From NCBI GenBank assembly GCA_903850915.1, contig CAINMV010000004.1, positions 1-64,000 of the forward strand: a stretch of DNA of 64,000 bases. Direction: 5' to 3'. A program made the position numbers and the translations under genes. How positions within the stretch are numbered: the stretch's first letter is position 1; each line of letters starts with the position of its first letter. Positions 1-64,000 of this stretch are shown here, in pieces. Source of the DNA: an uncultured Bacteroidota bacterium. Its GTDB lineage: Bacteria; Bacteroidota; Bacteroidia; UKL13-3. The notes below the pieces were generated by a model. It saw only the letters and a program-made list of their open reading frames with translations. It ran no database searches and was not told the origin of the DNA.

Positions 1-517
1 ACATACAAAGTCTTTTGCATGCCGACTTACGCCTCGGTGTGGCCACGTGCTTGCGTGTTCGTTGTGGGGCATCTTCATCAGCAAAAAACAAATCGTGAAA
101 TCCAACAAGGGCATTTTCTATGGTCGTATCCTTGGGTGTAAGATGCATGGCAAAAGCAGTTTCTAAACTTTGATTTTTGGAATAATAATTCTTTAAAAAA
201 TCAATAAAATATAACGCGTCGGTAGGGTTAAACGTACGATGAGTGAAGTTAAGGAACGGCTTTAAATCGGCATCTGTATGATTGCAAATAAAATCATAGG
301 GGGCATTATCCATCCAATTCATGAGCCGTTTGCAATTATTAATAATGGTAACACGCTGCCCCCAAGCTAAGGTAGCCGCAAAAAGCCCTGAAATTTCAAT
401 ATCTTGTTTTTTCGAAAACAGATGCGGAATCGATATGGGATCGTTGGCAATGAACTCAGTCGTATTGTAACGACGGACTAGTGCATTCAGTGTTTTCTTT
501 ACGTCAGCTTCCTTCAA
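1..517 (-). CDS. TIGR02757 family protein (DUF2400), 3' end cut off by window
   Basis: The frame reads from a probable TTG start at 517 to the left edge (about 172 codons, C-terminus missing). It begins MKEADVKKTLNALVRRYN, then shows EFIANDPISIPH, FAATLAWGQR, MDNAPYDFI and, near the edge, RTRKHV and SACKRL. These blocks are characteristic of the TIGR02757/DUF2400 family of uncharacterised bacterial proteins. An in-frame stop lies 13 nt upstream of the TTG, with no ATG between. The TTG is two bases after the stop of the upstream PrsW-like gene, which suggests co-transcription and coupled translation. The biochemical role is unknown. Family assignment is fairly secure; the exact start is less so. 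Confidence 0.8.
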   Translation of the reverse strand, partial: MKEADVKKTLNALVRRYNTTEFIANDPISIPHLFSKKQDIEISGLFAATLAWGQRVTIINNCKRLMNWMDNAPYDFICNHTDADLKPFLNFTHRTFNPTDALYFIDFLKNYYSKNQSLETAFAMHLTPKDTTIENALVGFHDLFFADEDAPQRTRKHVATPRRKSACKRLCM

Positions 518-519
518 CT

Positions 520-1212
520 TTATTCGATATTAGGCTGTTCGTTTTCCATAAAATTTTTTGAGTTTTCACTTTGCATCCGCATGGCTTTATATGAAAGCCG
601 AATTGCAAGCAAAAGTGAAACAACCGCACCAGCCGCAATAAATGGAAAAACCTGTTGAATTAAACAAAAATCATAGAGCCCATGAAAAAACATGGCTCCG
701 AATATTCCTTTTAACGTGTATTCTAGGCCTCTGATTGGATTGTATTTCGCAAGTCCAATATAATATCCCATTATAACTGCAAAGGTGAAATGTGCCGGCA
801 CAGCCGTAAACATTCGCATAATTGCCGTATTCATGGGGTCTTCAGATTGAAATACATACATCACATTTTCAGCCGCAGCAAATCCCATGCTTACCATTAC
901 ACAATATACAATACCATCGAAAGGTTCGTTAAATGCTTTATGATGGTAGGCTATACGACGCATAAAAACATACTTGCTTACTTCTTCGGCGCCAGCTATC
1001 ACTAGAAAAGTAGCGTAAGCCGTGGTCATCAGACTGTTTTTATCTTCGATGCCAAATTTATACTCAATTATTGCAGCCGGAATAATACTAATAATACCCG
1101 CAATAAAACTTCGTAAAAGCATCCCGAGTGGCTCCCTATCATGTTTATCACGATAATAAATATACAATACCAAAGCAAATACTGGAGCGAGTGCGAGTGA
1201 AAGATATATCAT
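520..1212 (-). CDS. PrsW family intramembrane metalloprotease
   Basis: A 230-residue polytopic membrane protein with about seven hydrophobic segments. It carries the PrsW signatures in order: an EEVSKY motif (about residue 76), a MGFAAAENVMYV block (about 108), a PAHFTFAVIMGYY histidine segment (about 139) and FFHGLYDF (about 174). In the family these Glu and His residues form an intramembrane active site; characterised PrsW proteins cleave anti-sigma factors or other membrane substrates. The substrate here cannot be read from sequence. The gene is the first of a minus-strand pair with the TIGR02757 gene, 2 nt apart. The ATG at 1212 opens directly into the first membrane helix. Confidence 0.88.
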   Translation of the reverse strand: MIYLSLALAPVFALVLYIYYRDKHDREPLGMLLRSFIAGIISIIPAAIIEYKFGIEDKNSLMTTAYATFLVIAGAEEVSKYVFMRRIAYHHKAFNEPFDGIVYCVMVSMGFAAAENVMYVFQSEDPMNTAIMRMFTAVPAHFTFAVIMGYYIGLAKYNPIRGLEYTLKGIFGAMFFHGLYDFCLIQQVFPFIAAGAVVSLLLAIRLSYKAMRMQSENSKNFMENEQPNIE

Positions 1213-1585
1213 TATTTCAGTGTTTTAACATCACGTATTATCGAAAAGAAAAGAAGAAGGGTTAAATCCAACTTTCGTTAATATGCAAAGGAAAAACAAA
1301 ATAGTGAACTTTTTAGGCTCTTCTGTTAGTGCCTTCAACCCAATATCATCCAACCTATTTAAATTAACCGCTATAGTGATTTTTGTCATGTATCAGCCTG
1401 TATTTCACCCGAATACCGCAATTAACTTAAACCGTAAAAGCCCTTTATTTTATATACAGCAAGACTTTCCAGCTAATTGAGGCCAAATTTAGTAGCTTTT
1501 AATAATTCATAAAGTCTTAACAAAATATTCCCTTTTTGTATTCCGTAATTAATAACTTTGCCTTTATGATTTAACACACGATACT
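1213..1585. other. Intergenic region between divergent genes
   Basis: This 373-bp A+T-rich stretch separates the PrsW-like gene (minus) from the WD40 gene (plus). It should hold promoters for both. The only clear element is a -7-like box close to the WD40 gene, listed separately. A 65-codon frame at 1283-1480 has no recognisable features and is not called. No RNA gene, repeat or terminator hairpin was recognised. Confidence 0.5.
1535..1560 (+). promoter_or_regulatory. Putative promoter of the WD40 gene
   Basis: TAACTTTG at 1553-1560 fits the Bacteroidota -7 consensus TAnnTTTG. A TTTG lies at 1535-1538, but the 14-nt spacer is shorter than the usual 17-19. The leader to the ATG would be about 20 nt. 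Confidence 0.45.
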
Positions 1586-2776
1586 ATGAAACAGATATAC
1601 ATATTATTTTCTTTCTTTTTTATTTCAACAATCGTCAACGCTCAAGTTATCGTAAAAAAACCAATAGCAACTTTGCTTGGTCATAGCGATGAAGTAGTAT
1701 GCGTTGCAGTATCCCCAAACGGCAGGTACATCGCTACTGGTTCATGGGATAGAAATATTAATATTTACGGGGGCGACAGTCTAAAGCTGATCAGCAAATT
1801 ATCGGGTCATGCAACGGTGGTAAATTCACTGTCTTTCAACAAAGATGGCAAGTACCTTATCTCTACCTCTAACGATCATTTTGCGTTTGTTTGGAGCGCT
1901 GATAGCGGTAAAATACTTTATACCCTTGCAGGCCATACCGATAATGTAAACTGTGGCATCATCGACTTTCAAAACAAGACTGCCATCACGGGCTCGCGCG
2001 ATGGGACGGTAAAGTTATGGGACCTTACTAAAAAAGGTGTCTTACTTCGTTCATTCAATATTGGTTGCAACGTAAATCACCTTGCATTAACCAACGATGG
2101 TCGCAACATTATTGTAGCCTCAGAAAAATCTGATGTGCTGTTGCTGGATATGACTGGCAAACAAGTGAAAGCATTTGTTGGTCATAAAGGTCCCGTTCTG
2201 TCTGTGGCCATGTCTATTAATAATAAATATATCGCCTCGGTATCGGTTGATAAATCATTGATACTTTGGGATCCTATTACTGGAAAATCGATAAAAACCA
2301 TTACTGATTTTGGCAATCGAGTAACAGGTGTTGCCTTTAGCCGTGATGCAAAATATATTGCCACCTCTTGCTTCGATGGCAAATGCCGTGTTTGGGATGT
2401 TGAAAGTGGAAAAGCATTGTATAGCTATGAAGAAAACGGTGTTTTAATTTCTGATATTGCCTTTGCCTTCGACGGCAGCTTCATCGTTACTGCGCCTCAA
2501 ATTCGCGAGTTAGAGAATAATGGAGCGCGCGTTTTTAGAGCTATAGAAACCATATCCACAAAAAAAGATACTGAAAGATCCGGTGCTGGCCGTCCTACGG
2601 GTAACGCACGTAAAGTTGAACAAGAGGAAGACTGGACAGCATGGAAAGACAATACCAAGGTAGATTCTGCAAGATCTGTCCAACCCAAAAAAGTGCTTAC
2701 CTCTGAAGATAGCCTTATGCTGCAGCGCAGAAAACTACATCAAGATTCTGTTAGAGCTGGGCTGATTAGATATTAA
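1586..2776 (+). CDS. Secreted WD40-repeat protein
   Basis: A 396-residue protein with an N-terminal signal peptide (cleavage probably after NAQ, about residue 19). About seven WD40 units follow (residues 27-310), recognisable by GH...V dipeptides and terminal W/Y-D motifs such as TVKLWDL, LILWDP and CRVWDV. They should fold as one beta-propeller in the periplasm or at the outer membrane. The last 85 residues are charged and low in complexity (Lys, Arg, Ser, Asp), with no T9SS sorting domain. WD40 propellers are binding platforms; the partner is unknown. It lies upstream of a conserved hypothetical gene in the same direction (33-nt gap). Confidence 0.85.
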   Translation: MKQIYILFSFFFISTIVNAQVIVKKPIATLLGHSDEVVCVAVSPNGRYIATGSWDRNINIYGGDSLKLISKLSGHATVVNSLSFNKDGKYLISTSNDHFAFVWSADSGKILYTLAGHTDNVNCGIIDFQNKTAITGSRDGTVKLWDLTKKGVLLRSFNIGCNVNHLALTNDGRNIIVASEKSDVLLLDMTGKQVKAFVGHKGPVLSVAMSINNKYIASVSVDKSLILWDPITGKSIKTITDFGNRVTGVAFSRDAKYIATSCFDGKCRVWDVESGKALYSYEENGVLISDIAFAFDGSFIVTAPQIRELENNGARVFRAIETISTKKDTERSGAGRPTGNARKVEQEEDWTAWKDNTKVDSARSVQPKKVLTSEDSLMLQRRKLHQDSVRAGLIRY

Positions 2777-2809
2777 TAATTATTTTTACGCTGTAATTGA
2801 AGCGTAATA

Positions 2810-3376
2810 ATGCAGGATATTGAGCCTTATTTTAAGTGGCGCGATTTTTATATCGCCGAAGATGACCATCTCTCCCCTTTCTATCAACGTAAATACAACG
2901 AATTTACCTACGATAAACACATTTATAATTTCTTTATCCATCCGCAATGGGACGATATTGGAAGTGAAACATTGTTCGTGAAAATTCTTTTTGTGGACTA
3001 CGAGAAAAGTTATTGCATTATTGAGTGTATTGGCGAATGGAACGATGCAATTTCCAACGATATTATGCTGTTAAAACGCGAAGTGCTCGAGCCGCTTCTA
3101 GAAGAAGGCATCAATAAGCTAGTAGTGATTGGAGAAAATGTTTTAAATTTCCATGGCGGTGGCGATGACTACTATGCCGAACTTCACGAGGAGCTGGAGT
3201 CGGGCTTTGTATCCTTTGTTAATTTCCCCGATCATGTAGTGCGCGAGTTCCTGATGGAGCGTATTCATAATTATATCTTCTTTTATGACGAAATAAATTG
3301 GCGCAATCGAAGACCCATTCAGGTGCTGAAAGAAGTGGAAGAAAAAATTTTTCCGCCATTACCTCTAATTAATTAA
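2810..3376 (+). CDS. Conserved Bacteroidota hypothetical protein
   Basis: A 188-residue soluble, acidic and aromatic-rich protein without signal peptide or membrane helix. The start MQDIEPYFKWRD, the block FFIHPQWDDIGSETLF (about 44-59), the segment IIECIGEWNDAISNDIM (about 70-88) and IGENVLNFHGGGDDYY (about 107) match my memory of an uncharacterised protein family in Bacteroidota. The alternating strand and helix pattern and the VVIGENVLNFH loop loosely recall STAS-like folds, but that is speculation. It is probably co-transcribed with the WD40 gene upstream. No function can be assigned. Confidence 0.75.
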   Translation: MQDIEPYFKWRDFYIAEDDHLSPFYQRKYNEFTYDKHIYNFFIHPQWDDIGSETLFVKILFVDYEKSYCIIECIGEWNDAISNDIMLLKREVLEPLLEEGINKLVVIGENVLNFHGGGDDYYAELHEELESGFVSFVNFPDHVVREFLMERIHNYIFFYDEINWRNRRPIQVLKEVEEKIFPPLPLIN

Positions 3377-3547
3377 TACCTGTTTAGAATTTCGCAACAC
3401 GACAAAATTTCCAGTTGCCTCTTATAAAAAGAAGCCGATTCCCGTTCAATACGTCATGATTTTCATTGATTTCAAGCAATAATTTCCGATAAATAGTTTG
3501 GAAGTGATTTTGATGAAGTAGCATGAACGCAAATCGTTTAAAAAAAC

Positions 3548-6148
3548 ATGAACTTAAATAATTTCACAATAAAAGCACAGGAAGCCATCCAAAAAGCAAT
3601 TGAATTGGCGGTTTCTAATAGCCAACAAGGGGTGGAAACGGGTCATATTCTTAAAGGAATTTTACTAGAAGACGAAAACACAGCACCTTTCCTTTTAAGG
3701 AAATCAGGTATTAATATTTCACAGTTAACTAAGGTACTTGATGCTCAAATACAGAGCTATCCGAAGGTAACTGGAGCACAGCCTTTTTTGAGTAACGATG
3801 CTCAACAGGTAGTTTATAAAGCATCTAATTACCTAAAAGAATTTAACGACCAATATGCAAGTATTGAGCATCTTCTTTTGAGCCTAGCCAATCAGAAAGA
3901 CAAAACAAGCCGAATACTTACTGATGCTGGCATTACAGAAAAAGCGTTGAAAGCAGCCATTAAAGAACTTCGTGGTGGCAGCAACATACAAGACCAAAAT
4001 GCAGAAAGCACCACCAATGCATTAAACAAATATGCACGTAACTTAAATCAAGCTGCGGCTGCTGGAAAGCTCGACCCAGTAATCGGGCGTGACGAAGAAA
4101 TTCGACGTGTATTGCAAATATTATCACGTCGCACAAAAAACAACCCTGTGCTTATTGGTGAGCCCGGTGTTGGTAAAACAGCTATCGCAGAAGGCTTGGC
4201 ACATCGGATTGTAATTGGCGATGTACCTGAAAACTTAAAATCGAAACAAGTATATAGTTTAGATATGGGCGCCTTAATAGCTGGTGCAAAATACAAAGGT
4301 GAGTTTGAAGAGCGTTTAAAAAGCGTGGTGAAGGAGGTGATGAATAGCAATGGTGAAATTGTATTATTCATCGACGAAATTCATACCTTGGTTGGTGCCG
4401 GTGGTGGTGGTGAAGGGGCTATGGATGCAGCCAATATTTTAAAACCCGCTCTAGCACGTGGTGAACTTCGCGCTATAGGCGCCACAACATTAAATGAATA
4501 TCAAAAATACATCGAAAAAGATAAGGCACTTGAACGTCGTTTTCAAAAAGTATTCGTCGATGAACCTGATTCGGATAGTGCTATTGCTATTTTACGTGGT
4601 TTAAAGGAACGCTATGAAACACATCATAAAGTACGTATTAAAGACGAAGCAATTATTGCCGCAGTGGAATTATCACAGCGCTATATTAACGACCGCTTTT
4701 TGCCCGATAAGGCCATTGATTTAATTGATGAAGCTGCAGCCAAACTTCGCTTAGAGATTGATAGTGTGCCTGAGGAATTGGATGAAATTGAGCGTAAGAT
4801 CATGCAATTAGAGATTGAACGTGAAGCGATAAAACGCGAAGGTGACGAGAAAAAGTTAGAAGAACTAAGTAAAGAAATTGCAAGGCAAAATGATGATCGT
4901 AACGCATTAAAGTCGCGATGGCAAGAAGAGAAAGCCGTGGTTGAGAAAATTCAAGCCTCAAAATCGCAAATAGAAGACCTAAAGTTTGAAGCAGAACAAG
5001 CCGAACGTTCTGGTGACTATGGCAGAGTAGCCGAAATTCGTTATGGAAAAATAAAAGAGGTGGAAACAGAAATTGAGAAAAATCAGCAACTTCTCATCGA
5101 TCGACAAAAAAACAACTCCTCACTCATTAATGAAGAGGTAACAAGTGAAAGTATCGCAGAGGTAGTGAGTAAATGGACCGGAATACCTGTGAATAGTATG
5201 TTACAAAGCGATCGTGAAAAACTACTTCACCTTGAAGAAGAATTGCATAAGCGTGTGGTTGGCCAAGAACTAGCTATCGAGGCTTTAAGCGATGCAGTTA
5301 GAAGAAGTCGTGCGGGACTTAACGACCCAAAGAAGCCAATTGGTTCTTTTATTTTCCTAGGTACCACTGGTGTTGGTAAAACAGAATTGGCAAAATCGTT
5401 GGCCGCATATTTATTTAATAGCGATCAAGCTTTGTTGCGCATCGACATGAGTGAGTATCAAGAAAAACATACAGTAAGCCGCCTCATTGGCGCGCCTCCT
5501 GGATATGTAGGATATGATGAAGGTGGTCAACTGACAGAAGCAGTTCGACGCCGCCCTTACAGTGTTATTCTTCTAGATGAAATAGAAAAAGCACATCCTG
5601 ATGTGTTCAATATATTACTTCAAGTTCTCGACGACGGAAGGTTAACCGATAACAAGGGTAGAGTTGCGAATTTCAAGAATACAATCATCATCATGACTAG
5701 TAATATGGGTTCACATATTATTCAAGAGAATTTTGAAAATGTAAAAGAAGATGAAGATTTGTTCTCCGTTGTAGAGACCACCAAGGTTCAAGTGATGGAA
5801 GTATTGCGTCAGCAAATCCGTCCAGAATTTTTAAACCGAGTGGATGAAATAATCATGTTTAATCCTTTACGAAAAAAAGACATTAAACAAATTGTAGTTC
5901 TGCAATTAAACGGTCTTAGGGAAATGCTCGGCGATGGCGGCATGCAATTAGAGTGGACCGAAGAAGCCTTGGAGTATTTATCTTTACATGGCTATGAACC
6001 ACAATATGGAGCCCGCCCACTTAAAAGATTGATACAAAAAGAAGTTGTGAACCTATTGAGTAAGAAAATTCTTGCGAATACGATAGCGAAAGAGAAACCA
6101 ATTATACTAGATAGTTTTGACAAACAGCTCGTGGTAAGAAATTCATAA
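3548..6148 (+). CDS. clpB: ATP-dependent disaggregase ClpB
   Basis: An 866-residue Hsp100 chaperone of full family length. Order of parts: double Clp N-domain (about 1-145); NBD1 with Walker A GEPGVGKT (about 205) and Walker [15 protein letters not shown] (about 275); a long coiled-coil middle domain rich in Glu, Lys and Arg (about 400-530); NBD2 with Walker [10 protein letters not shown] (about 602) and Walker [12 protein letters not shown] (about 675); and a C-terminal D2-small domain with the GARPLKR arginine finger/sensor-2 segment. With DnaK it pulls proteins out of aggregates. The middle domain separates it from ClpA/ClpC. It stands alone, 171 bp after the upstream gene; no convincing promoter box was found in that gap. 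Confidence 0.97.
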
Positions 6149-6241
6149 TTGCAAGTATCGTTGCATCACTAATCATTTAAAAACATAACGCGATGAGGCA
6201 CAAAACCTTGTCGCTTTGTTTTATATTCGCCCACCTATAAC

Positions 6242-7999
6242 ATGGCAAAAAACAAAACAGGCTTAGCTTTCGATTGGCAATTAATGCGTCGCGTATATGG
6301 CATGGCTTCACCGTATAAAAAGCAAGTGTTTTGGGCGATATTACTTACCATATTAATGGCGTTATTAGGTGCTTTGCGCCCTCTGCTGGTGCAATATGCC
6401 ATCGACAAAAAAATTGCGAATAAAGATGCTACTGGTTTATTATGGCTTACCTTACTTTTGGTTGGCATGCTCTTTTTACAAACATTCTTTCAGTTTTATC
6501 AAGGATTTATCACCCAATTACTCGGACAAAATGTAGTACGTGATTTACGTAAAAAGACATTCGACTTTTTCTTGAAAGCTAAACTTAACTATTTCGACAA
6601 TACGCCTGTAGGCACTGTTGTTACTCGAATTGTTAGCGATATTGAAACTATTGCGGATAACTTCTCTGAGGGGCTAATTACAATCAGTGGCGACATCCTT
6701 CAAATAGTACTTGTTTTAATTTTAATGCTTTATCAAAGTTGGCAACTTACGTTAGTCTCTTTGTCGGTTCTACCTTTACTTTTAATTGCAGCTAACATTT
6801 TTAAAAACAAAGTGAAAGAATCATTTCAAGGAGTGCGCAATGCTGTGGCCAAGCTCAACGCCTTCGTTCAAGAACATATTCAAGGAATGCAAATGGTGCA
6901 AGTTTTCGGCGCTGAGGAACAAGAATTCGAAAAGTTTAATCGCATAAACAGAGAACATACGAAAGCTAATATTGACGGTGTAATGGCATATTCGGTTTTT
7001 TTTCCGGTAGTAGAGATCATCACGGCGTTGTCGATTGCATTAATTATTTGGTTTGGACTCCATGGTGTTTTGCAAAATAATGGTATCACCACAGGTATGA
7101 TTACTGCTTTCATCATGTACATTAATATGTTTTATAGACCTTTAAGGGTGATAGCGGATCGCTTTAACACCATGCAAATGGGCATGGTTGCTTCGGACCG
7201 AGTATTTAAACTTATTGATGAGGCTTCTGTATTGGAAATCAATAATGGAACCTTACATTCTTCTATACATGGTAAAATTTATTTTAGCGATGTATCGTTT
7301 GCTTATACGTTAAACCAACCTGTGCTACGAAATATATCTTTTGAGGTAGCGGCCGGAAAAACAACAGCTATTGTTGGAGCCACTGGGTCAGGAAAAACCA
7401 CAATAATAAATTTACTAAATCGGTTTTATGAAAACCAGGAGGGGGTTATTCGTATTGATGACATCAACATCCGCGATTACGAATTATCTTATCTAAGAAG
7501 AAATATAGGTGTAGTTTTGCAAGATGTTTTCTTGTTTAGTGGAACCGTGGCAGAGAATATAGCCTTATACGACGATACAATTACGATGGAACAAATTCAG
7601 GCCGCAGCAACGGCTGTTGGTGCGCATCCATTTATAGAACGATTACCCGGTGGCTATAATTATCTGGTAATGGAACGAGGAGCTACCTTATCCACAGGAC
7701 AACGTCAGCTGATTTCTTTTGCTAGAGTGCTGGTTCAAAATCCCAATATTCTTATTCTTGACGAAGCTACATCTTCCATCGATACTGCTAATGAAGAAGT
7801 AATAAAGAAAGCCATGGAATTATTATTAAAAAACCGCACTTCAATAGTAATAGCCCATAGATTAAGCACTGTTCAGCATGCCGATGAAATTTTGGTAATG
7901 GATCATGGCGAAATCTTAGAACGCGGCAATCACGAACAGTTGTTGCGAAAAGGTGGAGCCTATAATGTACTTTATGAAATGCAATTTCAAGAGGCTTAA
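6242..7999 (+). CDS. ABC exporter, fused permease and ATPase (MsbA/MdlB type)
   Basis: A 585-residue half-transporter. The N-terminal half (about 15-320) has six transmembrane helices of the type-1 exporter fold. The nucleotide-binding domain follows with Walker A GATGSGKTT (about 379), Q-loop VLQDVFLFSGT (about 422), signature LSTGQRQ (about 484), Walker B ILILDEATSSID (about 503) and H-loop IAHRLST (about 538). The signature has Thr in place of the usual second Gly of LSGGQ, a variant common in MdlB-like exporters. It should work as a homodimer or with a partner. The substrate (lipid, peptide or drug) is not evident. It is followed after 11 nt by the phosphopantetheinyl transferase gene, so the two are probably co-transcribed. 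Confidence 0.9.
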   Translation: MAKNKTGLAFDWQLMRRVYGMASPYKKQVFWAILLTILMALLGALRPLLVQYAIDKKIANKDATGLLWLTLLLVGMLFLQTFFQFYQGFITQLLGQNVVRDLRKKTFDFFLKAKLNYFDNTPVGTVVTRIVSDIETIADNFSEGLITISGDILQIVLVLILMLYQSWQLTLVSLSVLPLLLIAANIFKNKVKESFQGVRNAVAKLNAFVQEHIQGMQMVQVFGAEEQEFEKFNRINREHTKANIDGVMAYSVFFPVVEIITALSIALIIWFGLHGVLQNNGITTGMITAFIMYINMFYRPLRVIADRFNTMQMGMVASDRVFKLIDEASVLEINNGTLHSSIHGKIYFSDVSFAYTLNQPVLRNISFEVAAGKTTAIVGATGSGKTTIINLLNRFYENQEGVIRIDDINIRDYELSYLRRNIGVVLQDVFLFSGTVAENIALYDDTITMEQIQAAATAVGAHPFIERLPGGYNYLVMERGATLSTGQRQLISFARVLVQNPNILILDEATSSIDTANEEVIKKAMELLLKNRTSIVIAHRLSTVQHADEILVMDHGEILERGNHEQLLRKGGAYNVLYEMQFQEA

Positions 8000-8010
8000 G
8001 CTATTTATCC

Positions 8011-8640
8011 ATGTTGTATAGAGTAATCAACACTGCATACGCCACCATATATGTATGGCATATCACAGAAACATCAAGTGAATTAAGTGCGTTATTATCA
8101 CCTTACAAAGAGCTTGCGCTCTTCGATATAGAGGAGACACAGAAAACAAAACTCTGGCACCATACCCATTTTCTGAGCACCCGTTTAATGCTTTATAAAT
8201 ACGCCAAACTGCATGCCCCAATCTTTAAAGACGAATTCGGTAAACCAATGCATGAAGGTCGAAGAATTTCAATCACACATTCCAACAATTACGCCGCTGT
8301 TATTGTAAGCGATAAAAAACAGGTAGCACTCGATCTCGAAAAAATAGACCCCCGTATCATACGTGTTGCTCATAAATTTTTACATTCAGAAGAGAATTTT
8401 TTTAACCCATTGGAACAAGAGATTTATCTTACACTAATTTGGAGTGCCAAAGAAACCATGTACAAATTATATAGCCGGAACGAGGTGATTTTTAAAGACG
8501 AACTCAGGATTTCTCCTTTTAAATATCAAGAGCAAGGGAGCTTTCGTGGAGACATACTAAAGAGTCCTGAGATTTTTAATGTCACCATTGAATACCTTAG
8601 TTTAGGAGACTATATATTAACATGGCATATACAAAACTAG
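8011..8640 (+). CDS. 4'-phosphopantetheinyl transferase superfamily protein
   Basis: A 209-residue protein of Sfp-like (two-half) size. It has the magnesium-binding pair D108/E110 in ALDLEKID and the WSAKETMYKLY motif (144-154, with E148), the two signatures of this superfamily. ITHSNNYAAVIV (88-99) corresponds to the conserved SHS-type block that precedes the metal site. These enzymes move 4'-phosphopantetheine from CoA to a serine of a carrier protein. No carrier-protein, PKS or NRPS gene is nearby, so it may serve fatty-acid ACP or act at a distance. It starts 11 nt after the ABC exporter. Confidence 0.85.
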   Translation: MLYRVINTAYATIYVWHITETSSELSALLSPYKELALFDIEETQKTKLWHHTHFLSTRLMLYKYAKLHAPIFKDEFGKPMHEGRRISITHSNNYAAVIVSDKKQVALDLEKIDPRIIRVAHKFLHSEENFFNPLEQEIYLTLIWSAKETMYKLYSRNEVIFKDELRISPFKYQEQGSFRGDILKSPEIFNVTIEYLSLGDYILTWHIQN

Positions 8641-8648
8641 AGAATTAA

Positions 8649-8676
8649 TTGTGTTCATGTTTTTTTATTAAATTTG
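8649..8676 (+). promoter_or_regulatory. Putative promoter of plsY
   Basis: TTG at 8649-8651, a 17-nt spacer and TAAATTTG at 8669-8676. Both boxes and the spacing fit the Bacteroidota primary-sigma consensus (TTG, N17-19, TAnnTTTG). The expected transcript would have a leader of about 22 nt before the TTG start of plsY. Confidence 0.65.
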
Positions 8677-8704
8677 CAGGTGGATTATATTAATTAGAGC
8701 GATT

Positions 8705-9358
8705 TTGGAAGTAACTGAATTAACTAAAGTAATACTATTTGGCATCTTAGCCTACCTTGTAGGATCGGTGCCTACTGCTGTTATTGTAAGTCGAGGATTC
8801 TTTGGCATAGATATCCGCGACCATGGAAGCGGCAATTCTGGTGCAACCAATACCTTTAGGGTATTAGGCAAGAAGTTCGGTATTATCGTAATGGTTATAG
8901 ATGTCATCAAAGGTTTTACCGCTGCGAATTTCGCCTTTTTTATTGGCAATTATTTTTACGGAGAAGAGCGTTTTGTAAACCTGCAGCTTCTTTTGGGCTT
9001 ATCCGCCGTTATTGGCCATGTTTTTCCAATTTATGTTGGCTTTAAAGGCGGCAAAGGGGTGGCAACGCTTTTCGGAATGATACTCGCGGTAAATTTACCT
9101 GCAGCGGCTGTTTGCGTTATTTTCTTTCTTATTATACTATTCACCACCCGATTTGTTTCATTAAGTAGCATGATGGCCGCTGTAATGTTGCCAGTTTCTA
9201 TTCTGTTTATTTTTCATAATCATGAGAAATGGCTCATTGTATTCGGAATTGCAATTGCAATAATGGTAATACTTACGCATCGAAAAAATATTGTTCGTTT
9301 ATTCGATGGTAATGAGAACAAAGCTAATATCTTAAAGAAACATAGAAGACAAAACTAG
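8705..9358 (+). CDS. plsY: Glycerol-3-phosphate acyltransferase PlsY
   Basis: A 217-residue inner-membrane enzyme with five to six hydrophobic helices. It carries the PlsY signatures GSGNSGATN (about residue 40) and FKGGKGVAT (about 113). PlsY transfers the acyl group from acyl-phosphate to sn-glycerol-3-phosphate, the first step of phospholipid synthesis in most bacteria. Initiation appears to be at TTG (8705); there is no in-frame ATG upstream of the first helix, and a good promoter lies about 30 nt before it. The clpS gene follows after 21 nt on the same strand. Confidence 0.95.
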   Translation: MEVTELTKVILFGILAYLVGSVPTAVIVSRGFFGIDIRDHGSGNSGATNTFRVLGKKFGIIVMVIDVIKGFTAANFAFFIGNYFYGEERFVNLQLLLGLSAVIGHVFPIYVGFKGGKGVATLFGMILAVNLPAAAVCVIFFLIILFTTRFVSLSSMMAAVMLPVSILFIFHNHEKWLIVFGIAIAIMVILTHRKNIVRLFDGNENKANILKKHRRQN

Positions 9359-9379
9359 GAACCATCTCTTTTTATTATC

Positions 9380-9661
9380 ATGGCTCAAATACAGTTAGAA
9401 GAAGATTTAGAAATTGTTATCGAGAACGACAAGCAATTTGCCTTGATTCTTTATAATGATGATGTAAATACCTTCGATCATGTTATAAATTGCCTTGTTC
9501 GTATTTGTCATCATCAGGTGTCGCAGGCCGAACAATGTGCTAATATTGTGCATTACAAAGGCAAGTGCCAAGTAAACAATGGCTCGCTTGAGGAAATGCA
9601 AAAACAATGTACTGCACTTCTCGACCAAAAGCTTAGTGCGAAAATTGAAGATAAAAAATAA
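9380..9661 (+). CDS. clpS: Clp protease adaptor ClpS
   Basis: A 93-residue protein with the ClpS core: ALILYNDDVNTFDHVI (about 22-37) followed by the helix containing CLVRICHHQVSQAEQCA and the segment VHYKGKCQV (about 56-64). ClpS binds N-terminal destabilising residues (N-degrons) and hands such proteins to ClpA/ClpC with ClpP. No clpA or clpC lies in this window; clpB upstream is a disaggregase and not the usual partner. The M48 protease gene begins 7 nt downstream, so plsY-clpS-M48 look like one transcription unit. Confidence 0.93.
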   Translation: MAQIQLEEDLEIVIENDKQFALILYNDDVNTFDHVINCLVRICHHQVSQAEQCANIVHYKGKCQVNNGSLEEMQKQCTALLDQKLSAKIEDKK

Positions 9662-9668
9662 GAAACCT

Positions 9669-10481
9669 ATGATATTGCAATTCCCTTTAAAACGCTTTCT
9701 CGCGTTAGTCGTCGTTGTTCTCTTTATTATTTCATGTGCTAAAGTTCCAATTTCTGGCCGCCGTCAGCTGCATTTGTTGCCCGACCAAGAGATGAACGCA
9801 CTCGCCTTAACAGAATACAAAAGCTTCCTTGGAACAAATAAATTATCGAAAGACGCGATTAATTCTGCAATGGTTAAAAGAGTTGGTGCTAGAATTTCAA
9901 CTGCGGTTACCATGTATCTTAAAGAACACGATTATGCAAGTAGAGTAAACGGCTACGTTTGGGAATATAACCTCGTTGAAGATAAAACCATTAATGCCTG
10001 GTGTATGCCTGGTGGCAAGGTGGTGGTATATACCGGTTTACTTCCAGTAACGCAAAATGAAACCGCACTTGCCGTTGTAATGGGCCATGAAATTGCGCAT
10101 GCTATTGCCCGACATGGCAACGAACGGATGAGTCAGAGTTTAGCAATATATTTGGGTGGTGCTGCCATTAACGTCGCCACAGCAACAAGGTCGGATACCA
10201 CGCGTATGCTTTTTAATACTGCTTATGGTGTCTCTTCTCAGTTAGGTGCTCTTGCTTTTTCAAGGAATCAGGAATCGGAAGCCGATAAATTGGGCTTGGT
10301 ATTTATGAGTATGGCCGGCTATGACCCACATGAGGCTACAACCTTTTGGACACGTATGTCTACGATGTCGAGTGGAGGCGCTACGCCCTTTTTTTTAAGC
10401 ACACACCCTACAGATGCTAAGCGAATAAAAGACATACAAGCCTTTATGCCAGAGGCGATGAAGTATTTTGTGAAAAAATAA
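9669..10481 (+). CDS. M48 family metalloprotease lipoprotein
   Basis: A 270-residue protein from the ATG at 9669. The frame is open to an earlier ATG inside clpS, but only the 9669 start gives a clean lipoprotein signal, MILQFPLKRFLALVVVV followed by the lipobox FIISC. The zinc motif HEIAHAIARH (about residue 140) and the downstream third ligand in ESEADKLGL (about 200) mark a peptidase of the M48 family (HtpX/Oma1/BepA/LoiP relatives). The lipid anchor and absence of TPR repeats place it nearest the periplasmic LoiP/YcaL type of quality-control protease. It probably acts in the periplasm on envelope proteins; substrates are unknown. It is the last gene of the plsY-clpS unit. Confidence 0.9.
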   Translation: MILQFPLKRFLALVVVVLFIISCAKVPISGRRQLHLLPDQEMNALALTEYKSFLGTNKLSKDAINSAMVKRVGARISTAVTMYLKEHDYASRVNGYVWEYNLVEDKTINAWCMPGGKVVVYTGLLPVTQNETALAVVMGHEIAHAIARHGNERMSQSLAIYLGGAAINVATATRSDTTRMLFNTAYGVSSQLGALAFSRNQESEADKLGLVFMSMAGYDPHEATTFWTRMSTMSSGGATPFFLSTHPTDAKRIKDIQAFMPEAMKYFVKK

Positions 10482-10496
10482 AATTACGATTAGGCG

Positions 10497-11126
10497 CTAA
10501 AACTTCAATCGATAAATTTCATCAATTGATTCATTGTCTTTTATTTCGATCAAATCTCTCATAATGCCATCTTCGAGACTATACACGCATCCGTGAATTT
10601 TTATTTCCTGCTTTTGATGCCATGCTTGCTGCATTACAGTGGTCTGTGCTAAATTATGCGCTTGCTCAATGACGTTAAATTCCACCAACATATCTAGCTT
10701 CTTTGATGGGTCCTGTTCGGCCTCCAATTCTATTTTATGTGTAACATAAACGTCTTTGATATTGCGCAGCCACTTATTCAATAAACCATGATTATCATTA
10801 TACAGTGCCGCTTTTACACCTCCACAATTATAATGACCACAAATAATAATATGTTTTACTTTTAGCACATCTACGGCATACGTTAATACGCTTAATACAT
10901 TTAAATCGGTATGGTCTACCACATTGGCAATATTACGATGTACAAATATTTCGCCAGGCTCGGTGCCTGTAATCTGATCGGCAGGTACACGGCTATCGCT
11001 GCAACCAATCCATAAAAATTCAGGTGATTGCACATGAACCAAGCGAGAGAAATATTCCGGATCAATATCTAACTTGTGCTTTGCCCAAGCTTTGTTTTTT
11101 TCGAGTATCTTACGGTATGAAGTCAT
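10497..11126 (-). CDS. Beta-carbonic anhydrase, copy 1
   Basis: A 209-residue enzyme for CO2 and bicarbonate interconversion. Zinc ligands C42, H98 and C101 and the D44/R46 dyad are visible in GCSDSRVPA and CGHYNCGG, at the same numbering as E. coli Can. W39, R64 and Y182 match the non-catalytic bicarbonate pocket of type II (Haemophilus-like) enzymes, which are gated by pH and bicarbonate. It is about half identical to the neighbouring second copy by eye. It lies 203 nt beyond copy 2 and has its own -7-like box, so it may be transcribed both with and independently of the SulP gene. Confidence 0.95.
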   Translation of the reverse strand: MTSYRKILEKNKAWAKHKLDIDPEYFSRLVHVQSPEFLWIGCSDSRVPADQITGTEPGEIFVHRNIANVVDHTDLNVLSVLTYAVDVLKVKHIIICGHYNCGGVKAALYNDNHGLLNKWLRNIKDVYVTHKIELEAEQDPSKKLDMLVEFNVIEQAHNLAQTTVMQQAWHQKQEIKIHGCVYSLEDGIMRDLIEIKDNESIDEIYRLKF

Positions 11127-11148
11127 TGGAATTCTATTATTACAGGTT

Positions 11149-11156
11149 CAAAATTA
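11149..11156 (-). promoter_or_regulatory. Putative -7 box of carbonic anhydrase copy 1
   Basis: TAATTTTG read on the minus strand fits TAnnTTTG. It lies about 23 nt before the ATG at 11126. No convincing -33 TTG was found, so the call is tentative. Confidence 0.4.
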
Positions 11157-11234
11157 AAATAGTTTCTGATAAAATTAAGCAGATTTATTAATTGGTATTT
11201 TTCTTTGCGTATTATTCAAAAACAACAAATGATC

Positions 11235-11307
11235 CGGCGACAAAAGATTGCTAATTAACGCTACGCTATTGAAGCATAAAGCATAAAAATGTCACCTTTT
11301 GCCGCCG
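11235..11307. repeat. Inverted repeat between the two carbonic anhydrase genes
   Basis: CGGCGACAAAAG (11235-11246) and CTTTTGCCGCCG (11296-11307) pair at 11 of 12 positions across a 49-nt spacer. The spacer contains a short direct repeat (GCATAAA twice). There is no U-rich tract typical of an intrinsic terminator, so it could be a long-loop RNA hairpin (processing or partial termination) or a protein-binding site. Confidence 0.55.
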
Positions 11308-11329
11308 AAAATCAATGCATAATAACATT

Positions 11330-11965
11330 TTACTCTTCAAATTGATATATTGCGTGAAGATCTTCCAAACAAGTACAATTCACGTTTAAGTCTTTGATAA
11401 TACCATCGTTAATATCATAAACCCAGCCATGCACATGTAACGGTTGATTATTTCGCCATGCATTTTGAATGATTGTTGTTTTGCCGAGATCGAGAACTTG
11501 TTCCATTACGTTTACCTCTACAAACCGACGTCCGCGTTGTTCTGTATCTTCAATTGCATCCAACTCCTCGTGATGCAAACGATAAACATCTTTAATATGC
11601 CTTAGCCAATTATCAATTAGCCCAAATTGCTTGTTTCCCATTGCAGCCTTGACACCTCCGCAACCGTAGTGCCCGCAAACAATAACATGCTTTACCTTGA
11701 GCACTTCTACCGCATATGAGAGTACACTAAGCATATTCATGTCACTGTGCACCACCATATTCGCAATATTTCGGTGAACAAACATTTCACCGGGTTGTGT
11801 TCCTGTTATCTGATTTGCCGGTACACGACTATCACTACATCCTATCCAAAGATATTCTGGATTTTGGCCCTTTGCTAAGTCTTCGAAATACGTAGGATTT
11901 GCTTTTAATTGCTTTACCACCCACTTTTTATTGTTGTTTAATAGTTTTCTATACGATTTTTCCAT
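11330..11965 (-). CDS. Beta-carbonic anhydrase, copy 2
   Basis: A 211-residue paralogue of the downstream enzyme. Catalytic and zinc residues are C43, D45, R47, H99 and C102 (GCSDSRVPA, CGHYGCGG). W40 and R65 conserve the type II bicarbonate pocket. It starts 12 nt after the SulP transporter gene, so the two are almost certainly co-transcribed. Its likely job is to interconvert bicarbonate and CO2 at the inner face of that transporter. The tandem paralogues differ throughout, so the duplication is not recent. Confidence 0.95.
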   Translation of the reverse strand: MEKSYRKLLNNNKKWVVKQLKANPTYFEDLAKGQNPEYLWIGCSDSRVPANQITGTQPGEMFVHRNIANMVVHSDMNMLSVLSYAVEVLKVKHVIVCGHYGCGGVKAAMGNKQFGLIDNWLRHIKDVYRLHHEELDAIEDTEQRGRRFVEVNVMEQVLDLGKTTIIQNAWRNNQPLHVHGWVYDINDGIIKDLNVNCTCLEDLHAIYQFEE

Positions 11966-11977
11966 GTTTGATTTAAT

Positions 11978-13579
11978 TTAGTGTGCTGATTGCACGTTAT
12001 GCGAATTGTTAATTTTATATTTCTCTTTGAAGCCTTGAATATGACAACTTATATTTTTTAATGGCGCTTTAATATCCCGAAATTCTTTGATGAGTTCCAA
12101 TACATCAAAGTCGATATATTTTGTGTTCGACGCATCAATAATTACTTCAGCATTCTCTGGCAAGTGATCCAGTGTTTGACGAATACTCGCTTTATTTAAA
12201 AAAGATACCTCTTCCGATAGATGCACTTTTATTTTATCTCCTTTTTGGTATTTTTCTTTGTGAAAGTAATACGAGTTCTTCAGGTTACCATGAAGAACCG
12301 CAAGGAGAGCAACGATTAATCCGGCAACAACACCTATAAGTAACCCCTCCCCCTTAAGTGGCTTATAAAAACCAAACAAATCGAGCATTAATATTACAGT
12401 GATGGTAGTAAAAAACGGAAGGTATTGATACTTTCCATTCTGTATCATTTGCTTGAAAACCGAAACCTTGCAAAGTTTATATCCTGTTAAAAGCAAAATG
12501 GCTGCCAAGGAAGATAATGGAATTTTATTTAAGAGCGTGGGTATTAGAATTACAGATACCAAAAGTAGGAACCCATGCACAACGGCTGAGACTTTTGATT
12601 TTGCACCTGCATTCACATTAGCGCTGCTTCTTACAATTACACTTGTTACAGGTATACCTCCAATTAATCCTGCGAACATATTACCAATTCCCTGTGCCAT
12701 TAGCTCTCTATTTGTATTTGTCACATTGCGATCCGGATCAATATTATCTACGGCTTCAATACTTAATAATGTTTCTAATGAAGCAATAATAGCAATCATT
12801 ACTCCCGCAATTATAACTTTACCATTAAAAAAACCTTGAAAATCGGGAAACTTAAAAAATCCAAAGAATTCTGAAGGATCAGCAGCCACTTTAATCTGAA
12901 CCAAATGTTCCGGTTGCAACATTAAAATACTTTGCGTAGCCGTAAATATTTCTTGTATTATAATCGAAACAATTACAGCTATAAGTGCACCTGGAATAAA
13001 TTTAAATTTCGCTTTAATTACCGGCCGATCCCAAAATAGCATTATGGCTATGGAGGCCAAACAAATTAGAAAAACACCAACGTCAATATGTTGCAATGGC
13101 ATCAGTAGCTCATGCCAGTCTTCATCACCAAATGGGAAAAGCGATGTTAAGTTGCCTTGTTCATTTTTATCATATCCAAAGGCATGTGGAATTTGCTTGG
13201 CAATAATAAGAATACCTATACTCGTAAGCATACCCTTAATAACACTTGAAGGAAAATAATTGGCAATGCCACCCAATCGAGCTGCACTCATAAGCATCTG
13301 AAGTATTCCAGCAATAACGACAGCGCACAGAAAAAGTCTAAAGTCTCCTATGTTCGTAATGGCCGCTAAAACAAGAGCAGCCAAGCCTGCTGCAGGTCCG
13401 CTTACACTAAGTTTGGAACCACTCAATAATCCAATAACCACACCACCAACGATACCAGAAATAATGCCACTAAAAAAGGGGGCACCCGATGCTAATGAAA
13501 TACCAAGGCAGAGTGGCAACGCCACAAGAAATACTACAATACTTGCCGATAAATCGGTTTTGATTTTATTAAAATTCAT
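11978..13579 (-). CDS. SulP family anion (probable bicarbonate) transporter with STAS domain
   Basis: 533 residues from the ATG at 13579 (MNFNKIKTDLSAS). An upstream in-frame ATG at 13606 would add nine residues and is less likely, because family members start directly before the first SulP helix. About residues 10-420 are membrane helices with the SulP blocks PLCLGISLASGAPFFSG and GGIPVTSVIVRSSANVNAGAKS. The C-terminal 80 or so residues form a STAS domain (VIIDASNTKYIDFDVLE). SulP proteins carry sulfate, bicarbonate or other anions. Direct linkage to carbonic anhydrase genes strongly favours bicarbonate, as reported for other SulP-carbonic anhydrase pairs. The substrate is inferred from context only. 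Confidence 0.88.
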   Translation of the reverse strand: MNFNKIKTDLSASIVVFLVALPLCLGISLASGAPFFSGIISGIVGGVVIGLLSGSKLSVSGPAAGLAALVLAAITNIGDFRLFLCAVVIAGILQMLMSAARLGGIANYFPSSVIKGMLTSIGILIIAKQIPHAFGYDKNEQGNLTSLFPFGDEDWHELLMPLQHIDVGVFLICLASIAIMLFWDRPVIKAKFKFIPGALIAVIVSIIIQEIFTATQSILMLQPEHLVQIKVAADPSEFFGFFKFPDFQGFFNGKVIIAGVMIAIIASLETLLSIEAVDNIDPDRNVTNTNRELMAQGIGNMFAGLIGGIPVTSVIVRSSANVNAGAKSKVSAVVHGFLLLVSVILIPTLLNKIPLSSLAAILLLTGYKLCKVSVFKQMIQNGKYQYLPFFTTITVILMLDLFGFYKPLKGEGLLIGVVAGLIVALLAVLHGNLKNSYYFHKEKYQKGDKIKVHLSEEVSFLNKASIRQTLDHLPENAEVIIDASNTKYIDFDVLELIKEFRDIKAPLKNISCHIQGFKEKYKINNSHNVQSAH

Positions 13580-13782
13580 AGTTGACAATAAAACACCGGA
13601 AATCACGAACCGGTTGTTTTCGATATTAATTTTTAAATTAAAAAATAAATGAATAAAGCAGGCTTTGTAAAGCCAATGTGCTCTTTGATTAAAACCTCAT
13701 CAAAGCAATATTTTGAAAACTATAATGGGGCTTTCTAAAACTACCACTACCTCGAAAATATATTTTTCAAAGCAATTGTAAC

Positions 13783-14097
13783 TTAAATAAATTCGGGAGG
13801 CTTAATATCATCCTCATGATACGGATGAACATAAAAACATGGTGTGAGGCTACCATGCAATATAAAAAAGGTTGTAGGTTTTAAGGCATAATCAATCGTT
13901 AGATGTACAAACTTTTCGTCGGTTTCGCCATCACTAACAATGTTTTTTTCATTCATTTCCTCAAAATCAATCTCTTCATTTTCATAGTCAATTAGTGAAA
14001 CATCAACCCATTTTTTAATACCGAGCTGAGACTCCATCAAATAAATTGGATTAAAGAACATCACACCCAAAAAAAACAAAACGAAGACCTTTTTCAC
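13783..14097 (-). CDS. Small secreted or anchored protein of unknown function
   Basis: 104 residues from a GTG start at 14097. An N-terminal hydrophobic stretch (MKKVFVLFFLGVMFFNPIYL) looks like a signal peptide or anchor. The remainder is acidic (an EEIDFEEMNEKN run) and ends with HPYHEDDIKPPEFI. No domain recognised. A TATCTTTG -7 box ends only 4 nt before the start codon. It lies between the SulP operon and coaD, on the same strand as both. I consider it a real gene because of the signal peptide and promoter, but the call is moderate. Confidence 0.6.
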   Translation of the reverse strand: MKKVFVLFFLGVMFFNPIYLMESQLGIKKWVDVSLIDYENEEIDFEEMNEKNIVSDGETDEKFVHLTIDYALKPTTFFILHGSLTPCFYVHPYHEDDIKPPEFI

Positions 14098-14101
14098 ACT
14101 G

Positions 14102-14109
14102 CAAAGATA
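14102..14109 (-). promoter_or_regulatory. -7 box directly before the GTG start of the 104-residue gene
   Basis: TATCTTTG on the minus strand matches TAnnTTTG exactly. Transcription would be expected to begin about 4-8 nt further on, at or inside the GTG at 14097-14095, so the mRNA would be leaderless if this box is used. Confidence 0.55.
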
Positions 14110-14131
14110 AGCTATTTATATTAATTCTACA

Positions 14132-14593
14132 TTAAATAATGCCATTTAAAGCCTTTGGGATATAGCGACTTATATTACCCCCATTGCGTTTGATGTCTTT
14201 TACAATTGTAGAACTGATAGCAGAATAGGCGGGATTGCAAACCATGAATATAGTTTCGATGGAAGGGGCTATTTCTTTATTTATTTGCGCAATATTCTTC
14301 TCATACTCAAAATCTGCATCGCTGCGTAAGCCACGCAAAATAAACTGTGCTTGTATTTCGGCACAAAAGTCAACGGTTAAACCTGCATATTGAGAAATAA
14401 TAATTTGAGGGTCGTTATCAAAGCAAAGGTGCAGAAAATGCATTCTTTCGTCAAGAGTGAACATACAGTGCTTTGTAGAATTTTTTCCGATGCTAACATA
14501 AATGCGATCAAACATCACCTTTGCGCGTTGCAAAATGTCGTGATGCCCAATAGTAATTGGGTCGAAGGAGCCTGGGAATAATGCTATTTTCAT
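14132..14593 (-). CDS. coaD: Phosphopantetheine adenylyltransferase
   Basis: A 153-residue nucleotidyltransferase of standard CoaD size. It begins MKIALFPGSFDPITIGHHDI, with the ATP-binding (T/H)xGH motif at TIGH, and has LRGLRSDADFEYE (about 89-101) and the ISSTIVKDI motif (about 126-135). CoaD makes dephospho-CoA from 4'-phosphopantetheine and ATP, the penultimate step of CoA synthesis. It lies downstream of rsmD (96-nt gap), an arrangement common in bacteria. Two direct copies of TTTGATCTG sit 28-50 nt upstream. Confidence 0.96.
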   Translation of the reverse strand: MKIALFPGSFDPITIGHHDILQRAKVMFDRIYVSIGKNSTKHCMFTLDERMHFLHLCFDNDPQIIISQYAGLTVDFCAEIQAQFILRGLRSDADFEYEKNIAQINKEIAPSIETIFMVCNPAYSAISSTIVKDIKRNGGNISRYIPKALNGII

Positions 14594-14620
14594 TTATACC
14601 TACGAAGTACGAATATTTTG

Positions 14621-14643
14621 TTTGATCTGCCAAATTTGATCTG
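14621..14643. repeat. Direct repeat upstream of coaD
   Basis: TTTGATCTG occurs at 14621-14629 and again at 14635-14643, a 14-nt period. It lies between the coaD start (14593) and the end of rsmD (14690). It could be a pair of half-sites for a regulator, or chance. Confidence 0.35.
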
Positions 14644-14689
14644 GTACTACTTTTAAATTACAATAGTGAGGCTTGAGCAAATAATAGAA

Positions 14690-15235
14690 TTAAAGTATCG
14701 TAATGTTTTTATAAAAAGTGAAACTCGATTGGCCGTATATACGCTCTTCGCTAAAATTAGTATTCTTAGGCAACACTGTTTTACTATGATGCTCAACAAT
14801 AAGCAAGCCATCAGGTTTTAGAAAGTTATTTAAGAAAACGAGCTCCTCTATTACTTCAATATTCGGAAGGTCGTACGGTGGATCGGCAAAAATTATATCA
14901 TAGGCGATATCCGCATGTTTCAGGTAACGAAACACATCACTTTTCACCACTTCAATTTGATCGAAGACATACTTTTTTTGTGTTTCTTTAAGATGCTTCA
15001 CACATTTTATATCGACATCAACACAGGTTATGTGACTGGCTCCGCGCGAGGCAAATTCAAAAGCCATGCTACCAGTACCACTGAACAAGTCCAGAATGAG
15101 CATATCTTCAATATTATACTGTGTTTCTAAAATATTAAAGATGCTTTCGCGCGCCCTGTCGGTTGTTGGACGTACCGGTAACCCATGCGGAACGTGGATT
15201 TGCAATCCTTTACGATGACCAGAAATTATGCGCAA
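14690..15235 (-). CDS. rsmD: 16S rRNA (guanine(966)-N(2))-methyltransferase RsmD
   Basis: 181 residues from the TTG at 15235, read as MRIISGHRKGLQIHVP, which matches the normal family N-terminus. An ATG 54 nt upstream would add an atypical extension lying inside the previous gene. It shows RPTTDRARESIFNIL (about 22-36), the SAM-binding motif LDLFSGTGSMAFEFASRGA (about 48-66) and the catalytic IIFADPPYDLP (about 116). RsmD methylates G966 of 16S rRNA in the 30S subunit. The start overlaps the end of the DUF3822 gene by 10 nt, indicating translational coupling. Confidence 0.93.
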   Translation of the reverse strand: MRIISGHRKGLQIHVPHGLPVRPTTDRARESIFNILETQYNIEDMLILDLFSGTGSMAFEFASRGASHITCVDVDIKCVKHLKETQKKYVFDQIEVVKSDVFRYLKHADIAYDIIFADPPYDLPNIEVIEELVFLNNFLKPDGLLIVEHHSKTVLPKNTNFSEERIYGQSSFTFYKNITIL

Positions 15236-16086
15236 TGTTGTAATAAAAATAAGGTGGACGGATTTACCACAACAGACGGCATCTGACACAACTGAATGGT
15301 TTTAACACTTTTAATATATGAGTTTAATAGTTCACGTATATTCTTTTCATTGGTATGAAAACCACTGTAAAAGCATTCATTAGCTTCAGGCTGTAACTGA
15401 CTATTTTGGTACGCATGCATTACAAAATACAAAACATCCTCCGGGTTGTTATAAACATATGTATTGCAGAAATGCAGACTACTATTCTTTATCAAAACCA
15501 CATCAAACGTCTTCTCACTTATATTGAGATAGCAAACTTCTTTGTTGAGATGATACGTTTGATAATACAATGCTGAAAGCAATGCAAAAGCATGATGGTA
15601 TATTTTTACCTGTTCGCGAAGTGAGCTATCGGTAAATTTACTAAGAAGCGCATTCAGCATAAAACGAGGCACGGCGTATATTATTTGCGCGCCAAAGTCA
15701 GGAATACGTTGATTAAGAAGATGTTCATTCTCCGACAAGGTATATTTTAATCCATAACAAGCTGCACTATCTTCTTCATTAAAAAGAGCTGCCGGCATTA
15801 ACGTGTATGTTTGGCTTTCAAAAATTATTTTAACGCTTTTAAAGTCGTTAATAAATACATCTATCGCATCTAAGAAACCATGAAATGTTTGAGGACTTAC
15901 CTGATAAAAGTCGGCCACCTCAAAATTAAAGTACATCTCTACCTGTTTTAAATGACCATCAAAAATGGCATAACTAAACCCTTGCGAATGACACTTAAAC
16001 CAAAGCTCTTTGAGATGATTTTTAGAGGCATCGTAGCTACTATGCGTGTAACTTTCTAGAGGTTGTAAGTTGGTAAGAGTAGACAA
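15226..16086 (-). CDS. DUF3822 family protein
   Basis: 286 residues, no signal peptide or membrane helix. Features recalled for DUF3822 include the opening strand pattern FSYAIFDGHLKQV, PQTFHGFLDAIDVF, a central YAVPRFMLNALLSKF block and VCYLNISEKTFDVVLIKNSS. The alternating short strands suggest an actin-like/ASKHA-type fold, as proposed for this Bacteroidota-restricted family. The function is unknown. It overlaps rsmD by 10 nt and lies 30 nt after clpX. Linkage to rsmD and coaD is typical in the phylum. Confidence 0.8.
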   Translation of the reverse strand: MSTLTNLQPLESYTHSSYDASKNHLKELWFKCHSQGFSYAIFDGHLKQVEMYFNFEVADFYQVSPQTFHGFLDAIDVFINDFKSVKIIFESQTYTLMPAALFNEEDSAACYGLKYTLSENEHLLNQRIPDFGAQIIYAVPRFMLNALLSKFTDSSLREQVKIYHHAFALLSALYYQTYHLNKEVCYLNISEKTFDVVLIKNSSLHFCNTYVYNNPEDVLYFVMHAYQNSQLQPEANECFYSGFHTNEKNIRELLNSYIKSVKTIQLCQMPSVVVNPSTLFLLQHCA

Positions 16087-16116
16087 GGGTTACGCTTATT
16101 TTGAGATGTATAACTA

Positions 16117-17364
16117 TTAGGCTGCACTCAGCGCTTTAAAATTTAGTTTTTCGATTTTCGATTTGGCATAATCAAAGGTGATATCGATACGTTCGCCTTT
16201 ATGATCTGGCGCGTTGAACATATCGTCGAGCATAATAGCTTCGCAAATGGTACGTAAGCCACGAGCGCCCAACTTATATTCAATAGCCTTTTCAACTATA
16301 AAATCAATCACCTGATCATCCAATTCCAAGGCAATACCGTCAATTTTAAACAGCTTCTGGTATTGCTTTAAAAGCGCATTCTTAGGACGTGTTAAAATCT
16401 GCTTTAAAGCCTCCCTATCGAGAGGATTTAAGAAAGTAATAACAGGCAAACGACCTATTATTTCAGGAATCAAACCAAACGATTTTAAATCGGCTGGTGA
16501 GATGTATTGCAATGGTTTCGATTTGTCGAAAGCATCCTCTTGAGAATCGCTACGGTATCCAATAGTCTGCGCTTGCATACGATTGGCGATATTGCGTTCG
16601 ATACCCTCAAAAGCACCGCCGCAGATGAATAAAATATTCTGTGTATTCACCTGAATATACTTCTGATCTGGATGTTTACGACCACCTTGTGGTGCAATGT
16701 TTGCCACTGTACCTTCGAGAAGTTTAAGCAGCCCTTGCTGAACTCCTTCTCCGCTTACATCGCGAGTTATAGATGGGTTATCGCTTTTGCGAGCAATCTT
16801 ATCAATTTCATCAATAAATACAATTCCCATTTCTGCCGCTTCCACATTATAATCTGCACTTTGCAGTAAGCGCGTAATTATTGTTTCCACATCTTCACCC
16901 ACATATCCGGCTTCGGTTAAAACTGTGGCATCGGCAATACAGAAAGGCACATTTAAAAATCGAGCAATAGTTTTAGCCAATAACGTTTTACCGGTTCCCG
17001 TTTCACCTAACATTATAATATTCGACTTTTCTATCTCAATGCCATCGTCGTCTCCCTGTCTCAAAATACGTTTATAGTGATTATAAACAGAAACACTCAA
17101 CACCTTTTTAGCATCATCCTGCCCAATTACATAGTCATCGAGATGCGATTTTAATTCGGCTGGCGTTGGTATTTTTTTATTCTTTAAGGCTTCAGAAACG
17201 AGTGTCTTCTTTTTACCTTTATTTTCCGGACTTAGCAGTTCGTGCGCCTGCTCCACACAAGCATCGCAAATATGAGCATTTTCTCCGCTAATCAACATCC
17301 CTGTCATGCTTTGCGGCCGTCCACAAAAAGCGCATGTTATTTCCTTGGTATTTTTACCTTTCAT
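16117..17364 (-). CDS. clpX: ATP-dependent Clp protease ATP-binding subunit ClpX
   Basis: 415 residues. The N-terminal zinc-binding domain has the C4 pattern CAFCGRPQ...ICDACVEQA (residues 11-41). The AAA+ core has Walker [14 protein letters not shown] (about 119), pore loop AGYVGED (about 149) and Walker [13 protein letters not shown] (about 181). The ClpP-docking loop reads IGY in place of the E. coli IGF, the aromatic form common in this phylum. ClpX unfolds tagged proteins and feeds them to ClpP. It lies 87 nt downstream of clpP, but an intrinsic terminator lies between them. Confidence 0.97.
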
Positions 17365-17384
17365 ATTTTCTATATGCGATTTAA

Positions 17385-17419
17385 TATAAAAAGCACGGAG
17401 CCGTATTTTGGCGCCGTGC
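17385..17419 (-). terminator. Intrinsic terminator between clpP and clpX
   Basis: On the minus strand GCACGGCGCC (17419-17410), a 7-nt loop and GGCTCCGTGC (17402-17393) form a 10-bp stem with one internal mismatch. TTTTTATATT follows. It lies after the clpP stop (17452) and before the clpX start (17364). A 14-bp palindrome AGCTTAATTAAGCT (17437-17450) is just upstream, next to the clpP stop. Confidence 0.8.
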
Positions 17420-17451
17420 GATTCGCTTTCAAATATAGCTTAATTAAGCTG

Positions 17452-18150
17452 TTAGATATTCTTCTTCTCGTTTTTACTTCTCACTAAAATCTCATCAACC
17501 ATTCCATATTCTTTTGCTTCTGCGGCCGTCATCCAATAATCACGATCGCTATCTTTAGCAACCTGATCATATGTTTTACCGCTATGCTTCGCAATGATAT
17601 CGTATAATTCCTGTTTTAAAATAGAAATCTGTTTAAATGAAATTTCCATATCTGTGGCTTGTCCTTGCATACCACCCATTGGCTGATGAATCATGATACG
17701 AGAATGTATTAAAGCCGTGCGTTTGCCTTTAACGCCTGCACACATCAATACAGCACCCATGCTAGCAGCCATTCCGGTGCAAATGGTAGCCACATCTGGG
17801 TTAATATACTGCATGGTGTCATAAATACCTAATCCAGCATGAACGCTACCTCCTGGGCTATTGATATACATTTGAATATCCCGTTTTGAATCAGCACTTT
17901 CCAAGAAAAGCAATTGCGCCTGAACTACGTTGGCAATATAATCATCTATAGGGGTACCCATAAAAATGATACGATCGGCCATCAATCGCGAGAAAACATC
18001 GATTTCACGAAAAGGCTGTGGGCGCTCTTCGATAATACTTCGCGTCATGCCTTCCACATTGCCCATCATGGATTTATAATTATGTAATGTTAGGCTACTG
18101 ATGCCGTGATGCTTTACGGCATATTTTTCGAACTCATTATTGAATGTCAT
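17452..18150 (-). CDS. clpP: ATP-dependent Clp protease proteolytic subunit ClpP
   Basis: 232 residues with an N-terminal extension of about 30 residues before the usual TRSIIEERPQPFREIDVFSR start of processed ClpP. The serine protease triad is visible: Ser in GMAASMGAVL (about 132), His in MIHQPMGG (about 157) and Asp in DSDRDYWMTAAEA (about 206). YINSPGGSVHAG marks the oxyanion region. It forms the tetradecameric chamber that works with ClpX (next gene). MIHQPMGG has Met where Leu is usual. Starts at the internal ATGs around MMGNVEGM are possible. Confidence 0.96.
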   Translation of the reverse strand: MTFNNEFEKYAVKHHGISSLTLHNYKSMMGNVEGMTRSIIEERPQPFREIDVFSRLMADRIIFMGTPIDDYIANVVQAQLLFLESADSKRDIQMYINSPGGSVHAGLGIYDTMQYINPDVATICTGMAASMGAVLMCAGVKGKRTALIHSRIMIHQPMGGMQGQATDMEISFKQISILKQELYDIIAKHSGKTYDQVAKDSDRDYWMTAAEAKEYGMVDEILVRSKNEKKNI

Positions 18151-18372
18151 AGGATTCGGTTATTTTTAATTGTTCATTGACCACATCAAATTTGGTGCAA
18201 GAGCGAATAAATGAAATTTATACGACATTACGGCAACAAATGGCTGACAATCGGTGCAAAAAATCGATAGTGTGGCATAGAAATGAGCATCATAAGGGAA
18301 AGGAATAAAAATGTCGATCGCTTTTTCCAGAGAAAAGAGGATTGATGATGTAAAACTGAATCAGGATAAAAT

Positions 18373-18403
18373 AAAAAAGCCCACCCAAATTGGGAAGGCT
18401 TTT
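18373..18403 (-). terminator. Intrinsic terminator downstream of tig
   Basis: AAAAGCC (18375-18381) pairs with GGCTTTT (18397-18403), with an inner CCC/GGG stem. On the minus strand the hairpin is followed by a U-rich run. It ends the trigger-factor transcript about 20 nt after its stop and separates tig from clpP. The remaining 18151-18370 stretch must carry the clpP promoter, but I found no exact TAnnTTTG box. Confidence 0.75.
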
Positions 18404-18421
18404 ATTACAATATTCTAATTC

Positions 18422-19810
18422 TTATGCGTGATCATGTTCGTGGTCATGCTCATGTTTACTACGTTCCAATTTTATAGCATCGAATTCCTTGCTACCAATA
18501 GCATTATCCTTAATGGTAATTAGCCCTTTGATGTAGCCAAGAGCCTTTGAAGTGCGCAACATATTCACCATACTCTCCTCTTGATCTGCACGTTTAAAGT
18601 ATTTGTTTTCGAATTCCTGACGGATGGGTTCATTTCTTGGATCGTAGCCAAAGCGACGCATATAATTCGCTAATAAAAGCTGGTATTGCATTTCCACTTC
18701 ATCATCGGTAAGCGTGAATTTCTCTTGCTCATAAATATCATCGCGGATAATACTCCATTTTAGAAACTCCTTCTCATGCAGATAATCGTGCTCAATTTCG
18801 TGATCTTGTTTGTCTTTATTTTGTTGTTTTATCCAACGCAATAAAAAGGCATCGGGCAAATGAATGTGGTGAGACTTAACCAATCCTTTGATAACATCAT
18901 CTTCCATCATGCCATCGGCTTGTCCGGCATAATACTCTTCAATCTCTTTACGAATAACACCACGAAGGTCATCCACAGACTTAACAGGGCGCTCATCGCT
19001 ATCAAATTTTGCGAGTAGTTCGTCGTTTAATTCTGCCGGAATAAGGCGTTGTATTTTTTTAATCGTGAAGTTAAATGTGTGATTTAAATCGTTCGCTGCT
19101 TCTTTAGAGATACCAAATATCTGAGATATTTCGGTAGCATCATCCGCGAACGTTTTAAAGAGGTCGAACTGTACAACGTCACCTAATTTCTTTCCTAAAA
19201 ATTTGGTTTTTTCAACATCATCTTTAATAGATGAATAAAGGATACTTTTATCGATTGCGTTCATGCCCCCTTCAAATACAGTACCATCATCATTACACTC
19301 TTCAAAATCACCATTCACCATATCAGTACTTTCTACGGCATCGGCATCGCCAAGAGCGCCATTACGACGTTGTATCAACTCCAGTTCGTTTTCAATTTCT
19401 TTTTCATCAACACTTACTTTGTATCTATCGAAAGAAATAGAATTATCGATTTTTAATTCAATTTTTGGACGAAGCCCCAATTCAAATGTAAAATCGAGCG
19501 TGTCACCAACTGGTTTTTGCTCTTCATCAGTTATTGTCATTGGCATACCATAATACATAAACTGTTGTTCTTGCATGTAATCCGCCAACTTATCGTTTAC
19601 CATTTGGTTTAACGCATCGAAGCGCACTGCTGCGCCATACTTCTGCTCAATTAAACCTTTTGGAGCCATTCCAGGACGAAATCCTGGCATATTTGTTTTC
19701 TTTACTACGTCCTTGATATCCTTTTGGTACCGGCTTTCCACCTCGGCTTTATCCAATTTAAGCTTGATAATCGCTAGGTTACCGTCTTTTACTTCGTGCT
19801 GAATGCTCAT
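18422..19810 (-). CDS. tig: Trigger factor
   Basis: 462 residues. The N-terminal ribosome-binding domain carries the signature GFRPGMAPKGLI (about residue 41), which docks on ribosomal protein L23. A divergent FKBP-like middle domain (about 155-240) and a long helical C-terminal chaperone domain follow. The tail ends in alternating His and Asp/Glu (KHEHDHEHDHA), an unusual acidic His-rich extension that could bind metal ions. It catches nascent chains at the exit tunnel. The order tig-clpP-clpX on one strand is the classic bacterial arrangement, here broken by two terminators. Confidence 0.93.
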   Translation of the reverse strand: MSIQHEVKDGNLAIIKLKLDKAEVESRYQKDIKDVVKKTNMPGFRPGMAPKGLIEQKYGAAVRFDALNQMVNDKLADYMQEQQFMYYGMPMTITDEEQKPVGDTLDFTFELGLRPKIELKIDNSISFDRYKVSVDEKEIENELELIQRRNGALGDADAVESTDMVNGDFEECNDDGTVFEGGMNAIDKSILYSSIKDDVEKTKFLGKKLGDVVQFDLFKTFADDATEISQIFGISKEAANDLNHTFNFTIKKIQRLIPAELNDELLAKFDSDERPVKSVDDLRGVIRKEIEEYYAGQADGMMEDDVIKGLVKSHHIHLPDAFLLRWIKQQNKDKQDHEIEHDYLHEKEFLKWSIIRDDIYEQEKFTLTDDEVEMQYQLLLANYMRRFGYDPRNEPIRQEFENKYFKRADQEESMVNMLRTSKALGYIKGLITIKDNAIGSKEFDAIKLERSKHEHDHEHDHA

Positions 19811-19862
19811 GATGCTAATTTAATACTGTGATGGGTATGAATTAAAATATACTCTATTTATC

Positions 19863-19892
19863 AAAAAAAGAGACGCTGAAAATAGCGTCTCT
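19863..19892 (-). terminator. Intrinsic terminator of the tRNA-Leu gene
   Basis: On the minus strand AGAGACGCT (19892-19884), a 6-nt loop and AGCGTCTCT (19877-19869) form a perfect 9-bp stem followed by seven T residues (19869-19863). It begins 12 nt after the tRNA 3' end and lies before the tig start. Confidence 0.88.
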
Positions 19893-19903
19893 TCAAGTTG
19901 TTG

Positions 19904-19985
19904 TGCGCATGGAGGGACTCGAACCCCCACGCCTTACGGCACCAGATCCTAAGTCTGGCACGGCTACCAATTACGCCACATGCGC
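19904..19985 (-). tRNA. tRNA-Leu (anticodon UAG)
   Basis: 82 nt with a 7-bp acceptor stem (GCGCATG with CATGCGC) and discriminator A. The anticodon stem is CCAGA/TCTGG around the loop CTTAGGA, giving anticodon TAG (Leu, CUN codons). The extra arm TGCCGTAAGGCG is class II-like, and the T-arm contains GGTTCGAGTCC. CCA is not encoded. A -7 box lies upstream and a perfect terminator downstream, so it is an independent single-gene unit. Confidence 0.97.
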
Positions 19986-19999
19986 GCTTTTTGAGGGTG

Positions 20000-20007
20000 C
20001 AAAGGTA
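20000..20007 (-). promoter_or_regulatory. -7 box of the tRNA-Leu gene
   Basis: TACCTTTG on the minus strand matches TAnnTTTG, 14 nt before the mature tRNA 5' end (19985). The -33 region has only a T-rich run, not a clear TTG. Confidence 0.6.
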
Positions 20008-20120
20008 GTAAGAAAATAGCAGAATAGAAAAGTTTATTTTAGTTGTAAAAGCAAAAAGAAGTTTTTTATTCCGTATTTATTGCTCTTTGGAGCTTTCGAT
20101 ACATTAAATACCCTAATTAT

Positions 20121-20154
20121 AAAGAAAAAAAGCCACCCAAAATAGGATGGCTTT
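20121..20154 (-). terminator. Intrinsic terminator of the 358-residue secreted protein gene
   Basis: TGGCTTT (20148-20154) pairs with AAAGCCA (20129-20135), with an inner GG/CC pair and an A+T loop. On the minus strand a T-rich run (TTTTTTTCTTT) follows. It lies 35 nt after the stop codon at 20189. Confidence 0.82.
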
Positions 20155-20188
20155 GTAATTTATAATTAACAAAGATGCTGGAATTCAA

Positions 20189-21265
20189 TTAACGAGCGGG
20201 AGGTGTATTCAATTCAGGGTCAACAAAATAGTGGCGCGTGGTAACACCATTTATTTCAAATGCCTTTCTAATCTTACCAATTTCTTCCAAAAAACGCTTG
20301 CCATCCTTGGCGTCATAATCATTGGCAATTAATCCTTCTGCTTCTTTTTGAGCCGCATCCAAATCGTCGATTAAGATATATAACGTGGCGAGAGCAAAGT
20401 ACGCTTGATAGCGCATTTTTTTATCGCTTTTTTCATCGGCAGGATATTTTATTTTTACACTTTGAAAATAATCCAAAATTGGCTTCGCTTGTGCCATTTG
20501 ATCTGAGGAAATTGCCTCATTACCCTTTAGTGTTTCTATAAAGGCCTTAGTTAATAGCCAATTGTCTTGTTGTGCTTGATATTCTGGGAACTTTTTGGCA
20601 GCTTCAATCCAAATGTAATCTCTGTTTTTGTTATCCACATAACCATATTTCGCATTAACAGTGCTATTGGCTTCGTTGATGGTTCCATTGATATGACCGG
20701 AACAAATTTCACGACGAATATCGTTGTATGAATTGCGATAGTAGTTTTCTAAATCTGAAGAGCTACTAAACTCTGTAGAATTCCAAGTTAAGCTGCTATT
20801 CGAAGAACTGAAATTACCAATAACGACACCTTTTTCATCGGTTATTTTTGCCGTGATGGCAAAGGAATACGTGACTGTCTTTTTGTAATAATAACGTGTT
20901 GAGGTCACAACATTATTTTTGTCCTTCGTTTCTTCTTTACGAGAAGACGTAACAGCAGACTTGATATAAAGATCACCGAAATCGAAATTATAATTAATGT
21001 GTGCTCTACCCTCCACCTTTTTAAATCCAGAAATGTTAACTCGATCGACTACGCTACCATTGGCAACAGCCTCATTGGCAATTGAAGAACCTCTTGAGCT
21101 CACTGAATACGTGCGATTACCCGCAGGTAATGGATTAGTAGGTAAGCTTTTGTATTCGGCTGAGAAATGATATTTATCTAAATCCACTTTTTGTGCAAGA
21201 AGTGAACCACTTATGAACAAAATTAACAACAGAATCATTAAAGAATGTGTAGGTTTTTTTAGCAT
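20189..21265 (-). CDS. Secreted protein of unknown function
   Basis: 358 residues from the ATG at 21265. The frame is open to 21358, but the segment before 21265 is not protein-like and would precede a good signal peptide (MLKKPTHSLMILLLILF...LLAQ) and the -7 box. The N-terminal two thirds are Ser/Asn/Tyr-rich beta-type sequence (RVNISGFKKVEGRAHINYNFDFGDL, split here as two blocks, and SYNDIRREICSGHINGTINE). The last 120 residues are helical and TPR-like (YQAYFALATLYILIDDLDAA). No named family recognised. It is monocistronic, with its own promoter box and terminator; it is probably periplasmic. Confidence 0.75.
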   Translation of the reverse strand: MLKKPTHSLMILLLILFISGSLLAQKVDLDKYHFSAEYKSLPTNPLPAGNRTYSVSSRGSSIANEAVANGSVVDRVNISGFKKVEGRAHINYNFDFGDLYIKSAVTSSRKEETKDKNNVVTSTRYYYKKTVTYSFAITAKITDEKGVVIGNFSSSNSSLTWNSTEFSSSSDLENYYRNSYNDIRREICSGHINGTINEANSTVNAKYGYVDNKNRDYIWIEAAKKFPEYQAQQDNWLLTKAFIETLKGNEAISSDQMAQAKPILDYFQSVKIKYPADEKSDKKMRYQAYFALATLYILIDDLDAAQKEAEGLIANDYDAKDGKRFLEEIGKIRKAFEINGVTTRHYFVDPELNTPPAR

Positions 21266-21284
21266 GACATAATAATTTAGGCTA

Positions 21285-21292
21285 CAAAAGTA
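21285..21292 (-). promoter_or_regulatory. -7 box of the secreted protein gene
   Basis: TACTTTTG on the minus strand matches TAnnTTTG, with about 20 nt to the ATG at 21265. No clear -33 TTG. Confidence 0.5.
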
Positions 21293-21369
21293 AGTTAAAA
21301 AAATAAAATAAACGACCCCATTTTGGATGACAATTCCATAACAAACAAACGAACTCAACGGGTTTTATG

Positions 21370-21377
21370 TATCTTTG
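21370..21377 (+). promoter_or_regulatory. -7 box of the first metal-efflux locus
   Basis: TATCTTTG matches TAnnTTTG exactly and ends 6 nt before the TTG start at 21384, so the expected transcription start coincides with the start codon. No clear -33 element, which may mean an activator is needed. Confidence 0.55.
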
Positions 21378-21383
21378 TAATCC

Positions 21384-21767
21384 TTGAAACTACTGCTGAA
21401 CATATCTATTACTTTGGTCTATCTAATCTCCGGTACTGAATTTCATCAACTTACCAAGATTCCTGCATTGGTTCACCATTACAATGAACACAAAGTAGAA
21501 AAAAATGATGTCACCTTTTGGAAATTTATAACTATGCATTATGCTAGTGGGAATTTAATTGATGCTGATCACGAAAAAGATCAGCAACTTCCGTTTAAAT
21601 CGCATGACGATTGTTTCGGATTAAATTCAGTTGCCTCCATTCCTAATTCCTTCTTTGTAATATACAAGCCAGCCTTGCACGAGGTGATATTAAATCCGGC
21701 GTGCCATTCTGGTTTCATTACACCAGGTTTTCTATCCTGTATTTGGCAACCGCCAAAATCTTGTTAA
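21384..21767 (+). CDS. Small exported leader protein of a metal-efflux locus
   Basis: 127 residues from a TTG start (MKLLLNISITLVYLISG, a signal peptide). The mature part has a His-rich helix (ALVHHYNEHK), a DADHEKDQQLPFKSHDDC block and the C-terminal IWQPPK sequence. From memory this combination recurs in an unnamed Bacteroidota family found just upstream of CzcA/CusA genes; no function has been established. The His, Asp and Cys residues could bind metal in the periplasm. It precedes the RND gene by 90 nt on the same strand, and that gap contains a 19-nt motif also seen in the second metal locus. Confidence 0.7.
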   Translation: MKLLLNISITLVYLISGTEFHQLTKIPALVHHYNEHKVEKNDVTFWKFITMHYASGNLIDADHEKDQQLPFKSHDDCFGLNSVASIPNSFFVIYKPALHEVILNPACHSGFITPGFLSCIWQPPKSC

Positions 21768-21804
21768 TATACTCTTTCTTATTCTAGCGATGTTTTTTCG
21801 GCTC

Positions 21805-21823
21805 CATTACTTTGGGGTTACAT
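21805..21823 (+). promoter_or_regulatory. Shared 19-nt motif, copy A
   Basis: CATTACTTTGGGGTTACAT lies 38 nt after the leader gene stop and 35 nt before the RND start. Copy B (61055-61073) in the second metal locus matches at 16 of 19 positions, in the same relative position and orientation. The function is unknown; it could be an RNA element or operator. Confidence 0.45.
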
Positions 21824-21857
21824 CGATATATTTATAAATTAGTAACACGAGAATATT

Positions 21858-24800
21858 ATGCTCAATAAAATTATTGCATTTTCAATTAAAAATAAACTTA
21901 TTATAGGGCTTTTTGTATTAGCCCTGATAGGCTATGGCACCTATCAAACAACCATGCTTCCAATCGATGCTGTGCCTGATATTACCAACAATCAGGTTCA
22001 GGTGATTACCGTGGCGCCTTCTTTTGGTGCTAAAGATATCGAACGCTTGATTACCTTCCCAATAGAGCAGGTAAATAATAATATCAAAGGATTAAAAGAG
22101 ATTCGAAGTTTCTCGCGTTTCGGGCTTTCATTGGTAACCATTGTATTCGACGATGAAACCGATATATATTGGGCGCGTCAGCAGGTGGCAGAGCGTTTGC
22201 AAAAAGTGCAGTCGCAGATTCCACAAGGTATTGGCATACCCGAACTTGGCCCAATCACAACTGGGCTAGGAGAAATCTATCAATATGTAATTCGGCCTAA
22301 GGAAGGATATGAAAAAAAATATGATGAAACAGAACTTCGAACTATTCAAGATTGGATTGTACGTCGGCAGCTACTCGGTGTGGAAGGTATAGCTGAAGTG
22401 AGTAGCTTTGGTGGCAAGCTCAAGCAATATGAAATAGCTGTTAATCCTGACAAGCTACAATCAAATAATATTAATATCAATGATGTGTTTGAAGCTTTAT
22501 CCAAAAACAACCAAAACACGGGTGGTGCTTATATAGAGAAAGGTTCGACGGTTCTTTTTATCCGCAGCGAAGGCTTAATAGGCAGCATAGAAGACATTGA
22601 AAATATTGCTATCAAATCAACGGAGTGCGGCACCCCACTATTTATCAGAGATATCGCGGAGGTGAAAATTGGATTTGCAACACGTTATGGCGCAATGTGT
22701 TATAACGATAAGGGCGAGGTAGCCGGTGCGGTGGTGATGATGCTTAAGGGGGCCAACAGTAACTCTGTAATAAAAAATGTAAAAGAGCGGATTTTGCAAA
22801 TTCAAAAAACACTACCTGAAGGTGTGGTGATAGAGCCGTTTCTAGATCGCACAAAAATGGTAAATAATGCCATAGAGACCGTTGAGAAAAATTTATTAGA
22901 AGGTGCACTAATCGTGGTATTCATCCTTGTGCTTTTTCTGGGTAATTTTAGAGCTGGATTGCTCGTTGCATCCGTAATACCTTTATCGATGCTTTTTGCG
23001 GTGATACTAATGAATACCTTTGGCGTGAGTGGCAACCTAATGAGTTTAGGTGCTCTTGATTTTGGACTTATTGTTGATGGTGCCGTAATCATTGTGGAAG
23101 CAGTGATGCATCAGCTCTCGCATAGTAAAAAACTATCCCATATTAATAAATTGTCGGCAACTGAGATGGATTTAAATGTAAACCAATCGGCAAGCAAAAT
23201 GATGAATAGTGCTGTATTCGGACAAATTATTATTCTGATTGTTTACCTACCCATTTTTACCTTACAGGGAATTGAAGGAAAGATGTTTAAGCCGATGGCA
23301 CAGACAGTAGCCTTTGCCTTGTTAGGAGCATTTATTCTATCGCTAACCTATATTCCAATGATGAGTGCCTGGGTACTCAGCAAAAATATAAAGCATCATC
23401 CTAATTTATCCGACCGTATTATGTTTCGGATAGAGCGGGCCTATCAGTCTATTTTGATTCGTGTTTTAGAAATACCCAAAACAGTAATTGGCGCGGTTCT
23501 AATTTTATTCTTTAGCGCACTAATCACGCTTGCCATGTTAGGTGGGGAATTTATTCCTGCGTTGGAGGAAGGAGATTTTGCTGTTGACACTAGAGTACTA
23601 ACGGGTAGTAATTTAAATACCACTATAGAAAACACGCAAAAGGCTGCTCATATATTAAAAACAGAATTTCCAGAAGTTGAGAAGGTAGTTACTAAAATTG
23701 GTAGTGGCGAGGTGCCTACCGACCCAATGCCAATGGAAGCGAGTGATATGATTGTGATTATGAAAGATAAATCAGAATGGAAAGTGGCGGGTACTTTTGA
23801 TGAAATGGCGGAAAAAATGAGCACGGCTCTAGAAGCAATTCCAGGCATTACTGCAGGCTTTCAGTTTCCGGTACAAATGCGTTTTAATGAACTTATGACA
23901 GGGGCACGGCAAGATGTGGTATGTAAAATTTTTGGAGAAAACCTTGATACCTTAGCCTATTATGCGCAAAAAATTGGTGCTATTGTAAAAACGGTGGATG
24001 GCTCGCAGAATCTTTTTATTGAACCTATTTCAGGTATGCCGCAAATTGTAATCGACTACAATAGAGCAACGATTGCACAATACAATTTAAACATTGCCGA
24101 TATAAACAGGGTGGTGAATACGGCCTTTGCCGGACAAATTGCAGGATCAGTATTTGAAGGAGAGAAACGTTTTGACCTTGTGGTTCGATCACATACTGAT
24201 AAAAGAAAGAGTATAGAGGATGTGCAAAATTTACTAATACCTACTTCAGATCATACACAAATACCATTATATCAACTCGCTGATGTTCAAATTAAAGAAG
24301 GTCCCAATCAAATTCAACGCGAAGATGCCAAACGTAGAATCATCGTTGGCTTTAATGTGCGCAATCGCGATGTGCAAAGTATTGTGAACGAACTGCAACA
24401 AAAAACCGAACACGAAATAAAGTTACCGACAGGGTATTATATTACCTATGGGGGCGCTTTTGAAAATTTAAATGCAGCAAAAAAACGTTTGATGGTTGCT
24501 GTTCCAGTATCTTTAGTTTTAATATTTATACTTTTATTTTTTGCTTTTAACTCTATGAAACAAGGTTTCTTAATTTATACTGCTATTCCGCTTTCTGCCA
24601 TTGGTGGTATCTTTTTTCTTGCCCTACGTGATATGCCATTTAGCATAAGCGCTGGAGTTGGCTTTATAGCACTTTTTGGTGTAGCTGTTTTAAATGGTAT
24701 CGTATTAATTTCAGAATTCAATCAACTTAAGGCATCTGGTTTAAAAGACTTACATCGCATTGTGATTATGGGAACTAAAGTACGACTTCGGCCGGTGTTG

Positions 24801-26210
24801 ATGACCGCCTTTGTGGCATCACTTGGATTTTTACCAATGGCATTAAGTAATGGCGCTGGTGCTGAAGTACAACGACCACTTGCAACAGTGGTTATTGGTG
24901 GTTTACTCATTGCCACTTTCCTCACTTTATTTGTATTGCCTGTGCTTTATGTGATGGTAGAAAAAATGGAATTGAGGAATATTAAAGTAATGCCACAAGC
25001 TATGGTAATAATTTTATTTCTTTTTTCAATGACGGATGTGCATGCGCAAAACAAAATCACCTTATCCGCTGCTATTGATAGCACGTTGCATCAGAATAAT
25101 AAAATTAAGATAGAGAAACTAAAAGCCACTTACCAAAAACAACTTATTCAAACATCATATGATATACCCCAAGCTAATTTAATTGGGGAGTATGGGCAAA
25201 TAAATAGTGCATATAAAGATACTCGGTTTGGATTATCTCAAAGCGTCAATTTCCCTACGATATATACCAATCAGAAAAAGTGGCGAAAAGAAGAATGGAA
25301 AACTGCCGTATTAAAGGTGTCATTGCAGGAGCTAGAAACAATAAAGTTAGTAACTGATATATTTTACACGCTCGTCCTATTTAAAGAAAAAAGAAAATTA
25401 CTCCTGCAAGAAGATAGCGTTTATATGGAAATGTTAAAAAAAGCAAAAATCCGCTTATCAAAAGGAGAAACGGATATTTTGGAAGAGTTGACAATAGAGG
25501 CTCGTAGAGGAGAAATACAGATGCAATTGAAATCATTAATCCAAGAAATAGACTTACTGAAACTTCAGTTCCAACTTTTACTTAATACAGAAACATCTTT
25601 TGAACCAGCGGATGAAGAGCCACTAAATAATTTTAATTTTGGAATGGATAGTACTATAAGTATACTGCATCCTTTGATAGCAATTCAACAACAATCGTTA
25701 ATGAATGCGAAAGCATATACTAATATAGAAAAATCCAAACTACTACCTGATATCAGTTTCAATTATTACAACACGAGTATGCAAGGTACAGGTGCTAATA
25801 ATCAACAATATTCGGCAGCAGCACGTTTTAATTCTGTTCAAATCGGTTTGGGTGTTCCTATAATTTGTAAGGCACAAAAAGCGCGAGTTAAAGCATCCAA
25901 AGCGAATGAGGCTGTTGAAACACAAAATATAAATGAGCAAATGAAACAATTAGAAATTCGACTAAAATCGGCCATCGTGATATATAAATCAAATATCCAA
26001 TCGATGCGGTATTATGAATTAGAGGCCTTGCCTCATGCTTTAATAATTCGTGAAACAGCAAGAAAGAAACTGGAGACCGGCGATATCAACTACCTTGATT
26101 GGGTAATACTTCAGAATCAAGCTGTGGAGATAGAAAATAACTATTTGGATACCTTAAAATTAGTTCATCAAAGCATTTCAGAAATAAAATATATAACAAC
26201 AAAATTATAA
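21858..26210 (+). CDS. CzcA-type heavy-metal RND permease fused to a TolC-like outer-membrane factor
   Basis: 1450 residues. Residues 1 to about 1040 are a full HME-RND pump with twelve membrane helices and two large periplasmic loops. The TM4 proton-relay segment reads DFGLIVDGAVIIVEA, close to the CzcA (Zn/Co/Cd) pattern DFGxxxDGAxxxVEN but with Ala for the final Asn. Residues about 1064-1450 are TolC-like, with paired long helices and the OEP repeat pattern. At the junction (1045-1064) sits a signal-peptide-like segment ending VHAQ. Such fusions recur in Bacteroidota. It exports metal cations across both membranes with the adaptor encoded 6 nt downstream. Confidence 0.93.
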   Translation: MLNKIIAFSIKNKLIIGLFVLALIGYGTYQTTMLPIDAVPDITNNQVQVITVAPSFGAKDIERLITFPIEQVNNNIKGLKEIRSFSRFGLSLVTIVFDDETDIYWARQQVAERLQKVQSQIPQGIGIPELGPITTGLGEIYQYVIRPKEGYEKKYDETELRTIQDWIVRRQLLGVEGIAEVSSFGGKLKQYEIAVNPDKLQSNNININDVFEALSKNNQNTGGAYIEKGSTVLFIRSEGLIGSIEDIENIAIKSTECGTPLFIRDIAEVKIGFATRYGAMCYNDKGEVAGAVVMMLKGANSNSVIKNVKERILQIQKTLPEGVVIEPFLDRTKMVNNAIETVEKNLLEGALIVVFILVLFLGNFRAGLLVASVIPLSMLFAVILMNTFGVSGNLMSLGALDFGLIVDGAVIIVEAVMHQLSHSKKLSHINKLSATEMDLNVNQSASKMMNSAVFGQIIILIVYLPIFTLQGIEGKMFKPMAQTVAFALLGAFILSLTYIPMMSAWVLSKNIKHHPNLSDRIMFRIERAYQSILIRVLEIPKTVIGAVLILFFSALITLAMLGGEFIPALEEGDFAVDTRVLTGSNLNTTIENTQKAAHILKTEFPEVEKVVTKIGSGEVPTDPMPMEASDMIVIMKDKSEWKVAGTFDEMAEKMSTALEAIPGITAGFQFPVQMRFNELMTGARQDVVCKIFGENLDTLAYYAQKIGAIVKTVDGSQNLFIEPISGMPQIVIDYNRATIAQYNLNIADINRVVNTAFAGQIAGSVFEGEKRFDLVVRSHTDKRKSIEDVQNLLIPTSDHTQIPLYQLADVQIKEGPNQIQREDAKRRIIVGFNVRNRDVQSIVNELQQKTEHEIKLPTGYYITYGGAFENLNAAKKRLMVAVPVSLVLIFILLFFAFNSMKQGFLIYTAIPLSAIGGIFFLALRDMPFSISAGVGFIALFGVAVLNGIVLISEFNQLKASGLKDLHRIVIMGTKVRLRPVLMTAFVASLGFLPMALSNGAGAEVQRPLATVVIGGLLIATFLTLFVLPVLYVMVEKMELRNIKVMPQAMVIILFLFSMTDVHAQNKITLSAAIDSTLHQNNKIKIEKLKATYQKQLIQTSYDIPQANLIGEYGQINSAYKDTRFGLSQSVNFPTIYTNQKKWRKEEWKTAVLKVSLQELETIKLVTDIFYTLVLFKEKRKLLLQEDSVYMEMLKKAKIRLSKGETDILEELTIEARRGEIQMQLKSLIQEIDLLKLQFQLLLNTETSFEPADEEPLNNFNFGMDSTISILHPLIAIQQQSLMNAKAYTNIEKSKLLPDISFNYYNTSMQGTGANNQQYSAAARFNSVQIGLGVPIICKAQKARVKASKANEAVETQNINEQMKQLEIRLKSAIVIYKSNIQSMRYYELEALPHALIIRETARKKLETGDINYLDWVILQNQAVEIENNYLDTLKLVHQSISEIKYITTKL

Positions 26211-26216
26211 GCAACA

Positions 26217-27347
26217 ATGAAAAATATAATCATTATTATCAGCGTCTTATTGCTTGCGTCGTGCAGAAATAACAAAAAGACCGAGCAGCTAGCACCTGGT
26301 GAAATCCAGACAACAACAAGTGTTAAATTAACGGAAGTACAAATAAAATCAGCTTCTTTGCAATTATCTCAATTAGAGCAAAAAAAACTATCCTCTCTTA
26401 TAAAAGTAAGTGGAAAGATTGATGTTCCACCACAAAATCTTGTTTCCGTAAGTATGCCTTTGGGTGGCTATCTAAAATCTACCTCGCTATTGCCTGGCAT
26501 GCATATTAACAAAGGAGAAATAATTGCTACACTCGAGGACCAGCAATACATTCAACTGCAGCAAGATTATCTTACGTTAAAATCAAAAGTTGAATATACT
26601 GAAACAGAATTTTTTCGTCAGCAAGAGCTAAATCAAATTAAAGCAAGCAGCGATAAAGTATATCAGCAAGCACAATTTGAATTTAAAAATGCAACAATAA
26701 CAATGCACGCGTTGGCAGAAAAACTTAAGCTTATTAATATTAATCCTTTAACACTCACTGAGAGCAATTTATCTCGAAGTGTAAACATCTATTCACCGAT
26801 AGAAGGCTTTGTTTCTAAGGTAAATGTAAATATAGGAAAGTATGTAACACCCGCGGATATTCTATTTGAGCTTGTAAATCCCACTGACATACATTTACAA
26901 TTGAAAGTTTTTGAAAAAGATTTAATGAAACTTTCTATAGGTCAAAAAGTTTTGGCTTACACCAATTACAATCCCAACTTAAAACATCAATGCGAAATTA
27001 TTCTAATCAGTCGTGATTTATCTAATGAGCGCACAGCAGAGGTGCATTGCCACTTCGAAGATTATGATAAAACCCTTCTTCCAGGTATGTATATGAATGC
27101 CGAAATTGAAGTAAAGAATCAGACTACAATGGCGATAACTGAGGATGCCGTTGTTTATTCAGAAGGTGGTAATTATGTTTTTATTGAAATGCCTGAAATG
27201 GAGTACCAGATGGTTATGGTGGAGACTGGCATTAAAGAAGATGGATTCATAGAAATTAGAAATCCAGAAATACTTTTTGGTAAAAGAATTGTCACCAAAG
27301 GTACTTATACTTTACTGATGGCTTTAAAAAACAAGTCGGAAGAGTGA
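26217..27347 (+). CDS. RND efflux periplasmic adaptor, CusB/CzcB type (lipoprotein)
   Basis: 376 residues with a lipoprotein signal (MKNIIIIISVLLLASC, Cys16). The membrane-fusion architecture is visible: beta-barrel and lipoyl halves around a helical hairpin (about 115-180), the GGYLKS...PGMHINKGEIIATLEDQQYIQLQ lipoyl segment (two blocks) and SPIEGFVSKVNVNIGKYV. It bridges the CzcA-type pump and the TolC part encoded 6 nt upstream. No His-rich or Met-rich metal-binding tail is obvious. Its stop is only 2 nt from the stop of the convergent AlkD-like gene. Confidence 0.92.
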   Translation: MKNIIIIISVLLLASCRNNKKTEQLAPGEIQTTTSVKLTEVQIKSASLQLSQLEQKKLSSLIKVSGKIDVPPQNLVSVSMPLGGYLKSTSLLPGMHINKGEIIATLEDQQYIQLQQDYLTLKSKVEYTETEFFRQQELNQIKASSDKVYQQAQFEFKNATITMHALAEKLKLININPLTLTESNLSRSVNIYSPIEGFVSKVNVNIGKYVTPADILFELVNPTDIHLQLKVFEKDLMKLSIGQKVLAYTNYNPNLKHQCEIILISRDLSNERTAEVHCHFEDYDKTLLPGMYMNAEIEVKNQTTMAITEDAVVYSEGGNYVFIEMPEMEYQMVMVETGIKEDGFIEIRNPEILFGKRIVTKGTYTLLMALKNKSEE

Positions 27348-27349
27348 CC

Positions 27350-28117
27350 TTATTCCATTGAATTCATTTTGGTTTTCTTTAGGGCCATATAATAAGTTCG
27401 TTCTTGGTTGGATAAATGTTCCAAACAGTATCGAAGCATGGTTCGCGGCATGCGATCGGCGGTAGTATCTAAAAATTGAAGTAATGCTTTTTTGTTTTTA
27501 TCGCCGGCGCTGCGTAACATCCATCCTGTTGCTTTATGAATTAAATCATGATGATCATTAAGCAATAAATTAGCCAAAATAAAGGTGAATCTGATATCGT
27601 TTTGACGAATAAAAAAAAGTGTACTCACTATTGCGGTTCGCCTTTCCCATAAATTTTTTGATTGCACGATTTTTAACAAAATATCACGTTCCTTATTAAA
27701 AAGATAACCACCTACAATTGAGGGTGCGGCTTTATCAACAAGGTCCCAGTTGTTTATATATTGGTGGTTTTTAAAGTATAAGTCGAACAGCTCATTTCGC
27801 CTGCTTTCACTTGTCATTTTACGACGTGCTTGGTAATCCATAATACCCAAAGCACCAGAACGCACCTCATGAATTGGGTTTTTTAAAAGTTTTTCTATTT
27901 CACATAACGGCAAATTAATATATGCTTTCGCAAGCGCATTTACCGGACCATTGCGCACACCTATAAATAGGTCGCCTTCACCATATTCACCAATTCCGGT
28001 TTTAAAAAATCGTTTCGCATTTTGTTGATTCTCGGACGTGCTATACTCCATTAACGCATTCACAAAAGTATCTGCGCTAATTTCAGCACACACAATTTTG
28101 GTTTTTGTTACGTTCAT
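27350..28117 (-). CDS. DNA alkylation repair protein (AlkD-like HEAT-repeat glycosylase)
   Basis: 255 residues, all helical, with HEAT-like repeats. Diagnostic blocks include GEGDLFIGVRNGPVNALAKAY (as GEGDLFIGVR), HEVRSGALGIMDYQ, INNWDLVDKAAPSIVGGYL, LWERRTAIVSTLFFI, DLIHKATGWMLRSAGDKNK and MPRTMLRYCLEHL. These match the AlkD family, which removes positively charged N3/N7-alkylated bases without base flipping. The catalytic Asp and the conserved Trp of AlkD correspond to the NNWDLVD and LWERR segments. It is adjacent to the TolC gene of the MarR operon (36-nt gap) and may be its last cistron. Confidence 0.88.
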   Translation of the reverse strand: MNVTKTKIVCAEISADTFVNALMEYSTSENQQNAKRFFKTGIGEYGEGDLFIGVRNGPVNALAKAYINLPLCEIEKLLKNPIHEVRSGALGIMDYQARRKMTSESRRNELFDLYFKNHQYINNWDLVDKAAPSIVGGYLFNKERDILLKIVQSKNLWERRTAIVSTLFFIRQNDIRFTFILANLLLNDHHDLIHKATGWMLRSAGDKNKKALLQFLDTTADRMPRTMLRYCLEHLSNQERTYYMALKKTKMNSME

Positions 28118-28153
28118 TTTTTGTAAGATGTTTACGTTAAATCGAATTTTATT

Positions 28154-29452
28154 TTACCATTTTCCTTGGAGGCGCAACAGCTCTGCTTCCGCTAATTTTG
28201 CATCATAACGTGCTACTACCAAGCGGCTGATGGCATCTTCAAAACTACGTTGCGCCATTAACAATTCGAGTGTATTAGAGCTGCCTATGCGAAAGCGCTC
28301 CAACGCCACAGTAACATTTTCTCTAGCGATACTAATGTTCTCCTCTTCTAAATTTAAAATGGCAAGTGCATTCTTATAACTTTTCCATGATGTTAAAATT
28401 GAAGTTGCCATGACTGAAGAAACATAATTCAATTGCTGAGTACTTTGGGTAAGTGTATATTCTGCAATCTTTACTTGTGTTTGCGTTTTGAAGCCATTAA
28501 ACAAATTCATAGAAATATTAATACCTCCATTGAAACCTTTATTTTGATTTAATAAGATTAGTCCCACTTGATTTTTTGTTTGTGATAAATTATAGTTGAG
28601 ATTTACACCAACTTGCGGTAGTGTAGTGCTTTTCATTTCTTTAATTTGATCGTTAGCAATTAAAATAGCATTGTTTGCTAGCTTTAACTGGGCATTATCT
28701 TTCATTGCATTTCTTTGAATGCCATTCAAGTCAAGCGTTGTGTCGATATTTATATTCTCTTCTACTGTAAATTTCGAATCTGCTTGCTTTGTGAGTATTA
28801 AGTTTAAAGCCACAATAGCATTTTCGAAAGCCAAATTTAGCTTCATTAGTAGCGATTTCTGTGCGTTTAAATCCAAGCGTGCCTGTAATAAATCTAGCTT
28901 AGATCCAGAGCCGATTTCTAATTTCTTTTTTGCGATTTTTTCACGTTCCTCATAAATTGTGAGTGCTTCTTTTCCTGCATGAATTAGCTGTTGTTGTTTC
29001 ACCGCATCATAATACAATAAGGTAATTTTAGCCACTGTATTTTCAATTTCCGCATGCAGTGATACCTCGCTACGACTTTCTAGCTGCGCCAATCTATCTT
29101 TTGTCGCAAACATCTTCATTCCATCAAAAACAGTCCAACTTACGGCTAAACTAGCATTAGCGCTGTTCGATATTGCATTGTTTCGATTTAACGAAACGCC
29201 AGTGTTAAATTCCTGTTTGGTGTTATAGCTGCTTCTTGCGGTGGAGGTTAAGAAAGATACTGATGGCATAAAGCCGGCGTTACCATATGTATTTGAGGCT
29301 TTCGCCATTTGAAAATCGGTACGTGCCAGGCTAATTGAAAGATTTTCTTGCAAAGCAATGTCAATGGCTTGTTGTATGGTAAGTTTATTTTGTGCGGAAA
29401 TATGCAATCCTGAAAATAAAAAGAAAAGCAAACTGATTTTATATTTCTTCAT
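28154..29452 (-). CDS. TolC family outer-membrane efflux protein
   Basis: 432 residues from the ATG at 29452, which opens a signal peptide (MKKYKISLLFFLFSGLHISAQ). The frame stays open further upstream, but that part overlaps the RND gene and is unlikely. Two OEP domains are visible with internal repeat character: LTIQQAIDIALQENLSISLAR... and SRLVVARYDAKLAEAELLRLQG at the end, the usual TolC-type finish. It is the outer-membrane channel of the MarR-RND operon. The start overlaps the RND stop by 14 nt, so translation is coupled. Confidence 0.9.
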   Translation of the reverse strand: MKKYKISLLFFLFSGLHISAQNKLTIQQAIDIALQENLSISLARTDFQMAKASNTYGNAGFMPSVSFLTSTARSSYNTKQEFNTGVSLNRNNAISNSANASLAVSWTVFDGMKMFATKDRLAQLESRSEVSLHAEIENTVAKITLLYYDAVKQQQLIHAGKEALTIYEEREKIAKKKLEIGSGSKLDLLQARLDLNAQKSLLMKLNLAFENAIVALNLILTKQADSKFTVEENINIDTTLDLNGIQRNAMKDNAQLKLANNAILIANDQIKEMKSTTLPQVGVNLNYNLSQTKNQVGLILLNQNKGFNGGINISMNLFNGFKTQTQVKIAEYTLTQSTQQLNYVSSVMATSILTSWKSYKNALAILNLEEENISIARENVTVALERFRIGSSNTLELLMAQRSFEDAISRLVVARYDAKLAEAELLRLQGKW

Positions 29453-32400
29453 GATGAATAACTTTTTTTTCTTTAGATAAATACGAATAAACTGATGGGA
29501 TAACAAAAAGAGTGAGTAATAGCGAGAACATAAGCCCACCGATAACGACAATACCCATACCCATTCTGCTCTTTGCACCTGCACCCAAAGCCAAAGCAAT
29601 AGGCAATGCTCCTAAGGCTGTGGCCAAACTTGTCATTAAAATCGGTCGCAATCGAGATGCAGCAGCTTGTTGAATAGCTTCCATCTTTGATAAACCACGT
29701 TCGCGTAATTGATTCGCGAATTCGACGATTAAAATTCCGTTTTTGGTTACCAAACCTACAAGCATAATAATACCGATTTCACTAAAAATATTTAACGTTT
29801 GATTGAAATACCACAATGATAAAACCGCCCCAGACATGGCCAAAGGCACGGTTATCATTATAATAAACGGATCGATAAAACTCTCGAACTGCGCTGCAAG
29901 AATTAAATAAATAAGCAAAAGAGCAAACAAGAATGCAAATAAAATATTCGATGAACTCTCACTGAAATCACGCGAAGCCCCTGTTAAAGAGGTTGAAAAA
30001 GATTCGTCCAATACACGCTTTGATATTTTTTCCATCTCATCAATTCCGTCACCAACGGTTTTTCCGGGTGCCAAAGCTGCTTGTACGGTAGCCGACTTAT
30101 ATCTATTGTAATGATAAAGTTGTGGTGGGTTACTTTGTTCTTCCAATGTCATCACATTATCGAGTTGTACTAAAGCACCTTTATTGTTCTTCACATAAAT
30201 TGATTTTAAGTCGAGAGGCTCATCTCTATTTTCTCGGGTAACCTGACCAATTACTTGATATTGCTTACCATTCATAGTAAAGTAATTGAAACGTTGTCCA
30301 CTCAGTGCTAATTGCAGCGTTTGTCCGATATCTGAAGCCGACAAGCCGAGGTTTCTCACTTTATCACGATCCATGACTAGGTTTAACTCTGGTTTATTAA
30401 ATTTCAGATTACAGTCGACGGCTGCAAAAACTGGACTTTTATAGGCCTCATCGAGGAATTTTGGAAGCACCTCCTTTAGCCTTTCAAAGTTTGGAGCTTG
30501 TAATACAAATTGCACAGGTAATCCGGCTCCAGCTCCGCCACCACTAGAAGAAATTGTTTGTTGTTGAATGACAAACGTCTTCGCCTCTGGAAACTTTTTT
30601 GTGATTTTAGTTACATACGTTGCAATATCTTGCTGACTTCTTTTGCGCTGCTCTGGATCGGTTAACGCCAAGCGAACAAATCCTGTATTTACGGCCCCAG
30701 AGCCGGCAAATCCTGGCGCTGTAACAGTTAAGCAAACGCTCTTTTCTGGAATAGAATCGCCAACAAACTTTGCGAGCTTATCCATAAACTTATCTGTGTA
30801 TTCGAACGAAGACCCCTCTGGAGCTGTTATAGAAAGTCGCATCCAACTTCTATCTTCAAGTGGTGAAAGCTCTGATGGGATAAGTTTACCTACAAAAAAT
30901 ATGACTGCGATAGAACCGAAAATAATTATAAAAGACCACCATCGCACGGAAAGAAAACCAGCCAGAGATTGACTGTAACGGTTGGTCATTCCTTCAAAGA
31001 ACGGTTCGGTTCGGAGATAAAACTTCGATTTCTTATGTGGATCTTTTCTTACAAGGTAAGCATTCAACATCGGTGTTAAAGAAAGAGACACAAAAGCCGA
31101 AATTAGCACAGCACCGGCAAGCACAACACCGAACTCTCGAAAAAGTCGACCTACAAATCCTTGTAAAAAAATAACAGGAAGAAAAACTGCAGCTAGAGTT
31201 ACCGAAGTTGATATTACAGCGAAGAAAATTTCATTTGATCCTTTTATGGCGGCATCAACAGGCTTCATTCCAGCTTCAATCTTTTTAAATATATTTTCTG
31301 TTACCACAATACCATCATCAACAACCAAGCCTGTAGCGAGAACAATAGCTAATAGAGTAAGAACATTGATGGAATAACCCATCACATACATAATAAAAAA
31401 AGCACCGATCAAAGAAACCGGAATGTCGATAAGAGGACGAAAGGCGACGAGCCAATCGCGAAAAAACAAGAATATAATCAAGATTACGAGAATCACCGCG
31501 ATGATTAACGTATCTCTTACTTCATCTACCGAAAGCTTCACAAAACGTGTGTTGTCGAGTGCCATATTCAGCACATAATCTTTTGGAAGATCCTTTTTAA
31601 TTCCTTCAACCCGCTTATAAAATTCCTCCGCAATATCAAGGTAGTTGGCACCCGGTTGCGGAGTAATAGCTAAGCCAATCATTGGTACACCAGATAATTT
31701 TAAAATTGTCTCTTCATTCTCAGGGCCCAGGGCGGCATAACCAATATTTTTTAAACGCACTACGTTATCTCCGGTGGCTTTAATAATCATATTATTAAAA
31801 CTTTCCTCATCGATAAACTTACCCATTGTTTTTACCGTCAGCTCGGTAGTATTCCCAGCAATTTTACCTGAAGGAAGTTCCACATTTTCTCGATCGAGTG
31901 CTTGTTTAACATCAAGCGGCGTGAGTTTATAGGAGGCCAATTTAGATGGATCCATCCAAATGCGCATGGCATATTTCTTTTGACCCCATATTTGAACTGT
32001 ACTTACTCCTGGAATTGTTTGTAGCCGCTCTGCGATAACATTCTCGGCATAGTCACTTACTTGCAATTGATTTTTAGTATCAGATTGAAGCGTAATCGAT
32101 AAAATGGCATCAGAGTTCGCATCCGACTTTGTAACTGTTGGCATTGCGTCAATATCTTGAGGCAGTTGTCTTACAGTTTGTGACACCTTATCTCGAACAT
32201 CATTCGCTGCCGACTCTAAATTTGCGTCCAAGTTAAACTCGACTGTAATTTGGCTGTTACCTTGACTGCTTGATGAAGATATCGAACGAATACCTTCAAT
32301 TCCATTTAATCCCTTCTCGAGTGGTTCCGTAATTTGCGACTCAATAACCTCTGCGGCAGCGCCTGTATAACTTGTTCGAACTGTTATTATTGGAGGATCG

Positions 32401-32519
32401 ATAGAGGGAAACTCCCTTACCCCTAAGAACTTAAATCCAATTAGTCCAAAGGTAACAATCACAATGGACATTACGATAGCAAGAACTGGCCTTTTAATAC
32501 TTGTTGATGATAAACTCAT
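29439..32519 (-). CDS. RND multidrug efflux permease (HAE1/AcrB family)
   Basis: 1026 residues, full length for the family. It starts with the cytoplasmic SSTSIKRPVLAIVMS segment and TM1, then has two large periplasmic loops and twelve helices. TM4 reads GLVVDDGIVVTEN with the two proton-relay aspartates. The second half has GIVVIGGLMFSLLLTLFVIPSVY near the end. HAE1 pumps expel hydrophobic and amphiphilic compounds by proton antiport. It is encoded between its adaptor (16-nt gap upstream) and TolC partner (14-nt overlap downstream). The drug range cannot be predicted. Confidence 0.94.
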   Translation of the reverse strand: MSLSSTSIKRPVLAIVMSIVIVTFGLIGFKFLGVREFPSIDPPIITVRTSYTGAAAEVIESQITEPLEKGLNGIEGIRSISSSSSQGNSQITVEFNLDANLESAANDVRDKVSQTVRQLPQDIDAMPTVTKSDANSDAILSITLQSDTKNQLQVSDYAENVIAERLQTIPGVSTVQIWGQKKYAMRIWMDPSKLASYKLTPLDVKQALDRENVELPSGKIAGNTTELTVKTMGKFIDEESFNNMIIKATGDNVVRLKNIGYAALGPENEETILKLSGVPMIGLAITPQPGANYLDIAEEFYKRVEGIKKDLPKDYVLNMALDNTRFVKLSVDEVRDTLIIAVILVILIIFLFFRDWLVAFRPLIDIPVSLIGAFFIMYVMGYSINVLTLLAIVLATGLVVDDGIVVTENIFKKIEAGMKPVDAAIKGSNEIFFAVISTSVTLAAVFLPVIFLQGFVGRLFREFGVVLAGAVLISAFVSLSLTPMLNAYLVRKDPHKKSKFYLRTEPFFEGMTNRYSQSLAGFLSVRWWSFIIIFGSIAVIFFVGKLIPSELSPLEDRSWMRLSITAPEGSSFEYTDKFMDKLAKFVGDSIPEKSVCLTVTAPGFAGSGAVNTGFVRLALTDPEQRKRSQQDIATYVTKITKKFPEAKTFVIQQQTISSSGGGAGAGLPVQFVLQAPNFERLKEVLPKFLDEAYKSPVFAAVDCNLKFNKPELNLVMDRDKVRNLGLSASDIGQTLQLALSGQRFNYFTMNGKQYQVIGQVTRENRDEPLDLKSIYVKNNKGALVQLDNVMTLEEQSNPPQLYHYNRYKSATVQAALAPGKTVGDGIDEMEKISKRVLDESFSTSLTGASRDFSESSSNILFAFLFALLLIYLILAAQFESFIDPFIIMITVPLAMSGAVLSLWYFNQTLNIFSEIGIIMLVGLVTKNGILIVEFANQLRERGLSKMEAIQQAAASRLRPILMTSLATALGALPIALALGAGAKSRMGMGIVVIGGLMFSLLLTLFVIPSVYSYLSKEKKVIHHEEI

Positions 32520-32535
32520 TTTTCAGTTGCTGTTA

Positions 32536-33609
32536 TTAATTCTTAGAATTCGATACCTTCACAAGCATACCCGCTTTTAACTGCATTATACCGGTAGTAA
32601 TTACAGAATCGCCATCAGCTATTCCATTTGTTATTTGAACTTGTGCATCAGTACGAATTCCTGTTTCAACAATCACCTCCATTGCTTTACCTTCCTTACA
32701 AATAAAGACTTTTTTACCTTTTAATATTGGAATGATAGCTTCTGTTGGAATCATTATTGCATTATCAATTTTACGCAATGGCAACTCCACTTTCGTAAAT
32801 GCCCCAGGGAATAAATCGGCACGGCTATTCTCAGCTAATGCACGCAATGGAATTGTCCGAGTAATCTCATCTATGTTCGGTTGTATCGCATAAATACGTG
32901 CTTTACGCTTTTCATTACTGCCATCCACACTAAAGGTTATTATATCATCTTTGTGCAATACCCCGGCATATTTTTCAGGTACAGAAAAATCGATTTTAAC
33001 TGGATTCACTTGCTGAATAGTTGATATTGCCACGGATGGATTTACAAAGCTACCTTCACTTACGTTACGCAATCCAAGGACACCATTAAACGGAGCTCGA
33101 ATTTCTGTTTTGGCAATTTGTGCCATTGTGAATTCGATATCTGCATTAATTGTATTTAGATTATTAACAGCGATATCATATTCTTCTTGGCTAATACCAT
33201 GTATGGTTAATAATTGACTTAGGCGTGTGTTTTTTTCCTCAATCAGCTTTTTCTGTAACTGCAATTTTTTCAGTTGCGCTTGAAAATCGGCATCGTTAAT
33301 TTTCACAAGTAATGCACCTTTATTTACCACTGCACCTTCGGCAATGTATAGAGAAATGATTTTTCCGGAAATCTCTGGCATTAGCGTCACTTCTTCGTTT
33401 GGAAGTATGGTGCCCGTGGCATATACCGTATTGTTTAAAATTGCGCTTTTTGCAACAAAAACAGTGACTGGTGCTATCGGACCACCGGCTGCTTTACCTC
33501 CTACCATTAATGATGATCCGGAATCGTTTGGTGTGAGATAAAAAACTTTAATGGCGGCCAATACACCAATAACAATTAGGATGACAATAAATAATTTTAC
33601 AACTTTCAT
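32536..33609 (-). CDS. RND efflux periplasmic adaptor subunit (AcrA/MexE type)
   Basis: 357 residues. A single N-terminal hydrophobic segment (VVKLFIVILIVIGVLAAIK) serves as signal or anchor; no lipobox Cys. Lipoyl half-motifs EISGKIISLYIAEGAVVNKG and IRAPFNGVLGLRNVSEG bracket a helical hairpin (about 115-165), and the beta-barrel and membrane-proximal domains follow. It is the adaptor for the AcrB-like pump downstream. It begins 1 nt after the marR stop, so it is co-translated with the regulator. Confidence 0.92.
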   Translation of the reverse strand: MKVVKLFIVILIVIGVLAAIKVFYLTPNDSGSSLMVGGKAAGGPIAPVTVFVAKSAILNNTVYATGTILPNEEVTLMPEISGKIISLYIAEGAVVNKGALLVKINDADFQAQLKKLQLQKKLIEEKNTRLSQLLTIHGISQEEYDIAVNNLNTINADIEFTMAQIAKTEIRAPFNGVLGLRNVSEGSFVNPSVAISTIQQVNPVKIDFSVPEKYAGVLHKDDIITFSVDGSNEKRKARIYAIQPNIDEITRTIPLRALAENSRADLFPGAFTKVELPLRKIDNAIMIPTEAIIPILKGKKVFICKEGKAMEVIVETGIRTDAQVQITNGIADGDSVITTGIMQLKAGMLVKVSNSKN

Positions 33610-33610
33610 T

Positions 33611-34099
33611 TTAACTTCTTTTTATTTTTTTATACTTAATAACCACCGACGATGTTGGCTGCGCATTTAGATTAGCTGAGATTTGGCAAAGTGCATTTTT
33701 AAATGCATCGGCCTGTACTTTGCTTAAACCTTTAAGCGCCACTTTATTCATAGCTGCTATCTCACGATTCACTTCCGGCATTAACTTTATTGCCTTGGCA
33801 GTGAGTTTAAGCAGATACGCTCTTCTATCTTCTGAGTTAACAATTCGTTTAATAAAGTTCTTTCTTTCGAGATAATCAATGACACTAACCATGGATGTTT
33901 TGTCAATTTTCAATGCATCACACAAATCTTGCTGTGTGCATGAGTCTTTGTGATTTTCGATAAATACGAGTACAGAATAATGTTTTTCGATTTCAAGATG
34001 TTCCAGTCTTTTACTTAACGCACCATAGTACATCTTTGTAAGAATTGCTAAATGCCTGCCAAGTGGCATTGCATTGTTTTCGGTTTTAATTAGGGCCAT
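33611..34099 (-). CDS. MarR family transcriptional regulator of the efflux operon
   Basis: 162 residues with the MarR winged-helix core: helix-turn-helix CTQQDLCDALKIDKTSMVSVI (HTH about 54-75), the wing segment RKNFIKRIVNSEDRRAYLLKLT (about 81-102, with the conserved DRR) and dimerisation helices at both ends. It is the first gene of the marR-adaptor-RND-tolC operon. A perfect 7-bp palindrome sits over its predicted transcription start, so it probably represses its own operon and releases on binding an exported compound or a signal molecule. The ligand is unknown. Confidence 0.92.
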   Translation of the reverse strand: MALIKTENNAMPLGRHLAILTKMYYGALSKRLEHLEIEKHYSVLVFIENHKDSCTQQDLCDALKIDKTSMVSVIDYLERKNFIKRIVNSEDRRAYLLKLTAKAIKLMPEVNREIAAMNKVALKGLSKVQADAFKNALCQISANLNAQPTSSVVIKYKKIKRS

Positions 34100-34106
34100 G
34101 CTGAAT

Positions 34107-34125
34107 TAGTTTGCATCACAAACTA
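34107..34125. promoter_or_regulatory. Putative MarR operator
   Basis: TAGTTTG (34107-34113), 5-nt spacer CATCA, CAAACTA (34119-34125): a perfect inverted repeat of MarR-operator size. It starts 8 nt upstream of the marR ATG (34099) and covers the transcription start expected from the adjacent -7 box. Confidence 0.65.
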
Positions 34126-34129
34126 TTTG

Positions 34130-34137
34130 CAAAGGTA
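34130..34137 (-). promoter_or_regulatory. -7 box of the marR-efflux operon
   Basis: TACCTTTG on the minus strand matches TAnnTTTG. It lies just upstream of the palindromic operator, so repressor binding would block initiation. Confidence 0.65.
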
Positions 34138-34217
34138 CCTAAAGCGAAGCAGGAAAATAGATTAATAAATATTTATTAAAATAAACATCTAAACTACTTG
34201 ATGTTTAAAAAAATGAC

Positions 34218-34253
34218 AAAAAAAAGCTGCCTAGAAAGAATCCAGGCAGCTTT
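34218..34253 (-). terminator. Intrinsic terminator of the histone-like gene
   Basis: AAAGCTGCCT (34223-34232) pairs perfectly with AGGCAGCTTT (34244-34253) around an 11-nt loop, followed on the minus strand by a run of eight T residues. It lies 16 nt after the stop codon at 34269. Confidence 0.88.
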
Positions 34254-34268
34254 ACAATTTTTTTTCAT

Positions 34269-34904
34269 CTAAAAGTTGTGATCATCATCGCCTCCAAACA
34301 AATCCTCAATATGATGACCTGATATTTCAATATTTTTAACCCCCAACTTACCGGCGGATTCCATCATTTTTGAGCCCTCGAGCATATCAGCAGGCGTAAG
34401 CGTTTCCACTTCCTTGATTTCAATACTATTTGTGGTATTATTCTTGATTGCTTTCTTAGGTGCAACCTTTTTAATCACTTTCTTTTTTGCTACCTGAGCA
34501 ACTTTGGATTTAGATTTAGAATTTACATTTATAGGAGTCCCCTTTGTAGAAGGCCTTGCCACAACCTCAGATTTTATTCGCTTTGTAGCAGCAACTTTTT
34601 TTGTCACCTCTCTTTTAGATACCCCTTTTTTTGCGGTAACATTTTTCGATGCTGTTTTTTTAGAAACGGCTTTCTTCGATAATTTTTTTAATGCCGTTTT
34701 CTTTACTACGGCCTTTTTTGTTGCTGCTTTTTTTACAACAAGTTTTTTAGCCACTTTCTTTGGTGCTACTTTTTTAACCACCTTTTTTGCTGCAGCCTTT
34801 TTAACTTCCGTTTTCTTTGAAGTAGGATTTTTTGATGCCGCTTTCTTTGGTGCTACTTTTTTTTCTTTTGGTGCTGACTTTTTTGTTGGTTTTTTAGTTG
34901 CCAT
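34269..34904 (-). CDS. Histone H1-like Lys/Ala-rich protein
   Basis: 211 residues. Residues 1 to about 165 are almost entirely Lys, Ala, Val, Thr and Ser in irregular KKA/KKV/APKK repeats, like the C-terminal tail of histone H1 and bacterial H1-like proteins (Chlamydia Hc2, AlgP). The last 45 residues are different: an acidic and ordered tail (EVETLTPADMLEGSKMMES, then IEISGHHIEDLFGGDDDHNF). It is probably a nucleoid or nucleic-acid binding protein whose tail mediates contacts. It is monocistronic with a strong promoter and terminator. The antisense frame is an artefact of AAA/AAG codons. Confidence 0.8.
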   Translation of the reverse strand: MATKKPTKKSAPKEKKVAPKKAASKNPTSKKTEVKKAAAKKVVKKVAPKKVAKKLVVKKAATKKAVVKKTALKKLSKKAVSKKTASKNVTAKKGVSKREVTKKVAATKRIKSEVVARPSTKGTPINVNSKSKSKVAQVAKKKVIKKVAPKKAIKNNTTNSIEIKEVETLTPADMLEGSKMMESAGKLGVKNIEISGHHIEDLFGGDDDHNF

Positions 34905-34929
34905 AGCAGATGTCGTTAATATGACAATA

Positions 34930-34960
34930 CAAAATTACAAGTTGTTATAAAATTTCCAAA
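34930..34960 (-). promoter_or_regulatory. Promoter of the histone-like gene
   Basis: On the minus strand TTTG (34960-34957), a 19-nt spacer and TAATTTTG (34937-34930). This is among the best matches in the window to the Bacteroidota consensus, with a leader of about 20 nt. Confidence 0.72.
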
Positions 34961-35046
34961 AAAATAGTTGAAATAAAAAAATACGATCCCCTTTATGAAT
35001 GAAATCAAAAGAATCTGATCAAATTTATTCCCTACATTCGCAGGGT

Positions 35047-35496
35047 ATGCGCTTCTTTACCGCTTGGATATTTCGTTTATCTGTAGTCGCTTATTCCTTG
35101 TTTTTATTAGATTCTTGCAAGGGTCAAAGCCATGTTCGTGTGCAAGAAAAGCTTAAAAACGATTCATTGGCTCGTTTTCCCTACTGGATAGCCATGATGG
35201 ACAGCCCCGGAGTAAACTATGATGCAACTGTAACTGCCTTTGAAAAGTATTGGGAGCATCGCGAAAAACCAACAGAAGATGACGGTGAGGGTCAAGATAT
35301 TTATGGAAAAACGAAATCGGAAAAAGAACGCGAAGCTGAAGCCCATCGTACTATAGCTTATGTTTATGAATACAAACAGTTTCTGAATTGGAAACAACGC
35401 AATAAAAACTTTATCAAATCGGATGGAACCCTAATGACACCAGAAGAAATTTTGGCAGCATGGAAGAAATCACAAACTGACACACTTACCCGATGA
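35047..35496 (+). CDS. Predicted lipoprotein of unknown function
   Basis: 149 residues from the ATG at 35047; an in-frame ATG at 34999 would place 16 polar residues before the signal. The signal MRFFTAWIFRLSVVAYSLF is followed by the lipobox LLDSC. The mature part is charged, Lys/Glu/Trp-rich and helical, with a FEKYWEHREKPTEDDGEGQ segment and ends MTPEEILAAWKKSQ. No domain recognised. Its TGA overlaps the ATG of the large BNR protein gene (ATGA), so the two are translationally coupled and may act together at the envelope. Confidence 0.7.
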   Translation: MRFFTAWIFRLSVVAYSLFLLDSCKGQSHVRVQEKLKNDSLARFPYWIAMMDSPGVNYDATVTAFEKYWEHREKPTEDDGEGQDIYGKTKSEKEREAEAHRTIAYVYEYKQFLNWKQRNKNFIKSDGTLMTPEEILAAWKKSQTDTLTR

Positions 35497-38400
35497 AGCG
35501 ACTATACTCCATAATAACGGCACTCCTTTTTGTAGTAGTGATTTATGCACAAACCGCTACGTTCACGCAGGTAGGGCCGGTTAAATTTCCAGCCAACCCA
35601 AGCGTTCAAACCACTGGCATGGGAAGGGTTTCACAACTCGTTTACCATCCTACAGATAGCACAATTATTTATGCAATAAGCGCTTCTGGGGGTGTTTTTA
35701 AATCTTCGAATGAAGGCACAACATGGAAGCCACTTTCGGATTTTTTACCTCAAACTTCGTGTGCTTCCTTAGCCATAAATCCGCTAAAGCCAAGCATTAT
35801 GTATTTGGGTACGGGCGATGCCAATTATAATAGCGCTGGCTTTGGTGTTTGGAAAAGCCTTGATGGGGGTGAAAGTTGGTTTCAATATAATTCCGGAATT
35901 GGGAATAAATTAGTTTCTTATATCCGTTTCGCCCCAAACGACACAGCCACACTTCTTGCCGCGTGTAGAGATGGAATTTATAAAAGCACAAATTCTGGAA
36001 GTACTTGGGTGTTAAAAACGACGGTAAATTCAAGTTACCGCGACCTCAACTATCGCCCTCAAAGCAACACTATTGTTTACGCTGCAACCGATGCCTTTTT
36101 CTATCGTTCCTTCGATAATGGTGAAACATGGTCGCAAACCAATATTAATAGCAGCATCACCTGTGCCGGAATAAAGTTTGCTGTTTGCCCATCCGACACC
36201 TCAAGAATATATTGCGTGGTTTGGAAAAATGGCGGTACAAGTCCGTTTGGTGGCGTATATAAATCTACCGACAACGGCGGCACCTTTGCGTTACAAGTAG
36301 ACACTCCAAATATTTTAGGGTATTCGTGGACTGGCGCAAGTATGAATGGCCAAGGATCATATAATTTAGCTATCACCGTTGACCCTAACAATGCCAATAC
36401 ACTCTTTGTAGCAGCCATCAATATTTGGAAATCTACAGATCAAGGTTCAACATATGTACTTAAATCAAACTGGGGGTATGGTGTTCATGCCGATAAGCAT
36501 GGATTTCTTTTTTCTCCATTTAACCCTAATAAATTATTCGTTTATCACGATGGCGGTTTAGATCGAACCAATGATGGTGGGAACACTTGGACTACCTTAG
36601 AAGATGGCTTAAGTGCCTCTGAATTCTATAAATTAGGAAGTAGCGGTTTGTATAACGATTATGTAATTGGAGGATTGCAAGACAATGGATTGGATGTTGG
36701 CACAGATAAAAAGTTTTCTACTGTGCGTGGTGGAGATTGGGGTGGAGATTTTGTATTCGACGCCTTTGATAGTAGTATTTTATATGAAACTGGGGGATTA
36801 AAAAGAAATATTATTTCGCATGTAACCGATAATATTAATGGACAAGGAGGTTTATATGCCATCCATCCCAATGATAGCAATGTAATGTTTGAGGCCACCA
36901 CCAACGTTTTTCGAACCACAAATTTAAGAGCCAACCCAAGCACCAATGTAAGCTGGGCACAAGTGAGTAACATCACAGGGGCAACTGGACCAAAAGCTAT
37001 TGCTTATTCAAAACTTTCATCTGGAACATTATATGCTGCCTTTAACTCACAATTGCTATATCGAAGCGACAATATAAATGCAACAACACCTACTTTTACT
37101 AAAATCACCACCTTTCCATTTGCCAGTGGCGAACAAATAAAACAACTAGAAACATACGACTATGACTCGACCATTATCTATGCTGTAACCAACCAATCGC
37201 GATTATTAAGGAGCAATGACAAAGGTTTAACATGGGTTAGTTTGAATAAAAATTTACCTGCAAGTTCCATCGTTAAGTTCCTTTTAAATCAGAAAGCAGT
37301 GGATTCGAGTATGTATGCTTGCACCGCCTTTGGTGTTTATTATCGGAATCGGTTTGCAACCAATTGGATTTCATATTCACAGGGGCTTCCAACCGTGGCC
37401 CCTATTTCGGATATGGAAATAATGAGTGATGGAACCTCCAAAAGCCGCTTGCATATTGCTACTTACGGACGCGGAATATGGCAAACTGACCTATACAGAA
37501 GTAGTAGCGTTGCACCTATTGCTGACTTTGCAATAAACTCATCTTCATCACAAAACTGTGCTAATACATTTATCGCTGTCGATAATTCAACGTATGGTCC
37601 GACGTCGCGCAAATGGCAGATTCTTCCGAACACTGGATGGACTTTTATGAATGGTACAGATTCCTTTTCTGCAAAACCTGAGATTCGTTTTTATTTATCT
37701 GGAATTTACTTTATTTCATTAACGGTATCAAACTCCAAAGGAAGCAACACAAAAACAGTGAACTATAATTATGCTGCATTAAATATTGCTCCTGGGTGCA
37801 CAACAACAACAAATTTACTTGGCGGATATACCATAGGAATTTATCGTTTTGAATTAAATTCAATCAATTCAGGTTCCGGCACAGGCAATGTCAGCTATGA
37901 AGACTTCAGCTGTTCATCCAATACAATTTTAAAGGCTGGTGGCACCTATACCGCCTGGGTAACCAATGGCAATAGTTATAATGAAAATGCTAAAATATAT
38001 ATAGATTACAATAACAATGGAGTGTTCACTGATGCCAATGAATTGGTAGGAACCATTACATCCGGTTTAGGAAGACGGTCCTGTTCAATTACAATATTAT
38101 CAAATCCGCCGCAGCTTAATAAGTTTTTACGCTTGCGTATTGTAAGCGATTACAGTATCGTAAACTCCTCGTGTGGAAGCCTAAGCTACGGACAAAGTGA
38201 AGACTATGCAGTTCTCATCGATAAAAGCAAGCCTTTGGTAAGTATATCATTACCAAAGCCTATTAACTATAATAGTTTCACAGCCAAATTCATATGCTCG
38301 GAATATGTTAATGGTTTCGACGCATCAGATATTGTGGTAAGCAACGCCACAGTATCTAACTTCGTGCAACTCGATGCAATTACCTATGCAGCTAAAATCA

Positions 38401-40211
38401 CACCCATCAATAATGGAAATGTTGGTGTTAGTGTTATTGCCAATAGTATGACAGATATTGCTGGCAATTTAAATGACGCTGCGACAGATTCAACACAGTT
38501 TTTTCTTGGTATTAAATCATACACATTTCTTGGCATTAGCACGAAAGATACAATCCAATATAATTCCACTGGGGGAAGTATTACTTGTTATGTTCCGTAT
38601 GGCACAAAAATAGACTCTTTGATTGCTACATTTAGCCTAAGCGATAGCGCAACAGCCTATGTAAATGCCTTTGCACAAACAAGTGGAATTAATACAAATA
38701 ATTTCGTTTCAACATTAAATTATATTATAAAGTCATCCGATAATAGCATCTCCAAAACCTATTTTGTAACTGTTGTGTTTAATAAAAATACAGCCTGCAA
38801 TTTGCTTTCCTTCGGTATTGTTGTACCTGCTGTATCGGGTATAATAACACAAACTACAAATGGCGGTACCGTTGCATTAACAGTGCCATTCGGAACAAAT
38901 TTATCGAGCTTAATTGCAATTTTCAATTTGAGTGATAGTGCCAACGCGTTCGTTAATAACATTAAACAAAATAGCGCTTCTTCAAATAACAATTACACCA
39001 ACATCATTAATTTTAAAGTAGTAGCACAAGACACCAATTATTCAAAAAACTATCTTATTACTTTAGATTTAGGCAGAAGCAAATCGTGCGATTTACTTGC
39101 ATTTGCAATACAATTACCATCCGCCACAGGCATTATTTTACCAACACCAACAGGAGGAAATATTAGTGTGGTTTTGCCATTTGGATCTAACCTCTCAAAT
39201 TTAAAATCCATCTTTACTTTAAGTGATAGCGCCAAAGCATATATAAATAATATCCAACAAAACAGTGGGATTACAAATAATGATTTTACATCAACTTTAG
39301 TTTATAAAATTATTGCCCAAGATACAAGCTATTCTAAATTTTATTATATAACAATAAGTGTGGCGCCTAGTATCGAAGCAAAGTTATTAAGCTATCAAAT
39401 TTTAAACCCTGTTGCTTTAGGTACAATCAGCAATACTACCTATGGTGGTCTTGTTAATATCACCGTTCCATTTGGTACAAACATCACTAATTTAGCATCC
39501 CAATTTACTCTTAGCGATAGCGCTAAAGCCTATGTTAATAGCAACCTACAAAGTAGTGGAATTACGTTTAATAACTTCACCGACACTTTGATTTTCACAG
39601 TTAAAGCACAAGATGGAATTCATACAGAACTATATAAAATAATTGTACATGTTTCGCCAAATTCACTTTGCGATTTACTTAGCTATAAATTTAATAATCC
39701 CAATGTTGTCGGTGTAATTACGCCTTCGTTTAATGGAGGTACCGTAGCACTTACCGTGCCCGTTAGCACTAACCTAAACAACCTTATTGCCAGCTTTACG
39801 GTATCTGATTCTTCACAAGTTTCTGTAGGTGCGGTGCCACAAATAAGTTCAGTATCGCCAAACGATTTTAATTTTCCAGTGAGCTATTTAGTAAAATCGC
39901 AAAATGCGATGAACACCAAAAACTATATCGTTTCCGTAACCAAGTTAAGCGGTATGAATACGATATTACAATCGGGTAAAATAAAACTTTATCCAAATCC
40001 AACCCATGATAAAATAACTTTAGAGGTGAAACGTGAGATGAATGATACTTATATCATAAAAATATTAAATAATTTAGGGCAAGTAATGGCCGAAACAATT
40101 ATGGCATCAGGACTTCAAACCTTTGATATAAGTAACTTTTCGAATGGAATTTACAGCTTACAAATAGAAACTAAAAAAGGATTTATAACAGAGAGATTTT
40201 TGAAGGAATAG
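35493..40211 (+). CDS. Giant T9SS-secreted protein with BNR/sortilin-type repeats, GEVED and DUF5018-like modules
   Basis: 1572 residues with a signal peptide (MKRLYSIITALLFVVVIYAQ). Residues about 25-670 hold at least eight Asp-box/BNR motifs (for example GVFKSSNEGTTW, GIYKSTNSGSTW, YRSFDNGETW), predicting a VPS10-like multi-blade propeller. Next come a PKD-like segment (about 680-760), a GEVED domain (about 800-910, IYIDYNNNGVFTDANE and YGQSEDYAVL), a bacterial Ig-like segment (about 915-1005), then five tandem 97-residue modules (about 1009-1487). The C-terminus is a type A T9SS sorting domain (LYPNPTHDKITLEV to the end). It is probably a surface adhesin or glycan-binding protein; no catalytic site is evident. 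Confidence 0.88.
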   Translation: MKRLYSIITALLFVVVIYAQTATFTQVGPVKFPANPSVQTTGMGRVSQLVYHPTDSTIIYAISASGGVFKSSNEGTTWKPLSDFLPQTSCASLAINPLKPSIMYLGTGDANYNSAGFGVWKSLDGGESWFQYNSGIGNKLVSYIRFAPNDTATLLAACRDGIYKSTNSGSTWVLKTTVNSSYRDLNYRPQSNTIVYAATDAFFYRSFDNGETWSQTNINSSITCAGIKFAVCPSDTSRIYCVVWKNGGTSPFGGVYKSTDNGGTFALQVDTPNILGYSWTGASMNGQGSYNLAITVDPNNANTLFVAAINIWKSTDQGSTYVLKSNWGYGVHADKHGFLFSPFNPNKLFVYHDGGLDRTNDGGNTWTTLEDGLSASEFYKLGSSGLYNDYVIGGLQDNGLDVGTDKKFSTVRGGDWGGDFVFDAFDSSILYETGGLKRNIISHVTDNINGQGGLYAIHPNDSNVMFEATTNVFRTTNLRANPSTNVSWAQVSNITGATGPKAIAYSKLSSGTLYAAFNSQLLYRSDNINATTPTFTKITTFPFASGEQIKQLETYDYDSTIIYAVTNQSRLLRSNDKGLTWVSLNKNLPASSIVKFLLNQKAVDSSMYACTAFGVYYRNRFATNWISYSQGLPTVAPISDMEIMSDGTSKSRLHIATYGRGIWQTDLYRSSSVAPIADFAINSSSSQNCANTFIAVDNSTYGPTSRKWQILPNTGWTFMNGTDSFSAKPEIRFYLSGIYFISLTVSNSKGSNTKTVNYNYAALNIAPGCTTTTNLLGGYTIGIYRFELNSINSGSGTGNVSYEDFSCSSNTILKAGGTYTAWVTNGNSYNENAKIYIDYNNNGVFTDANELVGTITSGLGRRSCSITILSNPPQLNKFLRLRIVSDYSIVNSSCGSLSYGQSEDYAVLIDKSKPLVSISLPKPINYNSFTAKFICSEYVNGFDASDIVVSNATVSNFVQLDAITYAAKITPINNGNVGVSVIANSMTDIAGNLNDAATDSTQFFLGIKSYTFLGISTKDTIQYNSTGGSITCYVPYGTKIDSLIATFSLSDSATAYVNAFAQTSGINTNNFVSTLNYIIKSSDNSISKTYFVTVVFNKNTACNLLSFGIVVPAVSGIITQTTNGGTVALTVPFGTNLSSLIAIFNLSDSANAFVNNIKQNSASSNNNYTNIINFKVVAQDTNYSKNYLITLDLGRSKSCDLLAFAIQLPSATGIILPTPTGGNISVVLPFGSNLSNLKSIFTLSDSAKAYINNIQQNSGITNNDFTSTLVYKIIAQDTSYSKFYYITISVAPSIEAKLLSYQILNPVALGTISNTTYGGLVNITVPFGTNITNLASQFTLSDSAKAYVNSNLQSSGITFNNFTDTLIFTVKAQDGIHTELYKIIVHVSPNSLCDLLSYKFNNPNVVGVITPSFNGGTVALTVPVSTNLNNLIASFTVSDSSQVSVGAVPQISSVSPNDFNFPVSYLVKSQNAMNTKNYIVSVTKLSGMNTILQSGKIKLYPNPTHDKITLEVKREMNDTYIIKILNNLGQVMAETIMASGLQTFDISNFSNGIYSLQIETKKGFITERFLKE
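38517..39953 (+). repeat. Five tandem coding repeats of about 292 nt
   Basis: Module starts near 38517, 38793, 39084, 39378 and 39669. The shared protein pattern is LLSF/LLSY, then GG-(8)-VPFGT-N--SLIA-F-LSDSA-AYVN, then a Y-KI-AQD--YSK-Y-IT strand. Modules are diverged at the DNA level, so the array is old. The pattern resembles DUF5018-type beta-sandwiches, probably a stalk that lifts the propeller away from the cell. Confidence 0.85.
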
Positions 40212-40244
40212 TCGTAAAAAAAGATAAACCTTTGCTTAGAATAC

Positions 40245-41057
40245 CTATTTCGACTGCCAGATATTTTTTAATTCAAGATGGATTTTACTTCCGAAAAAAA
40301 CGGCGGTAGTTTTTTCAAATGAATCGGTATAATCACTTACATAAAACTTGTCAGCTTTCTCCCGTTTATCATTCAATAATCCTTCGATTTCCAATATTTT
40401 TTTTACCTTGTTTGCAACAATTGTTGTAGAGTCAATTACTTTGATTTTGTGATGGTAATAATCCATTATCTCCGCTTTTATTAACGGATAATGCGTGCAT
40501 CCTAAAATCAGGGCATCGATGTTTTGTAACTCTGGCTGTTTGAGGTAACTATAAATTATCTCATGACTAATTTTATCATTATAAAACCCCTCTTCTATCA
40601 TAGGTGCCAAGAGCGGTGTGGCAAGTGCAGTAAAATCTAAAGTAGATTTACGACGTTGCAATTTTTCCTGATAAATTCCTGAATTAATGGTGGTTTTTGT
40701 GGCAATAATACCCACGCGGCGAATATCATCTTCGGCGATAACTTCTTCTATAATTGGGTCGATCACGTTAATTACGGGAATAACGTTTTTAAATGCGTCG
40801 CGCAAGTATTCGTATGCTGCAGCAGATGCGGTATTGCAAGCAATTACAATGCATTTACAATGTTCGTTTTGATAGAGATAATTCGTAATCTGCTCTGAAT
40901 AATAACGAATAGAATCATTTGATTTATCACCATAAGGCATATGGGCGGTATCTCCAAAATAAATAAGTGTCTCATTGGGCAATGAAGTTGAAATGGCTTT
41001 CGCCACAGTAAGACCACCGATTCCGGAATCAAAAATACCTATAGGTTGGGAGTTCAT
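40245..41057 (-). CDS. murI: Glutamate racemase
   Basis: 270 residues from the ATG at 41057 (MNSQPIGIFDSGIGGLTVAK); the frame extends 17 codons further upstream, but families start just before IGIFDSGIGG. The two catalytic cysteines are in VIACNTASAAAY (about 72) and LGCTHYPLI (about 184), with the acid Asp/Ser motif FDSGIGG at the start. It makes D-glutamate for peptidoglycan. It stands alone, convergent with the BNR giant protein gene (33-nt gap, no terminator hairpin seen). Confidence 0.95.
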   Translation of the reverse strand: MNSQPIGIFDSGIGGLTVAKAISTSLPNETLIYFGDTAHMPYGDKSNDSIRYYSEQITNYLYQNEHCKCIVIACNTASAAAYEYLRDAFKNVIPVINVIDPIIEEVIAEDDIRRVGIIATKTTINSGIYQEKLQRRKSTLDFTALATPLLAPMIEEGFYNDKISHEIIYSYLKQPELQNIDALILGCTHYPLIKAEIMDYYHHKIKVIDSTTIVANKVKKILEIEGLLNDKREKADKFYVSDYTDSFEKTTAVFFGSKIHLELKNIWQSK

Positions 41058-41179
41058 TTGTTGTGGTAAAGGTAACGGAAATTTCATTTCCAAAAAACCA
41101 GGCATCAAAGAGTTACCTTAAATAAAAATATTTCTCAGTTAAACCAATAGACACTTTAATCAATTTTTATTGTAGCGCA

Positions 41180-43699
41180 TCAATTCACAATTAGCTTCGA
41201 ATTAAATTCATCTATTTGGATAAAATATATTCCGGGTGATAGGTTTGAAATGTCAAGTGTTGTTTTTATTGATTTTATTGATCCTTGCAGAATCACTTTT
41301 CCAAGTGAATTCGAAATTGCGTAGTTCAAAATTTTATTCAAGTTATCACCAATTTCTAAAATTAACTTTTCATGTGCTGGATTGGGATAAACTAATGGTT
41401 GGCAAACAACATTATTATTGGATTGAATTGCATTAGAAGTAACGGACTTCGAAGCACCAACTTTAATTCCGTTACCAAAGCTAGTCACCCACATTTCGCT
41501 ATCTTTATATGGATTATAAAATACCCGTTCCGGTTGTCGAAATGGATATGCATCGACGAGCGTGAATATCGGATTTATCAATGAAATGTCTTGAGTCATC
41601 CACAAGCCTTGTGTTTCGGTAGTTACGTATACTTGCTTTAGATTATTCGGATTAAAAGTTACGGAGGTAACGCGGTCAAATTGCGTTCCTGAAATCTTCG
41701 ACCAAGAAACGCCACGATTGTTGGTTCGATAAAGGCCTCCTTTGCCATTAGCACTGCCACCCCACCCACTAAAAACACCTACATACCAGGTGTTTTGAGT
41801 TACATCTGTAGGGTCTATCACGATATCTTTTGTCCAGTATTGCATATTAACATCGCTTTTATCTGCCCACGTTGAAGATACTGGATCAAATAAAAATACG
41901 CCACTACTTGCAGTAAAGTTAGTGCCATATCGGCCACTGAACGTGGACAAAACCTTCCCATCATTCAAAACAATTATTGAAGATGGATGTCCTTCTGTGC
42001 GCGGTGGATTGCTTAGCTTCGTCCAGGTGCTTGTGGCACCACTACTGAGATTTGAAGTCATCCAGATACCACCTTGCGAACCCACACCACCTCCACCATA
42101 GTGTATTACGCTTGCGTACATTCTATTGGCATTATTCGGGTCAGAGGCGACCCAATAAACTGGATGACCAAAACTATGCAGTAATGTCCAAGTGTCACCT
42201 TTGTCTGTGCTAAAAAGAATTTTTCCGTTGGCATCGGCAGCATCCAACTGCGCATCCTTTAAGCGAGTGCTTTGATAAATATCATGAATATTAGATGTAC
42301 CAAGGTATAGGTTATTTCCAACCCTTGCAAAACGATAGGCCGAGTTAACGCTGAAGCCAGAGTATTGAAAACCCCATGTTTTTCCGCCGTCTTTACTACG
42401 AATTGCTCCTATGTCGCTAAATCCAGCAAAAACATTATTGCTATCCATCCATAGCATTTGCCAAGCAGTAGTATTCTCCAAACCAATACTATGATAGGCT
42501 TTTTGGGTAGGAGTATTCGCATTCGCCGGATTTTCATCTAAAGCGCTTACATAGGCCTGTTTCCAATTTGCACCACCATCGCTACTCACATGTACAAAAC
42601 TAAAATCCGAAAAAATTACTTTTTGAGCATTATTTGGCGCTACCGTAATCCCAAAACAGGCCTCACCCCAGCTCCATGCCTTATCGCCACCAATACCGCT
42701 CCATCCGGTAGTGATATTTTGGTTGTTTGATGTCTTAAATACTTTAGTCCATGAAGCACCTCCATCCATTGACTTATAAACTAAGGGGCCAAAAGTAGCA
42801 TTGTCTTTTCCTCCAAGATAAATAGTGTTCACATCATTGTCTGCCATGCCGACATACATAACAAAATCGTTCGTGAAATTTATACCACTTGCCTTGGCAA
42901 CCCACGTTCCGCTGATGTTATCCATAGTATAAACAGCTTTAGCAAATTGATAATTATCATATGGCATTATTCCGTTATACGTTGATGATCCCAAAGAAGC
43001 GATACACGTGTAACGCGTTGTTGTTCCGTTTTTAGCCCCTTTAAAACTCCAAATTACTTGGCCTGGAGTAATGCCCGTTGTAGTCATTAACGAGAACGTA
43101 TTACCTCCATTGTTGGAGGTGAACACACCTTCATTGGTGCCAATGGCGATATTGTTTCCATCAAAAAAAACACCTGCTAGAATTACGCCTGCTCCGGTAT
43201 TTACTGTATGCCGCACTAAAGTTAAAGTACTTCCTCCGTTATTACTAATGTAAATATCACCATAATAGCCTATTATAATCTGATTCGGATTTGCGTAGTT
43301 CGCCACTAATTTGTATGCCTGACCATATCCTGTGCTATGTCCTGGTAACATTGTCCAAGTTTTACCACCATCGGTTGTTTTTACCGGATATCCGCTATTG
43401 CCATCGTTAAAATTGCTGTAGGCGATAAGTGGATTATTCGTAAATTCATAAGTTGATGTATTGAAAACTTGTAAGCTTTTATGATGAATTTGAGAATATG
43501 ATTTTCCAAAATCACGGGTGTGAAAAAGCTCACTCATATCACAACTCACATAAAATTCATTATCATTCGCTGGATTTATAGTAGGAAAAAAAAGCGCGCC
43601 ACCACCACCTATGCCTCGAGGTAAAAAAGTATCAACCGGAGTTTGAGCTGAACTGAAATAATGAATTAAAACCAGGGCCACAAGTATTAGTTTACGCAT
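41180..43699 (-). CDS. T9SS-secreted BNR/sialidase-like repeat protein (GH74-like propellers)
   Basis: 839 residues from the ATG at 43699 (signal MRKLILVALVLIHYFSSAQ); the frame is open to 43750, but that part lacks a signal. About eight Asp-box motifs span residues 50-740 (for example KTTDGGKTW, SNNGGNTF, KSMDGGASW, SSDGGANW, RSKDGGKTW, STDKGDTW), consistent with tandem seven-bladed propellers as in GH74 xyloglucanases and VPS10 proteins. The catalytic Asp pair of GH74 could not be assigned with confidence. The last 75 residues (PLVYPNPAHEKLILEI to the end) are a type A T9SS sorting domain. Surface-exposed or released; the ligand is unknown. Confidence 0.87.
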   Translation of the reverse strand: MRKLILVALVLIHYFSSAQTPVDTFLPRGIGGGGALFFPTINPANDNEFYVSCDMSELFHTRDFGKSYSQIHHKSLQVFNTSTYEFTNNPLIAYSNFNDGNSGYPVKTTDGGKTWTMLPGHSTGYGQAYKLVANYANPNQIIIGYYGDIYISNNGGSTLTLVRHTVNTGAGVILAGVFFDGNNIAIGTNEGVFTSNNGGNTFSLMTTTGITPGQVIWSFKGAKNGTTTRYTCIASLGSSTYNGIMPYDNYQFAKAVYTMDNISGTWVAKASGINFTNDFVMYVGMADNDVNTIYLGGKDNATFGPLVYKSMDGGASWTKVFKTSNNQNITTGWSGIGGDKAWSWGEACFGITVAPNNAQKVIFSDFSFVHVSSDGGANWKQAYVSALDENPANANTPTQKAYHSIGLENTTAWQMLWMDSNNVFAGFSDIGAIRSKDGGKTWGFQYSGFSVNSAYRFARVGNNLYLGTSNIHDIYQSTRLKDAQLDAADANGKILFSTDKGDTWTLLHSFGHPVYWVASDPNNANRMYASVIHYGGGGVGSQGGIWMTSNLSSGATSTWTKLSNPPRTEGHPSSIIVLNDGKVLSTFSGRYGTNFTASSGVFLFDPVSSTWADKSDVNMQYWTKDIVIDPTDVTQNTWYVGVFSGWGGSANGKGGLYRTNNRGVSWSKISGTQFDRVTSVTFNPNNLKQVYVTTETQGLWMTQDISLINPIFTLVDAYPFRQPERVFYNPYKDSEMWVTSFGNGIKVGASKSVTSNAIQSNNNVVCQPLVYPNPAHEKLILEIGDNLNKILNYAISNSLGKVILQGSIKSIKTTLDISNLSPGIYFIQIDEFNSKLIVN

Positions 43700-43918
43700 G
43701 ATATTTGGTAATTTATGTATGCAAGTTATGTATAAGCACGAACTTTTCATTGTAATAGTTAAGTGTTGCCTTTCAAACTTGAATATTACTTATATACTTA
43801 TAATTCGGACTTATCTAATATTCTTGATGTACATTAATTTCTTATCAATTTTTTAACTCGCTTTTGTAATTGCTTCATAATACCTCTAATTTAGGGTAAC
43901 AATTGAAACAATAAATCG

Positions 43919-43926
43919 TAACTTTG
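43919..43926 (+). promoter_or_regulatory. Putative -7 box of the subtilase gene
   Basis: TAACTTTG matches TAnnTTTG. The leader to the ATG at 43978 would be about 45 nt. A TTG at 43903-43905 is too close (13-nt spacer) to be an ideal -33 box. Confidence 0.45.
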
Positions 43927-43977
43927 CTTTAACTCAAAAATATTAAAGAACCCCTTTCGTTGACGGAATTCATTAAA

Positions 43978-46900
43978 ATGAAAAATATACTATTAGCATT
44001 TCTAATCCTATTGTCCTTGGGTATTAATTTATCTAATGCTCAACAGAACTACACCCTTTTATTGAATAATAGAAGCCTTGAAATTCCAGAAAACAAAGGC
44101 ATTTTGAAGCTTTCTTGCAGGAAAGTTAAACAAGAAACATTCCAAAATGTAATGCACCTTTATTTGCAGTTTTATGCGCTCCCCAGCGACGCAGAGAAGA
44201 AAGAACTAGAGACTATTGGCATTCGTTTCCTCTCTTACATTCCAAACCAAACCTACATTTGCGCCTTATCAGCAGAAACGCGGAAACATCTTAACTCCTC
44301 AACTATCAGAAGTGTTGCTTGCATTGCACCTGAAAATAAATTGAACCCGATGTTAACTAGCGCAGAATTGCCATCATGGGCACTTAAGCCAAACCACCAA
44401 ATTGATCTTGTTATTACGTATTATTCCGATTTGTTGCATAATGATGTAAAAGCAGCCTTACTGAAAAGCAAATATGAAATAATAAGCGAGAGTGTGGCAA
44501 TGCATCATTTTCAAATAAGAGTTAAAACATCATCATTGCAGCAGCTTTCCACTTTAAGTTTTGTATCCTATATCGATCCAGAAAGAGCACCAGCAGTTCC
44601 TGAAAATGAAATCGAACGTACGAACCACAGAAGTTATGCTATCGACAATAATCTTTCTGGCAGAAACGGAATCCATTACGATGGAAGTGGTGTTAATGTG
44701 GCCCTTGGCGACGACGGCGTATTAGGCCCTCATATAGATTATACCGGACGTTTTGATCAAACTTGGGTAGGAACCACCAATAATGGCGATCATGGTGATC
44801 ATGTATCCGGCATTTTAGCTGGCGCAGGAAATCTCAATCCTAAAACAAAAGGAATGGCCCCTGGATGCTCACTATATGTTTATATGCCCTATGCCAATAT
44901 CGACAACTTACCGGCACATTACAATACCTACAAAATTCGAATCACGTCACTTTCGTATGGTCAATCGTGCAATCAAGGGTATAGTAATGACGCAAATTCT
45001 ATTGATGCAATGATGCGCGATTATCCAGCCGCGATAAGTGTGTTTTCTGCTGGAAACTCTGGCACCTCAAATTGCAGCTATAAAGGAGCAAATATTGCAG
45101 GGTGGGGCAATATTACTGGAGGTATGAAAGTTGGGAAAAATGTAATCGCTGTTGCCAATTTATTATATACCGACTCCGTTGATGCAAGCAGCAGCCGAGG
45201 TCCAGCAAGCGACGGACGGATTAAACCAGATATCAGCTCGGTTGGAACCAATGTTTATTCCACTGTTAGCACCAATAGTTATGCTAATTTAACGGGAACA
45301 AGTATGGCTTGCCCGGCAATTAGCGGTGTTTTAGCCCAACTATACCAAGCCTATCGTGCCAATAATAATGGCGAAGATCCTACAGGTGCATTAATGAAAG
45401 GAATTCTATTAAATACTGCCGATGATATTGGAAATCCTGGACCCGATTATAAATATGGATATGGAAGGGTAAATGCTCTAAAAGCGCTACGCGTAATTGA
45501 AGACAAATCGTATAATGAATATAGCGTAAGCAATGGCGATAGCCTTCGAACCTTTATCACCATTCCCGCTAATGTAAAAAAAATTAAAATTATGATGTAT
45601 TATGCTGATGTGGAAGCCTCTAGTGGTGCGTCAAAAGCAATAGTAAACGATTTAAATATGACCGTGTATGATATGCTTGGAAAAGCTTATTACCCTTGGG
45701 TTTTGAACCCCGCAGCCAACGCTACAACCCTTGGAGCTGCAGCCACACAAAAAATAGATAGCTTAAATAATATGGAGCAAGTAACCATAGATACCCCGGA
45801 CGCTGGAAAACTTTTTATTACCGTAAAAGGGTTTCAGGTACCTTTTGGTCCACAACACTATTATGTAATTTACGATTTCATCTATGACAGTATTCAATTG
45901 GTTTATCCATTAGGCAACGACCGCTGGACACCTGGAGTGGTGGAAACCATCCGCTGGGATTCATGGAACACGAACAATCCTATTTCCGTTCAAACTAGCA
46001 CAGATAATATAAATTGGACCACGGTAACGTCTACAATCAACGGAAAAAACAGACTCTATAGCTACACTCCAACAGCTTTGTCGGGAGGTAAGCTTTGGTT
46101 AAAAATAAAGCAAGGAAATAGCGAATCGGTGACTAGCCAATTTATTAATGTCACACCAATTCCTACGGCGTTAAAATTAGATTGGATTTGCAGCGGATCA
46201 TGTCGCATGAGTTGGACAAGCGTAGCCAACGCCACAAGCTATACCGTTTATCGTTTAGGTGCAAAATACATGGATTCTGTGGCGAACACCACCAACACTT
46301 ATTTTGTTTTTACGGGTATCGATAGTACTAGCGATGACTGGTTTAGTGTTAAAGCTTTAATGAATAACAACGAAGTAGCTGGCGAACGTGCCAATGCCAT
46401 TAAAAAAACAAAAGCAATTAAGCTTAATTGTAATAACACCATTACGGCCAACTTCTCCAATAGCAGAAATAATGTTTGCACTAACGATACCCTCAGTTTT
46501 GTTCCAACCTCGAGCCCTACCACAGGACTAAATTACAAATGGACCTTCCCTGGCGGCACTCCGGCTTCCTCTATATTAGTGCAACCCATTGTAAAATACA
46601 ATACCCCAGGCACCTATAGCGTTAGCTTAGCAATCAGTAATGCTAATGGTGGACTTAACATCACAAAAAACAATATAATTACAATAAATGGCATCGCTGT
46701 TAACGCAGGAGCCGACCAAACGATTTGCACTGGCGATAGCATAACACTAAACGGTGTTGGAGGTGTTACCTTAGCTTGGTCGGTGAATAATACTGCGATA
46801 GCTACATCACCTTCAATAAAAGTAAAACCCACGCATACATCCACGTATTTGCTTACATCAACGAGCGCCACCGGATGTATTGGTTATGATAGTGTCGTTG

Positions 46901-47388
46901 TTTTTGTAAATCCAACATTGGCTGTTCCAGCAATCATTAAAAGCCCTGCAGTGCTTTCAACATCAGCAATGGCAATAAGTTATCAATGGTATCAAGATGG
47001 GAATCCGATTTCGGGAGCAACAAACTCCAGTTATACACCTACAGCACATGGAACATATAAAGTGCGTGTAGGCAATACATCAAATTGTTATCAGTTTTCA
47101 ACAGAAGTATTTTTTGCCCCTGTGGGGATTCAATTGCCAATATGCCAGACCGACATCTCTTTGTACCCAAACCCTAATTTAGGCAGTTTTACACTCGTTG
47201 GGATAGATGGAGATGCCATTGTACGAATATTCGATGCGCTCGGAAAAGAAATTACAACAGAATTTACCCGCCATGAAGTAGCCGGTACTAGTTATTTATT
47301 CAATGGACATCGCTTAAGTGCTGGAGTTTATTTTGTTTTTATCCAAGCCAATAACAATCGAAAAACCCTCCGGTTTTTAGTAAAATAA
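43978..47388 (+). CDS. T9SS-secreted S8 family serine peptidase (subtilase) with PKD domain
   Basis: 1136 residues from the ATG at 43978 (signal MKNILLAFLILLSLGINLSNAQ). Residues about 23-215 resemble a prodomain. The peptidase domain (about 220-510) has an intact triad: D245 in VALGDDG, H272 in DHGDHVSG and S442 in GTSMACPA, plus the oxyanion Asn in SAGNSG. A jelly-roll segment (about 515-640), a fibronectin-like part, a PKD domain (about 820-905), an Ig-like part and a type A T9SS sorting domain (SLYPNPNLGSFTLVG to the end) follow. It is a secreted or surface endopeptidase, likely nutritional. Monocistronic. Confidence 0.93.
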   Translation: MKNILLAFLILLSLGINLSNAQQNYTLLLNNRSLEIPENKGILKLSCRKVKQETFQNVMHLYLQFYALPSDAEKKELETIGIRFLSYIPNQTYICALSAETRKHLNSSTIRSVACIAPENKLNPMLTSAELPSWALKPNHQIDLVITYYSDLLHNDVKAALLKSKYEIISESVAMHHFQIRVKTSSLQQLSTLSFVSYIDPERAPAVPENEIERTNHRSYAIDNNLSGRNGIHYDGSGVNVALGDDGVLGPHIDYTGRFDQTWVGTTNNGDHGDHVSGILAGAGNLNPKTKGMAPGCSLYVYMPYANIDNLPAHYNTYKIRITSLSYGQSCNQGYSNDANSIDAMMRDYPAAISVFSAGNSGTSNCSYKGANIAGWGNITGGMKVGKNVIAVANLLYTDSVDASSSRGPASDGRIKPDISSVGTNVYSTVSTNSYANLTGTSMACPAISGVLAQLYQAYRANNNGEDPTGALMKGILLNTADDIGNPGPDYKYGYGRVNALKALRVIEDKSYNEYSVSNGDSLRTFITIPANVKKIKIMMYYADVEASSGASKAIVNDLNMTVYDMLGKAYYPWVLNPAANATTLGAAATQKIDSLNNMEQVTIDTPDAGKLFITVKGFQVPFGPQHYYVIYDFIYDSIQLVYPLGNDRWTPGVVETIRWDSWNTNNPISVQTSTDNINWTTVTSTINGKNRLYSYTPTALSGGKLWLKIKQGNSESVTSQFINVTPIPTALKLDWICSGSCRMSWTSVANATSYTVYRLGAKYMDSVANTTNTYFVFTGIDSTSDDWFSVKALMNNNEVAGERANAIKKTKAIKLNCNNTITANFSNSRNNVCTNDTLSFVPTSSPTTGLNYKWTFPGGTPASSILVQPIVKYNTPGTYSVSLAISNANGGLNITKNNIITINGIAVNAGADQTICTGDSITLNGVGGVTLAWSVNNTAIATSPSIKVKPTHTSTYLLTSTSATGCIGYDSVVVFVNPTLAVPAIIKSPAVLSTSAMAISYQWYQDGNPISGATNSSYTPTAHGTYKVRVGNTSNCYQFSTEVFFAPVGIQLPICQTDISLYPNPNLGSFTLVGIDGDAIVRIFDALGKEITTEFTRHEVAGTSYLFNGHRLSAGVYFVFIQANNNRKTLRFLVK

Positions 47389-47435
47389 CTCCATTTCTCA
47401 CAATAACATGTAATCGCCTTCCAACCAATTAGCAT

Positions 47436-47443
47436 TATATTTG
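47436..47443 (+). promoter_or_regulatory. -7 box of hscA
   Basis: TATATTTG matches TAnnTTTG. The predicted start of transcription (about 47449) leaves a leader of about 55 nt that contains a strong hairpin. No -33 TTG at the normal distance. Confidence 0.55.
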
Positions 47444-47463
47444 CATTTCATATTAAAAGAGAG

Positions 47464-47488
47464 TAGCGCGCCTTAATTTTGGGCGCTA
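47464..47488 (+). promoter_or_regulatory. Hairpin in the hscA 5' leader
   Basis: TAGCGC (47464-47469) pairs with GCGCTA (47483-47488) and CC (47471-47472) with GG (47481-47482), with G47470 bulged and a U-rich 8-nt loop. It ends 16 nt before the ATG. With no U tract after it, it is not a terminator; a role in mRNA stability or temperature-dependent translation is possible. Confidence 0.5.
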
Positions 47489-47504
47489 ATGCAACGAAAA
47501 TAAA

Positions 47505-49361
47505 ATGGCTAAAGTAGGGATTAATATTGCCACAGGCAGCATACAAAAAGAGGAAATAATTGTTGGAATAGACTTAGGAACTACCAACAGCTTAGTGGCG
47601 TTTGTAAACGACAATCAAGAGCCCTACGCATTAATAGATATGGATGGACATACCATTGTGCCCTCCATTGTGCATTTTTTTAACGGTGGTGAAACTATTG
47701 TTGGCGATGAGGCTAAAAATCATCTTATTGAAGACCCACAACATACTGTTTATTCGGTAAAGAGATTACTTGGAAAGAACTTTAGTGATGTTAAAAACAT
47801 TCAACAATATTTCGGATTTAAAATTTTAGATGAAGATACCGAGGGGTTGGTTAAGATTAAAATTCATGACCAATATTATACTGCCATAGAAATTTCTGCT
47901 CTTATTTTAAAAGAGCTCAAGACACGTGCCGAACATTATCTTAAAACACCAGTGAAACGGGCTGTGATTACCGTTCCTGCCTATTTTAACGATAGCCAAC
48001 GCCAAGCCACTCGCGATGCTGGTAAGCTTGCTGGACTTGATGTTTTACGAATTGTAAATGAGCCTACAGCAGCTAGTTTAGCCTATGGCTTGGGTTTAGA
48101 TAAATCCATTCATCAGCATATCGCTGTTTATGATCTAGGCGGTGGAACCTTCGACGTTTCGATTCTTAGTTTACAAAATGGAATTTTTGAAGTACTTAGC
48201 ACCAATGGTGATACATTCCTAGGTGGTGATGATTTTGATAAAGCCATTGTAAATTATTGGATAGAAACGAATCATAAAGACAGTGAAATCGTATTGGCCG
48301 ATAAAAGCCTAAGTCAATGGTTGCGATTAAAAGCTGAAGAAGTTAAAAAACAACTATCCTTCACCACCTCGGTGCAATTAATACAAAATGATTGGGTGCT
48401 TAATCTTACCTCCGAGGTGTTTGAAACTTTGATTACCCCATATATTGAGAAAAGTATTGCGTGCTGTAATCTAGCTATGAAAGATAGTGGATTGCAAATT
48501 CACGAAATAAGCAATATAGTTATGGTGGGCGGTAGTACGCGAACGCCATTGGTAAAAGAAAAAGTAAGTGCATTTTTTCAGGGTGCAATACTTTTCGATT
48601 CCTTAAATCCAGATGAAGTTGTTGCCTTAGGTGCTGCCATCGAGGCCGATATTTTGGCAGGCAATCGAACAGATATATTACTTCTTGATGTAACACCATT
48701 GAGTTTGGGTATTGAAACTTTAGGTGGTTTAATGGATACATTAATTCCGAGAAACAGTAAAATACCTACTCGAGCAGCGCGCCAATACACTACATCTATT
48801 GATGGACAAAGCAATATTAAAATTAACGTTTACCAAGGAGAACGTGATTTAGTAACAGAAAATAGGAAACTTGCCACGTTTGATTTACGTGGCGTTCCAG
48901 CTATGCCGGCTGGTTTGCCTAAGGTAGAGGTTGGTTTCCAACTCAATGCTGACGGCATCTTGACGGTATCGGCCAAAGAGCTAAGAAGTGGAATAGCTCA
49001 ACAGATTGAAGTAAAGCCCCAATATGGCCTCACCGATGCCGAGGTAGAAAAAATGCTTCTTGATTCACTTGCAAATGCGCAACAAGATATTGAAATTAGA
49101 ATGATAATGGAGGCGCAAACAGAGTCAAATCAGCTTATATATCTCACTGAAAAGTTTTTAGAGAAAAATAAATCAATGCTCAGTGAAATTGAAATTACGG
49201 GTACCTTAGAAAAAGTGGAAGCCTTGCGTTCAACGTTGGTAAGCAAAGATAAAAACCTGATTCTAAAACACAACGAAGAATTAAATACATTTACTGCTCC
49301 TTTTGCCGAACGAGTTATGGATTTAGCTATAGCTCATGCGATGAAAGGAAAGCAAATTTAA
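47505..49361 (+). CDS. hscA: Hsp70-type Fe-S cluster assembly chaperone HscA
   Basis: 618 residues, close to E. coli HscA. It carries an N-terminal extension ([18 protein letters not shown]) before the Hsp70 phosphate-1 motif [14 protein letters not shown], which is the HscA rather than DnaK pattern. [14 protein letters not shown] (phosphate 2) and [12 protein letters not shown] (adenosine motif) complete the ATPase domain (about 1-390). The substrate-binding domain follows, with no Gly-rich DnaK-like tail. HscA with HscB helps move Fe-S clusters from IscU to target proteins. No isc genes are beside it here. A hairpin sits in its leader. Confidence 0.85.
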
Positions 49362-49428
49362 GATTACACTCGAATTTATGTTTGCTGAGCAAAAAAAATA
49401 AATAGAAACAACGCACGTTACTACCCTT

Positions 49429-50118
49429 ATGGTTGAAAGACAATTTTCAAAACGCTTTATTTCGAGCAGCATCATAAAGTTTCAGATAATGCTGTTTTTG
49501 ATTTTATGTTCAAGATTTGTAATGGCTCAAAACAATAATGTAAGTGGAAAAGAATTTGATGAGAACCCAAAAATCCATCTCGGTGTTAAAGCCGGATTTT
49601 CTTTAAGCAACCTACAGTCGACAGAACTGAACAACAAAAGTGCTCGTCCAGCTATGGTAGTTGGCCTTTACGGTAATTATATTCTCAATAAAAAAGTCAC
49701 ATTTCAACTGGAGATGAATGGCATTTTAAAAGGAGCCAATTTCCATTTTTCACAAGCCTCATCGTTGCAACGATTGTCCTTATTTTATCTTGATTTGCCC
49801 ATATTATTAAATTATTCAACAAAGAAAACCTCAAAAATAATTCCATTTTCAGGCATTTTGCCTTCGATAATACTACGTAAAGACGCCTACAAAACACAGG
49901 AGGCGGTACCGCAACCCGTAGACTTAGATCTGAAAAAATATGATTTTGCTTTTTCAGCCGGCGTTTTGTTTAAGATTAACACGAGTGTTGGACTCCAGCT
50001 TCAGGTTAACTACGGCATTATAAACATCAATAACAGGTTAGAAATCCCCTTCTATCCCTTACTGGGAAATGGAAACGCAATGTATAACCGAAATTTACAA
50101 TTGAGTTTGGTGTTTTAG
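49429..50118 (+). CDS. Outer-membrane beta-barrel (porin/PorT-like) protein
   Basis: 229 residues. A signal region (about 16-34, ending VMAQ) is followed by alternating amphipathic strands starting IHLGVKAGFSLSNLQS and ending in an aromatic C-terminus (NLQLSLVF), typical of PorT-like outer_membrane beta-barrel families in Bacteroidota (eight-stranded barrel predicted). The GVKAGFSLSNL start is diagnostic. The role is unknown; probably structural or a small pore. It is on its own after hscA (67-nt gap); the promoter of the next gene lies in its last codons. Confidence 0.75.
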   Translation: MVERQFSKRFISSSIIKFQIMLFLILCSRFVMAQNNNVSGKEFDENPKIHLGVKAGFSLSNLQSTELNNKSARPAMVVGLYGNYILNKKVTFQLEMNGILKGANFHFSQASSLQRLSLFYLDLPILLNYSTKKTSKIIPFSGILPSIILRKDAYKTQEAVPQPVDLDLKKYDFAFSAGVLFKINTSVGLQLQVNYGIININNRLEIPFYPLLGNGNAMYNRNLQLSLVF

Positions 50119-50137
50119 CACGAACGGAATACTTTTG
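50106..50137 (+). promoter_or_regulatory. Promoter of the DUF3127-sigma factor unit
   Basis: TTTG at 50106-50109, a 20-nt spacer and TACTTTTG at 50130-50137, inside the end of the previous gene. The leader to the ATG at 50162 would be about 18 nt. Confidence 0.6.
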
Positions 50138-50161
50138 CATACTATAAATTATTTTATCTCA

Positions 50162-50557
50162 ATGGATATCTCAGGAAAATTATCACTACATCTGCCAACA
50201 CAAACTGGAGAGGGCAAAAACGGCACTTGGCAAAAAAGCGGTTTCGTAATAGAAACCTCTAACGACAAGTACCCGAAAAAAGTTTGCTTTACAACATGGG
50301 GTGATCTTATACCTCAAACTCAGGATTTTCAGCCAGGCGAAGAAGTAAAGGTTTTCTTTGATGTAGATTCTAGAGAATATCAAGGCAAATGGTATAGTGA
50401 TATTAAAGCATGGAAAGTAGAACGTTTAGTTGCAGGAACTATGAATAATGCCGCAGTGAATCAGACAAATAGTGCGCCTAAAAATGAAACCAACACCACA
50501 ACAACAACTGTTGTAGGAAATTTTAATGTAACACCGGAAGACGACCTTCCTTTTTAG
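50162..50557 (+). CDS. DUF3127 domain-containing protein
   Basis: 131 residues from the ATG at 50162 (MDISGKLSLHLPTQTGEGKNG); an earlier in-frame ATG at 50135 falls at the -7 box and is rejected. DUF3127 signatures include WQKSGFVIETSNDKYPKKVCF, WGDL, and the EEVKVFFDVDSREYQGKWYSDIKAWKVE block (split here as EEVKVFFDVDSREY and WYSDIKAWKVE). The family has an OB-fold-like, SSB-resembling core, and the acidic DDLPF tail recalls the C-terminal peptide of SSB proteins. Single-strand DNA binding is plausible but unproved. It may be co-transcribed with the sigma factor 42 nt downstream. Confidence 0.85.
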   Translation: MDISGKLSLHLPTQTGEGKNGTWQKSGFVIETSNDKYPKKVCFTTWGDLIPQTQDFQPGEEVKVFFDVDSREYQGKWYSDIKAWKVERLVAGTMNNAAVNQTNSAPKNETNTTTTTVVGNFNVTPEDDLPF

Positions 50558-50599
50558 TTTGTTTGATTGACGCTCGAATATGCTAGACTTCCCAACACC

Positions 50600-51178
50600 T
50601 TGAAAAAGAAAATAAATATCACAGAAGTAGATCTTATTGAACTGTTAAAAAACGGTGATGAGAAGGGTTTGGAGGTTTTATATAAGAACTATTCTAAAGC
50701 GCTTTATAATGTTATATTCTCTATTTTACAAGATGATGAAAGTGGAGAAGAAGTGCTGCAAGAATCTTTTTTAAGTATCGCTAAAAATGCACCTTACTTC
50801 GATAAGAGCAAAAGCTCAATTTTTACTTGGATGCTTAATATTTGCCGAAATTTAGCCAAAGAAAGAAAACGTACTAACGATTTAAAAAAGGATTCCGCAG
50901 AAGAAAATTTAGCATCTTCAAATACCAATCAAACTTTGTCTAATTCCATTTCTTCCGATTTAACCGGAAGAGATCATCTGCGCGATAAATTAAATCCTGA
51001 ATTGCATCATGTTCTGGATCTGATTTTCTTACGTGGACTTAACGCAATGCAAGTTGCTGAGGCGATGAAATTGCCGTTGGAAATAGTGAAAGTTAGAAGT
51101 CGCAATGCCATATTGGAATTGAGAAAATACTTTTCAATTGCTCTCGTCTTTTTAACTACTTTATTGTCTATTTTATAA
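50600..51178 (+). CDS. ECF-type RNA polymerase sigma factor with hydrophobic C-terminal tail
   Basis: 192 residues from the TTG at 50600 (MKKKINITEVDLIELLKNGD); the frame extends to a TTG at 50567, but the extension is not family-like. Region 2 is seen in ALYNVIFSILQDDESGEEVLQE and SIFTWMLNICRNLAKERKR (split blocks); region 4 in HHVLDLIFLRGLNAMQVAEAM and VKVRSRNAILELRKYF. After region 4 comes SIALVFLTTLLSIL, a 14-residue hydrophobic end. The anti-sigma gene follows with no spacer (TAA then GTG), so the pair is translationally coupled. Confidence 0.88.
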   Translation: MKKKINITEVDLIELLKNGDEKGLEVLYKNYSKALYNVIFSILQDDESGEEVLQESFLSIAKNAPYFDKSKSSIFTWMLNICRNLAKERKRTNDLKKDSAEENLASSNTNQTLSNSISSDLTGRDHLRDKLNPELHHVLDLIFLRGLNAMQVAEAMKLPLEIVKVRSRNAILELRKYFSIALVFLTTLLSIL

Positions 51179-51943
51179 GTGAATACCAAGGAAATAATTG
51201 AATCTGGCAAGTTAGAACTTTATGTTTGCGGAGCACTCAATGAACGAGAGATGCGCGAAATATCACTTCTTGCTGATTTAAATACTGACCTAAATGAAGA
51301 AATAGCACGTATTGAAAATGATCTAGTGCATTATGCCGAAAGCTTTGAGAAATCGCCTAATCAGGCTGCCTTAGATAAAGTGCTGAAAAATATTAAGGCA
51401 GGTAACAAAACTTTTCAGGTTGATTTTAAGCGAAATAAATTCAATTGGGTTTATACTATTTCCCTTGTTTTAATTTTGTTGTTGGGCTTTTCAACTGCGA
51501 TTTTTTGGAAGAAAACACAGAATTTAAACTTACAAGTTCAGTCATTACTTCCATTAAACGACACGATTAAAACACTTAAAGAAGGGCTGGATTTATCACA
51601 GGCCAAAGTAGAATTTCTCAACCGAAATACTACACGTAAATATAAATTTATTGGCATCGATGGCAAAGATAGTATCGACAATTTTGTTTTAGTTTATTGG
51701 TGTCAAACAAGCAAAGAAATTTGTATTTCACCTGGAAATCTTCCTGTGCCGGAATCTGGTATGGCATATCAATTATGGGGCATGGTTGCTAAAAAACCTT
51801 TTAGTTTGGGTGTTTTAGATATGACCGAAATTCAGAAGATGGGACATATCAGCGATTCTGAAGCGTTTTTTATTACACTTGAAAACGCGAGAGGTGCATC
51901 ACAGCCCAATATGAATGCTGTTCAAGTGTTTCATAAATTATAG
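51179..51943 (+). CDS. Anti-sigma factor (RskA/anti-sigma-K family)
   Basis: 254 residues from a GTG immediately after the sigma-factor stop. Cytoplasmic N-terminal part (about 1-85) with the opening ELYVCGALNEREMREI typical of anti-sigma-K proteins; a single membrane helix (about 88-110, WVYTISLVLILLLGFSTAIF); and a periplasmic RskA C-terminal domain (about 160-254, LPVPESGMAYQLWGMVAK). No zinc-binding HxxxCxxC motif. It should hold the co-encoded sigma factor at the membrane until regulated proteolysis; a PrsW-like and an M48 protease are encoded at the left end of the window. Confidence 0.87.
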   Translation: MNTKEIIESGKLELYVCGALNEREMREISLLADLNTDLNEEIARIENDLVHYAESFEKSPNQAALDKVLKNIKAGNKTFQVDFKRNKFNWVYTISLVLILLLGFSTAIFWKKTQNLNLQVQSLLPLNDTIKTLKEGLDLSQAKVEFLNRNTTRKYKFIGIDGKDSIDNFVLVYWCQTSKEICISPGNLPVPESGMAYQLWGMVAKKPFSLGVLDMTEIQKMGHISDSEAFFITLENARGASQPNMNAVQVFHKL

Positions 51944-51959
51944 TTAATATAAGAATCCT

Positions 51960-52973
51960 ATGAAACCACGTATTATTTCCTTATTGGTTTCGTTTCTACT
52001 TTCTCTTGTTGTTCTTGCTTTCTCATTTTTCTTGTTTCACGACGTCAAATCATGTTTAATACTTGTAGCTTGTACGTTTTTAAGCGCCTTTGTATTTACT
52101 CTTATTGCAATAGACATGTATATTGCACGTCGCATTCGCTTGGTATACAAGCTCATTTCCAATCTTAAAATTGATAAAAGTTTAAAACAAGCTTTAGGTA
52201 ATAACATCAGCGATGACCCCCTTAATCAGATGGAGGAAGATGTGTCACATTGGGCTCAGCAGCAGGCTTCAGATATAGAGATGATTCAAAAGATATCCGA
52301 TTATCGCAAGGAATTCTTAGGCAATTTATCCCACGAAATAAAAACTCCATTATTTAATATTCAAGGGTATATTCAATCATTAATAAACGGTGGCTTGGAG
52401 GACAGAGCAATCACAGATTCATTCTTGTTAAAGGCAGAAAAAAATATTGATCGGCTTTGCGCACTCGTTGCTGATGTAGATGTAATGTCGAAACTTGATA
52501 CCGGTGAGATGCCACTTATTTTTTCTAATTTCGATATTGTTGGCCTAATAAAAGAGATTGCTTTTACACGCGATGAGCTGGCAAAGAAGAAAAATATAAA
52601 GTTCGAATTCACTACGAACGAAAGAAAGATGGTAGAAGCCGACAAAGAAAAGATTGCTCAGGTTGTTTCTAACCTACTCGATAATAGCATAAAATATGGA
52701 GTGGAAAATGGTATTACAACGATTAAGTTTTTCGATATGGATAAATTACTCTTAGTTGAAATAACTGACAATGGAGTAGGCATTGCTGAAGAACATCTCC
52801 CTAGGTTATTTGAACGCTTTTATCGGGTAGATAAAAGCCGAAATAGCGCAGAAGGAAGTGGTATAGGGCTCGCCATTGTAAAACATATTATGAACGCCCA
52901 TCACCAACCTATTAATGTACGCAGCAACAAAAACGTTGGTACCACGTTCGCATTCACCCTGCAAAAAGGATAA
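51960..52973 (+). CDS. Sensor histidine kinase (PhoR-like), no adjacent response regulator
   Basis: 337 residues. Two N-terminal membrane helices (about 5-26 and 31-53) with only a few periplasmic residues between, so no external sensor domain. A linker follows, then HisKA with H125 in FLGNLSHEIKTP, and HATPase_c with N box NLLDNSIKYG, G1 DNGVGI, F box FERFYR and G2 GSGIGLAIVKHI. The layout resembles the short PhoR-type kinases that usually sit beside a PhoB-like regulator, but none is near. It follows the anti-sigma gene by 16 nt and may be in that operon. Confidence 0.9.
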   Translation: MKPRIISLLVSFLLSLVVLAFSFFLFHDVKSCLILVACTFLSAFVFTLIAIDMYIARRIRLVYKLISNLKIDKSLKQALGNNISDDPLNQMEEDVSHWAQQQASDIEMIQKISDYRKEFLGNLSHEIKTPLFNIQGYIQSLINGGLEDRAITDSFLLKAEKNIDRLCALVADVDVMSKLDTGEMPLIFSNFDIVGLIKEIAFTRDELAKKKNIKFEFTTNERKMVEADKEKIAQVVSNLLDNSIKYGVENGITTIKFFDMDKLLLVEITDNGVGIAEEHLPRLFERFYRVDKSRNSAEGSGIGLAIVKHIMNAHHQPINVRSNKNVGTTFAFTLQKG

Positions 52974-53081
52974 TTTATTTTAATATCATTATTTTTTAGG
53001 ATTTAAAGTTTTTTACCACAACTGGTCTTTCATTTTCGTTTCTAATCATTAATTTTCATTTGTATTCCGTAATTTTACACC

Positions 53082-53810
53082 GTGAGTAACGCCATCGTCA
53101 TTATACCTACCTACAACGAAAAAGAAAATGTAGAACGCATGATTCGCAAAGTATTTTCGTTGGCTTTGCCATTGCATATTTTAATTGTTGACGATAACTC
53201 ACCCGATGGCACCCGCACCATTGTGAAAAAACTTCAAGAAGAATTTCCGCAACTTTATATGTTAGAACGAGCAGGGAAGCAAGGACTTGGAACCGCCTAT
53301 ATTGCTGGATTTAAATGGTGCCTGCAAAAAGAATATCGGTTTATCTTTGAAATGGATTGCGACTTTAGTCATAATCCTGATGACCTGATACAACTATATG
53401 AAACCGCCAATAACGAACCAGCAGATATGGTTATTGGTTCGCGCTACGTGAATGGTGTAAACGTGGTAAATTGGCCCATGAGTCGCGTAATTCTTAGTTA
53501 TTATGCTAGTATGTATGTTCGAATAATAACTGGTATGAGTATCAGAGATACCACGTCTGGATTTGCCTGCTATAAGCGTGAGGTACTTGAGAAATTAAAT
53601 TTAGATGCCATTAAATTTAAGGGCTATGCTTTTCAAATTGAAATGAAATTTAAAACTTGGTGCTTGGGCTACAAAATAAAAGAGGTATCGATAATATTTA
53701 CAGACCGGAAAGAAGGACAATCAAAGATGTCGGGCGGTATAATAAAAGAGGCTTTATTTGGAGTTTTAGAACTAAAAATAAAAAGAGTTTTAGGAGTTTT
53801 GACGATTTAA
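53082..53810 (+). CDS. GT2 glycosyltransferase, polyprenol-phosphate mannosyltransferase (DPM1) like
   Basis: 242 residues from a GTG (MSNAIVIIPTYNEKENVERM). The GT-A features are clear: nucleotide-binding VDDNSPDGT (about 37), the metal DxD site in FEMDCDFSHNPDD (about 92-104), and the DPM1 blocks IGSRYVNGVNVVNWP, DTTSGFACYKREVL and RKEGQSKMSGGI. DPM1-type enzymes load a sugar from GDP/UDP onto undecaprenyl or dolichyl phosphate. No C-terminal membrane helices, so it is a soluble or peripheral enzyme. A -7-like TAATTTTA ends 4 nt before the GTG. No glycan cluster nearby. Confidence 0.92.
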   Translation: MSNAIVIIPTYNEKENVERMIRKVFSLALPLHILIVDDNSPDGTRTIVKKLQEEFPQLYMLERAGKQGLGTAYIAGFKWCLQKEYRFIFEMDCDFSHNPDDLIQLYETANNEPADMVIGSRYVNGVNVVNWPMSRVILSYYASMYVRIITGMSIRDTTSGFACYKREVLEKLNLDAIKFKGYAFQIEMKFKTWCLGYKIKEVSIIFTDRKEGQSKMSGGIIKEALFGVLELKIKRVLGVLTI

Positions 53811-53913
53811 ACCAATCAAACATAAAACTCACTTCAAGTGTTCCTTTTTGATCCGATCACTATAAAACATCTTGAGCTTTTGCTTATTATTAAAGGCGCT
53901 ATTTTATTCCATT

Positions 53914-56238
53914 TTAATTCACAAAAGCAATTTTAGTTTGATAATGTTTCGTTCCATCTTTATTGGATGCAAAAACAAGGTATATGCCACTCGAGGCTCG
54001 ATGGCCACTAAAATCATTACCATCCCAAGTTGCTTCTCCTCCATTGGAAGTAGTTTCGTAAACTAAATTACCAGCCACATCTGTAATTTTTACGATACAG
54101 TCTGCTATTAGTCCCTTTATGGCAATCGTTCCCGTGTATCCCGGACGAACAGGATTTGGATATGCATAAACATCCCCAAACTCTTCACCACCAGCAACTG
54201 CATCGGTTTTATAAACGATTAAACCTTTATCGGTAGCAATATACAATTCACCTGTAGTTTGATGTATTTCTAAGTCGATGATGTTATTGCTAAAAAGCGG
54301 ACTATTTTCGATATTAAAATACTTTAATGCTTTAGAACCATCGGCATTAAAGAGCCAAAGTCCATTGCGTGTTCCTATCCATTTTCGATTCGCTCCATCC
54401 ACTTCTATGGCTGTCACATTTTCATATTGCAAAAGCGGAATTCCAATTGAACCTTCTCTGACGTAAGGAGTTCTGGCATCAGGAGCATCGAGGTCGAACA
54501 CACGACGTGGACTACCAATCACAGAAACTCCATTGCCTGTGCCAATCCAAACTTCTCCATCTTGGTCTACTGCTAAACATTGAACATCTTTACTTGCGAG
54601 TGCACCTTGCCCCTTTTGGTCGTTCAGCAAACGCACCTCATCATCGGAAGGATCATTAATATCATTTTCGTTAAATGCTAACAATCCATTGCCCTCATAA
54701 GTTCGAATCCACTTTGTACCATAATTATCAATTACCACCTTACCTGTAACATCACGTGTTCCTAGCAATCCATTGATTGAGAAGCTCCGCCAAGTGCCAT
54801 CGATAAGCCTACAATATAAAGGAGTACTGCTCGACAAAAAGTTAACAGCCCAAAGCTGATTCTTATTATCATAGGCCAAACCAGTAATTTTCACACCATC
54901 TACATTTGCCCCTTTTCTATACATGAAATTAGCGGGCGGCCCGGTACCCAAAACATTAGTCAAATCACCATTTATAAACTCCAACAAGCCCGAACCAAAT
55001 GTTCCAATATAGGTATGCGTTCCATCTTTACTCGTGGCTGAAACAGCACAATCACGAACGGTATCAAAGGCGTTTAAATTAACACTGGAATAATATTTAA
55101 CATTATAATTTTCAATACTATAAAACTTGGCGTTACTGTAACTTGGCTCTAGTCGTGGGCTATATTTACCTGCCATAACCCACATTTTATTATTGTTGTA
55201 ATCCAATGAAAAAGCATCATTGAACTTGGGCCCTGCAGGTAATATAAATTTTAAATCGCCAATGCCACTAACTGGTTTGCCAATGAGGCCATAGTCATCT
55301 TTAATAAACCAAATAAAGCCATTCAGTAAAATCGCCATAACAGGAAAACTCTCCGCTAAAGAATCTTTTTTTCCATTAACATCTTCAATTAAAAAACCAT
55401 TCTCATGCATTGTTAAAAGAGAATTATCAAAAATGTCGTAACCAAATAGCGTGTGTTTGTTTATACCGGAATAAGGCAACCAAATTCCATTACCTGAATA
55501 CACTTTAAAAACACTATCAATAACTGCATATATTTTATTATTAAAAGTAGTGATATTTCGAGTGGTTTCTTTTTTAATTGTATCCGTTACGATATTCCAG
55601 AAAATGTAGTTGCTAAGATTGGGGGCATTGAGGTTCGCCTCCATTACACCAAGATTTGTACTTGCATATATTTTATTATTGGCGATGGCAATACCTAAAA
55701 CATCCGGAACGACTCCTCCTGTTCCAATATTTAAATACGAATCTCTTACCTCCCGCTTCTGAATGTCATAAACTACAATACCGAAGCTAGTGCAGATATA
55801 GGCCATTTTTTGATAGAAATAAACATCATGAATCGTTTTAGTGCCAACTACATTATAACGAAATACATCTGAAACCTTAAACTTGGTGAAATCATCGATA
55901 TGTTCTAGGCTAGTTCCATTTTGATATAGAATATCGATATTGGTACTTTCATATCCGACAAAAAGCGCCTTCGATTCGGAATCGTATTTTACAACGGCTA
56001 CATTTAATTCTGATAGTCCTTGAATTGTATTTAAACGTTGTACCTCTGAGGTACTGGTATTCAATGAAAAAAGACCACTCGTGCCACCTACATAAATAAT
56101 ATTTCCGGCATGCGTAAGGCATTTGTTCGTGTTGTAAGAAAGGTATGAATTCCATGAACCTATAGCGATAGGTTGGGCGAAAATAAACTTCGCCAGAAAC
56201 AAAAAAAAGATACCAAACCAGAGTTTCTTAAAAGGCAT
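53914..56238 (-). CDS. porZ: Type IX secretion system protein PorZ
   Basis: 774 residues, nearly the length of P. gingivalis PorZ. After the signal peptide (ending FAQ, about 22) comes the PorZ N-terminal propeller pattern (IGSWNSYLSYNTNKCL, VGGTSGLFSL, IQGLSELNV), a second propeller with regulator-propeller style blades (LWAVNFLSS, TKWIRTYEGNGLLAF, VWIGTGNGVSVI, KWIGTRNGLWLF), and a C-terminal T9SS-type domain (YAYPNPVRPGYTGTIAIKG). PorZ is a surface part of the attachment complex that helps PorU join A-LPS to cargo after sorting-domain removal. It serves the T9SS cargo genes found in this window. Confidence 0.88.
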   Translation of the reverse strand: MPFKKLWFGIFFLFLAKFIFAQPIAIGSWNSYLSYNTNKCLTHAGNIIYVGGTSGLFSLNTSTSEVQRLNTIQGLSELNVAVVKYDSESKALFVGYESTNIDILYQNGTSLEHIDDFTKFKVSDVFRYNVVGTKTIHDVYFYQKMAYICTSFGIVVYDIQKREVRDSYLNIGTGGVVPDVLGIAIANNKIYASTNLGVMEANLNAPNLSNYIFWNIVTDTIKKETTRNITTFNNKIYAVIDSVFKVYSGNGIWLPYSGINKHTLFGYDIFDNSLLTMHENGFLIEDVNGKKDSLAESFPVMAILLNGFIWFIKDDYGLIGKPVSGIGDLKFILPAGPKFNDAFSLDYNNNKMWVMAGKYSPRLEPSYSNAKFYSIENYNVKYYSSVNLNAFDTVRDCAVSATSKDGTHTYIGTFGSGLLEFINGDLTNVLGTGPPANFMYRKGANVDGVKITGLAYDNKNQLWAVNFLSSSTPLYCRLIDGTWRSFSINGLLGTRDVTGKVVIDNYGTKWIRTYEGNGLLAFNENDINDPSDDEVRLLNDQKGQGALASKDVQCLAVDQDGEVWIGTGNGVSVIGSPRRVFDLDAPDARTPYVREGSIGIPLLQYENVTAIEVDGANRKWIGTRNGLWLFNADGSKALKYFNIENSPLFSNNIIDLEIHQTTGELYIATDKGLIVYKTDAVAGGEEFGDVYAYPNPVRPGYTGTIAIKGLIADCIVKITDVAGNLVYETTSNGGEATWDGNDFSGHRASSGIYLVFASNKDGTKHYQTKIAFVN

Positions 56239-56379
56239 AATGGCTCAAAGATAAAATTAGTGCGCTAAAGTTGGAAATGAAATTAATTTCTGTTTTTAAA
56301 CAACACCTTCTGTATTGTCTATTAAGCCGACAACTACCAATATTTTATTACCTTCGTGCTTTTAATTTTTAAATTGACC

Positions 56380-58713
56380 ATGTGGACTAAATTTGCTGAT
56401 TGGGTATTACGCTATCGAATATGGGTCATTGCATTTGTATTGGTAATTACAGGAGTGCTTTCCTTCTTTGCTAAGGATATTGAGCTCTCCTATGATTTTA
56501 AAAAGTTAATTCCGGCTTCTGATCCAGACAACGTCTATTACGAAAACTTCAAAAAGAACTTTGGCGAAGATGGAAGTGTAATGGTTATTGGAATAAGCGC
56601 CGACAACCTCTTCGAAGAAAAATTGTTTACCAATTGGTGTAAACTTACCGATGATATTTCCGCTATAGATGGCGTAAAACGCGTTCTCTCCTTTAAGACA
56701 ATGGTTAATATTGTTAAAGACACCAACACACAACAATTTACACTCGACACCCTATACAAAAAAAGACCTGAAAACCAGCAAGAAGTAAATTCCTTACGCG
56801 ACGAAATATTAAATCTACCGTTTTACAAGCAACTCGTTTATAGCAAAGATGCAAAAGCTACTTTGATGGCGATTACATTAGATACTTTTAAGCTTAATCG
56901 AATAGATCGGATTTCTTTAGTAACAGATATTCAAAATTTAGCAACCGAGTTTGGCAAGAACAACAATATAGAAATTCACTCTTCGGGATTGCCTCTTATA
57001 CGAACCATGTACATGACCCGTATAAGTAAGGAGGTAAGCCGTTTTATAATCTTAGGATTTATTGTAACTGCTTTAATTCTACTTCTTTTCTTTCGTTCCT
57101 TTTCATCGGTTGTTATACCTATTCTTCTTGTCGCCATTGGGGGTATTTGGTCGGTTGCATTTATCGTGCTCGCTGGATATAAAATTACCGTACTTACTGG
57201 ACTTATTCCAAGTATCATTATTGTCATTGGGGTACCAAATAGTATTTATTTTTTAAATAAATACCATTATGAATTTAGAAAAACAGGAGATAAGTCTAAC
57301 TCTTTAAAGAGCATTATTTCTAAAGTTGGCATAGCTTCTTTATTGGCAAACTCCACAACAGCGATTGGGTTTGGTGTTTTCTATTTTTCCGGCACCCAAA
57401 TGTTGAAGGAGTTTGGTATTGTGGCCTCAATTAGTATCATGTGTATGTACCTAATTTCTTTAGTGATGGTGCCTTGTATCTTTAGTTTTTTAGCACCGCC
57501 AAGTACACGTCAAACCAAACATCTAGAAAATAAATTCTTAGAGAAGATAGTGGACTTTCTTACTAGAATGGTATTTCAACACCGCGTTAAAATATATATA
57601 GTTACCGCATTAATTCTAACCATTTCTTTTCTGGGTTTCTTTAAATTACGTTCTGAGGGATTCATTGTAGACGACTTGCCACAACAAGATAAAATCATCG
57701 CTGATTTAAATTTCTTTGAACAGAAGTTTGGTGGTGTTATGCCATATGAGATATTAATTGACACAAAAAAAAGAAAAGGAATACGAAAGTTAGAAACCCT
57801 TTACAAAATAGATACGGCGCAACAGATTTTAAGCAGTTATCCAGAATTTGCGAAACCAATAAGTGTAATTGAATTATTGAAATTCAGCAAACAAGCCTTC
57901 TACTTGGGTGATAGCACCATGTATTCACTTCCCGATGAGTCAGAAATTGCTTTTATGTCGGAGGCCATTGGAAAACATGGAGCCGGTAATAATTTACTTC
58001 GAGCCATGGTGGATAGTAACCAACAAATAATTAGAATTTCGGCACAAATGGCCGACGTGGGCTCTACGAAAATTTATACGATAACTAATGACCTTCAGCA
58101 CAAGCTAGATTCAATTTTTCCGAAAGACCGATATAATGTAAATATCACTGGCACCAGCTATATATTTTTAAAGGGTAATAAATATATGGAGAGTAGTCTT
58201 ATCGAAAGTTTAATTCTAGCGTTTATACTTATTACCTTTATAATGATTTATCTCTTTAGGACTTGGCAAATGGTAATTATATCTATAATTCCGAATGTGA
58301 TTCCTTTAATAATCACAATTGGATTAATGGGTTATGCTGATATTCGTTTGAAGCCATCTACAATATTAATCTTTAGCATTGCATATGGTTTGAGTAGCGA
58401 TTTCACCATCTATTTTTTAAATCGATATCGCCACGAATATAAACTCCGTAAAAATTCGATTTCAGTAATCATAAAAAACACCATGCATGAAACCGGTGTA
58501 AGTATGTTGTATACCGCCATCGTACTCTTCTTTGGCTTTATTATCTATACAGCATCATCATTTGGAGGTACCGTAAGTATGGGTATTCTAATTTCATTTA
58601 CACTTATTATCGCGGTTATTTCGAACTTGCTTTTTTTACCTAGCTTACTGCTTTGGCTCGAAAAATCAATGAACAAAAAAATTGTGTCACAGGGCGTCGA
58701 CATTGAGGAATAA
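56380..58713 (+). CDS. MMPL/HAE3 family RND-like exporter
   Basis: 777 residues from the ATG at 56380; an upstream in-frame ATG at 56356 is less likely. The layout is TM1 (about 15-33), a periplasmic loop starting LSYDFKKLIPASDPDN, six helices (about 200-370), a second TM1-like helix, a second loop and a final six helices. The first half carries ITVLTGLIPSIIIVIGVPNSIYFLN and the second SIAYGLSSDFTIYFLNRYRHE (first part), the TM4-equivalents with proton-relay Asp in the second copy. HAE3/MMPL proteins move lipids or hopanoids outward. No partner genes are adjacent. It diverges from porZ. Confidence 0.88.
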   Translation: MWTKFADWVLRYRIWVIAFVLVITGVLSFFAKDIELSYDFKKLIPASDPDNVYYENFKKNFGEDGSVMVIGISADNLFEEKLFTNWCKLTDDISAIDGVKRVLSFKTMVNIVKDTNTQQFTLDTLYKKRPENQQEVNSLRDEILNLPFYKQLVYSKDAKATLMAITLDTFKLNRIDRISLVTDIQNLATEFGKNNNIEIHSSGLPLIRTMYMTRISKEVSRFIILGFIVTALILLLFFRSFSSVVIPILLVAIGGIWSVAFIVLAGYKITVLTGLIPSIIIVIGVPNSIYFLNKYHYEFRKTGDKSNSLKSIISKVGIASLLANSTTAIGFGVFYFSGTQMLKEFGIVASISIMCMYLISLVMVPCIFSFLAPPSTRQTKHLENKFLEKIVDFLTRMVFQHRVKIYIVTALILTISFLGFFKLRSEGFIVDDLPQQDKIIADLNFFEQKFGGVMPYEILIDTKKRKGIRKLETLYKIDTAQQILSSYPEFAKPISVIELLKFSKQAFYLGDSTMYSLPDESEIAFMSEAIGKHGAGNNLLRAMVDSNQQIIRISAQMADVGSTKIYTITNDLQHKLDSIFPKDRYNVNITGTSYIFLKGNKYMESSLIESLILAFILITFIMIYLFRTWQMVIISIIPNVIPLIITIGLMGYADIRLKPSTILIFSIAYGLSSDFTIYFLNRYRHEYKLRKNSISVIIKNTMHETGVSMLYTAIVLFFGFIIYTASSFGGTVSMGILISFTLIIAVISNLLFLPSLLLWLEKSMNKKIVSQGVDIEE

Positions 58714-58964
58714 AACTCGAATTCGATAATACCTCTTTTGTGAGATTTGTAAAATTTTATTTACATTCAAGGTTACTGCTTCGTTTATAAAACGCTAATT
58801 ATTGGGGTGTTTCTTCTATGCATGATTAAAATCATAAAACACCATTCCAAATAAATTTACCTTCGTTGAAATAGCCTTTCTAAAAACATTATATCTATTT
58901 ACCATTATCAAAAGGATGAATTGACACTAATGAAAGTCGAACACGACAATCTAAATTAAATAAA

Positions 58965-59681
58965 ATGATTAAAATTAAACCTGTTTATTTATTTTTATTT
59001 ATCGGCTTAACACTATTGATTAAGTCTAGTATAATACAATCTCAAATAATCTTTCCGAATGGAAAGCTCAAAAAAATAAACACGTCACTCGATATTATTT
59101 ATGAAGAAACAAAAATTCCATTTGTTTACCACTATGGCATTGTAACCAATTTATCGTGGAGACTTTTATTTGATACCATTCCTAAAGATTGGTTTGTAAT
59201 GGCCTGTATGAATGGAACTTGCCTTGGTGGGGTGCCACTAAGCGGAAATTTCGAGAATTTAACTGAACTCCCAGACAGCATTGGGTTTTTAAAATATCAT
59301 TTCGATTTTAAAAATGTTATGGGTAAAGCCATAATTAAATTCATTATTTATAATCCGTTACTTTTTAATGATGCTGGTGATACCGCCACCTTCGACGTCA
59401 CCTATCATAGTAATAATGCAGTTGAAAACTCAAATATGAAATCAGCATTTACAGCCTTTCCTAACCCATCTTACGGCAGCTGGACTATATACAACTACAA
59501 ACCATTTCTAACCTTATCCGCCAAACTATACGACATTTCTGGTCATCCAATAGCAACAGATATTCCGTATCTCACAAATCAAAGTTTAACTATTGATAAC
59601 CATTATTTATCGCCAGGCATTTATTTTCTCGAATTTAAAAATGACTGTTATTCAGAAGTAATACGACTCGTGAAAAACTGA
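58965..59681 (+). CDS. Small T9SS-secreted protein
   Basis: 238 residues. N-terminal hydrophobic signal (about 7-26). The mature part (about 32-148) has a two-Cys loop, ACMNGTCLGGV, after a PKDWFVM motif, and TFDVTYHSNN, the pattern of a small beta-sandwich domain found in many uncharacterised secreted Bacteroidota proteins. The C-terminal 75 residues (AFPNPSYGSWTIYNY to the end) are a T9SS type A sorting domain. The function is unknown. The 251-nt gap before it holds no gene or recognised terminator. Confidence 0.72.
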   Translation: MIKIKPVYLFLFIGLTLLIKSSIIQSQIIFPNGKLKKINTSLDIIYEETKIPFVYHYGIVTNLSWRLLFDTIPKDWFVMACMNGTCLGGVPLSGNFENLTELPDSIGFLKYHFDFKNVMGKAIIKFIIYNPLLFNDAGDTATFDVTYHSNNAVENSNMKSAFTAFPNPSYGSWTIYNYKPFLTLSAKLYDISGHPIATDIPYLTNQSLTIDNHYLSPGIYFLEFKNDCYSEVIRLVKN

Positions 59682-59765
59682 AATGACCGATTGCTTTAAA
59701 TTAATAAAGCATTTAAGATTCCTCAGAATTAAGAAATTTGTATTTTCACAAAAACATTTTTACAT

Positions 59766-59972
59766 ATGAGATTTTTTCTTGCCCTGACATTAATGCTCGC
59801 CTTCAATGCCTGCAATAATTCGAACACCAACATTATTAAGCCAATTCCTGAAGCAGCCAAAACAGATAGTATACCTTCAAAAACGGAGTATTATTGTCCA
59901 ATGCATCCATCAATTATTTCCGATAAGCCAGCACAGTGCAGCGAATGTGGCATGGACCTCGAGAAGAAATAA
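59766..59972 (+). CDS. Small protein with heavy-metal-binding (HMBD) domain
   Basis: 68 residues. The signal (MRFFLALTLMLAFNAC) could be a lipoprotein signal, although the residues before the Cys (FNAC) are not a canonical lipobox. The C-terminal half YYCPMHPSIISDKPAQCSEC followed by GMDLEKK is the heavy-metal-binding HMBD motif (YxCPMHP, CxxCGM), found in CusB-type adaptors and copper ATPases. It probably binds copper or another soft metal in the periplasm. It sits 5' of the second metal-efflux locus, separated from it by a DHFR-like gene. Confidence 0.82.
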   Translation: MRFFLALTLMLAFNACNNSNTNIIKPIPEAAKTDSIPSKTEYYCPMHPSIISDKPAQCSECGMDLEKK

Positions 59973-60010
59973 GTCAAAAAGAATATGACACCAATCCTTG
60001 TATTATAGTT

Positions 60011-60541
60011 ATGCACGAAAGAAAAGTAATACTTTATATCGCAATGAGTTTGGATGGCTACATTGCAGGTCCGAGCGGTGAAATAGAGTTCCTTTCCTCC
60101 ATGGATAAGGCAGGCGAGGATTATGGCTATGCTAATTTTTTAAAAGAAATAGACACCATTATTATTGGACGAAAAACTTTTGATAAGTTGAAAGAGATGG
60201 GATACCAATATCCGCATACGGATAAAAAAGTATATATAATTACACATACGACAAAACCAGATATCGGAACCTTTGAATATTACACTGGAAACTTAACCAC
60301 ACTGATTTCCAAAATAAAAAACCTACCCGGTAAACATATTTATTGTGATGGTGGAGCCGATTTAGCAACAGCTTTATTGCAAGAAAATTTAATTGATGAA
60401 ATCCTGATATCGATAATTCCTATGGTTTTGGGCGAAGGCATAAGACTCTTTAAATCTGGCATTCCAAGTCAGAGACTCAAGCTACTCGAAACGAAATATT
60501 TTGAAAAAGGTTTGGTTCGGTTGCATTATTGCAAGGAATAA
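60011..60541 (+). CDS. Dihydrofolate reductase family protein (RibD-like)
   Basis: 176 residues from the ATG at 60011 (MHERKVILYIAMSLDGYIAG); the longer frame from 59936 overlaps the HMBD gene and is rejected. Motifs of the YyaP/YwjB DHFR-like group: SLDGYIAGPSGEIEFL, DTIIIGRKTFDKLKEMG, HIYCDGGADLATALLQENL and LISIIPMVLGEGIRLF. The fold binds NADPH; true folate reduction has not been shown for this group. It lies between metal-related genes without evident link. Confidence 0.87.
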   Translation: MHERKVILYIAMSLDGYIAGPSGEIEFLSSMDKAGEDYGYANFLKEIDTIIIGRKTFDKLKEMGYQYPHTDKKVYIITHTTKPDIGTFEYYTGNLTTLISKIKNLPGKHIYCDGGADLATALLQENLIDEILISIIPMVLGEGIRLFKSGIPSQRLKLLETKYFEKGLVRLHYCKE

Positions 60542-60607
60542 GGATGAACTAATCTTCAGCCTTTGTCTTCAATAAATGCAATTTTTGTCTGATTTTAATC
60601 AATTTTA

Positions 60608-60636
60608 TTGCAATTCATAAAATAGTACTACCTTGC
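60608..60636 (+). promoter_or_regulatory. Putative promoter of the second metal-efflux locus
   Basis: TTG at 60608-60610, an 18-nt spacer and TACCTTGC at 60629-60636 (one mismatch from TAnnTTTG). The -7 box ends 7 nt before the TTG start at 60644, so the mRNA would be leaderless or nearly so. Confidence 0.5.
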
Positions 60637-60643
60637 CACTGAT

Positions 60644-61030
60644 TTGAAAAAGAGTTTTGCCATAGCGTTATCATTTTTAATTCTGCTTTCTTCAAGTGGG
60701 TTTTCTTTTTCTGTTGACTACTGTAACAAAAAAAAGAAGATTAGTTTGACCGCTGTAGGAAGTAACACTAATTGCTGTTGTAAGAAGAAAAATGCGATGA
60801 AGGACTGTTGTAAAAACACAACAGTTACTTTAAAGAAAATCAAAGATAATTATACGCCTTCCTCTTTTACTAAAATAGCTCCAAAAGTTTTTGCTTCCCT
60901 TGGATATCAACCAACAACTATTTTTTCTTTACGTAAAAGCTATTTTCAAATCCAGAACATCAGAAATGCAAAGGCACCGCCTGATTTGTCGGTATCCTTA
61001 AACATTCTTTACCGCAGCCTTCTAGTCTGA
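60644..61030 (+). CDS. Small exported Cys/Lys-rich metal-locus leader protein
   Basis: 128 residues from a TTG (MKKSFAIALSFLILLSSSGF signal peptide). The mature start VDYCNKKKK, then a CCCKKK and DCCK cluster (five Cys within about 12 residues), fits the Bacteroidota HYC-type family that accompanies copper and heavy-metal efflux genes; the usual HYC is DYC here. The Cys cluster may bind Cu(I) or similar ions. The remainder has no known domain. It is separated from the HMA protein gene by a terminator and the 19-nt motif shared with the first metal locus. Confidence 0.7.
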   Translation: MKKSFAIALSFLILLSSSGFSFSVDYCNKKKKISLTAVGSNTNCCCKKKNAMKDCCKNTTVTLKKIKDNYTPSSFTKIAPKVFASLGYQPTTIFSLRKSYFQIQNIRNAKAPPDLSVSLNILYRSLLV

Positions 61031-61054
61031 AAAATTTCTTTTTTATTGTTGCCT

Positions 61055-61073
61055 CATTCCTATGGGGTTATAT
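61055..61073 (+). promoter_or_regulatory. Shared 19-nt motif, copy B
   Basis: CATTCCTATGGGGTTATAT lies 25 nt after the leader gene stop. It matches copy A (21805-21823) at 16 of 19 positions and is directly upstream of an intrinsic terminator hairpin. The function is unknown. Confidence 0.45.
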
Positions 61074-61077
61074 TTTT

Positions 61078-61116
61078 ATTTGCCTACTTCAAGGCAAATT
61101 CATTTTTATTTTTTAA
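61078..61116 (+). terminator. Intrinsic terminator between the leader gene and the HMA/CusA genes
   Basis: ATTTGCCT (61078-61085), a 6-nt loop and AGGCAAAT (61092-61099) form a perfect 8-bp stem followed by a T-rich run (TCATTTTTATTTTTTAA). It precedes the HMA gene start by 18 nt, so it could attenuate downstream expression. Confidence 0.75.
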
Positions 61117-61133
61117 TTATTTAATTATAGTAT

Positions 61134-61478
61134 ATGAAAAAGTTCACTTTAATAGTATTCGGTGTATTTGCCTTATACATCTGTACTTCAGCACAAACAG
61201 CATCTAAAAAAACCGAAAAGGTAAAAATTTATGGAAATTGTGATATGTGTAAAACAACGATTGAAGGAGCCTTAAAAAAGAAAGATGGTGTAATAACACG
61301 CAATTGGGATACGGAAACAAAAATTCTAACTGTTACGTATGAACCTTCTAAGGTAAACTTAAAACAGATACTGCAAAAAATAGCCGATGTAGGCTATGAC
61401 TCAGATACTGTAAAAGCCTCTACGGAAATATATAATAAACTTCCGAAATGCTGCAGGTACGATAGACCAAAAAAATAA
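61134..61478 (+). CDS. Secreted heavy-metal-associated (HMA) domain protein
   Basis: 114 residues with a signal peptide (MKKFTLIVFGVFALYICTSAQ). An HMA (Atx1-like) domain spans about 27-90 with the metal motif GNCDMCKTTIE (CxxC) and the second-half strand VTYEPSKVNLKQILQKIADV with GYDSD. A CC pair near the end (LPKCCRY) may add ligands. It is a likely periplasmic Cu(I)/Ag(I) or related metal carrier feeding the CusA-type pump, whose gene begins 8 nt downstream. Confidence 0.88.
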   Translation: MKKFTLIVFGVFALYICTSAQTASKKTEKVKIYGNCDMCKTTIEGALKKKDGVITRNWDTETKILTVTYEPSKVNLKQILQKIADVGYDSDTVKASTEIYNKLPKCCRYDRPKK

Positions 61479-61486
61479 CCATTGTT

Positions 61487-62758
61487 ATGGTAAAAAAGCT
61501 TATTTCGTTTTCGCTGCACAACCGTTGGCTTGTGTTGCTTTTTGGCATTGCCCTACTCCTCTGGGGAGTTTATTCTGTAGAAAAGAATCCGGTTGATGCG
61601 ATACCAGATCTTTCAGAAAACCAAGTTATTGTTTTCACAGAATGGGAAGGTCGTAGCCCTCAGATTATAGAGGATCAAATAACCTACCCGCTAGTTTCGA
61701 ATCTACAAAGTATTCCGAAAATAAAAAATGTTCGTGGTTCTTCGATGTTTGGAATGAGTTTCGTGTATGTTGTTTTCGACGACAACGTAGATATATACTG
61801 GGCGCGAACAAGAGTACTAGAGAAATTAAACTATGCGCAGCGACTCTTACCGGAAAATGTAACACCAGCATTAGGGCCTGATGGCACTGGGGTGGGGCAT
61901 ATTTATTGGTACACATTGGATGCACCCAATTATAATTTAGGAGAACTGAGAGCTTTGCAAGATTGGTATATTAAATATGGATTACAAACAGTAAAAGGAG
62001 TGGCAGAAATTGCATCCTTTGGTGGCTTCCAAAAGCAATATCAGATAAATATTGATCCTCATAAACTTAATTATTACAATGTAACTATGATGGATGTTTT
62101 GAAAGCCGTTAAAAGTAATAATAATGATGTAGGAGGACGTAAATTTGAAATGAGTGGTATGGGATATATAGTGCGAGGATTGGGATATATTGAAAACATA
62201 AAAGATATAGAAAGTATCCCAGTTGGAAAAGATGGCTCCACCTCCATTACCATTCAAGACGTGGCTACGGTGCAAATGGGCGGAGATTTGCGGTTAGGCA
62301 TATTTGATGAAAATGGAGAAGGTGAAGTAGTTGGTGGTATTGTGGTAATGCGTTATGGCGAAAACGCCGATGCTGTTATACAAGATGTGAAATCGAAAAT
62401 AGTAGACATTGAAAAGGGACTTCCTGTAGGCGTTAAAATAAAAACCGCTTACGATAGAAGCACCTTAATTGCAGCAGCAATAAAATCAGTGAAAGGCACG
62501 CTGTATGAGGAAATACTTGTAGTATGCTTAATCGTGATTATTTTTCTATTCCATTGGAGGAGCGCTTTCATTATCATTATTCAAATTCCAATATCCATTG
62601 CAGCCGCATTTATTTTACTCAACACGTTTGGCATTTCATCAAACATCATGTCGATTACCGGAATAGCATTGGCAATTGGCGTTATCGTTGATGATGGTAT
62701 TGTAATGGTTGAAAATTCCTATCGACACTTAGCAGAGTTTCAAAATAAAAAAGCTTAG
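61487..62758 (+). pseudogene. CusA-type heavy-metal RND permease, N-terminal part (frame-disrupted)
   Basis: 423 codons: TM1, the first periplasmic loop (DAIPDLSENQVIVFTEWEGR, DIYWARTRVLEKL, LGPDGTGVGHIYWYTL) and TM2-TM4. TM4 reads AIGVIVDDGIVMVEN, close to the CusA (Cu/Ag) pattern. The frame ends with a stop right after YRHLAEFQNKKA, between TM4 and TM5, where other CusA proteins continue. The rest of the protein is encoded from 62749/62761 in another frame. One extra A in the A6 run at 62747-62752 would restore a single frame. It is unclear whether this is a real lesion, a sequence error or a working split gene. Confidence 0.75.
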
Positions 62759-62760
62759 TT

Positions 62761-64000
62761 ATGGATGATTCTAAAAAAGATACAGAAAACCAACGCTTAA
62801 AAATTATTGAGCAGGCTTGTCAACAGATAGGAAAGGGCGCTTTTTATTCAACAATAATAATCATCGCCTCATTTCTTCCCGTTTTTTTATTAACAGGCCA
62901 AGAAGGTAAATTGTTTTCTCCATTAGCTTGGACCAAGACATTTATCCTTCTAATCGATGCTTTTGTGGCGATTACTCTCGTGCCAGTGCTTATTTCTTTT
63001 CTATTGAAAGGGAAATTTAAACTAGAGAATCAAAATCCAGCGAACAGAATATTGCAGAAAATTTATTCACCAGTAATAAATTGGTGTTTGCGATGGAGAA
63101 AAACAACAATAGGTATTAATGTTATCGCACTTTGCATTAGCATTCCAATGCTAATGAGTTTAGGTACTGAGTTTATGCCACCCTTGGATGAAGGGAGTAT
63201 CTTGTTTATGCCTGTTACCATGCCTGATGTTTCCAATTCAGATGCGAAACGAATACTTCAAATTCAAGACAAAATAATAAAAAAATGTCCTGAAGTTTTG
63301 AATGTTTTAGGAAAAGCAGGAAGAGCCGCAACTGCCACCGACAATTCACCAATAAGCATGATAGAAACAATTATATTGCTTAAACCTAAGTTAGAATGGC
63401 GCCCTGGGATTACAAAAGAGGATATCATTGATGAAATTAATGCCAAGTTGCAGATTCCAGGAACCGTAAATGGATTTACACAACCGATAATAAATAGAAT
63501 TAATATGCTCTCTACAGGCATTAGAACGGATGTTGGAGTAAAAATATTTGGCGACAACTTAGATACCATTAATTTACTGACACAGTCTATTAAAAATGAA
63601 TTAACCGGAATGGATGGCGTTAAAGATTTGTATGCAGAACCCATCACCGGTGGTAAATATTTAGATATAAAAATAAAACGGAATGAAATTGGCAGGTATG
63701 GTTTAAGTGTTGATGATGTAAATATGGTTATCGAATCTGCATTAGGTGGAGTTAACCTAACCACAACCATAGAGGGTCGACAACGATTTAATGTTAATGC
63801 GCGTTTGGCTCAAGATTTCCGAAGCTCTATCGATGCCATTAAAAGCACGCCAGTGCAAACAGGAAGCTTTGGCCCGTTGCCTCTTTCAGAAGTGGCAGAT
63901 ATTAGGATATCGGATGGACCACCAATGATTCAATCCGAAAATTCACTATTGCGTGGAGCTGTATTATTTAATGTGAGAGGGCGCGATTTAGGTAGTACGG
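62761..64000 (+). pseudogene. CusA-type heavy-metal RND permease, C-terminal part (runs off the window)
   Basis: 413 codons to the right edge from the ATG at 62761 (MDDSKKDTENQRLKIIEQAC), 2 nt after the stop of the preceding frame. It continues the CusA alignment: TM5 and TM6 (IIASFLPVFLLTGQEGKLFS), the LGTEFMPPLDEGSILFMPVT block at the second periplasmic loop, NVLGKAGRAATATDNSPISM and STGIRTDVGVKIFGDNLD. Protein-level conservation is unbroken on both sides of the frame change. Termination-reinitiation (TAG-TT-ATG) could give two half-proteins. The 3' end lies outside the window. Confidence 0.75.

Follow-up and report, generated by a model that had tools for sequence, protein, structure and literature searches.

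Leader genes ahead of metal-RND efflux pumps in Bacteroidota as candidate nascent-chain metal sensors

The window analysed here, a 64,000-nt stretch of contig CAINMV010000004.1 from an uncultured Bacteroidota bacterium, contains two loci in which a small leader gene precedes metal-efflux genes, with predicted RNA hairpins in the gap that follows the leader. Locus 1 comprises the following features.

21370–21377, plus strand: −7 promoter box TATCTTTG of the TAnnTTTG type, assigned from the sequence; the layout recurs in relatives, and the box position (−12 to −5) is that given in PMC9723704
21384–21767, plus strand: leader 1 (family A), 127 aa, TTG start, ending in CIWQPPKSC, from profile searches of the order and the class
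21750–21755, plus strand: codons of Pro123 and Pro124 in the C-terminal WQPPK, four codons ahead of the stop
21788–21825, plus strand: hairpin of gap 1 (−12.6 kcal/mol), in which a 19-mer (21805–21823) forms the loop and the 3′ arm
21858–26210, plus strand: CzcA/CusA-type RND pump fused to an outer-membrane efflux domain (TIGR00914, 1161.7 bits, cut-off 701.45; OEP domain)

Transcription of this locus is predicted to start about 2 nt ahead of the leader start codon. Leader 1 has no match in Pfam or NCBIfam. The region 21789–21830, folded alone, adopts the structure GAUGU...GGCUCCA-UUACUU-UGGGGUU-ACAUC (−11.9 kcal/mol, z −4.3). Locus 2 comprises the following features.

60629–60636, plus strand: TACCTTGC, fitting the TAnnTTGY box, 7 nt ahead of the start of leader 2 (by sequence; motif from PMC9723704)
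60644–61030, plus strand: leader 2 (HYC_CC_PP family), 128 aa, TTG start (NF047658, 56.1 bits, cut-off 28)
61051–61068, plus strand: first hairpin of gap 2 (−7.9 kcal/mol, z −2.5); a second 19-mer (61055–61073) runs from within its 5′ arm through the loop and 3′ arm
61078–61099, plus strand: second, terminator-like hairpin of gap 2, with a T-rich tail behind it (−8.9 kcal/mol, z −3.6; picked as a U-tail hairpin)
61134–61478, plus strand: small exported-looking HMA-domain protein (PF00403, 37.6 bits, cut-off 24.8)
61487–62758, plus strand: N-terminal portion of a split CusA, with the C-terminal portion coming next (match from 62782), as seen from TIGR00914 matches in two frames and from the sequence at the break

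The box of leader 2 is of the TAnnTTGY type described for F. psychrophilum (PMC9723704), instead of TAnnTTTG. Folded alone, 61050–61078 forms GCCUCAU-UCCU-AUGGGGU (−7.9 kcal/mol, z −2.5), and both 19-mers are mainly the loop and 3′ arm of local RNA hairpins. The CusA of this locus occupies two ORFs (61487–62758 and from 62761/62782). C-terminal CusA halves beginning at model position ~415–433 were also seen in genomes G002 (two), G028, G029, G030 and G047, some of them near an HYC_CC_PP leader; given these similar halves, the division into two ORFs seems to be genuine and not an error of sequencing, and its arrangement varies. Profile comparison of the two leaders aligns only 20 N-terminal columns, a signal-like stretch, and their homology is not supported, in agreement with the initial annotation, where they were considered not obviously homologous. 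A search of the window against Rfam 15 at gathering scores yielded only tRNA, and no family in either gap. Elsewhere in the window, TTTGTATTCCGTAATT is present in two exact copies and one with 2 mismatches (1535–1550, 53059–53074 and 20063–20078, respectively; 0.18 expected), the exact copies lying 35 and 7 nt ahead of the ORFs at 1586 and 53082.

Family A is present in 55 of the 64 order genomes searched at E up to 0.1 and in 164 of 396 class genomes, and HYC_CC_PP scored over its curated cut-off in 47 of the 64 order genomes. The weakest matches were left out before counting (6 of 61 for leader 1 in the order, 6 of 66 for HYC_CC_PP), as were one leader whose stop is not reached before the contig end (L135) and two with no gap (L125, L203); one locus with a gap of 24 nt (L128) was left out of the hairpin test. 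The class set consists of 79 leaders examined among the matches listed, members of the window's own family being omitted as already present in the order set.

Five positions, His32, His52, Pro70, Pro123, and Pro124, are invariant in 96 aligned family-A leaders. The PP pair lies within the last 13 residues in all members examined (54 of 54 in the order, 79 of 79 in the class), 2–4 residues from the stop in 123 of 133, and the C-terminus conforms to [WF]QPP[KRQ] in 53 of 54 order and 63 of 79 class leaders. The PP is preceded by WQ, FQ, FH, FR, WH, WR, and few others, and by RA or RG in none of the 133, so that motifs of the RAPP/RGPP/RAGP type do not occur among them. In the HYC_CC_PP leaders, PP is found 9–18 residues from the end and is missing in eight out of 60.

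With starts assigned by rule (the nearest start-like codon followed by K/R), family-A leaders are 101–134 aa long in the order (54 leaders) and 121–141 aa in the class (79 leaders), that is, below the 150 residues that bound the CutF-like proteins of PMC9973294. The same source places PP within 15 residues of the C-terminus, which holds for 133 of 133 family-A leaders and for only 16 of 60 HYC_CC_PP leaders, and hence leader 2 mostly fails this part of the CutF-like definition. A metal gene on the same strand after a gap of less than 1,000 nt, likewise part of that definition, follows the family-A leaders: by a pattern test that gives a lower bound, the next ORF starts like CusA/CzcA in at least 49 of 53 order and 60 of 78 class loci. 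The Sec signal peptide of that definition was approximated by a crude rule (K/R in residues 2–5 plus a hydrophobic stretch), which is satisfied by 44 of 54 order and 79 of 79 class family-A leaders and by 58 of 60 HYC_CC_PP leaders; judging by sequence, the family-A leader is probably exported. Membership of these leaders in DUF2946 (PF11162) was rejected on Pfam scans, where none of 24 family-A and 24 HYC_CC_PP leaders matched the domain at E up to 10, and none of the 64 order genomes had it over the cut-off. The structure model of family A is helical and fairly confident (mean pLDDT 84.6), a fold search with it gave no matches at E up to 10, and comparison with solved structures by sequence yielded one weak match for each of the two leader profiles (E 0.27 and 0.072).

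The leaders have a characteristic position relative to promoters. A TAnnTTTG box is present within 150 nt upstream of the leader start in 38 of 52 family-A and 36 of 60 HYC_CC_PP loci (approximately 7.8 expected in each), compared with none of 52 and two of 60 within the leader gaps themselves (6.6 and 5.8 expected); the looser TAnnTTGY box occurs in seven of 53 order family-A, seven of 78 class family-A, and four of 60 HYC_CC_PP gaps. Within 35 nt of the start, TAnnTTTG is found in 33 of 54 order and 61 of 79 class family-A loci, ending 4–7 nt ahead of the assigned start in 28 and 54 of them, respectively; these distances lean short, since the starts are rule-assigned and the box search for Cys leaders was limited to 0–12 nt past the box. 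By the same rule, 49 of 54 order and 51 of 79 class leaders begin with TTG, GTG, or CTG. In F. psychrophilum, the −7 box lies at −12 to −5, and 5.5% of the mRNAs are leaderless (PMC9723704). Taking this span and the observed spacing into account, family-A transcripts are predicted to have their first base on the start codon or no more than about three bases away from it. Starts with TTG, GTG, or CTG directly behind the promoter box are almost the rule among the order family-A leaders, even though leaderless mRNAs are, according to PMC9723704, rare in a flavobacterium.

Among 79 CusA-class genes of the order with the N-terminus covered (12 rows covering only the late part were left out), 49 have a family-A leader just upstream, the proportion being 44 of 57 for those above 1,100 bits. 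The other 30 are preceded by an ORF ending in IWQPPK (10 genes), an ORF ending in TPPP[KQ][AG] (three), an ORF with a shared end, putatively a CusB-type adaptor (11), or another ORF (two), and four have no detected leader, three of these being at contig ends. All four IWQPPK leaders tested are Cys-rich members of DUF6660 (PF20365), a family that, like the HYC_CC_PP family of leader 2, has no assigned function. The short ORFs ending in TPPPKA or TPPPQG ahead of CusA (L246, L247, L248) have no Pfam match and perhaps represent a further leader type. According to hhalign, family A and DUF6660 align over 55 columns that extend to the WQPPK end (probability 97%); with 25 N-terminal and nine C-terminal residues removed, the probability is 4%. 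The shared WQPPK end therefore stands out between two families that have no convincing similarity once their termini are removed.

The gaps of the DUF6660-type loci contain a covarying RNA. A first model built from six such gaps gave 16 matches in 15 of the 396 genomes, 14 of them exactly between a WQPPK leader and CusA (11 with a Cys-type leader, three with family A), the remaining two being the antisense of another match and a chance match. The refined model, built from 20 sequences and including a closing stem, gave 15 matches in the 396 genomes, the same 14 and one chance match; L238 was left out of the RNA-model search, and L241 was searched with no match. The RNA extends from the leader stop codon to before the CusA ATG and has three helices. 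Two are hairpins; the third, the closing stem UAAUGAAU/AUUCAUUA, was read in 14 of the 19 structures folded and joins the leader stop codon to the sequence immediately ahead of CusA. Two-sided changes are seen in 20 of 27 pairs (65 cells versus 15.2, sd 3.6, in shuffles), in an alignment fitted to the structure of the model and therefore favouring it; by helix, they affect seven of seven and 11 of 12 pairs in the hairpins and only two of eight in the closing stem, which is mostly invariant. In an independent MAFFT alignment, four of 11 pairs of the second hairpin have two-sided changes, and the first hairpin is not predicted. The covarying RNA matched no Rfam family: five of its loci, scanned against Rfam 15 at E up to 1, gave only Flavo-1 RNA (RF01705, 55.4 bits) at 59–130 of L161, a part of that locus away from the element. 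The window itself was rejected as a member, as the refined model has no match in it and the first model only matches with E 1.3 and 3 away from the gaps; 60 family-A loci searched with the refined model also gave no match.

The gaps of family A and HYC_CC_PP are structured as well. The mean folding z-score is −1.65 for order family-A, −2.21 for order HYC_CC_PP, and −1.62 for class family-A gaps, whereas the 44 control gaps free of a box average −0.59 (P 2.7e-6, 1.4e-8, and 9.9e-6, respectively), and the leader gaps are not separable from control gaps containing a box; the control set is small, 74 co-directional gaps (44 box-free, 30 with a box) drawn from the same loci and the window. The CutF-like definition of PMC9973294 further includes metal-dependent pausing of translation and a stem-loop that shields where the next gene starts; for such a stem-loop, the signal is strong in the DUF6660 gap RNA. 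Taken together, the 59 class family-A gaps also show excess pairing between the leader stop and pump start regions (mean z −1.43, P 8.8e-8), the order family-A and HYC_CC_PP sets do not, and in the two gaps of the window this pairing is no better than in shuffles (P 0.25 and 0.71). Pairing of the last 45 nt of the leader with the gap has a mean z of −0.81 (P 3e-5) in order family A, −0.26 (P 0.04) in class family A, and 0.02 in HYC_CC_PP, which is only a hint. Three small groups of closely related order gaps show little covariation, with 0, 1, and 0 pairs changed on both sides.

These features can be compared with known leaders. The leaders CutF and CruR, both exported, carry metal ligands and end near a PP pair, and they control the next metal gene via translation arrest combined with RNA structure or Rho (PMC9973294, PMC9426467). 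CutF from Rhodobacter capsulatus, as described in PMC9973294, resembles the leaders studied here in being a small exported protein with metal ligands and PP near the C-terminus, encoded by the first gene ahead of a metal gene and followed by RNA structure in the gap. Family A differs from it in having His rather than CxxxC, an end of the form [WF]QPP[KR], and a mostly non-AUG start directly behind the promoter box, and in giving no match to DUF2946. CruR from Bordetella pertussis, a DUF2946 protein, also has a Cys metal motif and PP three residues from the C-terminal end, whereas its RAPP motif, Rho-dependent termination, and control of an importer are different (PMC9426467). The distance from Cys to PP is 45 residues in CruR and CutF and 41–42 residues in all nine DUF6660 loci with the full Cys motif, being conserved in both cases; in families A and HYC_CC_PP, the ligand-to-PP spacing is loose. 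The arrest by CruR has been demonstrated in vitro (PMC12992588), and the same paper reports RAPP/RGPP leaders of Cu-related genes as not found in Bacteroidota. Similarly, SecM, ApdA, ApdP, and RQH are exported products of upstream ORFs, and a proline motif at their C-terminus arrests the ribosome, by which an RNA structure ahead of the following gene is opened; unlike the leaders considered here, they control secA, secDF, or yidC, carry no metal ligands, and have a RAPP-like motif rather than WQPP (PMC10987492).

The leaders agree with CutF and CruR in length, ligands, placement of PP, place in the operon, and structured gaps, and so most likely act as these do. We consider it somewhat better than an even prospect that they form a system of CutF/CruR-like nascent-chain metal sensors controlling the metal-RND pump, the stalling and metal binding being drawn from the comparison with these proteins. 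This reading is built on the gene order, the conserved residues, the promoter-to-start spacing, the gap structure, and the covariation in DUF6660-type loci. The small, probably exported protein with its metal-ligand residues would be made first from the pump transcript, ending in [WF]QPP[KR] a few codons ahead of the stop. If the emerging chain met metal beyond the membrane, translation would slow or stall at the C-terminal prolines, and the ribosome held at the leader end would keep the gap RNA out of its resting fold, allowing the pump to be expressed, a direction of response that is inferred. The resting fold would be a stem pairing the leader stop region with the pump start region in many species; in the order to which the window belongs, hairpins resembling terminators would take its place, those of the two window gaps being only candidates for this role. 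The contact of a stalled ribosome with the gap RNA would be marginal, as a ribosome at PP is estimated to reach only about the stop codon. Further points count against the sensor reading, namely, the WQPP motif in place of the experimentally demonstrated RAPP, the crudeness of the signal-peptide rule, the lack of the covarying RNA in the window gaps and in the 60 family-A loci searched, the stop-to-start pairing of the window gaps and of the order sets, the weak excess of U-tail hairpins in the class, the loose ligand-to-PP spacing in families A and HYC_CC_PP, the TAnnTTGY boxes inside some gaps, and the distant or missing PP of HYC_CC_PP leaders.

A wider form of this proposal, to which we incline slightly less than to its opposite, is that several unrelated or barely related nascent-chain sensors (the His-type family A, the Cys-type DUF6660, HYC_CC_PP, and the TPPP-ending type) stand over CusA/CzcA pumps of Bacteroidota, that their common [WF]QPP[KR] end would stall the ribosome at the leader stop and open an RNA switch between this stop codon and the pump start, and that their transcripts would start at or a few bases from the non-AUG leader start. 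Since Bacteroidota are described as a phylum without Shine-Dalgarno sites (PMC6847099), the stem would cover the pump start region rather than a Shine-Dalgarno sequence; in the wider form, control would act at the start site in the absence of such sequences.

Alternatively, the leader could be a periplasmic metal-binding accessory protein, made in excess over the pump due to the gap hairpin, which would partially stop transcription or stabilise the leader mRNA, with QPP serving the protein and not the ribosome. The conserved His residues, the fairly confident helical model, and the terminator-like hairpins of the order gaps are all consistent with this explanation, as is the fact that stalling at these leaders is argued by analogy. 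However, it accounts poorly for the nearly fixed distance from PP to the stop, for the little that family A and DUF6660 have in common beyond a signal-like start and the WQPPK end, and for the ability of the covarying RNA to pair the leader stop codon with the pump start region; we consider it possible, at clearly lower odds than the sensor reading.

The hairpins could also act as plain transcription attenuators, where hairpin and U tail halt the RNA polymerase if no coupled ribosome or factor prevents it, with no nascent-chain metal sensor involved. U-tail hairpins (−4 kcal/mol or lower), one of which lies in gap 2 of the window, are indeed found in 29 of 52 order family-A and 26 of 60 order HYC_CC_PP gaps, far above the shuffles (approximately 0.12 and 0.11 per gap) and the reverse strand (0 and 4). 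In the class, though, family A shows only a weak excess (22 of 78 gaps, compared with 0.13 per gap in shuffles and seven on the reverse strand). Control gaps containing a box carry such hairpins as well (16 of 30, compared with six of 44 box-free ones), so that a hairpin alone is not special. As attenuation also leaves the conserved C-terminal prolines unexplained, we regard it as improbable.

Attention had been drawn to these loci by the pair of 19-mers, which are indeed found at 21805–21823 and 61055–61073 in the same orientation and identical in 16 of 19 positions. The initial annotation placed them between a small leader ORF and metal genes, which is correct with the amendment that the next gene at the second site encodes the HMA-domain protein (61134–61478), CusA coming only after it. 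Its estimate of a chance well below 5 percent does not stand: dinucleotide shuffles with the pair fixed gave P = 0.021, 0.074, and 0.153 for three scores, and seven of 461 pairs among the 31 upstream-oriented gaps of the window, the reported pair included, reach 16/19, from among which a reader was free to notice any. In the 2.9-Mb genome of the same organism, the shared pattern fits exactly in these two places only, and with up to three mismatches it has 16 matches, compared with 10 for a reversed control pattern. With up to one mismatch, the 64 order genomes contain two matches outside the window and two control matches, that is, no enrichment, and the two matches lie inside ORFs of 380 and 217 aa unconnected with metal pumps. 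The further suggestion, a conserved RNA element or regulator site, is contradicted by 188 leader-to-next-gene gaps from other genomes, which cover the two leader families within the order and leader 1 within the class and where the best fit has at least six mismatches, compared with about five gaps at five mismatches or fewer that shuffled gaps would yield; the 19-mer is also absent upstream of the 30 further CusA genes (best fit, five mismatches). This lack of enrichment upstream of metal-RND genes is the very outcome the initial annotation had named as speaking against it. Thus, the 19-mer was rejected as a conserved motif, and its sharing by the two gaps is a coincidence; a role for it in both operons, whether as the site bound by a metal regulator or as a specific RNA element, is very unlikely, despite the 16/19 identity, the two exact fits unique in the genome, and the similar layout of both copies within hairpins, in view of its absence from these gaps and upstream regions, the lack of enrichment, and the six other gap pairs of the window that match equally well. 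The more general idea of a regulatory RNA between leader and metal-RND pump is supported for the family overall, by gaps more structured than box-free control gaps and by the strongly covarying RNA in one gap type; the window itself does not match that RNA.

Control of metal genes by leader arrest is a known kind of regulation, little studied in Bacteroidota. List D of PMC9973294 contains 5,334 CutF-like proteins, many of them from Bacteroidota (40% after normalising), and includes neighbours of the CusA/CzcA class, and hence family A may already be among them. In the open-licence literature, we found no paper naming DUF6660 or HYC_CC_PP and none on this leader system. If the sensor reading is true, most operon-leading metal efflux pumps of the order, and many in the class, would be under the control of a protein that senses metal during its own synthesis, which would clearly exemplify control by leader arrest in a phylum that lacks Shine-Dalgarno sites. 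It would also provide a testable function for three families that have none, namely, family A, DUF6660, and HYC_CC_PP, while the covarying RNA, unmatched in Rfam, is open to analysis by compensatory mutation.
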